Of a stretch of DNA of 64,000 bases, positions 1 through 64,000 are shown one piece after another. Both the position numbers and the translations under genes were made by a program. The notes beneath the pieces are model-generated. The model worked only from the letters and a program-made list of their open reading frames with translations. It was not told where the DNA came from and did no database searches. Numbering within the stretch: position 1 is the stretch's first letter; every line of letters starts with the position of its first letter. Origin of the DNA: Calditrichota bacterium (GTDB taxonomy: Bacteria > Calditrichota > Calditrichia > RBG-13-44-9 > J042). Location: NCBI GenBank assembly GCA_013150955.1, contig JAADJD010000004.1:1-64000 (forward strand), given 5' to 3'.

Positions 1-2
1 GG

Positions 3-638
3 ATTACGTTTTCTCTGACTTCAGAAGAATCACAGGAGCGTCGGGTGGAAAGCATTCCCCTGTCCAGAGATCAGTTTCCCTTTTCCGTGATCCTGCAGTG
101 GGAAGTGGAGGGATTGAGGGTCGATCTCCAGACACTGTCTTTTGTAGGGGATGAGCCGGTGGTCCAAGTTCAATTGGTCGAATCCTCCGGGGGAAGCGTG
201 GTGGAAGTATTGAGGGAATTTTTATTAAGCGAGATCACCACGTTTTTAGCCCATCGCCGCTATAGCGACACCCTTTGGGTCGACATTCCCTTGCGGCCGG
301 ATGTCACCTATCGTCTTCGGCTTCAGCCGGGATCGGCGGTAAATGCTTCCGCAATTAAGCTGACCCGTATTTACCGGGTGGATGCATCGGAGGAACAAAG
401 TCTCCCGGCCACGCCATTTTCCGTTCAGCAACCGGTTGAGGTGCCCTCGGTATTTGCCCTTCATCCCAATTACCCCAACCCCTTCAATCCGATAACCACC
501 ATTGCTTTTTCCCTTCCGGTGCGCAGTCGGGTGCGGCTGCAGGTGTTCGATGTGCTGGGTCGGGAGGTGGCCCGGCTGGTGGATGGGGTGAAGGCCGCCG
601 GGAGGTGTTTGAGGCGAAGCGGAAGATGCTGCTGGTAA
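3..638 (+). CDS. C-terminal part of a secreted protein with a damaged Por/T9SS-type sorting domain
   Basis: The reading frame is open from base 3 with no stop, so the true start lies left of the window. The visible part has beta-rich sequence and then the hallmark of a type-A C-terminal sorting domain: the YPNPFNP motif near base 470, followed by TTIAFSLP and VRLQVFDVLGREVARLVDG. In FCB bacteria this domain sends proteins through the Por/type IX route to the cell surface. Such domains normally close with a strand ending in RKMLLVK. Here the frame runs out as a Cys/Arg-rich tail, while another frame of the same DNA (about 610-643) reads EVFEA directly joined to KRKMLLVK and a stop. This suggests an internal deletion of roughly 25 codons plus a frameshift, or an assembly error. 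The function of the passenger is not recognisable. Confidence 0.6.
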   Translation: MTFSLTSEESQERRVESIPLSRDQFPFSVILQWEVEGLRVDLQTLSFVGDEPVVQVQLVESSGGSVVEVLREFLLSEITTFLAHRRYSDTLWVDIPLRPDVTYRLRLQPGSAVNASAIKLTRIYRVDASEEQSLPATPFSVQQPVEVPSVFALHPNYPNPFNPITTIAFSLPVRSRVRLQVFDVLGREVARLVDGVKAAGRCLRRSGRCCW

Positions 639-650
639 AGTGAATTGGGG

Positions 651-690
651 ATTGGAGGATTGGAAAATTGGAAGATTGGAAAATTGGAAC
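651..690. repeat. Five tandem octamers ATTGGARR
   Basis: Five consecutive 8-base units read ATTGGAGG, ATTGGAAA, ATTGGAAG, ATTGGAAA and ATTGGAAC, preceded by a 7-base unit at 644-650. They start 8 bases after the out-of-frame TGA of the sorting-domain gene. No function is evident. Confidence 0.7.
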
Positions 691-701
691 ACTGGGAGCA
701 C

Positions 702-746
702 CGACGTTTCCCCGGTGGTGAAAGCTGCCGGGGAAACGTCGTTTAT
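702..746 (+). terminator. Strong hairpin, probable terminator of the first gene
   Basis: A perfect 14-bp stem (702-715 with 728-741) encloses a 12-base loop and is followed by TTTATT. It lies about 60 bases after the stop of the sorting-domain gene. The stem is GC-rich and convincing; the T-tract is short, so intrinsic termination is likely but unproven. Confidence 0.6.
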
Positions 747-791
747 TGGCGATTGGGTGATGTGTAATGCAGGAAATTGAGATGTTGATCC

Positions 792-1003
792 AAGATTATG
801 TTTTAGACCTCGAATGACACGAATGAACACGAATAAACCCAGATTATGCATTAAAACCACGAATTACACGAATGAACACAAATAAAACCAATAAAATGAA
901 TTGGATTATGTCTGGATGAAAATGTGTTCCAGGGTTTATTCGCGATTTTGTAGACATTTTTGGATTCATTCGCATGATTTGCGGTTTGATGCTTTATGAG
1001 GGG
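792..1003 (+). repeat. Dispersed TIR element, copy A, preceded by a half-copy
   Basis: The full copy spans about 838-1003. It starts CCCAGATTATGCATTAAAACC and contains ACACGAATGAACACAAATAA, the core TGTCTGGATGAAAATGTGTT, and a right arm whose reverse complement resembles the left arm. Bases 792-837 are a second left arm, cut off at the AATAAA that precedes the full copy. Together with the terminator hairpin and the octamers this accounts for the gene-free stretch 644-1148. Confidence 0.8.
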
Positions 1004-1105
1004 CAAGCGAATGACCTTCCGGCACAAAGTATCTGCTGAAAGTGTGGCCAGGAGGATTGCTCATTTATAGGGAATTTCCCCATTCCAGGTGAGTCATTAG
1101 AACGT

Positions 1106-1137
1106 CCGGGTGTCGGGATTCTTATCCCGACACCCGG
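1106..1137 (-). terminator. Hairpin downstream of acyl-CoA dehydrogenase
   Basis: A perfect 14-bp stem (1106-1119 with 1124-1137) closes on a TCTT tetraloop, 11 bases past the stop of the minus-strand dehydrogenase gene. There is no clear T-run on the minus strand, so it may act as an RNA 3' end stabiliser as well as a terminator. Confidence 0.6.
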
Positions 1138-1148
1138 CATGTAAGTGG

Positions 1149-2306
1149 TCACTTCTGGAAAAGTAAATACTTCGCAATCGTCTGCAGTTGCATGTTGGAT
1201 GTGCCTTCGTAGATCTGGCCAATCTTGGCATCGCGATAAAATTTTTCGATGGGATATTCCTTGGTGTACCCGTAGGCGCCAAAGATTTCCAGCATGCGGG
1301 AGGTAACTTTTTCGGCATTCACGGACGAGAACCATTTGGCCATGGCGGCTTCTTTGAGGAAGACCTTGCCTGCATCCTTCAATCGGGCGGCGTTGTAGAC
1401 CAGCGTTCGGGAGGCTTCCAGCAGGGTGGCGGCTTCGGCGATCTGGAATTGAATGGCCTGAAATTGCACAATCGGTTTCCCGAATTGAACCCGCTCGTGG
1501 GCGTATCTGGATGCCGCCTCGATAGCGCCTTCCATAATGCCAATCATTTGAGCCCCAATGCCAATGCGTCCTTCGTTCAGCGTCTCGATGGCCACCTTGT
1601 AGCCTTTGCCCACTTCTCCCAGCACGTTTTCCTTGGGCACAATGCAGTCATCCAGGATGAGTTCCGTGGTACTGCTGGCCCGAATCCCCAGTTTATTTTC
1701 TTTTTTACCAACAGAGAATCCCTCGAAATCACGTTCCACAATGAATGCCGTTATGCCTTTGTAGCCCAGCTCAGGGTTGATGTTGGCAAAGATCAGGTAA
1801 ATCTCCGCCTCGGCACCGTTGGTGATCCACAGTTTGCGACCATTGAGGACGTAGTGATCGCCTTTGTCCTCGGCGCGGGTTTTCAGGGAAAAGGCGTCGC
1901 TGCCGGATTCGGCTTCGGAGAGGGCATAGGCGCCCAGTTTTTCCTGGGCCAGCTGGGGCAGATATTTCTTCTTGATCGTCTCGTTACCCCAGCGGAGAAT
2001 GGCATTATTTACCAGGGTATTCTGAACGTCCACATAAATGGCTGCCGAGGCATCGATCTTGGCCAGAGCTTCCACCGCCAGAATGCTCATGAAAAAGGAC
2101 GCTCCGGTACCGCCGTATTCTTCCGGAATCTCGATGCCCATGATCCCCAGTTCGAAGAATTGCCGTATCAGATCGGGACTAAATTCGCCTTTCTCATCCA
2201 TTTCGTGAACGTGAGGCGCAATCTGTTCCCGGGCAAATTCTTCCACCATCTCTTTAAACATGGCTTCTTCTTCGGTGAGTTCGGTGATGGGTTGGATATG
2301 GCTCAT
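1149..2306 (-). CDS. Acyl-CoA dehydrogenase
   Basis: The 385-residue protein is a full-length member of the FAD-dependent acyl-CoA dehydrogenase family, which introduces the alpha-beta double bond in acyl-CoA esters during fatty-acid or branched-chain amino-acid catabolism. The N-terminal helical domain, the middle beta domain ([17 protein letters not shown]) and the C-terminal helical domain are all present. The IYEGTSNMQ segment places the likely catalytic base at Glu367. The start is supported by AGGGAG eight bases upstream of ATG. It stands alone with no electron-transfer flavoprotein gene in the window. Substrate chain length cannot be told from sequence by eye. Short/branched-chain (butyryl-CoA-like) enzymes are the closest in appearance. 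Confidence 0.93.
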
Positions 2307-2655
2307 GCTGATCTCCCTGTTAATTATTTCACTTATTCACTGACAATTTTTATTCATTATCGACCGCTCAATCGTGCATTCCATGGAAAACGGGAAAGAT
2401 CGGAAACGTGACTGGCTGCGATGGCCCATCCGGGTTCCAGCAATCCGGTGCCGTTGTCAACCAATTTTCTGCAGCATCCCGGGATCATCTTCCCTGCGAA
2501 CGGCGGCTTCCTGATGGATTTTCCTGAATCCCTTATTGCACCGGGATAGCTCCCCGGTTAAATTGCCCCCTGCTGTGGAAGTCACCTTTCCCGGGACTGT
2601 TGATGCCACAGCAAATGTAAAATACATTTTTTTCTTATAATCGCAAGGGAAAATT
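2307..2655. other. Gene-free divergent intergenic region
   Basis: This stretch separates the divergent dehydrogenase and TPR genes and must hold both promoters, but no well-spaced -35/-10 pair stands out. It contains an 8-bp inverted repeat (2571-2578 with 2606-2613) and then an AT-rich 7-bp hairpin with a T-run (2613-2633) just ahead of the TPR gene. TATAAT occurs at 2636-2641 without a matching -35 box and too close to the ribosome site to be used for this gene. Confidence 0.4.
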
Positions 2656-3573
2656 ATGAAACCAACCGAACGGGAAATTTTGCGTCGTTTGCAGAAAGCC
2701 CGCCACGCCTACCTGAATCGCGATTATCAGAAGGCATTACAGGAATACCACTGGGTGGCGGAACAAATTCAGGACGATCCGGATAATTTGCCCATTATCT
2801 GGATTGAGATTGGCTGGAGTTATTATTACAACAAGGACTATCCAAAGAGCATCGAATATTTGAAGCGGGCAGTAGATTCCGGCAAATTGCAGGAGCAGCA
2901 AATCTACGATTGCCTGCGCCTGATCGGTTTTGCGTACGGGAGCCTGCAGCAATTTAAGGAGGCACTGGATTATTTAAACCGGGCGCGTGAATTTTCGGTC
3001 AGTGAATCGGATAAACGGTATATCTATTTCGAGCTGGGGAAGATCTACTTTCTGCAGGGGAATATTAAGGAAGCCGAGCCGCATCTGCAAAAAGCATGGG
3101 AACTCTTTCGCATTGAGGAACGCGATTATAAATTGGCCCTGGCCTATTATCTGGGATTTGTTCACTTTTTTAAGCGAGATTTTAACGAGGCGAGGAAATG
3201 TTTTAATCAGATTATTCAAATGGGGGAGACAGACAGGGAGCGGGCGCCGGGCTATTTTGGTCTGGCCCATCTGGCGTACGAGGAAAAGGAATATCCCCTG
3301 TTGATTGATCTCTGCGAAAAAATTGTGCAACTGGATCCGGATTTTTATGACAAAGAAACCCTGGCCTATTTTCTGTGCACCGGATTTATGCATCTGAAAA
3401 TGTGGGACGAGCTGGACGATTTTTTCCAGGAAATGAAAGCAAATTATCCCAACGGGCGGTATCGCATCTCCTATCCCGTATTTGAAAAAGCCCTTCGGAA
3501 CCGTCAGATACCGGAGCCGGAGGATCGCAATCACAATCAAAAAAACGGTAACGCCAAGAACAGGTCGAATTAA
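2656..3573 (+). CDS. Cytoplasmic tetratricopeptide-repeat protein
   Basis: The 305-residue protein consists mostly of TPR-like helical pairs: A-Y-NRDYQKALQEY near residue 20, YYYNKDYPKSIEYLKRAV near 56, FKEALDYLNRA near 100, and further units to about residue 265. It ends in a charged, Asn-rich tail. No signal peptide or membrane segment is visible, so it should be cytoplasmic and act as a protein-protein scaffold. The start has AAGGGA seven bases upstream. The gene is monocistronic between two repeat-containing gaps. Its partner cannot be named. Confidence 0.8.
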   Translation: MKPTEREILRRLQKARHAYLNRDYQKALQEYHWVAEQIQDDPDNLPIIWIEIGWSYYYNKDYPKSIEYLKRAVDSGKLQEQQIYDCLRLIGFAYGSLQQFKEALDYLNRAREFSVSESDKRYIYFELGKIYFLQGNIKEAEPHLQKAWELFRIEERDYKLALAYYLGFVHFFKRDFNEARKCFNQIIQMGETDRERAPGYFGLAHLAYEEKEYPLLIDLCEKIVQLDPDFYDKETLAYFLCTGFMHLKMWDELDDFFQEMKANYPNGRYRISYPVFEKALRNRQIPEPEDRNHNQKNGNAKNRSN

Positions 3574-3684
3574 CCACCGGGCGGAACACACACCTTTTTT
3601 CCTGCCGCGATGTTCATAAAGTCTTTCGCCAAATGATTAAATTAACCCGGATTGAGCATGACCAACCGGCTCATTCGGGATTTA

Positions 3685-3924
3685 AACCCGGATTATGCAT
3701 TGGCCTACGAATGACACGAATGAACACCAACAAAAATAATCCCAGATTAAGCAATAGCCTACGAATGACACGAATTAACACAAATAAAACCAATAAAATA
3801 CATTGAATTGTGTCTGGATGAAAATGTGTTGTCTGGATGAAAATGTGTTCCAGGGTTTATTTGCGATTTTGTAGATATTTTTTGGTTTCATTCGCGTGAT
3901 TCGTGGTTTAACGCTTTATTTAGG
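3685..3924 (+). repeat. Dispersed TIR element, copy B, with half-copy and 19-bp tandem duplication
   Basis: The full copy is about 3741-3924. A half-copy of the left arm (about 3685-3740) precedes it. Inside the core, the 19-base unit TGTCTGGATGAAAATGTGT is exactly duplicated (3811-3829 and 3830-3848). It fills most of the gap between the TPR gene and the HD-GYP gene. Confidence 0.8.
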
Positions 3925-3965
3925 ATAAACTATGCATCCCGGATGACGATAATGAACGTGTAAAT

Positions 3966-5486
3966 ATGACGAAAAAGACGCGTAAACCATCGATGGGAAA
4001 AGACCGCCAACCCCGCGCGCTGATCGTGGATGATGAATACTTCCTGGGTCAGATTCTGGCGCAGGCACTGGAACATGAGAACATTCAGGCGGTTGCGGTT
4101 ACCGATGTGGATTCGGCCATTGAGCGTCTGGGACAATCCCATTTCGACATCGTGATCTCCGATATTTACCTGCCCGGAAAAACCGGTGTCGATTTGTTCC
4201 ATTATGCCCTGCATACTCATCCGGACATTCCATTTATTTTTATGACCGGGAATCCCGACCTGGAAATGGCGGTGGATTTCCTGAAGAAAGGGGGATACGA
4301 TTACATCGTTAAGCCCTTCATGATTCCAGATTTTGTGAAGAAGGTGCGGGAGGTCATCCGGCGGTCACATAAAAGAATCCAGGAAAAATCTCTGGTTGAT
4401 GATTTAAAACAGATTTTGAACAAGCGGCTGGAGGAATTGCGCATTTTCCAGGACGTTATCGAGAGCACTGACGATGGTTTGCTGGTGGTGGATACGGATG
4501 GCATCATCGTAAAATCCAACGCCGGTTTTGAGCAGATGACCGGATTGCGGGATGCGGATTTCCTGCACAAGCCGCTGTCGGTGCTGTCGGAGCAGATCTT
4601 TCCCGCCATTAATTTCGATGAGATCCGCCGATCGGTGGGGGAAACCGGGTTCTGGAAGCAGGAGATTAAAGGAATTCGCCGGAATCAGGAGGAATTGATT
4701 GCCAACCTTTCCTTCTTCCCCATTCGCAACGAAAACGGACGAACATTTGCCTACGCCGCTTTAATTAAGGATGTTACCGATCAACGGCATGTGGAGAAGG
4801 CGCTGATCCAGAGCCTGAAGAAAACTACCCTGGCCCAGGAGGCCATTATTTTTGGGCTGGCCCGACTGGCGGAATACCGCGACCAGGACACCGGCTACCA
4901 CCTGGAGCGGATTCGGAATTATTGTAAAGTGCTGGCCATTGCCCTGGCCGAAGAAGACGATTACAAAGATCAGGTGGATGAAAAATTCATCGATACGCTC
5001 TACCGCACAGCGCCGTTACATGATATCGGAAAAGTTGGCATTCCCGATTACATCCTGTTGAAAAGCGGCAAGCTTTCTCCAGAAGAGTACAAGATTATGC
5101 AGATGCACACGGTCATCGGGTATCACACGCTGCAATCCATCCGTGAACAGTATGGAGAAATGGATTTTCTGGACATGGGGATCGACATCACCTATTGCCA
5201 TCACGAACGTTATGATGGCAGGGGATATCCCCGGGGATTGAAGGGGGATGAGATTCCGCTGTCCGCTCAGATTCTGGCCATTGCCGATGTGTACGATGCC
5301 CTGACCACCCAGCGGGTGTACAAGGATGCCTATTCCCATGACAAATCCCTGAAAATCATGCTGAAAGAACGGGGCAAGCATTTTGATCCCCGCCTGTTCG
5401 ATGTGTTTTTCTCCATTGCCGATGAATTTGATACCATCCGTAAAACCTATCTGGAAAATAAGAGCTTTAATGTGGTGATTGTGTAA
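3966..5486 (+). CDS. Response regulator with PAS and HD-GYP domains (cyclic-di-GMP phosphodiesterase)
   Basis: Three modules are visible. A receiver domain (about 17-140) has Asp22/Asp23, phosphoacceptor Asp66 and Lys116. A PAS domain spans about 155-275. An HD-GYP domain lies at about 300-480, with His352-Asp353 in HDIGKVGIPD, the HHERYDGRGYP segment (GYP at 420-422) and the QILAIADVYDALT helix. HD-GYP domains degrade cyclic-di-GMP in two steps to GMP, so this should be a phosphorylation-controlled phosphodiesterase in the cytoplasm. All key metal and motif residues appear intact. No strong ribosome site precedes the ATG, and no cognate kinase is adjacent. Confidence 0.93.
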   Translation: MTKKTRKPSMGKDRQPRALIVDDEYFLGQILAQALEHENIQAVAVTDVDSAIERLGQSHFDIVISDIYLPGKTGVDLFHYALHTHPDIPFIFMTGNPDLEMAVDFLKKGGYDYIVKPFMIPDFVKKVREVIRRSHKRIQEKSLVDDLKQILNKRLEELRIFQDVIESTDDGLLVVDTDGIIVKSNAGFEQMTGLRDADFLHKPLSVLSEQIFPAINFDEIRRSVGETGFWKQEIKGIRRNQEELIANLSFFPIRNENGRTFAYAALIKDVTDQRHVEKALIQSLKKTTLAQEAIIFGLARLAEYRDQDTGYHLERIRNYCKVLAIALAEEDDYKDQVDEKFIDTLYRTAPLHDIGKVGIPDYILLKSGKLSPEEYKIMQMHTVIGYHTLQSIREQYGEMDFLDMGIDITYCHHERYDGRGYPRGLKGDEIPLSAQILAIADVYDALTTQRVYKDAYSHDKSLKIMLKERGKHFDPRLFDVFFSIADEFDTIRKTYLENKSFNVVIV

Positions 5487-5565
5487 ATCCACCATGGCAA
5501 CGAATTCCAGTTGGAAAATGAATGAACATTCAGGATGCCCGTTCAAAATCCAGCTTCTTGAATGG

Positions 5566-5589
5566 CTGCTAATAGCAGACGAATTTTTT
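5566..5589 (+). terminator. Weak hairpin plus T-run after the HD-GYP gene
   Basis: A 5-bp stem CTGCT/AGCAG with loop AAT is followed, six bases later, by six Ts. It lies between the convergent HD-GYP and mpl genes. The stem is short, so this is a weak call. Confidence 0.3.
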
Positions 5590-5600
5590 ACCGGGTAAAA

Positions 5601-7019
5601 TTATTTTGGTTTGATCGATCCCCTATTCGGTGGTATCACCATTTCTTTCAACCGGGAATACACGCCGCCCAGGTTTCCATTGGTCAGAATGACCAGTAAA
5701 TCCCCCGAACGCAGCGTGTCTTCCAGAACCGGTAAAATATGCTGGTAGTCCTCAATGATGATGGTCGTTTTGCCCAGTTGGGTTAAGTCGTTTTGCAGCT
5801 GGGAAAGCGATAACCGTTCCTCCGGTGGGAAACGTTCCGGACGGTGAAGGGGAGCCACCAGAACGGCATCCGCATGGGAAAGTGCCTCTGCCAGTTCGGT
5901 TTGAAAGATGTTGCGCACCGTGGTGTTGGTACGGGGCTCAAACAGGGCGACCAGTCGCCGGGGATGGTACTTTCGTCTCAGCGCCTCCAGCGTTTCCCGA
6001 ATGGCGGTGGGATGGTGGGCAAAGTCGTCAATCACCAGTGCATTGTGAAAATTGCCCCAGACGTCCATTCGGCGCTTGACACCGCGGAACGTCTCCAGCG
6101 CTTTGCCGATTGCATCGCGGGGTATGCCAACTTCAGCCGCCATCGCGATACAGGCCAGTGCGTTGCGGATTTGAAATTCACCGGGCAGGTGGATTGTAAA
6201 TTCTCCCCAGACTTGCTTCCTGTAGTAAACCTGAAAATGGGAACCATTTTCATCTGCAGAAAGGATCCGGAAGTACCAGTCGTTTTGATCCGACTGACCG
6301 AACGTCTGTAAACGGCTATAGATGGGATCGAGTACAGCACGCACATTTTCGGAATCGCCGTTAGCAACGACCAGTCCACGCGAGGGCATGATACGCAGTA
6401 GCTTCCGGAAATTGTCCTGTATTTCTACCACATCCCGGTAAATATCGGCATGGTCAAATTCGATGTTGTTGATAATCAGGTAAAACGGAAAATAATGAAG
6501 AAATTTTGGCCGTTTATCAAAGAAAGCACTGTCATATTCGTCGCCTTCTAAAACAACAAACTCACTGTCCCGGTAGCGGGCGGAGTATCCGAAATTATGC
6601 GGAATGCCTCCCACCAGAAAGCCAGGATCTTTTCCCGCCACATCCAGGATCCAGGTCATCAACGCCGAGGTGGTGGTTTTCCCGTGCGTACCGGTGATGA
6701 CGATGCTCTTTCGGTTCTGAATGATGTGCTCGCGGATCAATCGCGGCATGCAGGCAATGGGCAATCGCCGGTTTAAAATTTCCTCCACTTCCGGATTGCC
6801 CCGCGTCAGGGCATTGCCTATGACGGCCACATCGAAGGGTGTGTCCAGATGAGCGACATCATACCCCTGCCACACCGGAATGTGCTGCTGCTGGAGAAAA
6901 TCGCTCATGGGGGGATAAATGCCCTGGTCGGTACCCCAGACGTCATGGCCCTTTTGTTTAAGCATGGCAGCCAGGGAAGCCATGGCCGTACCCGCAATGC
7001 CCAGAAAGTAAAACCTCAT
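5601..7019 (-). CDS. mpl: UDP-N-acetylmuramate:L-alanyl-gamma-D-glutamyl-meso-diaminopimelate ligase
   Basis: Mpl joins recovered murein tripeptide to UDP-MurNAc in the cytoplasm, recycling peptidoglycan. The 472-residue protein has the N-terminal Rossmann motif GIAGTAMASLA (MurC-like), the ATP-binding loop GTHGKTTT at 110-117, and EGDEYDSAFFDKRPKF, which is characteristic of Mpl rather than MurC. The NNIEFDHADIY segment and the C-terminal FEPRTNT motif follow. The ATG overlaps the stop of the upstream trmJ-like gene by four bases, indicating translational coupling. Presence of Mpl implies meso-DAP peptidoglycan and thus a Gram-negative-type wall. Confidence 0.93.
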   Translation of the reverse strand: MRFYFLGIAGTAMASLAAMLKQKGHDVWGTDQGIYPPMSDFLQQQHIPVWQGYDVAHLDTPFDVAVIGNALTRGNPEVEEILNRRLPIACMPRLIREHIIQNRKSIVITGTHGKTTTSALMTWILDVAGKDPGFLVGGIPHNFGYSARYRDSEFVVLEGDEYDSAFFDKRPKFLHYFPFYLIINNIEFDHADIYRDVVEIQDNFRKLLRIMPSRGLVVANGDSENVRAVLDPIYSRLQTFGQSDQNDWYFRILSADENGSHFQVYYRKQVWGEFTIHLPGEFQIRNALACIAMAAEVGIPRDAIGKALETFRGVKRRMDVWGNFHNALVIDDFAHHPTAIRETLEALRRKYHPRRLVALFEPRTNTTVRNIFQTELAEALSHADAVLVAPLHRPERFPPEERLSLSQLQNDLTQLGKTTIIIEDYQHILPVLEDTLRSGDLLVILTNGNLGGVYSRLKEMVIPPNRGSIKPK

Positions 7020-7771
7020 GACTTATCTTTCTCCTTCGCTTTTTTCTCCAGCTGATCAATGTAGACGTCAAACGCATGCAGGATTTTGTGCATCAGGCGC
7101 ACATCGCGCACTTCAGGTGGCAGGCGCCCGAACATGCGTTTAAATCGCATCATGAAGCTATCCCAGTCATCCATCGGCTGGAATCCCACCCGTCGTAAGC
7201 TTTGTTGGAGGCGATCGTAAAGGGCGGTCAATTCGGGTTGGGAGGCCAGTCGCCAGCTATAAGATTTTTCGCTCTCCATTTCAAAATTAAACAATTCATA
7301 AGCGTAGACCATGACGGCCTGTGCCAGATTGAGTGAAGGATGGGAGACGGCCGCGGGGATGGTCGAGATGGCGTGGCAATAGGAGATTTCTTCGTTGGTG
7401 AGCCCGGATTGTTCTCGTCCGAAGACCAGGGCGACATGGTGCTCCCGGGAAAGATCGGCAATCTTTGCCGCCAGCTGTTTGGGTGTGTAAAAGGGAAAAT
7501 GGAACTCCCGTTCTCGCTGGGTAGTGGCCACTGCAAAGTGAACGTCTTTCAATGCCGATTGCAGGTCGGGAAAAATTTCCGCCGCCTCCAGGATCTCTTC
7601 GCTGGCATGGGCCATCCAGCGGGCCTGGGGGGCATTGGGATCGGCCGGATTGACCAGCCGCAGGCGGGAAAACCCCATGGTTTTCAGCGCCCGCGCCGCC
7701 GAACCGATGTTGCCCGGATATTGCGGTTCCACCAGGATGAAAATAACATTTTTGCGTTCAATGGATTTCAT
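7016..7771 (-). CDS. trmJ: TrmJ-like SPOUT RNA 2'-O-methyltransferase
   Basis: The 251-residue protein begins with VEPQYPGNIGSAARALKTMGF, the N-terminal signature of the SpoU/TrmH family. It carries FGREQSGLTNEEI and the knot segment PSLNLAQAVMVYAYEL, which bind S-adenosylmethionine. The length and the C-terminal helical extension (to YIDQLEKK) match TrmJ, which methylates the ribose at position 32 of the tRNA anticodon loop. It is the first gene of a two-gene unit with mpl. The link to murein recycling looks like co-transcription rather than shared function. Confidence 0.88.
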   Translation of the reverse strand: MKSIERKNVIFILVEPQYPGNIGSAARALKTMGFSRLRLVNPADPNAPQARWMAHASEEILEAAEIFPDLQSALKDVHFAVATTQREREFHFPFYTPKQLAAKIADLSREHHVALVFGREQSGLTNEEISYCHAISTIPAAVSHPSLNLAQAVMVYAYELFNFEMESEKSYSWRLASQPELTALYDRLQQSLRRVGFQPMDDWDSFMMRFKRMFGRLPPEVRDVRLMHKILHAFDVYIDQLEKKAKEKDKS

Positions 7772-8020
7772 CTTTTGCTCAAAAATTTTTAAATTTTATC
7801 GAACCGAATGAATTCTAAAAGGTTTATATTAAACGATGACTTTTAAACGACGAATATAACAAAGCGAATTTAAATTTACGATCAGGGATATATGTTTTAA
7901 AGCACAAAGTAAAAAGTTGGATAAACGTAAAATTGGCGTGAAATTCGAGACGACTGCTTGAACGATATTTTAAAATGAGAAAATGAAGGTGGCTTTATCG
8001 ATAAGCCCGTTGGTGAACCG

Positions 8021-8203
8021 ATGAAATTCCATATCGTCGTAAAAAAAGTGCGCGATGATTTGTACCTGGCTTCATGCCCCAATTTGAAGGGGTGTCACGT
8101 GCAGGCAACCACAGCGGCGGAAGCGAAGCGATTGATCCAGGTGGCGATTCAGGCACTCATTAAAAGTTATCAACAACATCACGAAAAAGTGGATATTAGA
8201 TAA
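8021..8203 (+). CDS. HicB-like antitoxin candidate
   Basis: The 60-residue protein has the small HicB-type fold: a first strand MKFHIVVKKV, then YLASCPNLKGCHVQATTAAEA and the helix KRLIQVAIQALIKSY. This matches the N-terminal partial RNase-H fold of HicB antitoxins, without the C-terminal DNA-binding domain that longer HicB proteins carry. It ends four bases before the next gene, so the two are probably co-translated. A HicB-fold protein of this size may also be a stand-alone protein of unknown function. Confidence 0.65.
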   Translation: MKFHIVVKKVRDDLYLASCPNLKGCHVQATTAAEAKRLIQVAIQALIKSYQQHHEKVDIR

Positions 8204-8207
8204 AGGA

Positions 8208-8456
8208 ATGGAAACAAAAATTTTGAAAATCGACGAAATCTCCAGGACCCGTTTGTTGAGAGCATTTCGCAAGCTGGGGTTTGTGGAAGATTTCCACACA
8301 AAGGATGTGACGGTTCTTCGACAGATGAATTTCCCCTTCGACCGTCTGGTCATTCCCAATGATCGGGAAATTTCTGTGGAACTGATCAAATTATATTTGA
8401 AGGATTTGAATCTGGACTGGAACGATTTTTACACCAATTTTTTGCTCACGTCCTGA
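8208..8456 (+). CDS. HicA-like toxin candidate lacking the canonical GSHH motif
   Basis: The 82-residue protein resembles the HicA double-stranded-RNA-binding-like fold: LLRAFRKLGF as first helix, a central beta pair (VTVLRQ, RLVIPNDREIS) and the closing helix ELIKLYLKDLNLDWNDF. Classical HicA mRNA interferases have a catalytic His in a GSH(H) motif after the first helix. Here the aligned stretch reads DFHTKDVTVL and I cannot place that residue. It follows the HicB-like gene as expected for a hicBA-ordered module. It could be an active variant, an inactivated toxin, or a relative with another job. Confidence 0.6.
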   Translation: METKILKIDEISRTRLLRAFRKLGFVEDFHTKDVTVLRQMNFPFDRLVIPNDREISVELIKLYLKDLNLDWNDFYTNFLLTS

Positions 8457-8506
8457 GGCGGTTCTCCCCTGATATGGGGTGGGGAAAAGACGGTTACAGA
8501 AGGGGA

Positions 8507-10747
8507 TTAATTTTTTTGGCTAAGGATGTCCTGAACCTTGTGTAAAATGTCTTCAATTTGAAATGGTTTTCTCATGAAGGCAGAAGCACCTTTCTCCAGA
8601 ATTTCCTCCAGATTTTCCCGCTGGGCGTATCCACTGATGATTAACACTTTTTGATCAGGTTTCACTTTTTTGATTTCCATAAATGCCGTTCGACCATCCA
8701 TGACCGGCATGACCATGTCCAGAATGACCAGATCAATTTCATTGGCGTAACGTTTGAAGATCTCCACGCCTTCCTTCCCATTCCCTGCCGTGAAGACCTC
8801 GTAGCGTTTCATTTCCAGGACTTCTTTTAACATGGAACGTATGTTGTACTCATCATCCACCACCAGAATTTTAGAGACCTGAGCGACCTTTGCTTCTTCC
8901 ATAAAGGGAACTACTTCCTGCATAATTTCCTCTCCTTTCAAGGGGATATAAACAAAGAATTTGGTGCACTCGCCCGGCGTACTTTTCGCCCATATTTCAC
9001 CATCCAGATCGCGAACGATGTTGTAAGCAATGAACAATCCCAAACCCATTAATTCGTTTTTAATTTTGGTTGAGAAAAACGGCTTAAAAATGTGGGGCAG
9101 CAATTTGGGATCAATCCCCATCCCGTTATCCTCAACCGTGATTTCTATATAATCGCCCTGTTTGAGGAAAATTTTATCAGAATTAATTAAAGTGTCTCGC
9201 GGCAGGGAAATCAAATGGGTACTGATCTTGATGTATCCTTTATCCCGAATGGCTTCCACGCTGTTCTGCAATAAAATCCTTAACAGCTTTTTGATGCGTT
9301 CTTCGTAAAGCAGGGTGGTGGGCAGCCCCGGTTCCAGAGCATACTGAATGTCCACATGTGGCGGCACTTTTTGCCGAAATTCCTCGATGACGCTCTGAAT
9401 CAGGTCGTTGATGTTCATTTCCTTCGGGGGTTCGATTTCCTGCAAGCCGTAATTCAAAAAACGCTGCAGGATCTTGGAGGTCTGACTCAGGGCATTTTCC
9501 ACCGTTTGCACATTCTTTTGCAGGGGATGATCCGCGGGCAACTTGGATTTAATGAGACTGACGTTGGGCACAATCAGGGTTAACATGGAATTGATCTGCT
9601 CGTAGATCGTTTCCGAAAACTGGGTGATTTCGTCCAGCAGCTCGTTGCGTTTTTCCAGCTGTTCCCGATAAAATTGCTGGGTGGCATCCACCGCCAGAAT
9701 GACGATGAAATCCACATCGTCCTGCAACTGGGCTTTGGCCAGATAGAATTCGAATACAAACTCTTCGTTGTTCGCGGAGGTAACCGGGCATTTGTAAAAA
9801 TGGATGTCCCCGTCTTTGAGCTTGTTCATCAGGTTCTGGAAGGACTTGCGGTGTTCATCCGGGATGATGCTGAGGAACTTTTCGCCAATGATCAGGTTTT
9901 CGTCCAATTCCAATTTTTGCATGGCTGCCCGATTGGTCTGGAGCACCACACCGCGGGTATCCGTAATGAAAAATAGCAATGGCCCTTTTTCCAGGTATTC
10001 GGCGTAGTCAACCTCCTCCAGAATTTTTTTGTACTTCAGCTGCTTAAAGAGCTTGCGTTTGAAGTGGAAGAAGTAGTAGTGCTGGAACAGGATCAACGAG
10101 ATGAGTCCCACGATGAGATTGACAAAGGAGAGGTGCTGCAATTGAAAGGCGTTTTCCTTCCCCAGCAGCATGCCAAACCCGAAGAACTTGTCCTTTAAAC
10201 GGATGGGGAACATGATGGCCATGCGCGCGCCCATTTTCTTAAGCGTGGGTGGATCCAGCTGAAACTGCTGCAGGGAATTGAGCAAAATGGCCATGTCCCG
10301 ATCCGCAATCAGGCGGTTCATCCGCTGGACATTCTCCGGGGTTAAAAGTTTTCTGTAAAGGGTAGCCCTGGCCGTCGCCGGGTGCAGGATCTCGTAGTCC
10401 TGCTCGTCTTCGCTCAGACGGGTATAGATGAAGGCATGCTGGAAGGGTACCTGGGTCTGGATGAAATCGAACAGCTGCTGAATGGCCTCCTGAGCGTTAC
10501 GGGTGCGCAGAATTTGCCGCTGGAAATCCACCAGCCCTGACAACAGGTTGACCTGATTCATGTAATTCTGGAATTGATTGTCCAGGGTGGTGAAGACGGT
10601 TTTGATGTACTGTTCCAGTTCGTGCAATTCTTCGGCCACGCTGTGCAATTCCGAAAAAACCTGGGCGTGTTCTTCCATCGCCCGAACGGTTTTTAAAATA
10701 TGATCGAAATATTCCAGAATATTTTTTTGTTTCGGCATCGTTCCCAT
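8507..10747 (-). CDS. Hybrid sensor kinase with GAF, PAS, HATPase and receiver domains; phospho-His replaced by Glu
   Basis: The 746-residue protein has an N-terminal coiled region (1-65), a GAF-like domain (about 75-215), a PAS domain (about 250-355), a DHp-like helix, a GHKL ATPase and a C-terminal receiver. The ATPase spans about 445-605 with N-box Asn495, DNGMGI and GLGLFIAYNIV. The receiver has Asp631/Asp632, Asp677 and Lys727. At the place where related hybrid kinases read IAHDFNNLLT, this protein reads IYEQINSMLT, so Glu383 stands where the phospho-accepting His should be. The ATPase and receiver look intact. It starts 11 bases after the HDOD gene, ending a signalling block. It may act as a pseudokinase, or its receiver may be charged by another kinase. 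Confidence 0.88.
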   Translation of the reverse strand: MGTMPKQKNILEYFDHILKTVRAMEEHAQVFSELHSVAEELHELEQYIKTVFTTLDNQFQNYMNQVNLLSGLVDFQRQILRTRNAQEAIQQLFDFIQTQVPFQHAFIYTRLSEDEQDYEILHPATARATLYRKLLTPENVQRMNRLIADRDMAILLNSLQQFQLDPPTLKKMGARMAIMFPIRLKDKFFGFGMLLGKENAFQLQHLSFVNLIVGLISLILFQHYYFFHFKRKLFKQLKYKKILEEVDYAEYLEKGPLLFFITDTRGVVLQTNRAAMQKLELDENLIIGEKFLSIIPDEHRKSFQNLMNKLKDGDIHFYKCPVTSANNEEFVFEFYLAKAQLQDDVDFIVILAVDATQQFYREQLEKRNELLDEITQFSETIYEQINSMLTLIVPNVSLIKSKLPADHPLQKNVQTVENALSQTSKILQRFLNYGLQEIEPPKEMNINDLIQSVIEEFRQKVPPHVDIQYALEPGLPTTLLYEERIKKLLRILLQNSVEAIRDKGYIKISTHLISLPRDTLINSDKIFLKQGDYIEITVEDNGMGIDPKLLPHIFKPFFSTKIKNELMGLGLFIAYNIVRDLDGEIWAKSTPGECTKFFVYIPLKGEEIMQEVVPFMEEAKVAQVSKILVVDDEYNIRSMLKEVLEMKRYEVFTAGNGKEGVEIFKRYANEIDLVILDMVMPVMDGRTAFMEIKKVKPDQKVLIISGYAQRENLEEILEKGASAFMRKPFQIEDILHKVQDILSQKN

Positions 10748-10758
10748 CCTGCTGTCCG

Positions 10759-11700
10759 CTACACCTGGAGTATGTCAAAATAAACCTGATTTTCTTCCAC
10801 GACCTCCTGAACGGTCGTGATCAGTTCTTGAAATTCTTCCTCGTTAAAGCGGAAATGTCGGGTAAAATTGGCGTCGTATTGAAGAATGGCTTCCAGACCT
10901 TTCATGCCGTCCTGGATATAATGGGCCAGAATGTTGCTTAAATAGGCCACGCGGATGGCATGACCGTGCCTGGCCGTCGAAGGTATCCGGGAAGGGTCGT
11001 GATGATGGATCGCCATTTGAACCAGCTCTTCCGGTAAATTCCATTTCTCCAGCAATTTCCCCCCAACCTGTCCGTGGTGGAAATTTAAAAATTTTTTTTC
11101 CACAACATCCAGCCGTAATCCCTCCTGATGGCTCTTTTCCAGCAAAAAGTCGAAATCTTCGTTCATGGTGCGGCTTTCCACCAGTTTGCCGATGTCGTGC
11201 AGCAGACAGCCCACATAAAACAGCGACTGATTTTCGGGATCGTATTTTTTCCCCAGTGTCCGTCCGATAATTCCCGAAAGCAGTGCATGGCGCCAGACGT
11301 AGCGCAGGTCAAACACGGAGGATTTTCGAAATCCCTTGTAAAAACTGTAAATGGCAATGCTGATGGCGATGTCGCGAATCAGGTTGAAACCCAGGATCAC
11401 AATCGCCCGCTCGATGGAATGAATGGTGCGGGGGTAATTAAAATAGCTGGAGTTGGCAATCCGTAAAATCTGGGAGGTTAGCACCTGATCGGAGCTGATG
11501 ATGCTCTTCAGCTGGTTGACTGTGGAATTCGGATCGGCACATAGTTGAATCACCTCGAAGGCCACATGATTCCGCGTGGGGAGGCGTTCAATCTGGTTCA
11601 CGATTTTATCGATTTGGTAATTCATGTACCTTCCTTGATAGAAATCAGGCCCCAGTGTGGTATTATCCTTATCGAAACGATTGACGAAAACTTTAAACAT
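10759..11700 (-). CDS. HDOD-domain signalling protein
   Basis: The 313-residue protein is an HDOD domain from about residue 35 to 240. It has LPTRNHVAFEVIQLCADPNSTVNQLKSII at the start, then SQILRIANSSYFNYPRTIHSIERAIVILGF, LLHDIGKL and HHGQVGGKLLEKWNLP. HDOD domains are HD-related modules found beside two-component and chemotaxis genes and usually lack proven hydrolase activity. A shorter start at Met26 is possible. The following kinase gene begins 11 bases downstream, and the NtrC-type gene ends 161 bases upstream, so all three probably form one transcript. Confidence 0.88.
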   Translation of the reverse strand: MFKVFVNRFDKDNTTLGPDFYQGRYMNYQIDKIVNQIERLPTRNHVAFEVIQLCADPNSTVNQLKSIISSDQVLTSQILRIANSSYFNYPRTIHSIERAIVILGFNLIRDIAISIAIYSFYKGFRKSSVFDLRYVWRHALLSGIIGRTLGKKYDPENQSLFYVGCLLHDIGKLVESRTMNEDFDFLLEKSHQEGLRLDVVEKKFLNFHHGQVGGKLLEKWNLPEELVQMAIHHHDPSRIPSTARHGHAIRVAYLSNILAHYIQDGMKGLEAILQYDANFTRHFRFNEEEFQELITTVQEVVEENQVYFDILQV

Positions 11701-11861
11701 TTTTGATTTTATTTAATAAAAATACACAACTTAGAGAGTCCACCAGCGACCGGCCATCCCGGTAATGGAAGGGATATTTTTAGACAGTTAATGGGTGTTA
11801 TCGCAAAATGACCGGCAGTGGGGACAATTGGGCCGGGAATCTTTCGCCAGCCAATGCGGAA

Positions 11862-13232
11862 TTAAAGATTGTATTTTTTAACCTTGTTCCGCAGGGTTCG
11901 GGGCGTGAAGCCCAGTTTTTTCGCCGCCTGGGTTTTATTGCCATTGGATTCCAGCAGGGCCTGACGAATGATTTCGCGTTCGAATGCCTCCAGTTTTTCC
12001 TTGTAGCTCATGTTGTTCTGGTTCTGGAGCAACGCCTGGAAGGGAGAGGGTTTTTGCGTGGTCATCTGCAGGTAGGCGGGCAGATCTTCTGGTTGAATGT
12101 ATTCCCCTTCCGCCATCACCACCGCGCTTTCGATGGCATTTTCCAGTTCCCGCACGTTTCCGGGCCAGTCGTGGTTCATGAGGATTTCGCGGGCTTCCTG
12201 GCTAATGCCTTTGATATTGCGATTGTTTTTCTGGGCATATTTCTGAATGAAGTAGTCGGTCAATGGCCCGATGTCTTCGCGGCGTTCGCGCAATGGCGGG
12301 ACGAAAATGGAGATGACGTTTAACCGGTAGTACAGGTCTTCGCGGAATAGTCCCTCGGCCATGATTTTTTCCAGATCGGCATTGGTGGCCGCAATCAGCC
12401 GCACGTTGACTTCGATGTTATCCACCCCGCCCACGCGGGTAAATCGCCGTTCCTGCAGAACCCGCAGCAGCTTGGCCTGCAGGGAGATGGGAATTTCGCT
12501 GATTTCATCCAGGAACAGGGTGCCGTTGTTAGCCAGTTCGAATTTTCCCTTTTTCATTTTATATGCGCCGGTAAACGCGCCTTTTTCATGACCGAAGAGC
12601 TCGCTTTCCAGCAGGGTTTCGGGAATGGAGGCGCAGTTGATTTCGATCAGCGGGCCGTTTTTTCGGGGGCTCTGGTAATGAATGGCCCGGGCAATCAGTT
12701 CCTTGCCGGTTCCACTTTCGCCCCGCAGGAGGATGGTGGCATCGGAGTTGGCCACCTTCACAATTTTTTTGAACACCTCCTGCATCTTTCCACTCACCCC
12801 GATGATGTTCTCGAATCGATAGGTCTCCAGAATCTTGGACTTCAAATCGATGTTTTCAATGATCAGTTTCTGTTCCTGGATGGCCCGACGGATGATGATG
12901 AGCAGCTCGTCCAGGTTAATCGGTTTGGTCAAATAATCGTATATGCCCAGCTTCATGGCATTGACGGCATTCTTTACCGTGCCAAAGGCCGTCAGCATGA
13001 TGATCCGAATTTCGGGTTGCTCTTCCAGAAATTCCCGTGAGAGCTCCATCCCATCTTTATCGGGCAGCAAATAATCCAGCAACACCACATTGAAGTGATT
13101 GTTGCGGAACTCGGCCGCTGCCTCCCGGGCGTTGCGGGCCTTCACCACTTCAAAGTTTTCGTCTTCCAGAATCTCGGCCAACCCGTTAAGGGTATTGATG
13201 TCGTCTTCAACGATCAAAATTTTATCCTTCAT
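11862..13232 (-). CDS. NtrC-family sigma-54-dependent response regulator
   Basis: The 456-residue protein has a receiver domain with Asp10/Asp11, phosphoacceptor Asp53 and Lys103, and an AAA+ domain. The AAA+ domain carries Walker A GESGTGKE (171-178), the sigma-54 contact loop GAFTGA (218-223), Walker B LFLDEI (239-244) and WPGNVRELEN. A C-terminal Fis-type helix-turn-helix (433-452) completes it. It should activate RNA polymerase-sigma54 at promoters of genes not identified here; I found no clear -24/-12 element near the genes of this block. The membrane kinase gene ends 26 bases before its start and is its obvious partner. Confidence 0.95.
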   Translation of the reverse strand: MKDKILIVEDDINTLNGLAEILEDENFEVVKARNAREAAAEFRNNHFNVVLLDYLLPDKDGMELSREFLEEQPEIRIIMLTAFGTVKNAVNAMKLGIYDYLTKPINLDELLIIIRRAIQEQKLIIENIDLKSKILETYRFENIIGVSGKMQEVFKKIVKVANSDATILLRGESGTGKELIARAIHYQSPRKNGPLIEINCASIPETLLESELFGHEKGAFTGAYKMKKGKFELANNGTLFLDEISEIPISLQAKLLRVLQERRFTRVGGVDNIEVNVRLIAATNADLEKIMAEGLFREDLYYRLNVISIFVPPLRERREDIGPLTDYFIQKYAQKNNRNIKGISQEAREILMNHDWPGNVRELENAIESAVVMAEGEYIQPEDLPAYLQMTTQKPSPFQALLQNQNNMSYKEKLEAFEREIIRQALLESNGNKTQAAKKLGFTPRTLRNKVKKYNL

Positions 13233-13258
13233 ACCCGTCCGTAAATTTTGCGTTCGAT

Positions 13259-15079
13259 CTATCGTTGACTATCGATTGGTAATTCAATAAATACTTTGGT
13301 GCCTTTTTCAGGCCAGCTATTAATATAAATAAAACCCTGATGGCCTTCAATGATTTGTTTTGCAATCGCCAGCCCCAGACCGGTGCCGGTTTTCTTGGTG
13401 GTATAGTAAAATTCAAACACTTCTTTGATGATTTCCGGTGGAATCCCGCGTCCGGTGTCCTGAAAGGTAATGCGGACGTAGCGCTGGGATTGATCGGAGG
13501 ATTTGTCCCGCTGGATGATTTCGGTGCGGACAGTCAACTCCCCGCCATTGGGCATGGCCTCCAGCGCGTTGACCACGATGTTGTGAAACACCTGTTTAAG
13601 CTGGTTGTGATCGAACATGCCGGTGATGTCGCTGTTGGCGTAACGCCGGCGGATCGTAATCCCTTCGGCGTTGGCGCGGGCCTCCTGCAGCAGCAACACT
13701 TCCTCCAGCACCCGGTGAATGTCCGTTCGAATCAGATTCAATTCAGGAGGGCGAGCTATCACCAGAAAATTGGTCACCAGGTCGTTAATGCGGGAGATTT
13801 CCGAGGATAGCACGTTCAGGTATTTCACTTTCCGATCCGGGGGCACATCCGCCCGATTGATCAATTTTTTAAGGATTTGCATGTTGATGTTCATGGAGTT
13901 CAGGGGATTGCGGATTTCGTGACTGACCAAGGAGGCAAAGCGGCTGAGTGCCGCCAGCCGTTCCATGCGTTGCAGCTCTTTCTGGTTTTGCTGAAGGGAT
14001 CGGGCCATGGAGTTAAATTCCTGTGCCAGCTCTGCCAGCTCGTCCTGCCGCTTCAGACGAATGCGGTGATTCAGGTTTCCGCTGGCATATTCCCGCACTC
14101 CGCGAACCAGTTCCACTAAGGGAGAGGTTAGCCTCTGCACCGCCAGATACGCCAGAATCATGGCAATCACCGTGGTAAGCACCACAAAGAAAATAACCCG
14201 CTTTTGCATTTGAAAGGCCAGGGTGAATGCCTCCTGCTGCGATTGCTGGATCACAATGCCCCAGCCCAGCTTCGGGATGGGCGCGTAGGCGGCGATCATT
14301 GTCTCACCATCCATGGTGTAGTGGGTGATCCCTTCCAGCCCCTGTTGCAGCTGCCGGAAAAATTCGAAACCGGAATAATCTTCCTTCTCCAGCACCTTTT
14401 CTTTTTCTTTGTGGGCAATGACGATCCCGTTGTTACTCAGCAAAAAAGCATTTCCCGTCTTACCAATCGTGATGTTGTCCACCAGATCCCAGATGTTTTT
14501 CAGATCGATCTCTGCTGCCAGAACCCCCAGAACCTGATCGAAGCGTACCAGCGGTTCCGCAATGAGCAGGACGGGAAATCGAGAGGGAGTAAAGTAAACA
14601 TCCGACAGGAATTCTTTTCCCTGAATCGCCGTTTGAAAGAAAGGTTCCTGACTGAAGTCCATTTGCTCTTCGCCGAAGCTGGTGGTGACCTGAACGATCC
14701 CCCGATCGTCCACAATGAAAATCTTGTGGAAAATGGAATTTTCTTCCTTAATGCGATTGATTAATCGGCTCTGGGAAAATTTTTCCATTTCCAGAATGTC
14801 CCGGGTGTAGGCGATGGTATTCAGGATGGTCAAAGGACTCTGGATGAAGAGGAAGATCTCGTTACTGGCACGGCGGGCGGTTTCCAGATTGCGCTGGTAA
14901 ATGTAGGTCTGAACGGTGGTCTGGGTCAGGGAGATCAGGAAAACGCTAACCACGACGATGGGAAGCACGCCCAGGCCAACATATGAGAAGATCAACCGGC
15001 GGGAAATTTTGCCGCTTAAAAAACGCCGAAAGGCGCGTTTCAGCAGGCGCAATCGGGTTTTTAAGTGTCGCTTCTTCAA
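13259..15079 (-). CDS. Membrane sensor histidine kinase (dCache-HAMP-HisKA-HATPase)
   Basis: The 606-residue protein has a transmembrane helix at about 29-51, a periplasmic double-Cache-like sensor (about 60-290), a second helix (293-315), a HAMP linker (316-368) and a HisKA helix with His387 in SHEIRNPLNS. A GHKL ATPase follows, with NALEAMP, DTGRGIPPE and GTGLGLAIAK. Double-Cache domains bind small ligands such as amino or organic acids. It begins with TTG 25 bases after the solute-binding-protein gene and is followed by the NtrC-type regulator. The context suggests that the binding protein may deliver the ligand to this kinase. Confidence 0.93.
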   Translation of the reverse strand: MKKRHLKTRLRLLKRAFRRFLSGKISRRLIFSYVGLGVLPIVVVSVFLISLTQTTVQTYIYQRNLETARRASNEIFLFIQSPLTILNTIAYTRDILEMEKFSQSRLINRIKEENSIFHKIFIVDDRGIVQVTTSFGEEQMDFSQEPFFQTAIQGKEFLSDVYFTPSRFPVLLIAEPLVRFDQVLGVLAAEIDLKNIWDLVDNITIGKTGNAFLLSNNGIVIAHKEKEKVLEKEDYSGFEFFRQLQQGLEGITHYTMDGETMIAAYAPIPKLGWGIVIQQSQQEAFTLAFQMQKRVIFFVVLTTVIAMILAYLAVQRLTSPLVELVRGVREYASGNLNHRIRLKRQDELAELAQEFNSMARSLQQNQKELQRMERLAALSRFASLVSHEIRNPLNSMNINMQILKKLINRADVPPDRKVKYLNVLSSEISRINDLVTNFLVIARPPELNLIRTDIHRVLEEVLLLQEARANAEGITIRRRYANSDITGMFDHNQLKQVFHNIVVNALEAMPNGGELTVRTEIIQRDKSSDQSQRYVRITFQDTGRGIPPEIIKEVFEFYYTTKKTGTGLGLAIAKQIIEGHQGFIYINSWPEKGTKVFIELPIDSQR

Positions 15080-15104
15080 AGGGGCTCACCACCTTCCCAT
15101 GCCC

Positions 15105-16751
15105 TTAAAATGAGTATTTTTGGAGCTCTTTGGGCACAAACCAGTTGGAAATGGGATTCAGTCGGTAATAATAGGTGTATTCATCCCGAAAAACCGAGCG
15201 CACATTGTGGAACCGGCTGTTTACTGCGACAATGATTTTACGATCGAAAAACAGGAAAATTGCCGGCAGATCCCGACGGACGTACAGCTGAAACCGTTTA
15301 ATCAGCTCTTTGCGGATTTTGTCGTCTCGATAGGAAATGTTGAAAATACGGTCGATGTGCCGGTTGCGGTAGTTTGGATTTTTGAATTCCCCGCGTAAAA
15401 TATTGAAGTAAAAATACTCCACGGCTTCGAACGGATGCTCTGGATCGTAGATGTATTTATCCACCAGACACTCGAAGTTGCCATTTTGAATGGCCATCTG
15501 TTTTTGTTTCTGATCCAGAGGAACCGGTTGAACATTGATGTTCAGGTCACCCAGGTAAACCTTAATGCTGCGCACGATGTTTTCTTCCAGAATGGATTTG
15601 CGCGAAAAGTAGAGTTTGAAGGAGAGCGGTTTGCCATTTTTTTCCAGAATTCCGGTGGTGCGGTTGAGCGTCCAACCCGCTCGGGTCAATATCCGCAGGG
15701 CCTGGGTGGGATTGTAATCGTCCTGGAATGCCCCACCGGCAAAGTGTGGACTCTTTTCGTCGAACAAGGTCAGGGCCATATCCCCGTTTTTGTCCAGAAT
15801 TCGCCGGGTAATCTGTTTGCGATTGATGCCCATCAGAATGGCGCGCCGCACTTCCGGTTCCGTAAAAGGGAATTTGTGCAGGTTGAATAGCATGTAATAC
15901 AATTTTTTCTCCGGGCGCGGTACGGAAAAGACAATGATTTTCCGCCCCATCAGCTGATTGATCCGCTGCGCCGTGGACACATCCGGCAGTTCGGCAAAAT
16001 CGATTTCTCCGTTGACCAGCGCATCCACCATTTGTTGTTCGTCATCAAAGAACCGGATCTGAATCCGATCCAGAAACGGTCGCCCGGAATAATAGTGTGG
16101 ATGATAGCGCAGGTAGATTGTTTTGGTGGAACGGAATTGATAGGCAAAGGGGCCCAATCCCATGGGGCGCTTCTCATCGAAAATCGCAAATCCTTTTTCC
16201 AGGCCATCGCCGTAGTAGCGCTGGGAAATGATGGGAACATCGTTTAACTTGCGGTTAAAATCGGCATCCGGAACATACAGTTCGAAGATGATTTCCAGAT
16301 CCCCCACCGTTCGCACCGTTTTGATGTTCTGGAAGTTCAGCCGGCGGTTCAGGATGTGCCCCCCAAATTTTTTTAAGAATTCGAAGGTGAATTTCACATC
16401 GGTGTTGCGGACGTCGGTGCCGTCGTGAAAAATGATGTTGCGCTTCAGTACCATGCGCCATACTTTATTGGCCTTGGGGCCGGAGGTGAAAACAAAACGG
16501 TCGATCAACGTGGGGGGAGCCACCATTTTGTCCGGACGCTGGATCAATCCCCCACCAAACAACAGGCTAATCACGTCCCGCTGCTCGGGCGTATCAATCT
16601 CGAATGGATTCAGCTCCATGGCGGGATTGCCCAGCATCCCGATGATGAGTTGATCGCCATAGGCTTCCGTGATCTCGAAGGACGTCTGCGCAGGCAGCAG
16701 ACAGAAAATCAGCAGTGTAAGGCCTATGGTTAAAGGTACGATTTTTCGCAA
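15105..16751 (-). CDS. Periplasmic family-5 solute-binding protein without transporter genes
   Basis: The 548-residue protein has an N-terminal signal sequence (RKIVPLTIGLTLLIFCLLPAQ) and the layout of family-5 extracellular solute-binding proteins (oligopeptide/nickel type). Visible marks are KNIIFHDGTDVRNTDVKFTFEF, the central GLGPFAYQ and VRRAILMGINRKQITRRIL. The start is TTG preceded by GAGGAGAG. No permease or ATPase genes flank it. Instead it is the first gene of a transcript with a membrane kinase and NtrC-type regulator, so a role as a ligand-sensing partner is likely. The ligand is unknown. Confidence 0.9.
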   Translation of the reverse strand: MRKIVPLTIGLTLLIFCLLPAQTSFEITEAYGDQLIIGMLGNPAMELNPFEIDTPEQRDVISLLFGGGLIQRPDKMVAPPTLIDRFVFTSGPKANKVWRMVLKRNIIFHDGTDVRNTDVKFTFEFLKKFGGHILNRRLNFQNIKTVRTVGDLEIIFELYVPDADFNRKLNDVPIISQRYYGDGLEKGFAIFDEKRPMGLGPFAYQFRSTKTIYLRYHPHYYSGRPFLDRIQIRFFDDEQQMVDALVNGEIDFAELPDVSTAQRINQLMGRKIIVFSVPRPEKKLYYMLFNLHKFPFTEPEVRRAILMGINRKQITRRILDKNGDMALTLFDEKSPHFAGGAFQDDYNPTQALRILTRAGWTLNRTTGILEKNGKPLSFKLYFSRKSILEENIVRSIKVYLGDLNINVQPVPLDQKQKQMAIQNGNFECLVDKYIYDPEHPFEAVEYFYFNILRGEFKNPNYRNRHIDRIFNISYRDDKIRKELIKRFQLYVRRDLPAIFLFFDRKIIVAVNSRFHNVRSVFRDEYTYYYRLNPISNWFVPKELQKYSF

Positions 16752-16907
16752 AAGTACACTCTCCTCTTAAATCAAAGTATATTAAAAAAAACCGGTACGA
16801 AAATCAATTCCTGTGCGGTAAATTTTAAGGCCAGGGCAGGTATACATTTTACTTGTAAAAAGAATGGCGATGCCCTAATTTCTACGCTTTGAAAGGATCG
16901 GGAAAGC

Positions 16908-17375
16908 ATGGCACCGGAGAACGTAAAAATCGTGACCACCAATCGCAAGGCGTACCATGATTATCAGATTCTGGAGACGCTGGAGGCTGGAATTGTGCTG
17001 ACCGGAACGGAGGTGAAATCCCTGCGGTTGGGCAGGTGCAATTTAAAGGACAGCTACGCCCGGATCCGTGACGGCGAGGTGTGGTTGATTGGCATGCATA
17101 TCAGCCCTTATGAAAATGCGGGATATGCCTCGCACGATCCCTTCCGGGAGCGCAAGTTGCTTTTGCACAAGGACGAAATCAAGCGGCTCTGGCGCAAGGT
17201 GCAGGAGAAAGGCATTACGCTGATCCCGTTGAAAGTGTACTTCAAGCGGGGAATTGCGAAAATTGAACTGGGACTGGCTACGGGTAAAAAGAAATATGAC
17301 AAGCGGGAAGAAATTGCCCGCCGGGATCAGGAGCGAGAAATGAAGCGTCTGGAAAAACAGTACCGCATTAAATGA
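16908..17375 (+). CDS. smpB: SsrA-binding protein SmpB
   Basis: SmpB binds tmRNA and brings it to stalled ribosomes for trans-translation. The 155-residue protein has the expected [12 protein letters not shown]-like start ([29 protein letters not shown]), the [12 protein letters not shown] core, [23 protein letters not shown] and a basic Lys/Arg C-terminal tail that acts on the ribosome. GAAAGGATCGGG precedes the ATG. It is divergent from the signalling block and about 100 bases ahead of tyrS. I did not find tmRNA in the window. Confidence 0.95.
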
Positions 17376-17474
17376 GCGGGAAGGTCATTTCTGGGAATGA
17401 TCCCGGAGGGTTACCCATGATCAATCAATGAGAATGAAATCAACGAACCCGAAGCAAAAGAAAGGTCATTGAAA

Positions 17475-18698
17475 ATGAAGTCGAAATTTCCGCCGGTAGA
17501 AGAACAGCTGGAAATTATCTCCCGTGGAACGGTGGACTTACTGCCTCTGGACGAGCTCAAGAAAAAGCTGGAGCGCAGTGTTCAAACTGGTCAGCCCCTG
17601 CGCATCAAGCAGGGATTTGATCCCACTGCACCGGACATTCATCTGGGGCACACGGTGGGCTTACGCAAATTGAAGCAGTTTCAGGATCTGGGGCACCAGG
17701 TGGTGGTAATCATAGGCGATTACACCGGCATGGTGGGGGATCCCAGCGAGAAATCGGCCACCCGTCCCCGATTGACCCATGAAGAAGTGATGGAAAATGC
17801 CCGCACCTATGAGCGTCAGTTTTTCAAGATTCTGGATCCCGACCGCACGGAGGTTCGCTACAATGGCGAATGGTTCAGCAAAATGACTTTTGCCGAGGTG
17901 ATGGAGCTGGCCTCGAAATTTACCGTGGCCCGAATGCTGGAACGGGATGATTTTGCCCGCCGGTTTGCCAATAACCAACCGATCAGCATACACGAGCTCT
18001 TTTATCCGCTGATGCAGGGCTACGATAGCGTGATGATCCGTGCCGATGTGGAGATTGGCGCCACCGAGCAGAAGTTCAATCTGGTGACCGGACGGGATAT
18101 TCAGCGGGAGTACGGTCAGGAGCCCCAGATTGTGCTCACGTTGCCGGTCCTGGTGGGCATTGACGGGGTGAATCGGATGAGCAAATCGCTGGGCAATTAC
18201 ATTGGCATTGACGAACCGCCGGAGGAGATGTACGGCAAAACCATGCGCATTCCGGATGAATTGATTTATCAATATTTTGAACTGGTCACCGACGTGAGTC
18301 TGGAGGAGCTGCGGGAGATCAAGCGCCAGCTGGAGGATCCGACGGTGAACCCACGGGATATTAAGCGGCGTCTGGCGTTCACGCTGGTGCGCATGTATCA
18401 TGGGGAGGATGCCGCCCGGCAAGCGGAAGCCCATTTTGATCGAGTGGTGGTGAAGAAGGAAGTGCCAGAGGACATTCCCGAATATCGGGTGTTTCCGGGG
18501 AAATACCGGGTGCTGGATTTGCTGGTGGATTCGGGACTGCTGGATAGCAAATCGGAGGCGCGGCGACGGATTCGCCAGGGCGCGGTTTCGATTGATGGAT
18601 CGGTAATTCAGGATGAATTTTTTGAAATCGAACTGGTGGAACCGGTGGTGATACGTGCCGGGAAACGGGCGTTTGTTAAGGTTGTGCCTTCACGATAA
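17475..18698 (+). CDS. tyrS: Tyrosyl-tRNA synthetase
   Basis: This class I synthetase charges tRNA-Tyr. The 407-residue form has FDPTAPDIHLGHTVGL with the HIGH-type motif HLGH at 56-59, the KMSKS-type loop as RMSKS at 234-238, and a C-terminal S4 RNA-binding domain (LLVDSGLLDSKSEARRRIRQGAV). An in-frame TTG at 17469 would add two residues. The ATG at 17475 is preferred because AAAGG lies nine bases upstream of it. The RMSKS type and length fit the TyrZ-like branch of bacterial enzymes. A repeat element begins 15 bases after the stop. Confidence 0.95.
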   Translation: MKSKFPPVEEQLEIISRGTVDLLPLDELKKKLERSVQTGQPLRIKQGFDPTAPDIHLGHTVGLRKLKQFQDLGHQVVVIIGDYTGMVGDPSEKSATRPRLTHEEVMENARTYERQFFKILDPDRTEVRYNGEWFSKMTFAEVMELASKFTVARMLERDDFARRFANNQPISIHELFYPLMQGYDSVMIRADVEIGATEQKFNLVTGRDIQREYGQEPQIVLTLPVLVGIDGVNRMSKSLGNYIGIDEPPEEMYGKTMRIPDELIYQYFELVTDVSLEELREIKRQLEDPTVNPRDIKRRLAFTLVRMYHGEDAARQAEAHFDRVVVKKEVPEDIPEYRVFPGKYRVLDLLVDSGLLDSKSEARRRIRQGAVSIDGSVIQDEFFEIELVEPVVIRAGKRAFVKVVPSR

Positions 18699-18713
18699 GC
18701 GAGATTTATTTAT

Positions 18714-18893
18714 CCCAGATTAATCAATAGCCCACGAATAACACGAATTAACACAAATAAAACCAATAAAATACATTAGATTGTGTCTGGATGAAAATGT
18801 GTTCCAGGGTTTATTCGCGATTTTGTAGATAGCGATTTTGTAGATATTTTTTGGTTTCATTCGCGTGATTCGCGGTTTATTGCATAATTTGGG
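18714..18893 (+). repeat. Dispersed TIR element, copy C, with 15-bp duplication and possible target-site duplication
   Basis: This is the clearest full copy. It starts CCCAGATTAATCAATAGCCC and ends GCATAATTTGGG. The 15-base unit GCGATTTTGTAGATA is exactly doubled (18817-18831 and 18832-18846). TTTAT flanks both ends (18709-18713 and 18894-18898). It follows the tyrS stop by 15 bases. Confidence 0.85.
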
Positions 18894-18981
18894 TTTATTC
18901 TTGTTTTAGAATAAAAATTCATTTGAAATTATTTTTTCGATTCTTAATTTCTTTCATACCATCAATAGCTTTATCAAGCTA

Positions 18982-19485
18982 ATGTATGAATTATCATTAA
19001 ACACTATTGGGAATTTCGCCAGTGTAATAGGTGCAATTTTAACCGTTTTAGGATTTGGTTTTACATTGTTTAAAATTAAAAAAGTTCGAAATGCAGCGGA
19101 AAGTGCTCGTCAGGCGGCTATTGAAACGTGCCGTAGTATCAGACGTTTTGATGCTTCTGTGGAACTGGCGAGCGTCGTCGAAACTATAGACGAAATAAAA
19201 CGTTTACAACGGGAAAATTCCTGGAAGGTTGTTCCAGATCGCTATTCCACTGCGCGAAAAAAATTGATAATGATAAAATTACATCATCCCGATTTAAGTA
19301 ACCAGCACAAACGCATTATACAAAGCGTCATTCAACATTTGGAGAATATGGAGTCTGATATTGAAAAAGGATTGGCCAAAGAAGAAAATTTACCATCTGT
19401 TGCAAACTTAAATATACTCCTTTCTGAACAAAGAGATAAAATTTGGGAATTGGCCACCGAACTTAGAATTAAAACAATTGTATAA
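18982..19485 (+). CDS. Unknown protein with one N-terminal membrane helix
   Basis: The 167-residue protein has a hydrophobic segment at about 10-31 (IGNFASVIGAILTVLGFGFTLF), followed by a charged, helical cytoplasmic-looking domain. I do not recognise the family. The DNA is visibly more AT-rich than its neighbours and no clear ribosome site precedes the ATG, which suggests a different origin. It is followed after 24 bases by another AT-rich gene of unknown function. Anchored proteins with this layout are common in small accessory or defence modules, but nothing here identifies an enzymatic activity. Confidence 0.6.
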   Translation: MYELSLNTIGNFASVIGAILTVLGFGFTLFKIKKVRNAAESARQAAIETCRSIRRFDASVELASVVETIDEIKRLQRENSWKVVPDRYSTARKKLIMIKLHHPDLSNQHKRIIQSVIQHLENMESDIEKGLAKEENLPSVANLNILLSEQRDKIWELATELRIKTIV

Positions 19486-19509
19486 AAACAAAAAATTAGG
19501 TGGATTTTT

Positions 19510-19875
19510 ATGGTAGTTGAGAAAGCGATTAAAATATTGAATGAAATTATTAAAAAAACTCGGGAAGGAAGATTACAATGGGAAAAAACGCATCGCGAAG
19601 ATACCTTTCAAATTTCTCTTACGGATTATAGTATACAGATTGAACGAGAAGAGAGATTTGATATTGCTATGAATGATAAATATTTTGCATATAGGTTGAA
19701 GTTTTTTGATGAACGAGGCCGATTAATTGAAGATTTTGATCAATCCGATTTGTTGGAAGTTGAAAGTAATGCTTCCAGGGCGCTTCATGAATTATTCGTT
19801 ATTGCAAGACGATCAGCGAATAAAACGGAAAAAGCCCTGGATGATATTCTTAACGAGTTAGAAAATAATGTCTAA
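19510..19875 (+). CDS. Unknown small AT-rich protein
   Basis: The 121-residue soluble protein has alternating helical and strand-rich parts (FQISLTDYSIQIEREERFD, YRLKFFDERGRLIEDFDQSDL) and a C-terminal helix. AGGTGG lies eight bases before the ATG. It appears co-transcribed with the membrane-anchored gene ahead of it and meets the large hybrid kinase gene tail-to-tail with a 6-base gap. I do not recognise the family. The composition again looks foreign compared with the surrounding genes. Confidence 0.6.
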   Translation: MVVEKAIKILNEIIKKTREGRLQWEKTHREDTFQISLTDYSIQIEREERFDIAMNDKYFAYRLKFFDERGRLIEDFDQSDLLEVESNASRALHELFVIARRSANKTEKALDDILNELENNV

Positions 19876-19881
19876 TGGTTG

Positions 19882-22800
19882 TTATTTGTTCACCCTGTTT
19901 TTGGGATTTGTTTCCAGCAACTTCCGAATCGTTTGCAACAACTTCTGAGACGAAAACGGTTTCTGAATAAACAGCGCCCCTTCCGTGAATTGCAAATGGT
20001 ATTGAATGGAATTGTCGGTGTACCCGGACATAAAGATGACCTTGAGTCCCGGATGGTATTTTTTCAGTAGCCGGCCCAGTTCCGGCCCGTTCACGGATGG
20101 CATCACCACATCGGTAAGCAACAGGTCGATTTTGCCCTCATAATTTTGCCCCAATTTCAACGCCTCTTCACCATTGCGGGCAGCCAGTACCCGGTATCCA
20201 TGATCTTTCAGAATGGTCATGGCCAGCTGGCGTACCATCTCTTCGTCTTCTACAATGAGAATGGTTTCGTTACCGGTCAGTGTGGAGATAATGGATTTTT
20301 GCCGCTGGGGCCGGGGAGCGGTTTCCATGATGCGCGGCAGATAAATCTTGAATGTGGTGCCCTTGCCAGGTTCGCTGTACACCATGATGTAACCATTGCT
20401 CTGCTTGATGATCCCGTACACGGTGGAGAGTCCCAGCCCGGTACCCTTGCCTTTCTCTTTGGTGGTGAAAAATGGTTCAAAAATGTGATCCATGATGTCC
20501 TTGCTCATCCCAATTCCCGTATCGCTGACCGCCAGCATCACATAGGGCCCGGCTTTAATGTCGAAATGGGCTTTGGTGTAGGAATCATCCAGCCAGACGT
20601 TCTGGGTTTCGATCATAATCTTCCCGCCTTCAGGCATGGCATCCCGTGCATTGACCACCAGATTCACCAGCACCTGTTCCATTTGCACCGGATCGATTTT
20701 GGTATTGCCCAGATCTTCTGCCAGGCGGGTCTCGATCCGTATGTTTTCCCGAATGAGTCGGCGCAACATGCGCGTGAGCCCGGTGATTAGCTGATTGAGA
20801 TTGACCACCTCCGGTTTCATGACCTGACGCCGGCTGAAGGCCAGCAACTGGCTGGTCAACGATGCGGCCTTTTCTCCCGCGTTCTGGATCATCTGGATTT
20901 TGCTGTAGGTGGGATCTTCGGGTTTGAGCTGCAAAAGCAGGAGCTCGCAATAGCCGTTGATGACTGTAAGCAGGTTGTTAAAATCGTGAGCAATGCCCCC
21001 TGCCAGCTGTCCAATGGCTTCCATTTTCTGGGACTGACGAAGCTGTTCCTCCAATTTCTTGTGTTCGGTTACGTCAAATAAATAGCCCTGAACTTCTTTC
21101 AATTCCCCCTTGCGATCAAAAATGCCAATCACGTTCTCGATGATGTGAATGGGGCGTCCATCCCGGCGCTTCAGCTGGACTTCGATTTGCTCCAGTTTTT
21201 TCTGCTTCTTCACGCGCTGGATCAGCTCTTCCCATTGTTCGGGCGACGGATAAAATTCTTTCAGGTTAATTGCTGCAGCCTCGTCCACGGTAGCAAATCC
21301 CAGAATCCGGGCGAATGCCGGATTGCAAAACTGGATTTTTCCGTCGGGAGTGGCAATAAAGTCACCGGTTAAATCCTGCTCAAAGAATCGGCGGAATCGC
21401 TCTTCGCTTTCTTTTAATTTCTCCTCTGCGCGGATGCGTTCAGTAATGTCCCGTCCGGTGGATACAAAGTGGGTGATTTCTCCCCGACTGTTGCGAATGG
21501 GCGTGATGGTCTTTTCCTCGAAATACAATTCCCCGTTCTTTTTTCGATTGACGAATACGGCGGAATAGGTATGACCGGCCAGAATTTCATCCCACATTTT
21601 TTTGAAGAATTCTTCTGGATGGCGCCCGGAATTGAAGATGGCCGGAGTTTTGCCAATCAGCTCTTCCCGCCGGTAACCGGTGCACTTCTCCACGCTGGGA
21701 TTGACATATTCAATCACCCCGTTCCGATCGGTAATGAAGATATGGTCATCGGTTTGCTGGATGGCGCTATAGAGGCGCTTCATTTCCTCCGCGGTCTGGA
21801 TGCGTTCAGACACGTCACGAACCACCACCTGGACGGCGGGTTTGCCCTGCCACTCAAAGAAGGCGGCATCGGTTTCCACATGCACGCGCCGTTGCTTCAA
21901 TGTGATCATGATGCTGTCCACCCGCTTGATGTCCACCGGCGACTCCAGCACCTTCTGAAAACATTCCCGACAGAGGGGACGAGATTCCGGCGCCAGAAAT
22001 TCCAGGAAATTTCGGCCTAACAGCTGAGCTTCACTATCGGCATCCAGAATGCGCAGCATGGCAGGACTGCACATCTGGATGTACCCCTGTAGGTCGATGA
22101 TCATGATGCCATTGGGGGAAAGTTCGATCAGGCGACGAAATTTTTGCTCGCTCTCCCGCAGGTGCTTTTCAATCTGTTTGCGTTCCTGAATTTCAGCCTT
22201 CAGTTTTCGGTTGGAGGCTTCCAGCTCGCGGGTGCGGCGGGAGACCAGCTTTTCCAGGTGTTTCTGATAATTTTTTAGCTCCTTTTCAATCTGTTTGAAG
22301 ATGGTGATGTCCCGGAACTTCCACATGTAGTAAATGGTTTCGTTCTTTTCGTAAATGGGGATCAGGTACTGCTCCAGAATCTTCCCGTTGTTCAGGTGAA
22401 TCTCCACCCCCACGGGTACCGGTTTGCCGTTGTGGGATTTGGTGCGGCTGAATATTCGCTGGTTTTTAAACTGCTGCCGCAGCTGATCCCGTAGTTCCTT
22501 CAGGGGATGACCGATGATGGCCTCGGCATCCCGCTGCAGCTCAAAGATGTGCCGGAACGCATGATTGATGTAAATGATTCGCCGCGATTTGTCCTCGACC
22601 AGAATCCCTTCCGTCAGGGTGTTCATCAGGGTGCTGAGAAAGGTGCTTAGATGGCGCAATTCGCTTTCCACCCGCTGCCGCTCCCGAATCTCTTCCATTA
22701 ACCGTGCTTCCGCCAGGTTCCCCTCCAGCGAATGGGTAAACTTGGTGATGACATTTTGCAGCTGGCGGATGGTTTCCTGGTAATAGGGGATGAGTTTGGA

Positions 22801-23214
22801 GGGAAAGTACAGTTTTAAAAAGCCAATCTCCCCCAGCCGGAAGATGATCATGCCTTCGCCGGGGCGGTATTTTTCGGTGACCATCTGCTGGAAGTCTTCA
22901 GTATCCGGCGGCAGAAAAATGACCGCTTCTTTGGCCAGACGCTGAGCAATCGGATGATCTACGGGCAGTTCGGACACGGTTTTGCGGGAAACCGGAATGA
23001 TGTAGACCAGAGCATAGCCCTCGGCTTCGGGTGCGTTTTTTAAATAGCGATGGTTGATCCAGATGCTGCCCAGAGTGAAATTCTTCCGCGACAGCAGCGA
23101 TTGAAGGAAGCGATCGCAATTTTCAACCAGATCTTTGGATTGACCAATAGCCAGCGACAACTCATACAGCAGCGACAAATCCCTAATAAACCGCGCCTGA
23201 TCTATCTGTTTCAT
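19882..23214 (-). CDS. GAF/multi-PAS hybrid histidine kinase
   Basis: The 1110-residue cytoplasmic protein has a GAF-like region (about 1-165) and PAS1 (185-305). A coiled linker joins these to three more PAS domains (about 355-475, 478-595 and 600-720). HisKA follows with His743 in IAHDFNNLLT, then a GHKL ATPase (NLVVNARDAMPEGG, DTGIGM, GTGLGLSTVYGII) and a C-terminal receiver with Asp990, Asp1035 and Lys1085. No membrane helix is visible. Several PAS domains suggest redox, gas or small-ligand sensing. Its start overlaps the upstream FIST-domain gene by 32 bases, which points to a working pair. All catalytic residues look intact, in contrast to the kinase ending at 8507. Confidence 0.93.
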   Translation of the reverse strand: MKQIDQARFIRDLSLLYELSLAIGQSKDLVENCDRFLQSLLSRKNFTLGSIWINHRYLKNAPEAEGYALVYIIPVSRKTVSELPVDHPIAQRLAKEAVIFLPPDTEDFQQMVTEKYRPGEGMIIFRLGEIGFLKLYFPSKLIPYYQETIRQLQNVITKFTHSLEGNLAEARLMEEIRERQRVESELRHLSTFLSTLMNTLTEGILVEDKSRRIIYINHAFRHIFELQRDAEAIIGHPLKELRDQLRQQFKNQRIFSRTKSHNGKPVPVGVEIHLNNGKILEQYLIPIYEKNETIYYMWKFRDITIFKQIEKELKNYQKHLEKLVSRRTRELEASNRKLKAEIQERKQIEKHLRESEQKFRRLIELSPNGIMIIDLQGYIQMCSPAMLRILDADSEAQLLGRNFLEFLAPESRPLCRECFQKVLESPVDIKRVDSIMITLKQRRVHVETDAAFFEWQGKPAVQVVVRDVSERIQTAEEMKRLYSAIQQTDDHIFITDRNGVIEYVNPSVEKCTGYRREELIGKTPAIFNSGRHPEEFFKKMWDEILAGHTYSAVFVNRKKNGELYFEEKTITPIRNSRGEITHFVSTGRDITERIRAEEKLKESEERFRRFFEQDLTGDFIATPDGKIQFCNPAFARILGFATVDEAAAINLKEFYPSPEQWEELIQRVKKQKKLEQIEVQLKRRDGRPIHIIENVIGIFDRKGELKEVQGYLFDVTEHKKLEEQLRQSQKMEAIGQLAGGIAHDFNNLLTVINGYCELLLLQLKPEDPTYSKIQMIQNAGEKAASLTSQLLAFSRRQVMKPEVVNLNQLITGLTRMLRRLIRENIRIETRLAEDLGNTKIDPVQMEQVLVNLVVNARDAMPEGGKIMIETQNVWLDDSYTKAHFDIKAGPYVMLAVSDTGIGMSKDIMDHIFEPFFTTKEKGKGTGLGLSTVYGIIKQSNGYIMVYSEPGKGTTFKIYLPRIMETAPRPQRQKSIISTLTGNETILIVEDEEMVRQLAMTILKDHGYRVLAARNGEEALKLGQNYEGKIDLLLTDVVMPSVNGPELGRLLKKYHPGLKVIFMSGYTDNSIQYHLQFTEGALFIQKPFSSQKLLQTIRKLLETNPKNRVNK

Positions 23215-24385
23215 AAAATTTTCCTATCACGATCGTTTTGTTGAAAAATTCCAGGTACAGGCTACCGGAGGTGGCAATCTCCCCCAGGGTTAGCATCCCT
23301 TTTACGGGGACGTCCTGAACACGCTGAATTTCCGATGCCACCGTCGTTAACTCGGTTTCGAACGCCGATTCCAGAAACAGGGTTCGAGAAATGCAATCGG
23401 CAACCAGTACTTCGGTTAATTTCAATGGGTTTGGGGCGGGATTGTGATTGGCTGCCTGTCGGGCCGCGGCAATCAGTTTCTCACGGTTTCCCCGTAAAAT
23501 GTGCAGGGCGGTGTTTTCCGGAACATCGCCCACGCAAATCAGCCCTCCGTCAGCGGTGACGGCAATGGGATCCCGCACCACATCCTCTTCGCCTTCTTTG
23601 TAAATGCCAAAGGGATACTGCTTGGCAATATGAAAGAAATTCTCCGGTGTTAAAGGGGTTTGACAATCGGTTTCCACAATCTCCCGGTACAATTCAAAAG
23701 CGTTCTGCCAGTTCAGTTCTTTGATGATGTTCCCATCGGTTTTGGTGGCAACAATGGGGCCATAAAAGCGTTCCCATCCGTGACTGACACCAATTGTGCT
23801 CTGCCAGGGACTGAAAGCCACCACGGCGGCATCTTTTGCCAGTCCGGCGGCGGAGAACACGCAGGGGCGTTGCTCCAGAGATATGGATCCGGCTCCGCCA
23901 CCAAAATAGTTCAGTGCATAACCTCCCAGTTCCTGGTAAATGGTCTTCAGGAAGTGGCGGATGTGCGCGCTTAATCCGTCCACCAGCATAATGCAGGAAT
24001 GGGACGATTCGGTTAACTGTTTTAGCACCTGTTGCCATTCTGGTGATTGATGGGGAGAAAAGTTCAGTGGCAGTTGAATGGGAGGAGTGCTTGTCGGAAA
24101 TTTCGTTATCAGTGTTCCCGATTTGTAATGCCGATGATTGTAAATGATGCCCGGAAAGATACCACCCATGAAGGAAAGCTTGCGTCGATTGAGCTGTCGG
24201 ATGAGCCGGGAAATGTCCGGAGGCTGGTCTTCGGCAATCAGGAACAGGAGGGTATCCTGTGCCGTGGGGGACAACTGTTCAACCGCCGCCAGGACGTCTT
24301 TTACTGCGTTTGTGGTTACCAGCATCTCAACTGCCCAATCGATTTTTGGATTTATTTCGATTTTATCCCTACGAGGGCAATGCAA
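23183..24385 (-). CDS. FIST-domain sensory protein
   Basis: The 400-residue protein has a FIST N-terminal core (TLLFLIAEDQPPDISRLIRQLN, FMGGIFPGIIY, LNYFGGGAGSISLEQRPCVF, GVSHGWERFYGPIVATKTDGNII) and a FIST C-terminal domain (KQYPFGIYKEGEEDVVRDPIAVTADGGLICVGDVPENT, ending EIATSGSLYLEFFNKTIVIG). FIST domains are predicted ligand-binding sensor modules often linked to kinases or cyclic-di-GMP enzymes. The gene overlaps the hybrid kinase gene by 32 bases, so the protein is probably an input partner of that kinase. The exact start is uncertain; Met20 is an alternative. Confidence 0.88.
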   Translation of the reverse strand: MHCPRRDKIEINPKIDWAVEMLVTTNAVKDVLAAVEQLSPTAQDTLLFLIAEDQPPDISRLIRQLNRRKLSFMGGIFPGIIYNHRHYKSGTLITKFPTSTPPIQLPLNFSPHQSPEWQQVLKQLTESSHSCIMLVDGLSAHIRHFLKTIYQELGGYALNYFGGGAGSISLEQRPCVFSAAGLAKDAAVVAFSPWQSTIGVSHGWERFYGPIVATKTDGNIIKELNWQNAFELYREIVETDCQTPLTPENFFHIAKQYPFGIYKEGEEDVVRDPIAVTADGGLICVGDVPENTALHILRGNREKLIAAARQAANHNPAPNPLKLTEVLVADCISRTLFLESAFETELTTVASEIQRVQDVPVKGMLTLGEIATSGSLYLEFFNKTIVIGKFYETDRSGAVY

Positions 24386-24800
24386 AAGTGATGTGTCTGA
24401 GGGTGCAACCTGTTGGGTACATCTCCTTCATTTTTCATGCGTTTTACTGGAAAAAACTTCCGGTTTGGCAATCCCTTTTACATTCCTCGATCCCTCTAAC
24501 CCATTTACTTCAAAATTTTTTAAAACCAGCGCTGTTTTTTTAATATTCGAGAGCTTGGTGGAGAACTTTACGTTGTTTCCAATCAAATATCGGAAAAAAG
24601 ATGGTTCACTTGATAAAAAACGGAATAATTGACCGGAATGGCAAGCCACAGGCGGTTTTTATTTCGGAAAACGAAACCGGTTGAAATGGCGCCAAATTTC
24701 GATCCCACCCGGAGGATATCTTTCTTCCATTCCTCACGAACGAAACGTTAGACCACGAACGGTGCGAATTCATCCGAAAGATATCAACAATCAGTTAATC

Positions 24801-24964
24801 CCCAATAATGTATTAAACCGCGAATCACGCTGATTAAACCAAGATATATCCACAAAATTGCGAATGAACCTTGAAACGAATTTTCGTCCAGGTCTAATCC
24901 AACGCATTCTATTAGTTTTATTTGCGTTCATTCGTGTAATTCGTAGGCTAATACATAAGCTGGG
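24801..24964 (-). repeat. Dispersed TIR element, copy D (reverse orientation)
   Basis: It reads CCCAATAATGTATTAAACCG at the left and TAATACATAAGCTGGG at the right, which is the reverse complement of the plus-oriented copies. The core is more diverged than in copies A-C (CGTCCAGGTCTAATCC). Confidence 0.78.
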
Positions 24965-25064
24965 AGTATTTATTTAAGAACCGGTATGTTTTTTCTTCGG
25001 TAATATCGTCTTTTAAAAATTCACCCGTTGTGCTGATTCAGGATAAAGCACGTATTTAGAAAAA

Positions 25065-25218
25065 AACCGTTAAAACAGTTAAGAATCAATCGGTTACATC
25101 ATCTATTCTCCTGGCTGAAGCCAGGAGTTAATGGAAATTATCATTCATTAACACCCAGATTTATCTGGGTGGACAACACCTATAGTAACAATAAATTATA
25201 AGAACCGTTTTAACGGTT
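25065..25218. repeat. REPIN-like cassette with terminal inverted repeats and two internal palindromes
   Basis: The ends are 16-base inverted repeats with one mismatch (25065-25080 and 25203-25218, AACCGTT... type). Between them sit two perfect hairpins: 25108-25127 (CTCCTGGC, loop TGAA, GCCAGGAG) and 25152-25171 (CACCCAGA, loop TTTA, TCTGGGTG). Such arrays of short palindromes are typical of REP/REPIN sequences mobilised by IS200-like RAYT transposases. No transposase gene is nearby. Confidence 0.7.
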
Positions 25219-25246
25219 TGGGTTGTCTAATTCGCACAGCGGGTTA

Positions 25247-25296
25247 ATTTTATTTGTGTTCATTCGTGTAATTCGTAGGCTAATGCATAATCTGGG
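25247..25296 (-). repeat. Half-copy of the dispersed TIR element
   Basis: Only the left arm is present, in reverse orientation: TTTATTTGTGTTCATTCGTG to ATGCATAATCTGGG. The break lies at the same AAATAAA position as in the other half-copies. Confidence 0.8.
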
Positions 25297-25395
25297 TTAA
25301 ACAGAAAAAAACGATTGCTGCGGGAACGCATCCCGCAGCAACCGGTCGTCAGGAGGAGGGGTTTGGGGTAGGACACTCAAAGTGCTGGCAACGTT

Positions 25396-28038
25396 TTAAA
25401 CGGGGAACCAGTAACTGATTTTAAGCAGAAACACGTTGTCCGGATACACGCGGAAGAGTCCCCGGAAATCGTCGGCACCGGAAAATCGTCCGCCGGGCAA
25501 AATGCCGGTTCGATCCTGTGACCACACCAGATACAAAATGGATCCTGGCACGTATTCCCAGCGGATAACCAGGTTGGATCGAAATTCCCGAAAGTTAAAG
25601 TCCGGATCCCAGAACGCATAGTCCGTTTCTCCGTCCCGGTTTTCATCCACTTCATATCGCTGACGATCGGAATTGTAGCGAAGTTCCCTGTCGCTGAAAA
25701 TGTGGAATCGGTCTGTATAGCGGAGGGCACGGGGCTGCGTGATGCGCCGGAGATGCGAATATTTCCCGGCAGACACGAAGGGTTGCCCGTAATACTGAAT
25801 GGACAGATTGGGCGTCAGGCTCAGGTTAAATCGAAGTACCACTCCCAGCGTGTGCTGTTCGATGCGACCAAAAATGTAGCGGGGTTCTCCCTGAAAAGAA
25901 GAGGTGGTAATGTATTGCAAGTCGTTTCGATTGTAGCTGTAGAACGGGCGCAGGCGGATTTGCAGAAGCGATGAGGGTCGCCAGGTTAAACGCAGCCGGT
26001 AACTTTTCCGAAATGATGGGTGGCCTCGTCCCATGGCCAGGCTGCCCCCCAGGCTTAAATACAGTTTTTTTCGATTGTCTGTGGAAAGGCGATACCAGAT
26101 GTTGTACCAGCCAGGGAGAATCATGGCCGGCCCGCCCCGAAGTTCCGTGGTGGAAAGGGCTGGTTGTTCAAGACTGATACCCCCGCCAATGCTCCAGAGA
26201 TTGGTGAATTGAACCCAGGCATTGATGTTGCCCCCGGAAAGCAACTTTTCTCCGCCAAAGTCCCAGCCGTTCCATTGATTGACATTGATGTTGAAGTTTC
26301 GGAAAATGGAAACGGGTGTCCACCACTGGTAGCCAATCCAGAAAAATTGAAGAATCTGGTCGGCTTTGCGCAGGTAGCCCATGTCGTTCAGCTCCAGGCC
26401 GGGCGATCGCCAGACGGTGCCGCTGACGATCCGCCAGTGGCCGCCCCCCACTTTCCCGAATATCAGGGCGCCACCGTGTCCGTTCATCAACGTGGCAGTG
26501 GAATCCAGCTTAAGGTGCGACGCATCCGGCCGCTGGAAGTAATGCGCCGATGACGTCTGGATTTTCAGGATGGCTCGCGGATCCCCGATCACCTGGCTGA
26601 AGGCGGTTTTCATGCTGAAAATCAGGGTGCGATTCTTCCAGAATTTCGTGATGTCCAGGCCGCCGGCATAAGCGCTTCGGGTGAGAAACTTCAGGTGATC
26701 TGCCGTCAGGCGCCGATGCATGGCGGTGACAATGCCACCAATAATGAAGTTGCCCTGATCGTAATCCTTTTGAAGCCTGCCCAGAAAATAATTGGTGAGT
26801 GGCTCCACCAGCACTTTTCTGCGACGGCCGGCAGAATCAATTTCCGCATATTCGGCAGCGGTGACGGCCTCCAGCACTCCCACCGAAAGCCCGGTCTCGG
26901 TCTTCCCGGTGACCTTCAGAGCAGTCAGAATAGAAGTGTTATCCGGTTGGTTAACGTACTCCCCGGCACGGGTTGGGGGGTAATACTGGGGCGGTCGACC
27001 GATGCGGCGAGAATAGAACAGGCCTTCGCGGGAAAATGGCCCATCCCCAAATCCCAGGGGAAATTCCAGAATGTTTTTCCCTTCGATGAAGAAGGGACGT
27101 TTTTCTTCGTAAAATGTCTCGAATGCCGTCAGGTTCACCACCGAGGGGTCGGCTTCCACCTGGCCAAAGTCGGGATTCAACGTAAAATCCAGATTCATAT
27201 TGCTGGTTAACCCGATTTTCCCATCCAGGCCCCCGGACATGCTGCCGATGCGTCCGGGAGCAAATGGATTGCTCGGTTCTTTCAGGAAGGTGTGCATTTT
27301 GCTGAGGGCATAGGGGTACAACTCGATCCGGCGTCGGGGTTGAACCCCCTTTAATCCGTGCAGCTCCCCGAAATAGGGGATGGGAATGGACGCATCCTGT
27401 GGGATGAATGACCAGGCGGAGAGCTCGTTCTCCCGGTACAACAGCCGGAACACATTCAGTCCCCAGATTTGTTCCGGCCTGTTGCTGAATCGTAGCTGGC
27501 TGAACGGGATTTTCATCTCCGCCGTCCAGCCAGAATCGTCCACCGTAACCACGGCTTCCCACACCGGATCCCAGGAATCGTCCTTGCGGGTGCCGCCATC
27601 TGACCATACCTCATCCATACGAACACCCGCCGCATTCACCCCAAAGAAAAATGCCGTTCGCTGATCAAAATAGGTGTCCAGGCAGATGGCCACCATGTCG
27701 GAATTATCCCCTTCGTCCCGGCGGGTCACCTGTCCCACAATTTGCTCTGCCTGACGATCCCGTGCCCGGATGAGCACGTACAGGTTTTTGGCATCGTAGA
27801 CAATCTTGAAAAAGGTGTCTTCTGTTGGTGGAGCGTTCTCGTTAGGTTGCATTTGAGTAAATTCGTGACCGGAAGGGGCTTTTTGCCAGATGGGATCATC
27901 CATTTTTCCATCGATGATGGGTGGATGCGGGTTGGTGGGGATGGCCTGGTAAATTTTTTTTGTTGTAGCGGAATCGGCGAAAAGGATGGAGAACATCAAA
28001 CTGCAGGTAAGGACGGTTTGGTAAAAGAACGGTCGCAT
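25396..28038 (-). CDS. Exported DUF5916 protein with CBM9-like N-terminal domain
   Basis: The protein of about 880 residues has a signal peptide, a family-9 carbohydrate-binding-like domain (PPIIDGKMDDPIWQKAP through DSGWTAEMKIPFSQLRF) and a long C-terminal part rich in alternating aromatic strands that suggests an outer-membrane beta-barrel. This is the DUF5916 architecture, common in FCB bacteria and of unknown function, probably in polymer binding or surface uptake. GGGAGG lies six bases before the ATG at 28038 and inside a longer frame beginning at 28056, so the shorter start is preferred. The gene is isolated. Confidence 0.85.
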   Translation of the reverse strand: MRPFFYQTVLTCSLMFSILFADSATTKKIYQAIPTNPHPPIIDGKMDDPIWQKAPSGHEFTQMQPNENAPPTEDTFFKIVYDAKNLYVLIRARDRQAEQIVGQVTRRDEGDNSDMVAICLDTYFDQRTAFFFGVNAAGVRMDEVWSDGGTRKDDSWDPVWEAVVTVDDSGWTAEMKIPFSQLRFSNRPEQIWGLNVFRLLYRENELSAWSFIPQDASIPIPYFGELHGLKGVQPRRRIELYPYALSKMHTFLKEPSNPFAPGRIGSMSGGLDGKIGLTSNMNLDFTLNPDFGQVEADPSVVNLTAFETFYEEKRPFFIEGKNILEFPLGFGDGPFSREGLFYSRRIGRPPQYYPPTRAGEYVNQPDNTSILTALKVTGKTETGLSVGVLEAVTAAEYAEIDSAGRRRKVLVEPLTNYFLGRLQKDYDQGNFIIGGIVTAMHRRLTADHLKFLTRSAYAGGLDITKFWKNRTLIFSMKTAFSQVIGDPRAILKIQTSSAHYFQRPDASHLKLDSTATLMNGHGGALIFGKVGGGHWRIVSGTVWRSPGLELNDMGYLRKADQILQFFWIGYQWWTPVSIFRNFNINVNQWNGWDFGGEKLLSGGNINAWVQFTNLWSIGGGISLEQPALSTTELRGGPAMILPGWYNIWYRLSTDNRKKLYLSLGGSLAMGRGHPSFRKSYRLRLTWRPSSLLQIRLRPFYSYNRNDLQYITTSSFQGEPRYIFGRIEQHTLGVVLRFNLSLTPNLSIQYYGQPFVSAGKYSHLRRITQPRALRYTDRFHIFSDRELRYNSDRQRYEVDENRDGETDYAFWDPDFNFREFRSNLVIRWEYVPGSILYLVWSQDRTGILPGGRFSGADDFRGLFRVYPDNVFLLKISYWFPV

Positions 28039-28168
28039 CATAAACCTCCCTTTCATACCCTGACCTGAACAGTGCCTACGAGAATTGAAAGGTGGTGTTC
28101 CAGACGAATTGAATTTCCCGGAAAAGGAGTGCTTGTTTTTTCGGTGCAGTGGCGTTTATTTTTAGTCT

Positions 28169-29182
28169 ATGGGTTCACGTAAGCGCATTTTGATTATTCA
28201 CACGGGTGGGACGTTCGGGATGGTACCCATGCCGCTTTCCCTCGTGCTGGTGCCGGATCAGGTGGCGGCTCACATCCTGACCCACGTCCCGGAGCTGGAG
28301 AAACTGGCGCGCATCGACTTTCAGTGTGCCTTTAACCTGGACAGTGCGGACATCCAGATTCCCCACTGGCAGCAACTGGCTCGCATCGTTGCCGATCATC
28401 TGGATGCTTACGATGGGTTTGTGATCATTCACGGAACCGATTCCATGGTGTACACCGCCGCGGCCCTGTCGTTTATGCTGCGTCAGTTGCCCAAACCGGT
28501 GATCCTGACCGGATCTCAGCGGCCCCTGGCCGAAATTCGAAGCGATGCGCGTATGAATCTGATCAATTCCGTGGAACTGGCCACCTATCCCATTCCCGAA
28601 GTGGCCATCTTCTTTGGCACCCGTTTGTATCGAGGCAATCGCACGGTGAAGTATTCCAGTATCCATTACAACGCATTTGAAAGCCCCAACTTTCCTCCGC
28701 TGGCGGAGGTGGGGATCGATATTCGGGTTTACGATCGGCATTTACAGCGCAAGGGCGAATTTGAGTTGAGGGAGGCCTTCTGTGATCAGGTGCTGGCGAT
28801 TCGCTTCTTTCCGGGGTTACGCCCGGATTACCTGCAATTCCTGACGGATTTACCGGTAAAGGCGGTGGTTCTGGAGGCGCTGGGACTGGGCAATGTGGCA
28901 GTAAAGGCACAGTCGCTGGTACCGCTGGTGCGGGCTTTAAGGGAGGCGGGAAAATGGGTGGTGGTGACTTCCCAGAGCCGTCACGGCGGGGTGGATCTCA
29001 GCCGATACGAAAATGGGGTGATGCTCCAGCAGGCGGGGGCACTGGGTGCCGGCGACATGACCACCGAAGCCACCATTGTAAAATTAATGCATCTATTGGG
29101 TCAGAAGGATTATGATGTTCAGCAAATTCCGGAAATGCTACACAAGAGCCTGGCGGGGGAGATTTCCAGCAAAGAAAAATAA
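28169..29182 (+). CDS. L-asparaginase (type I-like)
   Basis: The 337-residue enzyme should hydrolyse L-asparagine to aspartate and ammonia. It has the N-terminal motif HTGGTFGM with nucleophile Thr12, the second active-site motif IHGTDSMVYTAAALSFML, and VILTGSQRPLAEIRSDARMNL, typical of cytoplasmic type I enzymes. No signal peptide is visible. No good ribosome site precedes the ATG. The 5' region is shared divergently with the DUF5916 gene. Confidence 0.92.
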   Translation: MGSRKRILIIHTGGTFGMVPMPLSLVLVPDQVAAHILTHVPELEKLARIDFQCAFNLDSADIQIPHWQQLARIVADHLDAYDGFVIIHGTDSMVYTAAALSFMLRQLPKPVILTGSQRPLAEIRSDARMNLINSVELATYPIPEVAIFFGTRLYRGNRTVKYSSIHYNAFESPNFPPLAEVGIDIRVYDRHLQRKGEFELREAFCDQVLAIRFFPGLRPDYLQFLTDLPVKAVVLEALGLGNVAVKAQSLVPLVRALREAGKWVVVTSQSRHGGVDLSRYENGVMLQQAGALGAGDMTTEATIVKLMHLLGQKDYDVQQIPEMLHKSLAGEISSKEK

Positions 29183-29191
29183 GCGTTTTAA

Positions 29192-29220
29192 TTGACAAAG
29201 TGTTTTATTCAACGTTTTAT
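29192..29220 (+). promoter_or_regulatory. Sigma-70-type promoter candidate before the 29369 gene
   Basis: TTGACA (29192-29197) is separated by 17 bases from TTTTAT (29215-29220). The -35 box matches consensus fully and the -10 box matches four of six bases. It would give a leader of about 140 bases. Confidence 0.42.
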
Positions 29221-29368
29221 GGGCGATTGCAGATTATAAATTTCCAGCCTAACTCGTTTAGAGCAAATTTGTTACAAAATATGTTTGATTTTTTCCCTCA
29301 AAAAATGTATCATTAATTCGAGATTGGTCAATTTAATCCATTCAGGTCAATTAAAAAAGGAGGGTGTA

Positions 29369-29809
29369 ATGGGTAAACGTATGGGATACCGTGTATTTGT
29401 GGGGATACTGGCACTGGTTCTGTCCATTTCCCTGGTCGGGATGCCGCTTGTGTCCAATGTGGTGGCTGCGAATGCCTTACCACAGATGGATACCCAGCAG
29501 GCATGTGCCGATGCGGAAGCTCAGGCGATAAACGATATCAGCGGGACCACCTGGTTTCTAATCGGCTGTATTATTGGAGTCCTGGGGTATCTTGTGGCCA
29601 TTGCGGTCGAGACCAATCCACCGGCTTCGGCACTGGTGGGACAATCTCCAGAATATGTGGCGGCCTACACAGATTGTTATAAGAGAAAGGCCAAAGAAAT
29701 TAAAAGTAAAAATGCCCTTTATGGGTGCCTGGCTGGTACCGGTGCATCCTGTCTGTTTTACCTGTTGTTAGCTGCAGCAGCGGGATCGGCCGCTGAAACG
29801 ACTTATTAA
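29369..29809 (+). CDS. Small exported or membrane protein with five cysteines, unknown function
   Basis: The 146-residue protein begins at the ATG with AGGAGG seven bases upstream; an in-frame start 28 codons earlier lacks such a site. It has a signal sequence (1-34), Cys46, a hydrophobic segment (62-80), Cys67, Cys103, and a second hydrophobic segment (117-140) with Cys120 and Cys128. Cysteines in an exported protein suggest disulfides or metal binding. It is the first gene of a cluster with LolA-like, YidD-like and TPR/membrane proteins. I do not recognise the family. Confidence 0.75.
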   Translation: MGKRMGYRVFVGILALVLSISLVGMPLVSNVVAANALPQMDTQQACADAEAQAINDISGTTWFLIGCIIGVLGYLVAIAVETNPPASALVGQSPEYVAAYTDCYKRKAKEIKSKNALYGCLAGTGASCLFYLLLAAAAGSAAETTY

Positions 29810-29839
29810 GAATCAGGCAAATAACATCAATTGGTGTGC

Positions 29840-29898
29840 ATCAGGGTTGCCTGCATAAATCTTTCAAATTGTTTTGGCGGCAACCCTGATTTAATTTT
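29840..29898 (+). terminator. Hairpin terminator or attenuator between the 29369 and 29931 genes
   Basis: A perfect 12-bp stem, ATCAGGGTTGCC (29840-29851) with its complement (29879-29890), has a 27-base loop and is followed by TTAATTTT. It could end the first transcript or reduce read-through into the LolA-like gene. Confidence 0.6.
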
Positions 29899-29930
29899 GG
29901 GCGGTTACGAATACGGAAAGTGATCGACAG

Positions 29931-30671
29931 ATGGAATACTATCGCTGGCTTTTGATGTGGGTTGTCGTGGGGATGCTGGGAGTTGGAGGGAATGGATTCG
30001 GCCAATCGCTGGATTTTGCCTCTGTTTCGTCCCTGCCCTATCAAACCCTGCAGGGGAGCTTCCAGAAGGTCAATGATCGGGATGGTCAGGTGGACTCCTC
30101 CAGTGGTACCTTCTATGTGAAAAAGATGGAATACATGTATCTGGAAGTAACCCATCCCATCCATCAAATCATGGTCATAGAGGGTAATGAAACCCTGATT
30201 TATTACCCCGATCGGAAGCTGGCCTTTCGGCTGAAAAGTAAAAATCCCGTTCTGATGCCATTTATTCCCCAGCTGATCGCCTCCCAGCGGGCGGACATTG
30301 GATTCGATAATCTGGGATTAAAACTGGAGAAACAGGAGTTTCAGGGGGACTCCCTGATTAGCTACTGGATTTCTCCGGATCCCGAAAAAAACATCGGGCG
30401 GTACCAGATGATCCAGGTGAACGATCTGCCCATTCAGATTTTCTATGTCTCCCCGGACAGCATGTTTGCCAGCAAAATTCTTTTTACTGCCTATCGGCAG
30501 GTGGATGATTTGATGTTGCCCCATCGTATTATCACCGAAAACGTTTCAGTAAAGGGCGTGACCATCGAAAGAATTTACCTGACAGATTTGAAAAAGAACC
30601 TGCCACTACCACCGGAAATCGTGCAATTCGATTTGCCCGATGATGTCACCGTGGAAGAAAAGGAGTGGTAG
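29931..30671 (+). CDS. LolA-like periplasmic lipoprotein-carrier family protein
   Basis: The 246-residue protein has a signal peptide (1-24, ending GNGFGQS) and a LolA/LolB-like beta fold: LQGSFQKVNDRDGQVDSSSGTFYVKKMEYMYLEV, ETLIYYPDRKLAFRLKS, and the later strands to TIERIYLTDLKKNLPLPPEIVQFDLP. LolA proteins shuttle lipoproteins or other acyl ligands across the periplasm. The sequence is diverged, so lipoprotein carriage is inferred from the fold only. It precedes the exported YidD-like gene by about 140 bases and all genes here run the same way. Confidence 0.72.
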   Translation: MEYYRWLLMWVVVGMLGVGGNGFGQSLDFASVSSLPYQTLQGSFQKVNDRDGQVDSSSGTFYVKKMEYMYLEVTHPIHQIMVIEGNETLIYYPDRKLAFRLKSKNPVLMPFIPQLIASQRADIGFDNLGLKLEKQEFQGDSLISYWISPDPEKNIGRYQMIQVNDLPIQIFYVSPDSMFASKILFTAYRQVDDLMLPHRIITENVSVKGVTIERIYLTDLKKNLPLPPEIVQFDLPDDVTVEEKEW

Positions 30672-30814
30672 GCTGGTCGTACTGGATTCTGGCATGCGGC
30701 TAATAGAGTAGGTCACAATTTTTCCGGCACTGTGACGCAACGGTATGGCATGGGAGCTTGTAAAATTCATTGGTGGACAGGGCCAGGAGAAAAACCTTTC
30801 ATGAGAGCTGCAGA

Positions 30815-31363
30815 ATGAAAGAAGGTTCTAAAGCACCCCGGAAAGAGAAATGGGCGATCGCCCAACGTAAAGAAGGACAGACGCAACCTGTGGAAATAAG
30901 ATTACGCTGGGTTATTGGGTTGCTGCTGGTCTTTCTGATGGGGCAGCCGATGGAAGGCCAGACCGTGCGGCAGCTGTTTCAACAAACCCTTCAGGAATTT
31001 CAGCAAGCACCAGAGGAGTCAATTGCGGCTTCAAAAACGGTGAACAACTTCTGGGAAAAGTCGGAACCCGCCCGATTGTTTCTGGGGGTGATCACTCTTT
31101 ATCAAACATTCATTTCCTCGCAGGATGCGCCCGCCTGTAATTTTACACCCAGCTGTTCCCGATTTGGACAGGCGGCCCTATCACGTGCCGGTGTGTGGAA
31201 GGGAATTCTGCTAACATCCGATCGGTTGCAGCGCTGTAATGGATTACCCGGCAGAGAGGGGTTTTATCCCATTGATCATGAAACCCACCGTTTTTTTGAT
31301 CCCATAGATGTGTATTTAACATTAACCCCGGCGAAGGATAAGGGTCACCATGAACATCGCTAA
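30815..31363 (+). CDS. YidD-family protein with an N-terminal export signal
   Basis: The C-terminal half (about 84-155) matches YidD, the membrane-insertion efficiency factor: FLGVITLYQTFISSQ, CNFTPSCSRFGQAA and a helix ending DRLQRC, with Cys108, Cys114 and Cys141. Typical YidD proteins have about 70-85 residues, are encoded beside rnpA and yidC, and sit on the cytoplasmic membrane face. This one carries a hydrophobic signal-like segment (about 30-50) and a helical spacer, and lies far from any yidC. The start is uncertain: GTG at 30770, ATG at 30815 or GTG at 30890 are possible; the last would give a conventional signal peptide. It overlaps the next gene by 14 bases. Confidence 0.78.
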   Translation: MKEGSKAPRKEKWAIAQRKEGQTQPVEIRLRWVIGLLLVFLMGQPMEGQTVRQLFQQTLQEFQQAPEESIAASKTVNNFWEKSEPARLFLGVITLYQTFISSQDAPACNFTPSCSRFGQAALSRAGVWKGILLTSDRLQRCNGLPGREGFYPIDHETHRFFDPIDVYLTLTPAKDKGHHEHR

Positions 31364-32267
31364 GACGCTTGTGACGGGACTTGGATTGCTGACGGTTCTC
31401 ACCCTTGCATTGATTGCCCAACCCGCGGATTCCACAGCCGCGCGTGCGTCAATTCAGGCGTACACCCCGGATGCTTTCTTGCGGTTTGGAACGTATCTGA
31501 TGGAACAAAGGGATTACCGTCGCGCCGCAACAGAATTCGAACGCTATTTATTTTTACATGCGGATCAACCCCTGCCGCGCCTGCGCTATCGGGTGGGGTT
31601 GTGCTACTTCCGTTTGGGAGAACTGGATCGGGCCGGGCGGTATTTTGGGGAGGCATTCCAGCGGACAGAGGATTCAGGATTGCAGGATTCTCTGCGGTGG
31701 AGCCTGATTGCAGTGTATCTGCGCCAGGGGGGCAATTCTCGCGTTCTGGACTTGCTGGGGAATCCGGGATCGGTCCAAAAGGATCCCGAACGGAGCGGAC
31801 GATTTAGACTGTATCGAGCGTTGTATTTTCTTCAAATGGAAAATTGGTCGAAGGTGACGGCGGTGGTGAACGATCCCACCGCTGCATCTGCGGCAAAATA
31901 TCAAACTGCTTTTAAACGGATCCGGCAACTGGCCGAACGGGGAGAACATCTGCCACACAAATCCCCGCTGAAAGCTGCGGTATTGTCCGCAATAATTCCA
32001 GGAAGTGGAAAATTCTACGTGGGCCGCGAACAGGATGGGCTGTATGCATTATTCCTGATTGCTGGCAGTGCTTTCCTGAGCTATCGTGGATACCGGAATC
32101 ATGGTGTGGCGCATTTTCAGACCATCTTCTTCGGTTCCGCTGCCGGGATTCTGTATCTGGGGAACGTGTACGGCTCTGCCATTGCGGCAAAATTGTACAA
32201 TCGCCAGGCGAAATTAAAATTAAGAGAGGAAATTGAGAGCGAGATTTATCGCTGGACTGATCTGTAG
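31350..32267 (+). CDS. Exported TPR protein with C-terminal membrane domain (paralogue 1)
   Basis: The 305-residue protein has a signal peptide (1-25), TPR-like helical pairs (about 40-195) and a C-terminal hydrophobic domain with AAVLSAIIPGSGKFYVG (209-225), followed by two or three membrane helices to about 284. The IPGxGxxYxG motif resembles that of TM2/DUF5683-type membrane domains. It overlaps the YidD-like gene by 14 bases and the next gene by 35 bases, so the three are translationally coupled. The next gene has the same architecture. Function unknown; a scaffold in envelope biogenesis is an inference. Confidence 0.75.
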   Translation: MNIAKTLVTGLGLLTVLTLALIAQPADSTAARASIQAYTPDAFLRFGTYLMEQRDYRRAATEFERYLFLHADQPLPRLRYRVGLCYFRLGELDRAGRYFGEAFQRTEDSGLQDSLRWSLIAVYLRQGGNSRVLDLLGNPGSVQKDPERSGRFRLYRALYFLQMENWSKVTAVVNDPTAASAAKYQTAFKRIRQLAERGEHLPHKSPLKAAVLSAIIPGSGKFYVGREQDGLYALFLIAGSAFLSYRGYRNHGVAHFQTIFFGSAAGILYLGNVYGSAIAAKLYNRQAKLKLREEIESEIYRWTDL

Positions 32268-33180
32268 CCTGTTTTTCGTGATCAGTGGCGCTGGATGGGT
32301 AACAGCCTCAGAGGATCGACGGTTACTGGAGGTGGGAGATCAATTTTTCCGCAGCGAGAATTATGCTGCCGCCATTACCGAATATCAGCGCCTGCTATTT
32401 TTCTGGCCGAAGACACCCTACCGACCATACGTGTATTATCGCATGGGGAAGGCCTATCAGCAGCTGGGAAACGATCGATTTGCGATTTCTTTTTTAAAAC
32501 GGGGATTAATGCTTGCCTCTTCAAGGCCTTTGAAATGGCGGTTGCGATTTCATCTGGCCTGGGCATTTCTGGAGGCGGAAAAGTATGATCTGGCAGTTCT
32601 GGAATTTTTTAAAATCGAGACTGGCAGCGGGGACGAAGCGCTTCGGAAGGCAGCGCGATTGTTTCGGGGACTGGTCTACGTGCACCAGCATAACTGGTCG
32701 GAAGCGAAGAAGGTTTTTACCGCACTGCAGGTGGAGCGTTCCTGTGCTGCCGATAGCATGGTTCTGATCACAATCGGGCATTTATTAAACCGGTTGATCG
32801 AAAAGCCGCAGGTGAAGAATCCCAGGACTGCAAAGTGGTTGTCCACCTTTTTACCGGGTGCCGGTCAATGGTATAGTGGTCATTTTTTTATGGCAGTGGA
32901 TGCGCTGGCACTGAACGGAACCAACACTTATTTAATGTGGCGCAGTCTGGTCAGCCGAAATTATGTGGATCTGGGGCTGACGTTTACCCTGCTCTGGTGG
33001 CGGTATTATCAGGGGAATCGGTTCCGGGCGGAACAGCTGGCCCGGAAGACCAATCAAGAATATCAGCTGGCCATGACCCAACAACTGTTTCAGGCCATCC
33101 AGCAATTAACCGATTGTGTGCCTACCGTGCCGCTGGATTTGCAACTGGCAGATTTTCTTGAAGATGTATCCAGCCGCTAA
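32233..33180 (+). CDS. Exported TPR protein with C-terminal membrane domain (paralogue 2)
   Basis: The 315-residue protein repeats the plan of its upstream neighbour: signal peptide (1-25), TPR region (about 30-190) and a C-terminal hydrophobic domain opened by WLSTFLPGAGQWYSG (202-216). The two are diverged tandem paralogues. The start is TTG at 32233 with AGAGGA two bases upstream, an unusually tight spacing; GTG at 32278 is a weaker alternative. It closes the cluster that began with the LolA-like gene. Confidence 0.72.
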   Translation: MRARFIAGLICSLFFVISGAGWVTASEDRRLLEVGDQFFRSENYAAAITEYQRLLFFWPKTPYRPYVYYRMGKAYQQLGNDRFAISFLKRGLMLASSRPLKWRLRFHLAWAFLEAEKYDLAVLEFFKIETGSGDEALRKAARLFRGLVYVHQHNWSEAKKVFTALQVERSCAADSMVLITIGHLLNRLIEKPQVKNPRTAKWLSTFLPGAGQWYSGHFFMAVDALALNGTNTYLMWRSLVSRNYVDLGLTFTLLWWRYYQGNRFRAEQLARKTNQEYQLAMTQQLFQAIQQLTDCVPTVPLDLQLADFLEDVSSR

Positions 33181-33222
33181 CCAAAATCCAGAATCTGAAG
33201 GGATGGATCGGCCCTTACTTAA

Positions 33223-33368
33223 ACTCAAATTATGCATGAGACCGCGAATTACACGAATTGACACAAATAAAAATAATAAAGTACATTGGATTATATCCGG
33301 ATAAAATTTTGTTTCGGTGTTTATTCGCGTTTTATTCGTGTGATTCGCGGTTTAATGCATTACTTGGG
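33223..33368 (+). repeat. Dispersed TIR element, copy E (internally shortened)
   Basis: The left arm (AAATTATGCATGAGACCGCG) and the right end (TGATTCGCGGTTTAATGCAT...TTGGG) are present, but about 20-25 bases around the GATTTTGTAGATATTTTTTG segment are missing. It lies between the TPR cluster and pepF and explains most of that 319-base gap. Confidence 0.75.
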
Positions 33369-33499
33369 TTTAATTCGTGGATTTCACGAATTCCCTGGAT
33401 GGAAAATCAAGGTTCTCAATGTTTCCAGAAAAATTTCGGCGTATATTTGGAGGTTTAATCGTGGTTTTGGAACGTTGAATAAAAACTCTGGAGGCCTGA

Positions 33500-35347
33500 A
33501 TGACCCTCGTTTTTCATCCGGAGACGCAAGGTGCCACACGGCGGCGATTACCCTCACGGGAAGAAATTCCTGATCCATATAAATGGAACGTGCAGGATAT
33601 TTACGCCAACGATGCGGATTGGGAAGCCGACTTTCAGCGGGTAGAAGCCTGGTTGCCGGAACTGGATGAATATCGCGGTCGGCTGGCCGAATCGGCAACG
33701 GTGCTTCTGGGTTGCCTTCAGCTGCGAGATCGCATTGAGGAAGTGCTGGGGCGTTTGTATTTGTATGCGGGATTGCGGAGCGATGAGGACAGCCGGGTGA
33801 GTCACTATCAGGCGATGCGGGATCGGGTAATGGCATTGTCGGTTAAGGCCAATGAACGCATGGCCTTCATTCAACCCGAGATTCTGGCCATTCCCGAGGA
33901 TAAACTCTGGCAGATGCTTGAAGAGAGTCCGGAACTGCGGGTATATCGGCATCATCTGGAAGATCTGCTCCGCATGAAGGATCATGTGCTGCCCCCGGAG
34001 CAGGAGCGGCTGCTGGCGATGGCGGGCGAGGTGGCTCAGGGCCCCTATCACATTTTCAATATGTTCAACAATGCGGATATTCGTTTTCCCTCCATCCGGG
34101 ATGAGAACGGCCAGGAGATCGAGGTGACCAAGGGGCGGTTTCAGAAACTGCTGGAATCGCGCGATCGCCGGGTGCGCCAGGATGCCTTCGATGCATTTTA
34201 CGGTACGTACGAAAACTGGCTCAACACCCTGGCGGCAACGCTATCCACCAGCATTAAACGGGATATTTTTTACGCCCGCGCCCGGAAATATCAATCCGCC
34301 CTGGAAGCCGCCCTGCATGCGGACAATATCCCCCTTCAGGTGTATGAAAACGTGGTGCGCACCATCAACGAGAATTTGGCCCCCTTACATCGCTACATCG
34401 AATTCCGTCGGCAGCGGCTGCAACTGGATGCGGTGGCGCCCTGGGATCTGTTTGTTCCCCTGGTAGAGGCTACCCACTTTGATTTTTCTTATGAAGAGGC
34501 CATCGATTTGATCACGGAAGCGTTGCAACCACTGGGGGAAACTTACCAGGCAGTTTTACAGCGGGGATTCAAAGAGGGCTGGATCGATGTGTTCGAAAAT
34601 CAGGGTAAGCGTGCCGGTGCCTATTCCTGGTCAACGTATGGCGTCCATCCGTTTATTTTGTTAAACTATAACCGCACGTTGAACGATGTCTTCACCATCG
34701 CCCACGAAATGGGCCATGCGCTGCACTCATTCTTTACCCAGCAAAAACAGCCGTTCATTTATAGTCATTACACCATCTTTGTGGCCGAGGTGGCCTCCAC
34801 CCTGAACGAGGCTTTGCTGATGGAGCATTTGTTGAACAAGACCACCGATCCGGAAAAGAAACTGTATTTGTTGAATGAGTATGCGGATCAGATTCGGGGG
34901 ACGGTTTACATCCAGACCCTGTTTGCCGAGTTTGAGAAAACCATTCACGAAAAGGTGGAAGCCGGGGAAGCCCTGACGGCAGAGTTACTGAGCGCACTGA
35001 AAGAGGAGCTATACACCCGTTACTTTGGCCCGGCTTTTCGCATGCATCCGCGGTACCGGATCAACTGGTGTCGGATTCCTCATTTTTACTACAATTTTTA
35101 TGTGTACAAATATGTGACCGGCTATGCGGCCGCCACCGCTCTGGCTCAACGGATTCTTTCGGGAGAACCCGGCGCGCGGGAAGCCTATCTGGATTTCCTC
35201 TCCCGGGGCAATTCGGATTATTCTTTGAATTTACTCCGCCAGGCCGGGGTAGATATGACCTCCCCGGAACCCATTCAGGCGACCACACGGTTACTGGATC
35301 GACTGGTGCAGGAGATGGAGACCATCGTCAACACACACACCATTTAA
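33500..35347 (+). CDS. pepF: Oligoendopeptidase F (M3B family)
   Basis: The 615-residue zinc metallopeptidase should cleave peptides of about 5-20 residues in the cytoplasm. It has the M3 active site HEMGH (His402, Glu403, His406) within FTIAHEMGHALHSFF, the third ligand Glu430, and the substrate-binding RINWCRIPHFYYNFYVYKYVTGYAAA segment near the C-terminus. GGAGG lies eight bases before the ATG. No signal peptide is visible. It is a single-gene unit flanked by two copies of the dispersed repeat; the second begins one base past its stop. Confidence 0.95.
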   Translation: MTLVFHPETQGATRRRLPSREEIPDPYKWNVQDIYANDADWEADFQRVEAWLPELDEYRGRLAESATVLLGCLQLRDRIEEVLGRLYLYAGLRSDEDSRVSHYQAMRDRVMALSVKANERMAFIQPEILAIPEDKLWQMLEESPELRVYRHHLEDLLRMKDHVLPPEQERLLAMAGEVAQGPYHIFNMFNNADIRFPSIRDENGQEIEVTKGRFQKLLESRDRRVRQDAFDAFYGTYENWLNTLAATLSTSIKRDIFYARARKYQSALEAALHADNIPLQVYENVVRTINENLAPLHRYIEFRRQRLQLDAVAPWDLFVPLVEATHFDFSYEEAIDLITEALQPLGETYQAVLQRGFKEGWIDVFENQGKRAGAYSWSTYGVHPFILLNYNRTLNDVFTIAHEMGHALHSFFTQQKQPFIYSHYTIFVAEVASTLNEALLMEHLLNKTTDPEKKLYLLNEYADQIRGTVYIQTLFAEFEKTIHEKVEAGEALTAELLSALKEELYTRYFGPAFRMHPRYRINWCRIPHFYYNFYVYKYVTGYAAATALAQRILSGEPGAREAYLDFLSRGNSDYSLNLLRQAGVDMTSPEPIQATTRLLDRLVQEMETIVNTHTI

Positions 35348-35348
35348 A

Positions 35349-35512
35349 CCCAAATGATGCTTTAGACCACGAATTGCACGAATTAACACAAATAAAAACA
35401 ATAAAATCCATTGGATTAGATCTGGATGAAAATTCGTTTCGAGGTTTATTCGTGATTTTGTAGATATGGTTTGGTTTCATTCGCGTGATTCGTGGTTTAG
35501 TGCATTATTGGG
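35349..35512 (+). repeat. Dispersed TIR element, copy F
   Basis: It starts CCCAAATGATGCTTTAGACC immediately after the pepF stop and ends TAGTGCATTATTGGG. The core reads GATCTGGATGAAAATTCGTT. The position suits use as a transcript 3' end. Confidence 0.8.
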
Positions 35513-35550
35513 GTAATTCGGACAACTTCGTCCGAAAAATTCTTTTCATA

Positions 35551-35579
35551 TTGATTCTGATGCCCAAAACCCGTAAAAT
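35551..35579 (+). promoter_or_regulatory. Promoter candidate of the copper locus
   Basis: TTGATT (35551-35556) is followed after exactly 17 bases by TAAAAT (35574-35579), which matches five of six -10 positions. The predicted start site near 35586 gives a short leader to the ATG at 35601. No operator is recognisable. Confidence 0.5.
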
Positions 35580-35600
35580 AGGTCAGGTTGAAACGGGTAG

Positions 35601-36002
35601 ATGAGGCGGCGTTTGATGCAACTGTTACGGTGGACATTGATCGTTTTATTTTTTGTGGTATTCAGCGGTCTGCTTCAGTTTGTGGTGCTGGCCGCTCCGC
35701 AAAGTCATTCGCCCCATCCGCACGGAAGTTGCCACTGTGGCTGCAGCACCAGCACCGATACGGGATGTGATGGCGGGTGCTGTGGTGCGTCAACAACCCC
35801 GTTTCAGGTCGGCATCTGTTCACTAACCTGTAGTTGCAACACCGAATCCCCTCAATTTCTTTCCACAGGATTTAAATACATTTTGCCCCGGGGCGTTCAG
35901 CTGTGGGTGCTTCCGGGGAATTATCGATGGAACTGGCCCATATCTTTGTTAACCCCTCGAAACACACCAGAACCTCCTGAAAAGCCTCCTGAATTGGCCT
36001 GA
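35601..36002 (+). CDS. Cys/His-rich exported or membrane-anchored peptide, probable metal binder
   Basis: The 133-residue protein has a hydrophobic signal or anchor (10-31) and then a metal-binding-looking segment with His36, His39, His41, His45 and Cys44, 46, 48, 56, 60, 61, 73, 77 and 79. The C-terminus is Pro-rich. The Cys density (nine in 36 residues) suggests copper or zinc capture in the periplasm or at the surface. It is the first gene ahead of a FixH/YtkA-like lipoprotein and a copper-type TonB receptor, all on one strand. No family is recognised. Confidence 0.7.
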   Translation: MRRRLMQLLRWTLIVLFFVVFSGLLQFVVLAAPQSHSPHPHGSCHCGCSTSTDTGCDGGCCGASTTPFQVGICSLTCSCNTESPQFLSTGFKYILPRGVQLWVLPGNYRWNWPISLLTPRNTPEPPEKPPELA

Positions 36003-36304
36003 TCCAACCCGTTCACCCGAATCCTGTACCGGATTGTTCTGGATTCGGATTGATGTAGTGCGGTAGGTGTCCCGCGGAGAATCCCCGTACCGGTTGGGAT
36101 TTGTGCCGGGCGATCGGGAAAAGTACCGGATATCGCCACCAGCGGATGTCCACACATGCTCCATACTAAAGCAACTTTTCCGATGCCGGTGCTCCTGAAA
36201 GGAATCCCCTTCCGGTGAGATTTGTGGGACATGCTCGGCAAATGGTTGGGATTGCGCCTCCCGATTGTGGAGGTGAGGTCAGGTCAATATTCAGGAGGGA
36301 ATCA
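36003..36304. other. Leader region between the Cys-rich gene and the FixH-like lipoprotein gene
   Basis: This 302-base gap contains several short GC-rich self-complementary stretches but no gene on either strand that I can support. I checked for a cobalamin-type riboswitch and did not find the conserved box. It ends in AGGAGG in front of the lipoprotein ATG. Confidence 0.35.
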
Positions 36305-37102
36305 ATGATGAAAAACATTCGGTTTATTCTGCTGAGTACTTTGTTCATTGCTTTTCTTGCCAGTTGTACAAAAAGCACCACGGAAGTGGAACCCGAAGTT
36401 GATCCCACCGCGGATCTGCTGAAAATTGGAGAGGGCAATTTCTCCAGCACCACGGTTGAGATCTTTTCGGATGGTGAAATTGAGGTTGGCTATCAGCGAT
36501 TGTTCGTTCGGCTGAAGCAGGGCGGGGAAAAAGTGGTCACCCGCGCCCGTGTGGAAATCTTTCCGCTAATGGATATGGAAACGATGAAGCACAGCGCCCC
36601 CTATGAAAATCCCGAAGCGATCGTATCAGAGAATGGGCTGTTCGAAGGGGCGGTGGTGTTCATCATGTCTGGAAAGTGGATGGTGACCTTCACCCTGCAG
36701 AATCTGGAAAATGGAGACAGTGGGAAGGTGACGTTAACACTGGATGTTGCCGCCAGCCAGCGCGTGAAGAAGGTCACCGGAAGCGATAGTGCCACCTACT
36801 TTGTGACTTTGGTGGAGCCGCGTGCGCCCCGCGTGGGCATGAACGATTTCGAAATCACGGTTCATAAAAAAGAAAGCATGATGGCCTATCCAGCGGTAAC
36901 GGATGTGGAGACAACCATTACGCCAACCATGCCATCCATGGGGCATGGGTCGCCCAATAATGAACATCCGGTGCACCAGGGCAGGGGGCATTATCGCGGA
37001 AAGGTGAATTTTACCATGTCCGGTGCCTGGCGCGTTGATCTGCAGATTCAGCGTGGCGGACAGCCCCTGTGTGAGGTGGCGTTTGACATCCAGGTGCCAT
37101 AA
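36305..37102 (+). CDS. Lipoprotein with two FixH/YtkA-like domains
   Basis: The 265-residue protein has a lipoprotein signal with Cys21 in the lipobox FLASC. Two similar Ig-like halves follow. The first has MDMETMKH (89-96) and FEGAVVFIMSGKWMVTFTL; the second has MPSMGHG (209-215), HPVHQGRGHY and KVNFTMSGAWRVDLQI. Met/His motifs before an MSG-W strand are typical of FixH/YtkA domains, which are linked to copper delivery to cytochrome oxidase and similar enzymes. AGGAGG lies seven bases before the ATG, ruling out the longer frame from 36215. It lies 170 bases ahead of the TonB receptor. Periplasmic copper handling is the likely role. Confidence 0.82.
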   Translation: MMKNIRFILLSTLFIAFLASCTKSTTEVEPEVDPTADLLKIGEGNFSSTTVEIFSDGEIEVGYQRLFVRLKQGGEKVVTRARVEIFPLMDMETMKHSAPYENPEAIVSENGLFEGAVVFIMSGKWMVTFTLQNLENGDSGKVTLTLDVAASQRVKKVTGSDSATYFVTLVEPRAPRVGMNDFEITVHKKESMMAYPAVTDVETTITPTMPSMGHGSPNNEHPVHQGRGHYRGKVNFTMSGAWRVDLQIQRGGQPLCEVAFDIQVP

Positions 37103-37272
37103 ACAGGCTTCCCAATCCAACGGTTGGGTTGTGTAGGGAACAGCCCCATGCCCGTCAGGCCCATGCCTGGTGGGCGTGGGAATGCATAGATCGGAGGCCC
37201 TGGCCGGTGGCGGTTCCTGGAAGGAACGACTACCGGGGGAATATTCAGAACTGGAAGGAGAAAGGGAGAATC

Positions 37273-39507
37273 ATGATTCGACGGCAAGTGCGATGGATCG
37301 TTATCACCTGGGTTATCCTGTGGTCAGGGTTTCTGGCCCCGGCCGTTGCGCAGGCGGCGGCTACCATCCGGGTGGCTGGTCAGGTGCTGGATCGGGATTC
37401 GAAAACTCCGGTGCCGTTTGCGAATGTTCGCGTGGTGGGAACGGTTCAGGGAACCGGTTGCGATTCCACCGGGCACTTCTGGCTGAAACTGGCTCCTGGA
37501 AAATACCAGCTGGAGATTTCCGCCCTGGGTTATCAGACGGCCTTTGTGACCCTTCGGGTGGGATCGGATACCCCGGCTTATGTCCAGGTGTGGTTGACAC
37601 CCCAGGCCATTCATTATTCTGAGGAGGTGGTGGTCTTCGGAGAAATGGAGCGTCAGCCGGAACCGCGTTTGAATAGCACCGAGGCGGTGATGGAGCAGGT
37701 CGAGGGGGTGACGCTGATTAAACGGGCCAATTTTGCCTGGGAACCTTCCCTGCGCGGGATGCAGGCCGCACAGGTTGGGATTGTCATCGATGGGATGAAA
37801 ATCTTCAGCGCCTGTGTGGATCGAATGGATCCGGTCACCGCGTACGTGGAAGTGGAAAACCTGCAACAATTGGACATCCGGAAAGGAGGGTTCGATCTAA
37901 CCCTTTCCCCGGCGATTGGAGGCACCATCAATTTAATTACCAATAAACCCGATTTCGAAAAGCCCTTTTCCTTCCGAACCGAAACCGGGCTGGAGACGGC
38001 GGCACGATTGCGGGTGTTGCGGAGCGAGATCAATTTCGCGCGCCGGTCGTTTGCGGTGCGGGGCACCTTTTCGATCAAACATGCAGGTGATTTTCTGGCG
38101 GGAGAGGGACGGCGTATTGCGGGATCGGGCTACCGTAAGTACAATTTTGATATTAGCTTGGCCCGCCGGTGGGGATCGCGTCATCGGCTGGAGTTTTCCC
38201 TGATTGGCGATGAGGCCCGCGACATCGGATATCCCGTTTTGCTGATGGATGCCCGGAAGACCTCTTCCCGCATCGTCCGCCTGGAGCATTTCTGGCGTTT
38301 CAATGGTGGCTGGTTATCTTCCATCCGCGCCAAGGTTTACGCCAATCGGATCAATCACTGGATGGATGATTACGAGCGGGATGTCACCCGCCGCAGGGTG
38401 ATGCCGAACATGTACATGCCCATGTTTGGTCAGACCCGCACCATGGGGTGGTTGGAGGAGATCCGTTTCCAGAAGGGAAGGCACGTGCTGAATGTCATTC
38501 TGGATGCCTACCGCCTGTGGGCGTTTGCCGATATGCAGATGATCGGTCTGGAGCCGGGTTCATCCCCTGCCTATCTGGTGAACCTGGGGGACGTGGTTGA
38601 TCAGCAAATGGCGGTGGCACTGGATTATAGCTGGATGATCCACTCGCGGCTCTGGTGGCGCACCAATTTTCGGGTGGATGTTTCCCGACGGGATGTGACC
38701 AGTCCCTACGGGCGACAGGCACTGACGGGATTCTGGAATCGGGAAAATTTCCGGCGCCATTATGCGACCCTGGGCATCAGCACTTCCCTTGAATATCAAC
38801 TGGATCGTTACCGGAGTATCCGATTATCCCTGGCCAGCGGACAGCGGATGCCCTCGCACATGGAGAATTATGGTTTCTTCCTTTATAATATAGTGGATGG
38901 GTATTTTTATACAGGCAATCCGGATTTGAAACCCGAATGGAGTCGTCAACTGGAAGTGATGCTGGCGCAAACGGCCTCGCGGTTCAGTTATCGGCTGGTG
39001 GGATTTGTGAACGACATCCGGAACTACATCAGTGGTACCATTCAGTCCCCGGAGTTTAAGGTGTACACCAACCTCTCTGCCGTTTATCTGGTGGGGGGAG
39101 AGTTTCGGGGAGAATTCACGTTATCTCCCTCCATTGCTGCCAGCTGGCGATTGGCCTATGTTTACGGGCAAAATCGGACTTTCGAAGAACCGCTGCCGTT
39201 CATTCCACCGCTGGAGGGTTTATTCACGATTTCTTATGATCACAACGGCCTCTGGCTGGCGGTGGAATCGCGTTTTGCAGCCCCTCAGCGACGCATTGCT
39301 TATCGCACCACTCTGGAAGATGAGACTCCCGGATTTGCCATCGTGAATGTTCGCGGGCAGTATGCGATTCATCCCCGGGTGACCCTCCGGTTTGGGGTGG
39401 AAAACGTGCTGGATCGGTATTATCATGAGCATTTGAGCGTGAATAATTTTCCCGCAGTGGGACGGAATGTTTACCTGCTGGTAGGCATACGCATCCCGGG
39501 TAAATGA
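37273..39507 (+). CDS. TonB-dependent receptor with copper-receptor (OprC/NosA-type) motifs
   Basis: The 744-residue outer-membrane receptor has a signal peptide (1-29), a carboxypeptidase-regulatory-like domain (about 32-110), a plug (about 115-225) and a beta-barrel ending NVYLLVGIRIPGK. In the plug, IDGMKIFSACVDRMDPVT contains CxxxM (Cys181, Met185), and in the barrel RINHWMDDYERD contains HxM (His362, Met364). A Met-rich loop with Met377, 380, 382, 384 and 391 follows. CxxxM plus HxM is the known copper site of OprC. The start at 37273 is supported by the upstream AAGGAGAAAGGGAG. It should import copper with TonB energy. Confidence 0.88.
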   Translation: MIRRQVRWIVITWVILWSGFLAPAVAQAAATIRVAGQVLDRDSKTPVPFANVRVVGTVQGTGCDSTGHFWLKLAPGKYQLEISALGYQTAFVTLRVGSDTPAYVQVWLTPQAIHYSEEVVVFGEMERQPEPRLNSTEAVMEQVEGVTLIKRANFAWEPSLRGMQAAQVGIVIDGMKIFSACVDRMDPVTAYVEVENLQQLDIRKGGFDLTLSPAIGGTINLITNKPDFEKPFSFRTETGLETAARLRVLRSEINFARRSFAVRGTFSIKHAGDFLAGEGRRIAGSGYRKYNFDISLARRWGSRHRLEFSLIGDEARDIGYPVLLMDARKTSSRIVRLEHFWRFNGGWLSSIRAKVYANRINHWMDDYERDVTRRRVMPNMYMPMFGQTRTMGWLEEIRFQKGRHVLNVILDAYRLWAFADMQMIGLEPGSSPAYLVNLGDVVDQQMAVALDYSWMIHSRLWWRTNFRVDVSRRDVTSPYGRQALTGFWNRENFRRHYATLGISTSLEYQLDRYRSIRLSLASGQRMPSHMENYGFFLYNIVDGYFYTGNPDLKPEWSRQLEVMLAQTASRFSYRLVGFVNDIRNYISGTIQSPEFKVYTNLSAVYLVGGEFRGEFTLSPSIAASWRLAYVYGQNRTFEEPLPFIPPLEGLFTISYDHNGLWLAVESRFAAPQRRIAYRTTLEDETPGFAIVNVRGQYAIHPRVTLRFGVENVLDRYYHEHLSVNNFPAVGRNVYLLVGIRIPGK

Positions 39508-39508
39508 A

Positions 39509-39671
39509 CCTAAATAATGCATGAAACCGCGAATCACACGATTGAAACCAAAAAATATCCACGAGATCTTGAATATATCCCGAAACAAATTTTCATCCAG
39601 ATATCGTCCCATGTTCTCTTATTTTTATTTATGTTCATTCGTGTAATTCGTGGTTCTAATGCATAATCTGA
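39509..39671 (-). repeat. Dispersed TIR element, copy G (reverse orientation)
   Basis: It begins two bases past the TonB receptor stop (CCTAAATAATGCATGAAACC) and ends GCATAATCTGA. With the 9-bp hairpin at 39684-39708 it makes up the structured part of the gap to the convergent S9 peptidase gene. Confidence 0.78.
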
Positions 39672-39683
39672 GATGAAGACCGT

Positions 39684-39708
39684 CGCCCATTTCCGGAGAA
39701 AATGGGCG
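39684..39708. other. Hairpin between convergent genes
   Basis: CGCCCATTT (39684-39692) pairs with AAATGGGCG (39700-39708) across a 7-base loop. It lies about 110 bases past the S9 peptidase stop and has no T-run on either side, so a terminator role is uncertain. Confidence 0.4.
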
Positions 39709-39821
39709 CTGAAGGGATAGTAGGCAAATGGTCTCCCTGTGATGGATACCCCCTCACGTTCTGGCAGTGAGATGAACCTCCACGGAGTGGGTGCCCGATT
39801 TTTGAGAACCAATTTCGGAAA

Positions 39822-42539
39822 TCAACGGTTGCGGCGGATATCTTCCACCACCCGGAAGCCAATGAATTCCGGAGGAACCGGATAGTAATCCCCCACCCGG
39901 GCATCTTTGATGGTTACTGCAGAGGCACCCATCGCTTTTCCGCTTTCATCCTTCCCGATGGCCCATTCGGCAACGTTGCCGTCCAGGTCAAACAATAGCG
40001 GCGCATTGGGGCGAATATTTCCGGGTGGCCGACTGCCCACGGGCATGAGCAAATCGTCGGCGTTCCAGGTTTGCAGTCGTTCCCGCAGGGATTGGTATTC
40101 GTCCAGATTTGGCGTGTAGCCCAGCCAGTAGGCCAGGTTGTTTTCCTGTTTGCCGGCGCGGGCAATCAGTTGTTCCATTTCCGCGATTGTGGGCAGGCGG
40201 AACGATCGTCCCGTGATCTCGGAGAGCCAGCGGACATAGGCGCGGGCATCCTCCAGACGGATGTGATTGGCCGGATAATTTTCCGTTCCCGCCGGTACCG
40301 GATAATCGGGACGGAATGCCCGAAATTGCGCCCGGGTAATCTCGAAGCGTGAGACCCGCAAGCTGTCGTTCAGGGTTACCATTTCTGGCAATAGCCAGGA
40401 TTGAAAGGTTACCCCATAAAGGCCTTTCACCTTCTGAATGGCTTTGATTCGGGGCAAAAGGGCCAGTGGAGCCGTTTCCGGCAATACCCGTTTCTCCAAT
40501 TCTTTTTTCCAGTGGGTCTTCCCGAAAAGGTACAGATCGAACCAGGCAATCTCTTCCTCCATCTTGCGTTTTTGATGGGACAGCCGGCGAAAACCGTGCG
40601 GTTCGTCGGGGAATAAAACAAATCGCACCGGTACCTTGCCGATTTGTTGCAGCGCCCGGTAGTGCTGCCAGCCCTGTTCCGTGGGAACGGCGCGATCCTC
40701 GGTGCCGAAAAAGATAATGGTCGGCGTCTTCACCCGTTCCATGCGGAACAGTGGACTTTTTTCGATATAGTGGTTCAAATATTTCCAGGGTGGGCCCAGA
40801 AAATAAGAATTGTCGAAACGCACGCCGAAGGCGCAATTCCCGTAGTCGGAAATCCAGTTAACATCCCCGGCACCGGGCGCAGCAGCCCGGAACATGTCCG
40901 GATATTCCACCGTCAGGGCGATGGTGAGGATGGCCCCATTGGACCATCCCATGACCCCCAGCGAATCCGGGTGCACCCATCCCCGGCGGATCAGATGCTG
41001 AATGCCTTTAACAATATCGGGCAGTTCCAGCTCGTAATATCGCCCTTTGATGGATTCCACAAACTTCAACCCGTGATTGCCTGAGCCGTGATAATTGGGG
41101 CGCAGGACGAAGGCCCCTTTCTGTGCCCAGATGGGAGCGTAAACCGTCCATCCCAGGCGCCAGGCGTCCAGATCCACCCCGCTGGGGCCGCCGTGGATGA
41201 CCACCATCAACGGATAACGTTTTCCCGGCTGGAAGTCCAGGGGATAGTACAGAATTCCATTAACGGTTTCTCCGCCGTAACCCTTCCATTCGATGACCTC
41301 GGCTCTGGGGATGGGAAGCGTTTTCAGGTATTCGTTCAGTTTCACAAATTCCTGAGCGGAGTCCACGGTGCCCTGGCGATATCGGGCAACAAAATAACGC
41401 GGTGGCTCATCCGGGCGGGAATAATCGAAAGCAATGGTTTGACCATTGGGGCCAATGGAAATGGACGTGCTGTGGGGCAAGTAAGAGTGATCGATTTCCA
41501 CAAATTTCCAGCGATTGCCTTCCTTATAATAGTAGCGGGGTTTGAAACGCGGTCCTGCGGCCAGTTGCACGTGCACCCCATTTCCAGCCACGGCGTAACC
41601 GGCAAACCCCACCGCCCAATCCCACTGCAGGGGGATTTTTTCGTGGCGCATGGATGGGATGTCGAAGTAATAGAGTTCCAGAATTCCGGCACCTTCGTTT
41701 TCCGGGTCGGAACTGCGCACATCACTGGCGAAAAATCCCTGGCCATCCCGCCGCCACTGAAATCCGGAAGGATCAAAATAGCGGCCGGGAAATATCTCCT
41801 GTACCTTCCCGGTCTCCACCTGCAGTAAATACTGCTTTGGCTGAATGCGGGCATCTGCAGTGATGGGGGTTCGGTTCAGGGTATACACGATGTATTTTCC
41901 GTCAGGACTGGGGGCAAATTCCCCAATTTGGAACCGATTGTGGGTTAGCCGCTGGATTTTTTTTGATTGGACATCAATCCGAAACAACCGCACCGGCCAG
42001 AATAGGGTGGTATCTTCGACCACGATGGCGTCGTCTTTTTTCTTTTTCAATTCCTGTTCATAATACGTTTTGTTTTCCCGTGCCGTAAACACGATGGTGT
42101 TGGAGTCCAGCCAGGCAAATCGCTGAACACTGGTTTCCAGACGGGTGAGTGGGTAGGGCTCTCCGCCGTACGTATCCAGTAACCAGACCTGAGGCAGGTT
42201 CTTTTTGTCCTTCCCCGGCAGTTCTCGATTCGAGATAAACGCAATCCAGCGACCATCCGGGCTCCAGCGGGGACTGCGATTGTTACCGGTGCGGGTTAAT
42301 TGAACGATCTCCGGCGCTTTTTTGGGTGACGAAAGCAGCGTTAAAAACAGATCGGTTAGATAGCGATCTTTCTCAAAATCCGGATAACGCTTGACCCAGA
42401 CCAGTTTCTGACCGTCGGGGGAGATGGTGATCTCGGTTATGCTTTCCTGTTGCAGCACGTGTTTTACCGTCCATTCCTCCCGGGCAGATAATGAAAGAAC
42501 ACTCAGGGTCGTGAATAAAATAATGAGCAAACTTTTCAT
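39822..42539 (-). CDS. Exported S9 prolyl-oligopeptidase-family peptidase fused to an FGE/SUMF1-like domain
   Basis: The 905-residue protein has a signal peptide (1-19), a beta-propeller with TolB/WD-like units (ISPDGQKLVWV, WSPDGRWIAF, PSPDGKYIVYT) and an S9 alpha/beta-hydrolase domain. The catalytic triad is Ser533 in GWSNGA, Asp615 in GTEDRAVP and His648 in EPHGF. The hydrolase resembles dipeptidyl-aminopeptidases that trim peptides in the periplasm. Residues 705-905 form a formylglycine-generating-enzyme-like domain (VSRFEITRAQFRAF, FRLPTIAEMEQLI, DLDGNVAEWA, GFRVVED). That part contains no Cys at all, so it cannot be an oxygenase of the usual type and probably binds ligand or protein. 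Such a fusion is unusual. Confidence 0.88.
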   Translation of the reverse strand: MKSLLIILFTTLSVLSLSAREEWTVKHVLQQESITEITISPDGQKLVWVKRYPDFEKDRYLTDLFLTLLSSPKKAPEIVQLTRTGNNRSPRWSPDGRWIAFISNRELPGKDKKNLPQVWLLDTYGGEPYPLTRLETSVQRFAWLDSNTIVFTARENKTYYEQELKKKKDDAIVVEDTTLFWPVRLFRIDVQSKKIQRLTHNRFQIGEFAPSPDGKYIVYTLNRTPITADARIQPKQYLLQVETGKVQEIFPGRYFDPSGFQWRRDGQGFFASDVRSSDPENEGAGILELYYFDIPSMRHEKIPLQWDWAVGFAGYAVAGNGVHVQLAAGPRFKPRYYYKEGNRWKFVEIDHSYLPHSTSISIGPNGQTIAFDYSRPDEPPRYFVARYRQGTVDSAQEFVKLNEYLKTLPIPRAEVIEWKGYGGETVNGILYYPLDFQPGKRYPLMVVIHGGPSGVDLDAWRLGWTVYAPIWAQKGAFVLRPNYHGSGNHGLKFVESIKGRYYELELPDIVKGIQHLIRRGWVHPDSLGVMGWSNGAILTIALTVEYPDMFRAAAPGAGDVNWISDYGNCAFGVRFDNSYFLGPPWKYLNHYIEKSPLFRMERVKTPTIIFFGTEDRAVPTEQGWQHYRALQQIGKVPVRFVLFPDEPHGFRRLSHQKRKMEEEIAWFDLYLFGKTHWKKELEKRVLPETAPLALLPRIKAIQKVKGLYGVTFQSWLLPEMVTLNDSLRVSRFEITRAQFRAFRPDYPVPAGTENYPANHIRLEDARAYVRWLSEITGRSFRLPTIAEMEQLIARAGKQENNLAYWLGYTPNLDEYQSLRERLQTWNADDLLMPVGSRPPGNIRPNAPLLFDLDGNVAEWAIGKDESGKAMGASAVTIKDARVGDYYPVPPEFIGFRVVEDIRRNR

Positions 42540-42694
42540 GGGAGCCTCCTACCACCATTGTAAACGTCGCTTTTTTTCGGAAAATGATTTTATGTGCCGA
42601 AGTGGACAATCCAATCCGGCAATATCAGGCAACATGTAAATGTAAGGGCATTTGGGTAATGGAAAAAGGAGGTTTTCGGGAAATGTTTCGATTA

Positions 42695-42908
42695 CCCTAA
42701 ATTATGCTTTAGACCATGAATAATGCGAATGAATACAAATAAACCCAAATAGTGTAATAAACCGCGAATCACGCGAATGAAACCAAAAAATATCTACAAA
42801 ATCGCGAATAAGCCCTGGAACACATTTTCATCCAAACACAATTCAATGTATTTTATTGGTTTTATTTGTGTTCATTCGTGTCATTCGTAGGCTATTGCTT
42901 AATCTGGG
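42695..42908 (-). repeat. Dispersed TIR element, copy H (reverse), preceded by a plus-oriented half-copy
   Basis: Bases 42695-42743 are a plus-oriented left arm ending in ACAAATAAA. The full copy follows directly at 42744 in reverse orientation (CCCAAATAGTGTAATAAACC to GCTTAATCTGGG at 42908). The two units therefore lie head-to-head, unlike copies A and B, where half and full copies point the same way. Confidence 0.8.
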
Positions 42909-43181
42909 ATTAACTTTGCCAGAAAAATGTTTTCGGCAGGTGACTTCCGGATTCAAACATAGGAGAGAGTGGTTCAGGAGCATCATCGGATTCGGCCATC
43001 CCGTGATCAGATGATGAAAGATCGAAAAGTCCGGAGTGCTAAGGTTTTCGTTGAATCGATCGGGGCGTCGGATTAAATTTCGTAAGTGAGAAAAAGGAGT
43101 TTGTTCTGGCCCCGTTTGGGGTTTCGCGTGAAAGGGATTAAAAGCCGCTGAAATCCAAAAATCGTTTCTGGAGGAATGGCG
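42909..43181. other. Leader of the sulfite-oxidase-like gene, no gene seen
   Basis: With the 156 bases before the half-copy (42540-42694), this completes the 641-base gap between divergent genes. The only notable structure is a short CCCC-GTTT-GGGG hairpin near 43107-43118. A 21-codon frame at 43010 lacks a ribosome site and is not supported. Confidence 0.35.
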
Positions 43182-43817
43182 ATGCCGTCCAAAGATCCGA
43201 GACGACATGTCAATCGACTGAAACAGGTGCGTTTTTTCGATAGATTCACCCGCGATCGGGAGCGGATTCCGCCGGGACAATTTGTGACCCGAAAGTTTCC
43301 TGTGCTGACGTACGGGGAGACGCCGGAAATTTCGCCGGATGCGTGGCAGCTGGAGGTCTTTGGTGCCGTGGAGCAACCGCTAACGCTGGACTGGCAGGCA
43401 CTGCAGGCACTACCCCGCAAAACCGTTCGGGTGGACATTCACTGCGTCACTCGCTGGTCGATCATGGGCACGGAGTGGGAGGGTGTTCCTTTTCAGGCCA
43501 TCGTGGAGCGGGTGAAGCCACATCCGGATGCCCGATTCGTGATGCAATATGCCTACGGCGGGTACACCACAAATGTGCCCCTGGAAGACCTGCTGCGGGA
43601 AGATGTGCTGCTGGCTTACCGCCTGGAGGGACAGCCCATACCGGTTGCCCATGGTGGTCCCGTCAGGATGCTGGTGCCTCATTTGTATTTCTGGAAAAGT
43701 GCCAAATGGATCAAAGGGCTGGAGTTCATGACCGAAAATCGTCCCGGCTTCTGGGAGCAGAACGGTTACCACATGCACGGGGATCCCTGGAAAGAGGAAC
43801 GATTTGCCGGGGATTGA
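43182..43817 (+). CDS. Molybdopterin-binding sulfite-oxidase-fold oxidoreductase
   Basis: The 211-residue protein is a single SUOX-type molybdopterin domain. It has PPGQFVTRKFPVLTYGETP, the strand WQLEVFGAVEQPLTLDW, and DIHCVTRWS, whose Cys should ligate molybdenum. GPVRMLVPHLYFWKSAKWIKGLEF follows. No Tat or Sec signal is visible, unlike MsrP, so it is probably cytoplasmic; the substrate is unknown. GGAGG lies seven bases before the ATG at 43182 but only one base before the ATG at 43176, so the later start is preferred. It meets the uracil-DNA glycosylase gene tail-to-tail with a 15-base gap. Confidence 0.88.
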   Translation: MPSKDPRRHVNRLKQVRFFDRFTRDRERIPPGQFVTRKFPVLTYGETPEISPDAWQLEVFGAVEQPLTLDWQALQALPRKTVRVDIHCVTRWSIMGTEWEGVPFQAIVERVKPHPDARFVMQYAYGGYTTNVPLEDLLREDVLLAYRLEGQPIPVAHGGPVRMLVPHLYFWKSAKWIKGLEFMTENRPGFWEQNGYHMHGDPWKEERFAGD

Positions 43818-43832
43818 ACCGGTCGATGAACG

Positions 43833-44555
43833 TTACCCGCCAGAACGGATCAGCGTTCGGGCACGCTGAAAGATTTGATCAAACGCTTCTTCAGTGAGGA
43901 CGCCGGTAAAGGTGTTCTGTTGGCTGGGATGGTAGGATGCGATCAACCAGAGCCTTTCTCTAATGGATAATTCCAGCCCATGTTGAAACTTGGGGCGCGG
44001 CCGAAAGGGCCCCAATCCCACCCCTTCCAGCATCTTTAACGTGTGCACATAAGCCAGTTGACCCAGGCAAATCATCACCCGCAACTGTTTGAGCAGAAAA
44101 AATTCCCCCACCAGATAGGGGCGGCATCTGGCAATCTCTTCGGCGGTTGGCTTGTTCCCCGGGGGTGCACACCGGACGATGGCACTGACGTAACACTGGT
44201 GGAGTCGCAATCCGTCATTCCGGTGGGTGGATTGCGGTTGATTGGCAAATCCGGCCCGATGGAGCGCGCGGAACAGCCAGTCGCCACTCCGGTCGCCGGT
44301 AAACACCCTGCCGGTGCGATTCCCACCATGTGCTGCCGGTGCCAGTCCAATGACCCAGACCCTGGCCTCCGGATCCCCAAAGCCAGGCACGGGTTTTCCC
44401 CAGTAATCCCAGTCCTGAAATCGCCGGGTCTTTTCTCGAGCCACCTGCTCCCGCCATTGAACCAGACGCGGACAGCGTCGGCAATTTACAACGGCCTGGT
44501 TCAGCGCCGACAGGGATGCAAATGGGGCACGGGGATGATCAGTAGACATTAGCAA
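43833..44555 (-). CDS. Family 5 (UDGb-type) uracil-DNA glycosylase
   Basis: The 240-residue protein has the UDGb-type motif A GLAPAAHGGNRTGRVFTGD and Fe-S cysteines Cys25 and Cys28 (CRRCPRL), plus two further Cys in RCAPPGNKPTAEEIARCRPYL. The C-terminal SYHPSQQNTFTG is motif B. Family 5 enzymes lack the usual catalytic Asp/Asn of other families and remove uracil, hypoxanthine and related deaminated bases. They are frequent in thermophiles. The gene follows two glycosyltransferase genes with a 6-base gap, so it is co-transcribed with them. Confidence 0.9.
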   Translation of the reverse strand: MLMSTDHPRAPFASLSALNQAVVNCRRCPRLVQWREQVAREKTRRFQDWDYWGKPVPGFGDPEARVWVIGLAPAAHGGNRTGRVFTGDRSGDWLFRALHRAGFANQPQSTHRNDGLRLHQCYVSAIVRCAPPGNKPTAEEIARCRPYLVGEFFLLKQLRVMICLGQLAYVHTLKMLEGVGLGPFRPRPKFQHGLELSIRERLWLIASYHPSQQNTFTGVLTEEAFDQIFQRARTLIRSGG

Positions 44556-44561
44556 ACCATT

Positions 44562-45818
44562 TCATTTTAATCGCAGAAAATCGTTTCGTACCTCCTGCAG
44601 CAGGGGGAGCAGGCGGTAATGGTAAATGTTGTCCCATGCGTATTCTTTAATCACCTTGCGGAAGAATCGGCGGGTGGGCAGGCGAGATGTGAATTTCAGG
44701 ATTTTCTCGGCAATTTCATCGGGAGAATCATCCAGATCGAAGAAGCAGACATCGTTGCCGCCAATTTCCCGAAAGGGGGGAATGTTGGAACACACAATGG
44801 GCAGTTTGATCATGCCCGATTCCAGCAGGGGAATCCCAAATCCTTCCTGGAAACTGGGCATGAACAGGATATCGGAAATCAGGTACAGGTCGCGGATGAT
44901 GATGCGGTCGGGGGTTAACGATTGGCCGCTCTGGAATTTGTATTCCGCCATGATCAACACGTCCGGGGCAATTTTCAGTTCGCGGGCCAGCGCCACCAGT
45001 TGTTTGTAGTAGGCCACGGTCTTGGGTTCATGCGGATCATAGGCGCCGGTTACCAGCAGGCGGGCCTGAACCCCTCGATCCTGAAGCGCGCGCGTAACCC
45101 GGATGGACAGCTCCACGTTCTTCCGCGGGTGCAACCGCGACGGCTGAACCATCAGAAAATCCCCCTCAAACAATTTCTGTTCCTGAATGATACGCACGGT
45201 GGTGGGATCCAGCCGAAAGAACTGAATGGGGTCGATTCCATTGGGTACCACATAAATATGATGCCCGGAGCCGTACAGGCGGGCAAATTGCCGCTTGCGA
45301 CTTTCCGAGATCACCACGTAGTAAATTTTGGCATGGGCTCGCTTCAGTATGTTCCAGGGGGATTGATCCAGATATCGGGGATAATCGTCGTAAAAGAAGG
45401 GGGAATCGTGGTTCCAGCTGATAATGGGAATCTGGTCATCCTGGGCCAATCGAAAAATCGCATAGGTTAGCGGCAAATTATATCGCATGGTCAGCACGTT
45501 GTGTGCAATCAGGATGTCAAAGTTCGTTAAAGCGTGGGACAGGTACTGGTAAACTTTGTGGGCCAGCTTATCCAGCAATTGAAAATCGCCTGCCAGGGCC
45601 ATTTCGTGGGCCTTCATCACCTGTTTGTTGCGCGAACTGAGCAGCGGGTTAATTTCCACGCGATAATTCTGGGTGAATTGTTCTCCGGCCCCGGCAAAGA
45701 TTTTTACTTTGTGGTAATATCGGTGAAAAAGATTGGCCTGCTGGCGAATGACTTCTTCCACCCCGCCAACCACCGGTGGACAGGAATAGTGCAGTAATGC
45801 GATGTTTAACTGCTCCAC
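44562..45818 (-). CDS. GT4-family glycosyltransferase (A)
   Basis: The 418-residue GT-B protein has the GT4 marks: an N-terminal LLHYSCPPVVGGVEEVIRQQ loop, the central MVQPSRLHPRKNVELSI and the nucleotide-sugar site QEGFGIPLLESG. No membrane segment is seen. It is predicted to transfer a hexose from an NDP-sugar with retention; acceptor unknown. It starts three bases after the stop of a second GT4 gene and is probably paired with it in building one glycan or compatible solute. Confidence 0.88.
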   Translation of the reverse strand: MEQLNIALLHYSCPPVVGGVEEVIRQQANLFHRYYHKVKIFAGAGEQFTQNYRVEINPLLSSRNKQVMKAHEMALAGDFQLLDKLAHKVYQYLSHALTNFDILIAHNVLTMRYNLPLTYAIFRLAQDDQIPIISWNHDSPFFYDDYPRYLDQSPWNILKRAHAKIYYVVISESRKRQFARLYGSGHHIYVVPNGIDPIQFFRLDPTTVRIIQEQKLFEGDFLMVQPSRLHPRKNVELSIRVTRALQDRGVQARLLVTGAYDPHEPKTVAYYKQLVALARELKIAPDVLIMAEYKFQSGQSLTPDRIIIRDLYLISDILFMPSFQEGFGIPLLESGMIKLPIVCSNIPPFREIGGNDVCFFDLDDSPDEIAEKILKFTSRLPTRRFFRKVIKEYAWDNIYHYRLLPLLQEVRNDFLRLK

Positions 45819-45821
45819 GGC

Positions 45822-47126
45822 CTATACCCCCTGAAAGTACTCCAGCTCCCGGATCAAATGCAACAGCTTGCGCTCCAGCACTTCGTAAGAAAAATATTTA
45901 AGTGCCAGCTGGTAATTTTTCTCCACCATCTGGCGACGTCGTTCGGGATTGCGCAATACATCGTAAATAATATCGATGGTATCCTGGGTGACGAATCCGT
46001 CGATCGGAATGACGTCAAACCCCTTCGGTTCAATGTCCGCCACATAAATGGAATAGCGATTCACAACAATGGGTTTTTTGTAATAAATGGCTTCCAGAAA
46101 GGCATTGCCAAAGCCCTCGTAACCAGAAGGATAGGTGACCAGATCGGCACACTGATACACATCGCCGATGGTGTAGATCTTTTCGCCGGTGATGGTGGTG
46201 GTGCGTCGGGGGCCAATCAGGTGGTCGATGGTAACAATTTTTACTCCCAGATTGCGGGCATATTCCATAACCCGGTGGTAGTAGGCATCCCCTTCATCCC
46301 CGGTGGCGTGCGAGATGACCAGAACCGGATTATCCAGTTTCATCAGATAGACAATCTCCACCGCTCGCTCGATCCATTTGCGGGGGACAACCCGCGTGGG
46401 CTGCAGGATGAATAAATCGTCCTCCTTCAGGCCAATAATTTTGCGAAGTTCCTGGCAGTGGCTGTTTTCCGGTGGTGGTGGGGAAGCAAAATCGTACACG
46501 TTCGGGATAAGTGTATTGGAAATGCCTTTCCGGTGACTGAGCTGCTCGCTGGCCAGGGAGTTTATGACCACGTGGCGTATGGATGGCAAAAACGGTGGGA
46601 ACGATCGATCGATATAATCCATCACCGAGTTGACCAGAAACCGATTTCGTTCCCAATAGAAGTCGTGGTGATGGGCAATGGTGGGGATCCCGGTTTCGGC
46701 GATGAACTCGGTGATGGCCAGGCCCAGAGGAATATTCATGGGGATGGCCAGTGCGTTTTCCGGGATGATCAGATCGATCCCGAAGCCATCGACAAATTCA
46801 TAGATCTTCTGCTTCAGATAGTCCTTGATCCCCTGAATCAGCTCGCTAATTTCCCGGGGGCGCAGATGGAAGCCAAAGGAGAATTCGTTGATTTTTTGGA
46901 TTTCCGGGTGTTCAAAATGGGCTTCTTCCACGATGTAGGATTTTTCGGCCGGTCGGTCGCACAGTCCCGCCATGTAGTAGCAATCGTAATGATTGCGTTC
47001 CAGCACCGCGGCCCATTTTTCGATTTCCAGGGAGACGCCATCGGTACCGGCAATGCGGGTCGAAATGAATCCAATGCGTTTAAAGCGACTGCGCTTTTTT
47101 TTTCGTTTGGTGAGCGGCCCTGGCAT
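45822..47126 (-). CDS. GT4-family glycosyltransferase (B)
   Basis: The 434-residue protein has the GT4 pattern: IGFISTRIAGTDGVSLEIEKW at the start, LQPTRVVPRKWIERAVEIV in the middle and YPSGYEGFGNAFLEAIYYKKPIV with the donor-site Glu residues. The ATG at 47126 has GGGGAACC upstream and is preferred over a longer frame beginning at 47198. It follows the cold-shock-domain gene by 43 bases. The acceptor is unknown. Its early region is unlike that of glycosyltransferase A, so the two are not a recent duplication. Confidence 0.87.
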   Translation of the reverse strand: MPGPLTKRKKKRSRFKRIGFISTRIAGTDGVSLEIEKWAAVLERNHYDCYYMAGLCDRPAEKSYIVEEAHFEHPEIQKINEFSFGFHLRPREISELIQGIKDYLKQKIYEFVDGFGIDLIIPENALAIPMNIPLGLAITEFIAETGIPTIAHHHDFYWERNRFLVNSVMDYIDRSFPPFLPSIRHVVINSLASEQLSHRKGISNTLIPNVYDFASPPPPENSHCQELRKIIGLKEDDLFILQPTRVVPRKWIERAVEIVYLMKLDNPVLVISHATGDEGDAYYHRVMEYARNLGVKIVTIDHLIGPRRTTTITGEKIYTIGDVYQCADLVTYPSGYEGFGNAFLEAIYYKKPIVVNRYSIYVADIEPKGFDVIPIDGFVTQDTIDIIYDVLRNPERRRQMVEKNYQLALKYFSYEVLERKLLHLIRELEYFQGV

Positions 47127-47169
47127 GGTTCCCCTTTCTGTTTTGATTTCGCCAGCTTCCGTTTCAGGA

Positions 47170-47376
47170 TCAGGGAAATAGCCGCACGTTGACGGCACGA
47201 TCCCCCTTCATTTCCCGGCGCAGGTCAAATCCCACCTTCATGCCTTCCCGCACGGGCAGGTGGCGGGACTTGGGGTGAATGTCGTGAACCGAAAAGTAGA
47301 CCTCATCATCGTCTTCGGTGACGATAAAGCCGAATCCTTTCAGGGGGTCGAACATCTTGATCACGCCATATTGCAT
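47170..47376 (-). CDS. Cold-shock-domain protein
   Basis: The 68-residue protein is a CspA-type nucleic-acid-binding beta-barrel with RNP1-like KGFGFIV and an RNP2-like segment VYFSVHDI (usually VFVH). Csp proteins bind single-stranded RNA and DNA and act as RNA chaperones. It is the first gene of a probable four-gene transcript with two glycosyltransferases and uracil-DNA glycosylase. GAGGACGATCC precedes the ATG. Confidence 0.9.
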   Translation of the reverse strand: MQYGVIKMFDPLKGFGFIVTEDDDEVYFSVHDIHPKSRHLPVREGMKVGFDLRREMKGDRAVNVRLFP

Positions 47377-47406
47377 GGATCGTCCTCATGTATGATGGAA
47401 ATATAA

Positions 47407-47434
47407 ATTATGAAATAGAAAGGGTTTAATTCAA
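47407..47434 (-). promoter_or_regulatory. Promoter candidate of the cold-shock/GT operon
   Basis: On the minus strand TTGAAT (47434-47429) is followed after 16 bases by CATAAT (47412-47407), a five-of-six match to the -10 consensus, about 30 bases before the ATG. Confidence 0.42.
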
Positions 47435-47658
47435 AGACAAAATCACAAATCAACTGGCTTTTTTAAAAAGGAAGCGAGGATAAAACGGCCAGGGTGTAAA
47501 ATTGAGAAAAATATTGCACTGGAAATAAAATATTTTAAATTTTGCACGCTTTGTGAAGGGGTGGGTGTTTAACCGGGATTGGGAACAATTTACAAATATC
47601 GGTTGTTTTCTGGATGAAGTTGTGAGGGGGGACAAGGGGTTAGAAAAAATTTTTTCTA

Positions 47659-47686
47659 TTGCATGGCGATATAAAATTCATAAATT
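47659..47686 (+). promoter_or_regulatory. Promoter candidate of the tRNA/tuf transcript
   Basis: TTGCAT (47659-47664) and TAAATT (47681-47686) are 16 bases apart, placing a start site about 15 bases before the first tRNA. The rest of the 331-base gap from 47377 is AT-rich and shows no gene. Confidence 0.35.
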
Positions 47687-47707
47687 ATAAGGCTCAAAAA
47701 CTACAGG

Positions 47708-47780
47708 GCTGGCGTAGCTCAACTGGTAGAGCAGCTGATTTGTAATCAGCCGGTTGGGGGTTCGAGTCCCTTCGCCAGCT
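47708..47780 (+). tRNA. trnT: tRNA-Thr (TGT)
   Basis: The 73-base gene folds with a GCTGGCG/CGCCAGC acceptor, a GCTGA/TCAGC anticodon stem and loop TTTGTAA, giving anticodon TGT for ACA codons. The T loop is TTCGAGT. CCA is not encoded. It opens a cluster of four tRNAs in front of tuf. Confidence 0.95.
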
Positions 47781-47793
47781 CGCGGCAACGATT

Positions 47794-47876
47794 GGGGAGG
47801 TAGCGAAGCGGTCAAACGCACCAGACTGTAAATCTGGCGGCTGATGCCTTCGGAGGTTCGAATCCTCCCCTCCCCA
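47794..47876 (+). tRNA. trnY: tRNA-Tyr (GTA)
   Basis: The 83-base gene has a long variable arm as expected for bacterial tRNA-Tyr. The acceptor is GGGGAGG/CCTCCCC, the anticodon stem CCAGA/TCTGG and the loop CTGTAAA, giving anticodon GTA. CCA is not encoded. Confidence 0.95.
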
Positions 47877-47955
47877 CAATAGCTCGACCAAGGAATGGCT
47901 TTGCCAACGACTGGGTGATCGAGCGAGGGGTTGGGAGATTGGCAGTACAACATAG

Positions 47956-48028
47956 GCGGGAGTAACTCAGTTGGTAGAGTCACGGCCTTCCAAGCCGTTG
48001 GTCGCGGGTTCGAGTCCCGTCTCCCGCT
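47956..48028 (+). tRNA. trnG: tRNA-Gly (TCC)
   Basis: The 73-base gene has a GCGGGAG/CTCCCGC acceptor and anticodon loop CTTCCAA with anticodon TCC. CCA follows directly at 48029-48031, so the 3' end may be encoded here, unlike in the neighbouring tRNAs; this may be coincidence. Confidence 0.95.
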
Positions 48029-48030
48029 CC

Positions 48031-48077
48031 AGAAGCAGAAGTCGGGGGTTGGGTGGACGAACCCGGCTTCTGCTTCT
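48031..48077 (+). other. Long hairpin between tRNA-Gly and tRNA-Thr
   Basis: AGAAGCAGAAG (48031-48041) pairs perfectly with 48067-48077, and five more pairs (one G-U) extend the stem to 16 bp around a 15-base loop. There is no T-run. It may mark an RNase processing site or a terminator separating the tRNA cluster from tRNA-Thr and tuf. Confidence 0.6.
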
Positions 48078-48084
48078 TGTGTAA

Positions 48085-48157
48085 GCCCACGTAGCTCAGT
48101 CGGTAGAGCACATCCTTGGTAAGGATGAGGTCACCGGTTCAAATCCGGTCGTGGGCT
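48085..48157 (+). tRNA. trnT: tRNA-Thr (GGT)
   Basis: The 73-base gene has a GCCCACG/CGTGGGC acceptor and loop TTGGTAA with anticodon GGT, reading ACC/ACT codons. It complements the TGT isoacceptor at the start of the cluster and lies about 75 bases ahead of tuf. Confidence 0.95.
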
Positions 48158-48233
48158 CTTTTTTATTGGGTTTTTGGAAAGGGCATTTTAAGAAAAGTGT
48201 TGGTTTAAATCTTAAATTTTTGGAGGAAATCCG

Positions 48234-49424
48234 ATGGCGAAGGCAAAATTTGAAAGAACGAAGCCCCACGTGAATGTGGGTACGATCGGTCACGTGGACC
48301 ACGGGAAGACCACTTTGACGGCGGCCATTACCAAGTATCTGGCCCGCAAGGGGCTGGCGCAGGAACGCGAATTCGATGACATCGATAATGCGCCAGAAGA
48401 ACGCGAGCGGGGTATTACCATCGCAACCGCTCACGTGGAATACGAAACCGATAAGCGCCACTATGCGCACGTGGATTGTCCTGGCCATGCTGACTACGTG
48501 AAGAACATGATCACCGGTGCGGCCCAGATGGACGGCGCCATTCTGGTGGTCAGTGCTGCCGATGGCCCCATGCCGCAAACCCGTGAGCACATTCTGTTGG
48601 CCCGTCAGGTGAATGTGCCTTACATCGTCGTGTTTTTAAATAAAGTGGATCAGGTGGATGACCCCGAGTTGCTGGATCTGGTGGAACTGGAAGTGCGCGA
48701 GTTGCTGAGCAGCTACGAATTCCCCGGTGACGACGTGCCGGTAATCCGCGGAAGCGCGCTGAAGGCATTGCAGAATCCCGACGATCCGGAAGCCACCAAG
48801 TGCATTCAGGAACTGGTGGATGCGCTGGATGAATACATTCCGGTGCCCGAACGGGATGTGGACAAGCCCTTCCTGATGCCGGTGGAAGACGTGTTCTCCA
48901 TCACCGGTCGGGGTACGGTGGGTACCGGTCGTATTGAGCGCGGTAAGGTGAAAGTGGGTGACGAAGTGGAAATCGTGGGACTGGGTGCCCATCGCAAAAC
49001 GGTGGTGACCGGTATCGAAATGTTCCGCAAGATTCTGGATGAAGGTATTGCGGGTGACAACGTCGGGTTGTTGCTGCGCGGTGTGGAAAAGGACGAGCTG
49101 GAGCGCGGCATGGTAGTGGCAGCTCCGGGTTCCATTACGCCGCATACCCGCTTTAAGGCCAACGTTTACGTGCTGAAAAAGGAAGAAGGTGGGCGGCATA
49201 CTCCGTTCTTCAGCGGTTATCGTCCGCAGTTTTATTTCCGAACCACCGACGTGACCGGCGAAATCAAGCTGCCGGAAGGCGTGGAAATGGTGATGCCGGG
49301 CGACAACATCGTGATGGAAGTGAACCTGTTAAAGCCCATCGCTCTGGAAAAAGAATTGCGCTTCGCGATTCGTGAAGGTGGTCGTACGGTTGGTGCGGGA
49401 GTCGTGACGGAGATTCTGGAATAA
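48234..49424 (+). CDS. tuf: Elongation factor Tu
   Basis: EF-Tu delivers aminoacyl-tRNA to the ribosome. The 396-residue protein has G1 [10 protein letters not shown], the switch-I region [30 protein letters not shown] and the two beta-barrels ending [16 protein letters not shown] lies nine bases before the ATG. It precedes rpmG and is not in the usual place between fusA and rpsJ. Confidence 0.98.
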
Positions 49425-49468
49425 GTTCATCAGGCATAGAAGGTGGATAAAACAGGTGGGACGGTAAA

Positions 49469-49618
49469 GTGCGCGAAATTATAACGCTGGAATGCACGGT
49501 TTGCAAGCATCGCAACTACACGACGACCAAGAACAAGCGGAAGCATCCGGAGCGGGTAGAGTATAAGAAGTATTGCAAATTCTGCAATAAACATACGATA
49601 CATAAGGAAACGCGATAA
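49469..49618 (+). CDS. rpmG: 50S ribosomal protein L33
   Basis: A 49-residue protein begins with GTG and reads [20 protein letters not shown] at the start, with [23 protein letters not shown] later. The two CxxC pairs (Cys9/Cys12, Cys36/Cys39) mark a zinc-binding form of L33. GGTGGG lies upstream of the GTG. It sits between tuf and tRNA-Trp, the common bacterial order tuf-rpmG-trnW-secE. Confidence 0.95.
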
Positions 49619-49633
49619 CTCGTTAATTGGATT

Positions 49634-49707
49634 AGGCCTGTAGCTCAATTGGCTAGAGCACCGGTCTCCAAAACCGGGGGTTGGGGGTTCGAGTCCCTCC
49701 AGGCCTG
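49634..49707 (+). tRNA. trnW: tRNA-Trp (CCA)
   Basis: The 74-base gene has an AGGCCTG/CAGGCCT acceptor, an anticodon stem CCGGT/ACCGG and loop CTCCAAA, giving anticodon CCA. The discriminator is G. It lies between rpmG and secE, as in many bacteria. Confidence 0.96.
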
Positions 49708-49751
49708 CTTCCAATTAATGAGTTTTTTAATGCCAAAACGCGAGTTGAATC

Positions 49752-49934
49752 ATGTTAAAAAAGGCCAAGCAATTCATTGAAGATGTACAGACCGAGATGA
49801 AGAAGGTGAGCTGGCCGGAAACCAATCAGCTCCTGAATTCCACCATTGTGGTGATCGTGATCTCCATGCTGTTTACGCTGTACATCTTCTTTGTAGATCA
49901 GATTGTTTCGTTCTTGGTTAAACACCTTTATTAA
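49752..49934 (+). CDS. secE: Preprotein translocase subunit SecE
   Basis: The 60-residue single-span form has the amphipathic EDVQTEMKKVSWPETNQLL helix and one transmembrane segment (about 31-56). SecE clamps SecY in the plasma-membrane export channel. It is followed 18 bases later by nusG. Confidence 0.96.
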   Translation: MLKKAKQFIEDVQTEMKKVSWPETNQLLNSTIVVIVISMLFTLYIFFVDQIVSFLVKHLY

Positions 49935-49952
49935 TGTAAAGGAAAATACCCC

Positions 49953-50489
49953 GTGGAAAAGAAGTGGTATACATTGCGTGTCATGTCCGGACAGGAAAAT
50001 AAGGTGAAGGCCCATCTGGAGAACAATATCGAGTTGAAGGGAATGCAGGAATATTTTGGGCGGATCATTGTGCCGTCCCAGCCTGTTCTGGAGATGCGCA
50101 ATGGAAAGAAACGCGTTAAAAACAAGGTCTTTTTTCCGGGATACATTTTAATTGAAATGCATTACGATACCCGAACGGCCATGCTGGTACAGGAAACACC
50201 GGGAGTGATTGGATTTGTGGGGCCGAAAAACAATCCGCAAGTGGTGCGACCGGAAGAAGTGGAAGCGGTTCTTCGCAAAGTGGAGCGGGAAGAAGCCACG
50301 GTGGAAAAAGTGGAAGTACCGTTTAAGGTGGGAGACACCATTCGCGTTGTGGATGGGCCTTTTGCCGACTTTACCGGTGTGGTCGAGGAGATTAACGAAG
50401 AGAAAAAGAAGGTCAAGGTGTTGGTTAGCATATTTGGTCGCCCAACACCGGTAGAACTGGACTTTTTGCAAGTGGAACTGGAAAAATAA
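49953..50489 (+). CDS. nusG: Transcription antitermination factor NusG
   Basis: The 178-residue protein has the NGN domain (KWYTLRVMSGQENKVKAHL, FFPGYILIEMHYD, TPGVIGFVG) and a C-terminal KOW domain (FKVGDTIRVVDGPFADFTGVVEEI). NusG couples RNA polymerase to the ribosome or Rho. The start is GTG. It lies 16 bases ahead of rplK. Confidence 0.97.
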   Translation: MEKKWYTLRVMSGQENKVKAHLENNIELKGMQEYFGRIIVPSQPVLEMRNGKKRVKNKVFFPGYILIEMHYDTRTAMLVQETPGVIGFVGPKNNPQVVRPEEVEAVLRKVEREEATVEKVEVPFKVGDTIRVVDGPFADFTGVVEEINEEKKKVKVLVSIFGRPTPVELDFLQVELEK

Positions 50490-50505
50490 ACGATAGGTTT
50501 TTCCC

Positions 50506-50934
50506 ATGGCTAAGAAAGTGATTGGTTACATCAAGCTGCAGATACCTGCGGGACAGGCAAATCCGTCGCCGCCAGTGGGGCCGGCACTGGGACAACATGG
50601 TGTGAACATCATGGAGTTCTGCAAAGCCTTTAATGCCCGGACCCAGGACAAAATGGGTTACATCATTCCGGTGGTGATTACCGTCTATGCCGATCGGTCC
50701 TTTACCTTTATTACCAAGACCCCACCGGCATCGACGTTATTGTTAAAGGCGGCCGGCATTGAGAAGGGATCGGGAGAGCCCAATCGGAATAAAGTGGGAA
50801 AGGTGACGCGAGCCCAGGTGGAAGAAATTGCGCGCACCAAGTTGCCGGATCTCAATGCCACCGATATTGAAGCCGCCATGCGAATTATTGAGGGTACGGC
50901 TCGGAGTATGGGGATTGAAGTTGTTGAATCATAG
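50506..50934 (+). CDS. rplK: 50S ribosomal protein L11
   Basis: The 142-residue protein has the proline-rich N-terminal start [35 protein letters not shown] and the C-terminal rRNA-binding domain ending [12 protein letters not shown]11 forms the GTPase-associated region of the ribosome. Confidence 0.98.
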
Positions 50935-50959
50935 AAAAATTTTTGAAGCGAGGCCATCT

Positions 50960-51658
50960 ATGAAGAAACGAAGTAAAAGATACCGCGAAATTGCCAAGCT
51001 CATCGAAAAGCGCGAATACACGTTAGATGAAGCCATTGAGTTGATCAAAAAAACCGCTTCTGCAAAATTTGATGAAACCGTGGAAATTGCGGTGCGTCTG
51101 GGGGTGGATCCCCGTCATGCGGATCAGGTGGTCCGGGGAACGGTTTCCCTGCCTCACGGTCTGGGGAAGGAAGTTCGGGTGCTGGTGATTGCCAAAGGCG
51201 ATAAGGCAAAGGAAGCGGAAGAGGCCGGCGCCGATTATGTGGGTTATGAAGAATACATCGAAAAGATTCAGCAGGGCTGGCTGGATTTTGATGTGGTTAT
51301 CGCCACCCCGGATGCCATGAGAGACCTGGCAAAACTGGGGCGCATCCTGGGGCCCCGCGGTTTAATGCCCAGTCCCAAAAGCGGGACGGTCACCTTCGAT
51401 GTGGGACGGACGGTTAAGGAAGTGAAAGCCGGTAAGATCGACTTCCGGGTGGATCGAACCGGTATTGTCCATACGGGAGTGGGGAAAGCCTCCTTTGAAC
51501 CGGAAAAATTGAAAGAAAACATCAAGACCCTGATGCAGACGATCATTCGACTGAAACCGCCTTCGGCAAAGGGAACCTACTTAAAAAGCATTTATCTGTC
51601 CAACACCATGGGACCGGGCATTAAACTGGTCACCAATCCCCAGGAATATCAGGATTAA
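50960..51658 (+). CDS. rplA: 50S ribosomal protein L1
   Basis: The 232-residue protein starts at the ATG at 50960; a longer frame from 50828 overlaps rplK and is rejected. It has [43 protein letters not shown] and the C-terminal [15 protein letters not shown]1 forms the mobile L1 stalk and in many bacteria represses its own operon. Confidence 0.97.
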
Positions 51659-51682
51659 TTGAAAAGACCGAGGTAGCAAGAG

Positions 51683-52201
51683 ATGCCGACACCACAGAAG
51701 GAACAGATTGTTCAGGAAATGACCGACAAGTTTTCGCGGGCGCAGAGCATCATTCTGGCCGATTTTACCGGAATCGATGTGAACACGATTACCGAGTTAC
51801 GCAAGAAGTTCCGCGAAGCGAATGTGGAATATCGGGTGGTTAAAAATACGCTGGCCCGTCTGTCTGTAAAAAATGCAGGCATTGAGGGGCTGGAACCGTT
51901 TCTGGTGGGCGTCAATTCCTATGCCATCAGTTATGACGATCCCACCAAACCCATCAAAGTTATTGAAGAATTCAAAAAGGAACTGGAAGATAAGTTTCAA
52001 ATTAAAGCGGCGTATTTTGAGGGGAAGATCATTGGCCCGGAACAGGTACCGGCGTTGGCCAAGTTGCCCAGTCGGGACGAACTGTTGGCCCAATTTGTGG
52101 GGATGTTGAATTCTCCCATGAGCAAGCTGGTCGGTACCCTGCAGGGGGCCATGACCAAATTAATTGGTGTGTTGAAAGCGCTGGAAGAAAGCAAAAAATA
52201 A
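51683..52201 (+). CDS. rplJ: 50S ribosomal protein L10
   Basis: The 172-residue protein has the rRNA-binding part (ADFTGIDVNTITELRKKFREANVEYRVVKNTLARL) and a C-terminal helix that carries L7/L12 dimers. Only 24 bases separate it from rplA, so there is no room for a large L10 leader here. Confidence 0.97.
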   Translation: MPTPQKEQIVQEMTDKFSRAQSIILADFTGIDVNTITELRKKFREANVEYRVVKNTLARLSVKNAGIEGLEPFLVGVNSYAISYDDPTKPIKVIEEFKKELEDKFQIKAAYFEGKIIGPEQVPALAKLPSRDELLAQFVGMLNSPMSKLVGTLQGAMTKLIGVLKALEESKK

Positions 52202-52243
52202 TCAATTGTTAATCAAGTTACTATAATTGGAGGTATTGGCAAA

Positions 52244-52636
52244 ATGGCTGATATTACCCGTGAAGATGTGATCGCATATTTAGAGAAAGCCACCATGCTG
52301 GAGATTTCTGAACTGATTAAGGAGATTGAGGAGAAGTTTGGGGTAACGGCTGCTGCACCGGTCGCCATGCCGGTGGGTGGTGCGGTGCCAGGAGCTGGAG
52401 CCGGTGAGGCCGCGGCCGAGGAAAAGACCGAATTCGATGTGGTGCTGAAGGATGTGGGATCCCAGAAAATCCAGGTCATCAAGGTGGTTCGTGCCATCAC
52501 CAATCTGGGGCTGAAAGAGGCCAAGGAACTGGTGGAAAGTGCACCCAAGGCAGTGAAAGAAGGCGTGTCCAAGGCGGAAGCCGAAGACATCAAGAAGCAG
52601 CTGGAAGAAGTGGGTGCAACCGTCGAAATCAAATAA
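52244..52636 (+). CDS. rplL: 50S ribosomal protein L7/L12
   Basis: The 130-residue protein has the N-terminal dimer helix ([22 protein letters not shown]), an Ala/Gly/Pro hinge and the factor-binding domain ([39 protein letters not shown]). GGAGG precedes the start. Confidence 0.98.
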
Positions 52637-52678
52637 ACGTTTTGGGAATCAAAAATTTAACAAGAGGTGGTCCCTTTG

Positions 52679-55600
52679 ATGGACAACAGCTTAATTAAGC
52701 GAAAATCGTTTTCCAAGATTCCCACGATTATTGAATATCCGAATTTGCTGGATATTCAATTAAAATCGTTTGCGGAATTTTTGCAGGAGGATAAAGCCCC
52801 GGGAGAGCGCGAAGACAAGGGGTTGCAGGCGGTATTTCTGAACATCTTTCCGATTGTGGATAGCCGGGAGAACTTTATCCTCGACTTTGTGGAGTATTAT
52901 ATCGATAAGCCCAAGTATTCGGTCCAGGAGTGTCGGGAGCGGGGGCTGACGTACGCGGTTCCCTTAAAGGCAAAATTGCGGCTTTCCATAAAGGATCCCA
53001 CAGGCGAGACGGACGAGTACACCGAGACGATCGAGCAGGACGTTTACCTGGGTAACATTCCCTACATGACCGAGCGGGGTACATTCGTGATCAACGGTGC
53101 GGAGCGGGTGATTGTGAACCAGTTGCACCGGGCACCAGGCGTTTTCTTCGATGAAAGCATTCATCCCAATGGCACCAAGATCTTTTCGGCGCGCATTATC
53201 CCCTTCCGCGGGAGCTGGGTGGAATTCATGACCGACGTGAATGATAACCTGCACGTCTACATCGATCGGAAAAAGAAATTCTACGTAACCACCTTCCTGC
53301 GGGCGCTGGGTTTCAAGACCGACAAGGAAATCCTGGAGCTGTTCGACCTGATTGATGAGGTGGAATTGCTGAAGACCGATACCCTGTCTCTGGTGGGGCG
53401 GAAGACCGTGGAAGACATTGTGGATGAAAAGACCGGCGAGGTGCTGGTTGAGGCGGGGACGGTGCTGGATGAGGATGTGATCGAAGCGCTGAAGAATAAG
53501 AAGATCAAGACCATCCGCCTGGTGCAAGTCAACGATCCCTCCATGCCCAACATCGTGCTGAATACCCTGGAGAAGGATCCGGCAAAGACGGAAGAAGCGG
53601 CCCTGCGAACGATTTACGAATTGTTGCGGTCGGGAGAACCCCCCGATCTGGACACGGCACGAGATCTATTGAAAAAGATGTTCTTTAACCCCAAGCGATA
53701 CGAGTTGGGCGCGGTGGGACGCTACCGACTGAACAAGAAGCTGGGTCTGAATATCGATTACGAAACCACGGTGTTGACCACCGAGGATTTTGTGGAAATC
53801 ATTCGATATCTGATTGAACTGCGGGAAGGCAAACGCACCACGGACGATATTGACCACCTGGGGAATCGCCGGGTACGAACGGTGGGCGAACAATTGGCTG
53901 CCCAGTTTAACCTGGGGTTGACCCGAATGGCCCGGACCATCAAGGAGCGGATGAATCTGGGCGATGCGGAAACCCTGACGCCTCAGGAGCTGGTTAACGC
54001 CCGTGCCATTACCTCGGTGATCAACACGTTCTTCGGGACTTCTCAGTTGTCCCAGTTCATGGATCAGACCAATCCGCTATCGGAATTGACCCATAAACGC
54101 CGAATGAGTGCGCTGGGACCCGGCGGGTTGACCCGTGAGCGTGCGGGATTTGAGGTGCGGGATATTCACTACACCCATTACGGACGCCTGTGTCCCATCG
54201 AAACGCCGGAAGGTCCCAACATCGGGTTGATTTCTTCACTCAGCGTTCTGGGGCGGGTGAATGATTTTGGTTTTATCGAGACCCCGTACCGCAAGGTGAA
54301 GAATGGTAAGGTTACCGATGAGATTGAATTCCTGTCCGCTGACGATGAAGAACGAGCGGTGATTGCCCAGTTCAACGCGCCGGTGGATCCGAAAACCGGC
54401 AAGTTTACCCGGAATCTGGTGAAAGTGCGGAAACGGGGCGATTTTCTGGTGGTTCCGCCCGAAGAAGTGCAGTACATCGATGTGGCATCCAATCAGATCC
54501 TGTCGGCATCGGCATCGTTAATTCCCTTTGTGGAGCACGACGACGCCAACCGGGCCCTGATGGGTTCCAACATGCAGCGACAGGCGGTACCTCTCATTCG
54601 GACCGAGGCTCCCATCGTGGGAACCGGAATGGAGGCGAAAATTGCACGCGATTCCGGTGCTCTGTTGATTTCCGACGTGGACGGTGTGGTGGAGAAGGTG
54701 GATGCGGAACGCATTGTCATTCGCGTCAATCCCGATACTATTGATGATCCCCGTCAGATTCTGACCGGAGAGGCGCAGCGGGTGGAATATAAACTGCTGA
54801 AATTCGTTCGGACCAATCAGAATACCTGCATCAATCAACGGCCGCTGGTGAACGAAGGCGATGAGGTAAAGAAAGGGCAGGTGCTGGCAGACGGACCGGC
54901 GACCGATCGTGGAGAACTGGCGCTGGGTAAAAATATTCTGGTCGCCTTTATGCCCTGGAACGGGTACAATTTTGAGGACGCCATTGTTATTTCCGAGCGG
55001 ATTGCCCGCGATGATGTCTACACCTCGATTCATATCGAGGAATTTGAAATACAGGTGCGCGATACCAAGCGGGGTGAAGAGGAGCTGACCCGGGAGATTC
55101 CCAACGTCAGCGAAGAGGCCACCAAGAATCTGGACGAAAACGGCATTATTCGTGTGGGGGCAGAGGTTAAGGCTGGCGAGATCCTGGTTGGAAAGGTCAC
55201 GCCCAAAGGCGAGACGGAACCCACACCGGAAGAGAAATTGTTGAAGGCCATTTTTGGAAGCAAAGCCGGCGATGTGAAGGATGCTTCTCTGAAGCTGCCG
55301 GCGGGAATGCAGGGCATTGTGATTGATACCAAGTTGTTCTCCCGGAAGAAGAAAGATCCCAAGACCAAGAAGGAAGACAAAAAGAAGATCGAGCAACTGG
55401 AGAAGGAAGCGGAAGAAAAGATTGCCGCCATTCAGAAACGGTTGCGGGATTACCTGTACGAGAAATTTAAGGATGTTCCCACCAAGGGCATCAAGACAAA
55501 ACTGGATAAATACCTGGTCAAACCGGGTGGAAAGATTACGGCCAAGACGTTTGAGAAGGTCGAGATCGATTTGATTGATTATCTGGAACCTTGGTTTGAT

Positions 55601-56452
55601 GATGAGGAAAAGAACGAGAAGGTGCGGAAGCTGTTTTCGGAATACAAGGCGCTGCTGCGGGAGATCGAGAACGACTTGCGGACGGAGAAACACAAGATTA
55701 TGATTGGTGACGAATTGCCACCGGGAATTGTGCAGCTGGCCAAGGTATACGTGGCGCAGAAGCGGAAGTTGAAGGTTGGGGATAAGATGGCCGGTCGCCA
55801 TGGGAATAAAGGTGTGGTGGCGAAGATTGTTCCCATTGAGGATATGCCTTTCCTGCCCGATGGAACGCCGGTGGACATTGTGTTGAATCCGCTGGGTGTG
55901 CCGTCGCGAATGAATCTGGGGCAGATTTTTGAGACGACGCTCGGGTGGGCTGGAAAGGTACTGAATCGATACTACGCCACACCGGTGTTCGATGGAGCGA
56001 CCTACGAGGAAGTTCTGGAAGAAATGCGCGAGGCAGGATTGCCACTGACCGGGAAGATGAAACTGTACGATGGTCAGACCGGTGAGCCGTTTGATCAGGA
56101 AGTGACCATTGGGTACATCTACATGATGAAGCTCTCGCACATGGTGGATGACAAGATTCACGCGCGTTCCATTGGTCCTTACTCGCTGATTACCCAGCAG
56201 CCACTGGGTGGTAAGGCACAGTTCGGTGGTCAGCGATTTGGCGAAATGGAGGTGTGGGCGCTGGAAGCCTACGGTGCTGCGCATACCCTGCAGGAAATTC
56301 TGACATACAAGAGCGACGACGTACAGGGCCGAACAAAGGTCTACGAGGCGATTGTGAAAGGAGATAATCTACCCGAACCAGGTCGACCAGAGTCATTCAA
56401 CGTTTTGGTAAAAGAATTGCAAGGTTTGGGGTTAGACGTAAAGGTGGAGTAA
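52679..56452 (+). CDS. rpoB: RNA polymerase subunit beta
   Basis: The protein of about 1257 residues is complete: [12 protein letters not shown] near the start, the rifampicin region ([42 protein letters not shown]) with wild-type-looking residues, the [11 protein letters not shown] fork loop, [24 protein letters not shown] and the C-terminal [26 protein letters not shown] charged helical stretch lies between [15 protein letters not shown] and [11 protein letters not shown]. The ATG at 52679, eight bases after AGGTGG, is preferred to an in-frame GTG at 52667 that overlaps the ribosome site. The rifampicin site predicts sensitivity. Confidence 0.98.
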
Positions 56453-56533
56453 TCCACCTTGCCCCATTGTTGTGTATGTAGGTTATTTCCTTAAAAATAA
56501 AATTAAATAAAAACTTTTAAGGAGATGGTTGAC

Positions 56534-59500
56534 TTGGAAACTTATCTGCAAAAAGGTCAGATTTCAAAAATTTCCATTGGGTTGGCTTCCCCCAGTGCGA
56601 TTCTGGAAAAAAGCTATGGGGAAGTAACCAAACCGGAAACCATTAATTATCGATCCTTCAAGCCGGAAAAGGACGGACTGTTCTGCGAGAAGATCTTCGG
56701 TCCGGTGAAGGATTACGAATGTCATTGCGGAAAATACAAGCGAATTCGGTATAAAGGCATTATCTGCGATCGCTGTGGGGTGGAGGTGACCTCGAAGTCG
56801 GTACGTCGGGAGCGCATGGGGCACATCAGTCTGGCCGTGCCCATCGTGCATATCTGGTATTTTCGTTCCACACCTTCCAAGATTGGTTACTTGCTCAATA
56901 TTTCGCCCAAGGATCTGGAAAAGATTATTTATTACGAAGCATATGTGGTCATTCAGCCGGGCAATACCAGCTACAACGTGGGCGATTTGCTGACGGAAGA
57001 AGAATACCTGAACGCCATTGAAGGCTTGTCCCCGGAAGAGAAGAATTTGCCGGAGGATCATCCGGATAAATTTATTGCCAAGATGGGTGGGGAAGCCATC
57101 CGGGATATGTTGCGCCGCATCGATGTGGAAGAGCTGGCGGATGAGCTGCGCACGATTTTGAAGACGGAGCGGTCGCAACAAAAGAAGCTGGAAGCCCTGA
57201 AGCGGTTGAAGGTGGTAGAGGCGTTCCGCACCAAGGAGAACGGTGAGTATAAGAATAAACCCGAGTGGATGGTACTCGATGTCATTCCGGTGATTCCACC
57301 GGAATTGCGTCCCCTGGTACCTCTGGAAGGCGGGCGTTTTGCCACTTCTGACCTGAATGATCTGTATCGCCGGGTGATAATCCGCAACAATCGGTTAAAG
57401 AAGTTAATGGACATCAAGGCACCGGAAGTCATTTTGCGCAACGAGAAGCGCATGCTGCAGGAGGCAGTAGATGCATTGTTTGATAACACCAAGCGCACCA
57501 CGGCGGTTCGCAGTGATGGCAATCGCCCGCTCAAGTCGCTCTCGGATATGTTGCGTGGCAAACAGGGGCGCTTCCGCCTGAACCTGCTGGGGAAGCGAGT
57601 GGACTATTCCGGTCGTTCGGTCATTGTGGTGGGACCGAAACTGAAGCTCTACGAGTGCGGTCTGCCCAAAGAAATGGCGGTGGAGCTGTTCAAGCCCTTT
57701 ATTATTCGCAAACTGCAGGATCGCCGCATTGTGAAGACGGTGAAAAGCGCCAAACGCATTGTGGATCGACGCGATGCGGTGGTGTTCGAGATTCTGGAAG
57801 AGATCGTCAAAGATCATCCGGTATTGCTAAACCGGGCACCCACGCTTCACCGGTTGGGTATTCAGGCATTTCAACCGGTGTTGATTGAAGGAAAGGCCAT
57901 CGAAATCCATCCACTGGTCTGTACGGCATTTAATGCCGACTTTGACGGGGACCAGATGGCCGTTCATGTGCCATTGAGTTTTGAGGCCCAGATGGAAGCC
58001 CGCTTGCTGATGCTGGCATCTCACAACATCCTGTCCCCGGCAAACGGGCGACCCCTGGCGACCCCCAGTCAGGACATGGTGCTGGGCAGTTATTACCTGA
58101 CCAAAGAAAAGCGCGGTGTAAAGGGCGAAGGAAAGATCTTCTCCTCGCCAGAGGAAGTGGTCATTGCCTACAACGACAAGAAGGTAGACTTACACGCCAT
58201 TATTAAAGTACGCATCAACGGAGAGCTGATTGAAACCACGGTGGGGCGGGTGATCTTCAATCAGATCATTCCGGACGAAATGGGCTTCATCAACGAGTTG
58301 ATGACCAAGAAAGCACTGGAGCAGCTGGTTTCTAACGTGATGCTGAAGACCGGCAACCTGCGCACCGTGGAATTTCTGGACGATTTGAAAGAACTGGGAT
58401 TCCGTTACGCCACGCTGGCCGGTACCAGTATCGGTCTGGATGACGTGGTTATCCCCCAGAGCAAATACGACATCATCGAGAAGGCTTACGAGGAAGTGCA
58501 GCAGCTGGAAGAGCAGTATCGAATGGGGTTGATTACAGACGGCGAGCGCTACAACAAGGTCATCGATATCTGGACACGGGTGACGGAGCAGGTATCCACC
58601 GAATTGTTCAAGCTGCTGGAATCGCACAAGGATGGTTTCAACAGTCTGTACATGATGTCCCATTCGGGTGCACGAGGAAGCCGCGAACAGATTCGCCAGC
58701 TGGCCGGTATGCGAGGTCTGATGGCCAAACCGCAGAAAACGCTAACCGGTCAGACCGGTGAGATTATCGAAAACCCGATTACGGCCAACTTTTTCGAAGG
58801 GCTGTCTGTTCAGGAGTACTTCATTTCCACGCACGGTGCCCGTAAAGGTCTGGCCGACACCGCATTGAAGACGGCGGATGCCGGTTATCTGACCCGACGC
58901 CTGGTGGACGTGGCGCAGGATGTGATGATCACCGAATACGATTGCGGCACCATTCTGGGAATCGAAACCTATCCCATCAAGGAAGGGGAAAAGATCATCG
59001 AGCCGCTTTCCGATCGTGTGCTGGGCCGGGTGTCGGTGGATGACGTGTACGATCCGTTGACCGGTGAATTGATTGTAAAAGCCGGCCAGTTGATCGATGA
59101 GGAAATTGCCAAAAAGATTGACGAATCGGTGATCGATTCGATCAAGATTCGTTCCGTGTTGACCTGCGAATCCACCCGCGGTGTTTGTGCCATGTGCTAT
59201 GGCCGTAATCTGGCTACCGGACGATTGGTGGACATTGGCGAAGCCGTGGGTGTGATGGCCGCTCAGAGTATCGGTGAACCGGGTACTCAGTTGACCCTGC
59301 GTACGTTCCATATCGGTGGTACGGCAGGGCGTATTGCGGCCCAGTCCGAAGTGTTTGCCAAGGTGGCTGGAATTATCAAGTACGAAAATATCCGTTTTCT
59401 GGAAACGGAAATCGAAGAAGATGGTGAGTTGAAGCAGGTCAAGATCAGCCTGGTCCGCAACGGTATGATCCACATTACGGATGAAACCGGACGGACGCTG

Positions 59501-60772
59501 ACCCATTATACCGTTCCCTACGGTGCCAAGATTGTGGTGGAAGATGGCCAGAAAGTGGAACGCGGACACATCCTGTTCGAATGGGATCCGTACTCCTCTG
59601 TGATTCTGACGGAGAAAGGTGGACGGGTAAAATATGTGGATCTGGTGGAGAATGTAACCGTTCGCGAAGAGGTGGATGAACAGACCCTGCAACGGCAGCG
59701 TGTGGTGATCGAATCTCGAAACAAAAACTTGAGCCCGCACATTTCCATTCTGGATGAGGAAGGCAACGAGATTGCCAGCTACATTCTGCCCCAGAAGGCG
59801 CACATCCTGGTTAACGAAGGCGAAATGGTAAAACCGGGTCACGTGATTGCCAAGATTCCGCGAGAAATTGGCCGTACCCGGGACATCACCGGTGGTCTGC
59901 CGCGGGTGGCGGAATTGTTTGAAGCCCGCAAGCCGAAAGAACAGGCCATCGTTAGCGAAATTGATGGTATTGTGCGCTTTGGCCCCATCAAACGGGGTAT
60001 CCGGGAAATTACCGTGGAAGGAAAACTGGAGAAAAAGAAATACCTCATCCCCTACAGTAAACACGTGCTGGTCCACAACGGGGATTATGTGAAAGCGGGT
60101 GAGATGTTGACCGACGGATCCATTTCGCCGCAGGACATTTTGCAGATCCTGGGACCGAACAAGGTGCAGGAATATCTACTGAACGAGATTCAGGAAGTGT
60201 ACCGGCTGCAGGGAGTGCGGATTAACGATAAACACATCGAGATTATTGTGCGGCAGATGATGCAACGGGTGAAAGTGGTGGATCCGGGCGATACGCGGTT
60301 CCTGGAAGGCGACACGGTGAACAAATTCACCTTTAACGAAGAGAACGAGAAGATCCGCAATAAAGTCATCATCACCGATCCGGGCGATTCCCGCTTTAAG
60401 AAGCGGCAGCTGGTGGAGCGGGTGAAGTTTGAATACACCAATCGCCAGTTGACCAAGGCCGGCAAGAAGCCCGCGGAGGCACGTCCGGCAGAACCGGCGA
60501 CTGCGGAGCCCATTTTGCTGGGGATTACAGCCGCGGCATTGTCGACGGACAGCTTCATCTCTGCGGCATCGTTCCAGGAAACCACCCGCGTGCTCACCGA
60601 TGCGGCCGTTGCCGGGAAGGTAGATTACCTGTACGGACTGAAAGAGAATGTCATCGTTGGAAATCTGATTCCTGCCGGCACTGGCCTGAAGAAATACAAG
60701 CAGCTTCAGGTGGAATATAAAGAAGAGGCCGGTAAGGAAGAGGAGGTTCCCGAAGAAGTCCCGGCTAAATAA
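56534..60772 (+). CDS. rpoC: RNA polymerase subunit beta'
   Basis: The protein of about 1412 residues has the N-terminal zinc ribbon [23 protein letters not shown], the active-site [15 protein letters not shown] with three magnesium-binding Asp, the trigger-loop region, the second zinc site ([21 protein letters not shown]), [19 protein letters not shown], and an acidic/Pro-rich tail. The start is a judgement: ATG at 56525 touches the AAGGAG site with no spacing, whereas TTG at 56534 has the normal nine bases, so TTG is preferred. The stop codon sits in the loop of a terminator hairpin. Confidence 0.97.
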
Positions 60773-60785
60773 GCCGGGTTTTCTT
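60760..60785 (+). terminator. Intrinsic terminator overlapping the rpoC stop
   Basis: CCCGGCT (60760-60766) pairs with AGCCGGG (60772-60778) over a 5-base loop that contains the TAA stop, followed by TTTTCTT. It should end the rpoBC transcript, wholly or in part, before rpsL. Confidence 0.75.
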
Positions 60786-60809
60786 ATGGCCATAAAAATT
60801 TATTTATAA

Positions 60810-60838
60810 TTGACTAAACTTTGTTCAATTTGTAAATT
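60810..60838 (+). promoter_or_regulatory. Promoter candidate of the rpsL-rpsG-fusA operon
   Basis: TTGACT (60810-60815) is 17 bases from TAAATT (60833-60838), with TG directly before the -10 box. The -10 hexamer is the same as in the candidate before the tRNA/tuf cluster. It lies just after the rpoC terminator and 36 bases before the rpsL start. Confidence 0.5.
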
Positions 60839-60874
60839 TTAAGGCTGTGACTTTTTAGGTGAAGGAGGAGAAAG

Positions 60875-61249
60875 TTGCCAACGATCAACCAGATTATTCG
60901 GTTCGGGCGCAAAAAAATTGAGAAGAAAAATAAGGCACCGGCGCTGGGGGGATGTCCCCAGAAACGCGGTGTGTGTACCCGTGTGTACACCACCACGCCC
61001 AAAAAGCCAAATTCCGCGTTACGGAAAGTGGCGCGTGTTCGCTTAACCAATGGCATTGAAGTGACCGCTTATATTCCGGGTGAAGGCCACAACCTGCAGG
61101 AGCACTCCATTGTGCTCATTCGCGGGGGCCGTGTTAAGGACTTGCCCGGTGTGCGTTATCACATTATCCGCGGTACGCTGGATGCGGCAGGTGTGGAGGA
61201 TCGGAAAAAGAGCCGTTCCAAGTACGGAACCAAGAAGCCAAAACAATAA
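60875..61249 (+). CDS. rpsL: 30S ribosomal protein S12
   Basis: The 124-residue protein starts at TTG, with AAGGAGGAG at proper spacing. [16 protein letters not shown] and [28 protein letters not shown] carry the decoding-centre loops; residues linked to streptomycin resistance appear wild type. Confidence 0.98.
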
Positions 61250-61263
61250 AATCTTGGGGTTGA

Positions 61264-61734
<471 letters not shown>

Positions 61735-61770
61735 AGGAGTTAACGGTTTAATGAAGGATGAAGTAAGCAG

Positions 61771-63855
61771 ATGTCCAAGCGATTTCCATTAGAAAAATTA
61801 CGAAATATCGGAATAATGGCCCATATCGATGCGGGCAAGACGACCACCACGGAGCGGATTTTGTTCTACACCGGTCGGGTGCATCGAATGGGCGAGGTCC
61901 ATGAGGGTTCTGCCACCATGGACTGGATGGAGCAGGAAAAGGAGCGCGGTATCACCATTACATCCGCAGCGACGACCTGTTTCTGGCGTGATCATCGAAT
62001 TAACATTATCGATACACCCGGACATGTGGATTTTACCGCCGAAGTGGAGCGTTCCCTGCGGGTGCTGGACGGGGCGGTGGCCCTGTTTTGTGCGGTCGGC
62101 GGCGTGGAGCCACAATCCGAAACGGTATGGCGACAGGCAGATAAATATGGGGTTCCCCGGATTGCCTTCGTCAACAAGATGGATCGGGTGGGAGCGGATT
62201 TCTACAATGTGGTGGAAATGATGAAGGTGCGACTGGGAGCCCATCCGGTTCCGGTACAAATTCCGCTGGGCGAAGGCGAGTTGTTTACCGGGTTGGTGGA
62301 TCTGGTGAAAATGAAGGCCGTGATTTACGATGAAAGCAGTCTGGGAACCCGCTGGTATGAAGAAGAGATTCCCCGGGACTTGATGGATCGGGTGGAAGAG
62401 TACCGGACGATTCTGGTTGAGGCGGCGGCCGAATTCGACGATCGCCTGATGGAAAAATATCTGGACGGGGAAGAGATTGAAGAGCAGGAACTGAAGGCCG
62501 CCATCCGAAAGGGCACCCTGAAGAGTCATCTGGTGCCGGTGCTGTTGGGGTCAGCGTTTAAGAACAAGGGAATTCAGCGGTTACTGGATGCGGTGATCGA
62601 CTATTTACCCTCTCCACTGGACATAGCTGCCGTTCAGGGGGTTGATCCCCGAACCGACAAAGTGGTGGAGCGGCCGGTTTCGGATGATGCGCCCTTTACG
62701 GCACTGGCCTTCAAGATTATGACCGATCCCTATGTGGGGAAGTTGACCTTTTTCCGCGTCTACAGCGGGTCGGCGAAAGCCGGTTCTTACGTGTACAACA
62801 CGGCGTCGGGGAAGAAGGAACGTTTTGGCCGGTTGCTGCAAATGCATGCCAATCATCGGGAAGATATTGACGAGGTGTTTACGGGCGATATTGCGGCGGC
62901 GGTGGGGTTGAAGTACACCAAGACCGGGGATACCCTGTGTGATCCCAACAAGCCGATTATTCTGGAATCCATGAAATTCCCCGAGCCAGTGATTTCGGTG
63001 GCCATTGAGCCCAAATCCAAGGCCGATGCCGACAAGCTGAGCGAGGCGCTGGGGAAGTTGAGTGATGAGGATCCGACCTTCCGGGTTTCCACCGATGAAG
63101 AAACGGGACAGACCCTGATCAGCGGAATGGGAGAGTTGCATCTGGAAATCATTGTGGATCGGTTGTTGCGGGAGTTTAAGGTGGGAGCGCGTGTGGGGCG
63201 GCCTCAGGTGGCGTACAAGGAGACGATTACGCGAGCCGAAAAGGCGGAAGGCAAGTTTGTGCGGCAGACCGGTGGTCGTGGGCAATACGGTCACGTGTGG
63301 ATTGAAATGGAGCCCAACGAGAAGGGTAAGGGTTTTGAGTTTGTGAACAAAATTGTCGGCGGAGTTATTCCCAAAGAATTCATTCCGGCCGTAAAGTTGG
63401 GCATTGAGGATGCGTTGAAAAACGGCGTGCTGGCGGGTTATCCAGTTGTGGATGTGAAAGTGACCCTGTTCGATGGCTCCTATCACGAAGTGGATTCCAG
63501 TGAAATGGCGTTTCGGGTTGCCGGGTCCATGGCTGCCAAAGAAGCCATGCGAAAGGCCAATCCCATTCTGCTGGAACCCATCATGGAAGTTGAGGTGGTG
63601 GTACCGGAAGAATATATGGGGGATGTAATCGGGGATTTGAATTCGCGACGTGGGAAGGTGACCGGCATTTTACCCCGAAAAGATGCGCAGGTGGTGGAGG
63701 CGCTGGTGCCACTGGCGGAAATGTTCGGTTATGCCACGCGCTTGCGCTCGTTAACACAGGGACGCGCGGTCTACACCATGCAGTTTCATCATTACGATGC
63801 GGTACCTCAGGAAATTGCGGATAAAATCATTGAGAACATTCAAACGAAAAAATAA
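61771..63855 (+). CDS. fusA: Elongation factor G
   Basis: The 694-residue GTPase translocates tRNA-mRNA on the ribosome. It has G1 [15 protein letters not shown], switch [32 protein letters not shown] and domains II-V ending in [18 protein letters not shown]. It is followed 17 bases later by rpsJ without an intervening tuf. Confidence 0.98.
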
Positions 63856-63872
63856 ATGGGAGAGGTGGAACG

Positions 63873-64000
63873 GTGCCTGGTCAGAGTATTCGCATAAAAT
63901 TAAAGGCCTACGATCATCATTTGATTGATAAGTCGGCGGAAAAAATTATTACCACAGCCAAGGCAACGGGTGCGCTGATTTCCGGTCCCATTCCGTTGCC
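63873..64000 (+). CDS. rpsJ: 30S ribosomal protein S10, N-terminal part
   Basis: GTG preceded by GAGAGGTGG starts a frame reading [20 protein letters not shown] and on through [10 protein letters not shown], the N-terminal half of S10, cut off by the window end. It likely opens the S10 ribosomal-protein operon, fused to the end of the str operon. Confidence 0.95.

Follow-up and report, generated by a model that had tools for sequence, protein, structure and literature searches.

In this study, we found a locus of three genes that is best read as a copper-scavenging operon controlled by its own first gene. The regulation itself is what we infer, and the probability of the whole reading is put at roughly 0.78. 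The window, that is, the whole stretch of DNA that was analysed, is 64,000 nucleotides long. Three ORFs, all on the + strand, make up the locus: 35601-36002 (gene 1, 133 aa), 36305-37102 (gene 2, 265 aa), and 37273-39507 (gene 3, 744 aa). The features were as follows.

35551..35579, + strand: promoter-like site TTGATT-17-TAAAAT upstream of gene 1 (consensus scan, 9/12 match)
35601..36002, + strand: gene 1, Cys-rich and PP-tailed, proposed CruR-like copper-responsive upstream ORF (ORF call, conservation ahead of receptor loci, alignments)
35730..35837, + strand: codons of Cys44 to Cys79, proposed copper-sensing Cys cluster (spacing analysis)
35953..36030, + strand: nearly unstructured C>G bubble, proposed Rho-utilisation (rut) site across the end of gene 1 (C minus G; predicted structure)
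35982..35990, + strand: codons of K128-P129-P130, proposed arrest motif 3 residues ahead of the stop (P129 and P130 invariant in alignments)
36003..36304, + strand: 302-nt stretch between genes 1 and 2, proposed Rho-dependent termination zone
36305..37102, + strand: gene 2, lipoprotein with two YtkA/CrdA-like domains and conserved Met/His (PF13115, alignment, Foldseek)
37273..39507, + strand: gene 3, OprC/NosA-type TonB-dependent copper receptor (TIGR01778 as best model, OprC match, predicted fold)
37813..37827, + strand: codons of C181-x3-M185, plug half of the copper site (aligned with the OprC CxxxM; invariant in the receptor alignment)
38356..38364, + strand: codons of H362-x-M364, barrel half of the copper site (aligned with the OprC HxM; invariant in the receptor alignment)

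The product of gene 3 matched the TonB plug and beta-barrel models (PF07715 and PF00593), and its best NCBIfam model was TIGR01778, TonB-copper (E=4.5e-56). Since TIGR01778 was the best of all models and yet the score of 190.9 bits was under the curated cut-off of 472.45, the receptor is, by sequence, a divergent relative of this family. The score below the cut-off is a point against the copper operon model. The closest solved relative found by phmmer was OprC (E=1.6e-29). OprC of Pseudomonas aeruginosa (PDB 6fok) has CxxxM and HxM as copper ligands (PMC8610252). The predicted fold of the receptor (model pLDDT 87) was also closest to OprC in a Foldseek search (E=6e-47, TM 0.72/0.84), in which the first 28 places were all OprC chains. 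The preliminary description had noted a CxxxM, an HxM, and a Met-rich loop in the receptor and had called for a comparison with OprC by alignment and model. C181-x3-M185, H362-x-M364, and the loop MPNMYMPM were all present, the four residues aligned with the OprC copper site (phmmer), and the predicted fold was OprC-like. C181, M185, H362, and M364 were invariant across 28 receptors at 25-60% identity. Gene 3 resembles OprC in fold, in plug and barrel, and in the CxxxM/HxM ligands at aligned positions (PMC8610252; PDB 6fok), whereas the identity is about 21% in the structural alignment. Unlike OprC, it has an extra N-terminal carboxypeptidase-regulatory-like domain, HWMDD(Y/F) surroundings, and a partner lipoprotein encoded alongside. 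Judged from its sequence and modelled fold, gene 3 is an OprC/NosA-type receptor carrying the complete CxxxM/HxM site. Copper is the predicted substrate. Heme and zinc TonB receptors matched the fold too, with a lower score. However, it is very improbable that zinc, heme, or a chelated metallophore is imported instead and that the copper residues are coincidental, in view of the four ligands invariant in 28 receptors, the OprC chains in the top 28 places of the structure search, and the linkage to nosZ, NosL, YtkA, and MbnP genes.

YtkA (PF13115) matched the product of gene 2 over two stretches (E=2.6e-21; 76.5 bits against a cut-off of 25.9), in agreement with the double FixH/YtkA-like Met/His lipoprotein described previously. 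The lipobox Cys is Cys21, and M89, M91, H96, M121, M209, H214, and M238 were invariant in the alignment. The best structural match (Foldseek) was H. pylori CrdA, covering one domain. As in the YtkA-like copper proteins and Helicobacter CrdA (PDB 9ll2), an all-beta domain and Met/His metal residues are found in gene 2; unlike in these proteins, two such domains lie within a single lipoprotein.

The source genome carries a full nos cluster, and relatives are located inside nos (nitrous-oxide-reductase) clusters. Among 40 genomes of the phylum, nosZ was present in 13 of the 16 with the receptor and in 7 of the 24 without it (p=0.0015). Because of the OprC fold and site, the CrdA-like lipoprotein, and the association with nos clusters, a copper route from the outer membrane to the periplasm formed by receptor and lipoprotein is well supported at the level of sequence and model. 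In this route, the receptor would pass ionic copper across the outer membrane and the lipoprotein would receive it. The acquired copper would serve cuproenzymes, probably nitrous oxide reductase first. A surface-to-periplasm route of all three genes had been proposed; the receptor and the lipoprotein keep their places in it, but the Cys-rich gene is unlikely to be a carrier, its features fitting a regulatory nascent-chain sensor better.

The 133-aa product of gene 1 contains the nine Cys and four His that had been noted behind a hydrophobic N-terminal segment, with the Cys arranged as CxC and CC clusters. An ATG at 35616 is a possible alternative start. Neither gene 1 nor its relatives had a Pfam or NCBIfam match above noise, in line with the earlier view that the peptide belongs to no recognised family. 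PF11162 (DUF2946) did not match gene 1 or its relatives, and there was no match over the cut-off in the 40 genomes of the phylum. DUF2946 membership was ruled out by this result together with the lack of CXXC and of RAPP in gene 1. HYC_CC_PP was also considered as a family name and was dropped, as there was no library match and no paper was found.

A survey for the Cys-rich peptide beside copper receptors had been suggested. The gene 1 type occurred in 14 of the 16 Calditrichota genomes with the receptor, the remaining two being cut at contig ends, and a profile search of the 40 phylum genomes found it in none of the 24 that lack the receptor. The survey thus ties these neighbours to copper-type receptors. 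The profile search also found two further members outside the building set, both ending in HPP. The peptide was absent beside two receptors 49% identical to gene 3 (L067 and L068) and at nosZ-nosL-linked loci; these peptide-less receptors are a point against a CruR-like model.

We then compared the ends of the peptides. Gene 1 has an EKPP motif near its end, and [K/R/H]PP stands 2-7 residues from the stop in most relatives; PP was located within 8 residues of the C-terminus in 19 of 21 family members. The distance from the last conserved Cys to [KRH]PP was 50-52 residues in all 14 divergent members, and in gene 1 itself C77 and C79 are 52 and 50 residues before P129. The sequence between the Cys cluster and the terminal PP was not conserved in the family, and conservation was low elsewhere.

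The end of gene 1 was also unusual at the RNA level. C minus G at 35953..36030 was +26.9 points, among three such + strand peaks in 64 kb, and this bubble, which covers the stop codon of gene 1, had the weakest predicted structure of the stretch. The median C>G excess was +23 at the gene ends of the gene 1 family and +9 in a set of 154 ends of other genes (p=5.5e-11), and the difference persisted when the PP codons were masked (p=2.8e-8). Besides the masked PP, part of the C richness stems from Pro, Ser, and Thr codons, which is a point against the CruR-like model. In the gap at 36003..36304, there was no intrinsic terminator and no Rfam match. Rho is encoded in the genome. A metal or cobalamin riboswitch was rejected, as the Rfam search of the operon gave only a sub-threshold DicF match within gene 1, taken as chance. 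The promoter before gene 1 had been called good; TTGATT-17-TAAAAT matches at only 9 of 12 positions, and promoter-like sites in the stretch showed no excess over chance (4 versus 4.2 in shuffles), so this description was not upheld.

CruR is the DUF2946 upstream ORF of the bfrG/crtA operon of Bordetella pertussis, with Cys-to-PP distances of 48 and 51, one CXXC, RAPP, and a gap of 162 nt; its mechanism does not require the export signal (PMC9426467). Both operons begin with a short Cys-containing exported-type ORF and encode a copper TonB receptor (PMC9426467). CruR and gene 1 also share a Pro-Pro that is followed by just a few residues, a fixed Cys-to-PP distance (48/51 and 50/52, respectively), a long gap, a C>G bubble starting at the ORF end, and available Rho. 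In contrast to CruR, gene 1 is not matched by PF11162, has EKPP rather than RAPP, carries CxC and seven more Cys in place of a single CXXC, and is followed by a gap of 302 nt instead of 162. The next gene encodes a YtkA-type lipoprotein, a PepSY_TM gene is lacking, and the receptor is OprC-type rather than CrtA-type as in Bordetella.

The fixed Cys-to-PP distance, the near-terminal PP, the low conservation elsewhere, the rut-like stop, and the 302-nt gap suggest that gene 1 is most likely a regulatory CruR-like upstream ORF, a sensor of copper in its nascent form, and not a carrier in the copper route. In a rival reading, in line with the route first proposed, gene 1 would be an exported metallothionein-like carrier or buffer that accepts copper at the receptor and delivers it to the lipoprotein. 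In its favour, numerous Cys and a few His follow a hydrophobic segment, the gene is constantly linked to copper receptors, and the peptide is under purifying selection (dN 0.023, dS 0.113, from one close pair). We consider it unlikely, since it leaves unexplained a Cys-to-PP distance constant to two residues amid unconserved sequence, a PP that in most members stands 2-7 residues ahead of the stop, the rut-like sequence across the stop with the 302-nt gap, and the several receptors without a peptide.

In the regulatory reading of gene 1, the ribosome would stall at the C-terminal KPP when copper is scarce and cover the rut site, and RNA polymerase would continue into genes 2 and 3. At the moment when the PP occupies the active site, the Cys cluster would be just beyond the ribosome tunnel. 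With enough copper in the cell, Cu(I) would bind this cluster on the nascent chain and relieve the stall. Once the ribosome is gone, Rho would load on the exposed C-rich stretch and terminate transcription within the 302-nt gap. The copper response, the stalling, and the Rho termination at gene 1 are steps that we infer.

A previous report showed that CutF of Rhodobacter capsulatus, with a CxxxC and a proline-rich tail, activates the downstream gene in response to copper (PMC9973294). Gene 1 is similar to this leader, needed in cis before a copper gene, in its Cys motif and proline-rich C-terminus (PMC9973294). By analogy, copper might promote stalling or slow export in gene 1 and turn genes 2 and 3 on as a tolerance or loading system, and the resemblance of the YtkA-like domain of gene 2 to CrdA, a copper resistance determinant, points the same way. 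However, the gene that CutF activates encodes a multicopper oxidase, and the activation works by way of a stem-loop that covers the ribosome site of that gene, the response being opposite in direction to that proposed for gene 1. A downstream TonB-dependent importer would be expected to be shut down when copper is in excess, in the way that bfrG is (PMC9426467), and the long 302-nt gap has a C>G bubble and no stem-loop over the next ribosome site. This direction of response is therefore improbable.

The RAPP/RGPP arrest peptides (ApdA, ApdP, and SecM-like) likewise carry a basic residue and Pro-Pro near the end of small secretory proteins and stand ahead of genes under regulation, TonB and copper genes among them (PMC12992588). 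Unlike in these peptides, the basic residue in the gene 1 family is immediately before PP (KPP/RPP/HPP). Arg was reported to be irreplaceable in the studied SecM/RAPP-type peptides (PMC12992588), and [K/R/H]PP, not RAPP/RGPP, as the stall motif is a point against a CruR-like model.

Nascent peptides that regulate copper genes are known in a few proteobacterial cases, and Cu-related uORFs were reported to be lacking in groups such as Bacteroidota in a 2025 survey of RAPP/RGPP (PMC12992588). In this study, roughly one in five of the sampled Bacteroidota genomes had a related peptide form ahead of copper-type genes. What would be new here is a known copper-leader trick with a different stop signal, in groups previously without a report. 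We regard it as somewhat probable that Calditrichota, Bacteroidota, and related phyla have a large undescribed class of copper-sensing arrest peptides, sequence-unrelated to DUF2946, with their own [K/R/H/Q]PP motif and Cys clusters at fixed distances (50-52 and 66-88 residues), heading operons of OprC-type receptors, YtkA lipoproteins, and MbnP. At such distances, the sensor would sit either immediately outside the ribosome tunnel or immediately beyond the translocon. If so, a second, sequence-unrelated class would make cis-acting metal sensing on the ribosome widespread and overlooked by RAPP/RGPP searches, and it would explain how Calditrichota and Bacteroidota may fit copper uptake to demand, including that of nitrous oxide reductase. 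Many Cys-rich orphans now listed as 'hypothetical proteins' would receive a corrected annotation, and the stall motif and the sensor distance would be directly testable. In the Bacteroidota form, the Cys spacing differs (about 80/70/66) and the gaps to the next gene are only 44-298 nt; thus, the step controlled there may be one other than Rho termination.

The candidate copper-acquisition locus of the preliminary description consists of three genes with intergenic gaps of 302 and 170 nt. It is flanked by what we take, from reading by eye, to be an M3-type oligopeptidase gene on one side and a convergent S9-type peptidase gene on the other. No intrinsic terminator was found in the operon gaps, and an Rfam search of the operon returned no family above threshold.

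35601-36002, + strand: gene 1, ORF for a Cys-rich peptide, 133 aa
36305-37102, + strand: gene 2, ORF for a lipoprotein, 265 aa
37273-39507, + strand: gene 3, ORF for a TonB receptor, 744 aa

Gene 3 had been proposed to carry an OprC-type copper site; the alignment supported this, and the modelled fold agreed with it. Pfam assigned a plug, a barrel, and an N-terminal carboxypeptidase-regulatory-like domain. The top NCBIfam model was TonB-copper TIGR01778 (E=4.5e-56, under its curated cut-off), and the best solved structures matching the sequence were those of OprC. C181/M185 aligned with the OprC CxxxM and H362/M364 with its HxM, and all four residues were unchanged in 28 receptors with 25-60% identity to gene 3. 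In the G002 genome, the receptor has Gly in place of C181. The AlphaFold2 model (pLDDT 87, pTM 0.81) showed an OprC-like fold, and OprC chains took all of the first 28 places in a structure search (E=6e-47, TM 0.72/0.84). These results indicate that gene 3 encodes a divergent OprC/NosA-type receptor, predicted to bind copper, whose only shortfall is a TIGR01778 score under the curated cut-off.

Gene 2 agreed with its description as a double YtkA-like Met/His lipoprotein. Two YtkA-like stretches were found by Pfam, and M89, M91, H96, M121, M209, H214, and M238 were invariant in 13 relatives. Its model (pLDDT 91) came closest to CrdA, a copper resistance protein of Helicobacter pylori, with the match extending over one domain (TM on target 0.80). 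The pairing of genes 2 and 3 was kept in Calditrichota, related MAGs, and Ignavibacteria-type and Bacteroidota genomes. Genes 2 and 3 each encode a new member of a kind already known.

NosA, the copper receptor required for nitrous oxide reductase, is found in nos-linked loci, and the same setting was seen here. The window's own genome carries, on another contig, nosZ with genes read as Rrf2, nosD, nosY, nosL, and cytochrome c. At L079 (contig 61 of this genome, 40000-56000), the nitrous oxide reductase cluster is apparently complete, including an Rrf2-type regulator. Among the 40 phylum genomes, nosZ was present in 13 of 16 with a gene 3-type receptor versus 7 of 24 without (p=0.0015), which is indicative only because the test treats related genomes as independent; the 16 include G002. 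The nos cluster of G002 and of G008 is followed directly by the Cys-rich gene and a receptor, and Kapabacteria/Ignavibacteria-type loci have the order nosZ, nosL, YtkA, receptor.

The proposed link between the Cys-rich peptide and copper receptors held in the same genomes. The gene was found in 14 of the 16 receptor genomes, the other two being cut off by contig ends, and a profile from the peptide alignment A4 detected none at E<=1e-4 among the 24 genomes without the receptor. The 14 include G020, whose Bacteroidota-type peptide is beyond the reach of this profile and was found by inspection, and G003, a weak match (E=0.08) taken in because it has the HPP tail and a fitting Cys pattern. G032 gave a match about as weak, but this spanned no more than 29 positions and was rejected. 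Except in G007, every Calditrichota locus with this type of receptor and enough upstream sequence had a short Cys-rich ORF immediately 5' of the lipoprotein gene, or of the receptor gene where the lipoprotein gene is absent. In G007 and G003, the gene lies on contigs other than the receptor's; both members, which were outside the profile-building set, have CxC clusters and an HPP ending. Relatives were only 13-38% identical to the window peptide; nonetheless, both prolines of the terminal PP were invariant, as were four Cys columns. L067 and L068 have receptors 49% identical to gene 3 and a lipoprotein, with no Cys-rich PP-tailed ORF upstream. At L129:1468-1851 (G007 contig 366), a nos cluster ends with a Cys-rich, HPP-tailed peptide that stands before a thioredoxin-like (TlpA/AhpC-TSA type) gene, not a receptor, which suggests that the leader has further copper-related genes under its control.

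The peptide ends in an unusual way. At most 8 residues follow PP in 19 of 21 members, versus about 4% of other ORFs (family members removed). In all 14 peptides of the Cys-cluster type, the last conserved Cys lies 50-52 residues before [K/R/H]PP and additional Cys lie about 66-77 and 81-88 residues before it, whereas the sequence between the last conserved Cys and PP varies. Other Cys spacings occur in the related pair G008/G015 and in the Bacteroidota-type peptides. The mRNA also has a distinct feature at this point.

35953-36030, + strand: C>G bubble across the gene 1 stop codon, +26.9 points

The + strand of the 64 kb has three peaks of this kind, including this one. Structure is also weaker here than elsewhere in the region (-5 to -6 kcal/mol versus about -20 around it). 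The C-over-G excess at the gene end had a median of +23 in 18 family genes versus +9 in 154 other gene ends from the same loci (p=5.5e-11; p=2.8e-8 with the PP codons masked). A Rho gene was found in the window's genome. Because of the terminal PP, the fixed Cys-PP distance, and the bubble over the stop codon, gene 1 is read as a probable regulator, with copper response, stalling, and termination inferred by analogy. A copper carrier protein would fit the receptor linkage, but would account for none of these three features. The peptide stands as a copper-locus component, but probably not in a carrier role.

The closest analogue is CruR, the DUF2946 upstream ORF of the Bordetella pertussis bfrG/crtA operon. 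CruR has CXXC at 90-93 and RAPP at 139-142, so that the distance from its Cys to the first Pro is 51 and 48 residues, compared with 50-52 for the last conserved Cys of the Cys-cluster type peptides; inserting 5 residues strongly reduced its copper control, and a C>G bubble of the same sort, also at the ORF end, is its Rho-utilisation (rut) site (PMC9426467). In contrast, gene 1 had no match in a PF11162 (DUF2946) search and lacks CXXC and RAPP. Gene 1 probably works like CruR, yet by these tests is no DUF2946 member. When copper is scarce, the ribosome would stall on the KPP of gene 1 and shield the rut site, so that genes 2 and 3 are transcribed. Copper on the nascent Cys cluster would release the stall, and Rho would halt transcription within the 302-nt gap. 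The operon could instead be copper-induced, as reported for the Rhodobacter capsulatus leader CutF (PMC9973294), but copper repression is more likely because the operon encodes a TonB importer. The repression model is least certain with respect to its stall motif, since the Arg is reported to be irreplaceable in SecM/RAPP type peptides (PMC12992588), whereas in KPP, RPP, and HPP a basic residue stands directly before PP. If stalling sets in when the P site holds the second Pro, a register that is only a guess, this residue would occupy the place of the Arg in RAPP/RAPG.

A wider class was seen outside the phylum. One Bacteroidota-type peptide (CINKDKPEMxCxGKC ... F[H/R/K]PP) used as query matched in 89 of 396 Bacteroidota genomes. 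In 28 inspected loci, the tail was PP, mostly as F[H/R/K]PP, followed by 2-7 residues to the stop, and in members with measured spacing three conserved Cys lay about 80/70/66 or 84/74/70 residues from the tail, nearly fixed. The downstream gene, scanned against Pfam in ten cases, typically codes for a receptor that carries the copper motifs CPNRM and HLM, or else for MbnP or a lipoprotein of the YtkA type. A survey based on RAPP/RGPP (PMC12992588) reported that groups such as Bacteroidota lack Cu-related uORFs. The present class has no RAPP/RGPP and would escape such a search. A search of openly accessible journal papers found no description of the class. The leader is a variant form, apparently new, of a known leader type.

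At L089 and L091, the gene that follows the Bacteroidota peptide encodes a Met-rich protein of outer-membrane type (Phenol_MetA_deg match) and is possibly a further copper gene. Short His/Cys-motif ORFs ending in NRAPP or NKAPP, one with a weak DUF2946 match, adjoin a TonB receptor or zinc-type ABC transporter at L078 and L080 (G004 contig 57) and L083:4634-4924 (G005). They are possible RAPP-type leader peptides for zinc within this phylum. A dispersed intergenic repeat of about 140 nt (...ATTCGTG...ATTCGTGGTT...) lies on both flanks of the operon and recurs across the window, where ATTCGTG[G/T] has 10 matches per strand.

33200-33380, 35370-35515, 39520-39665, and elsewhere in the window: example copies of the dispersed repeat
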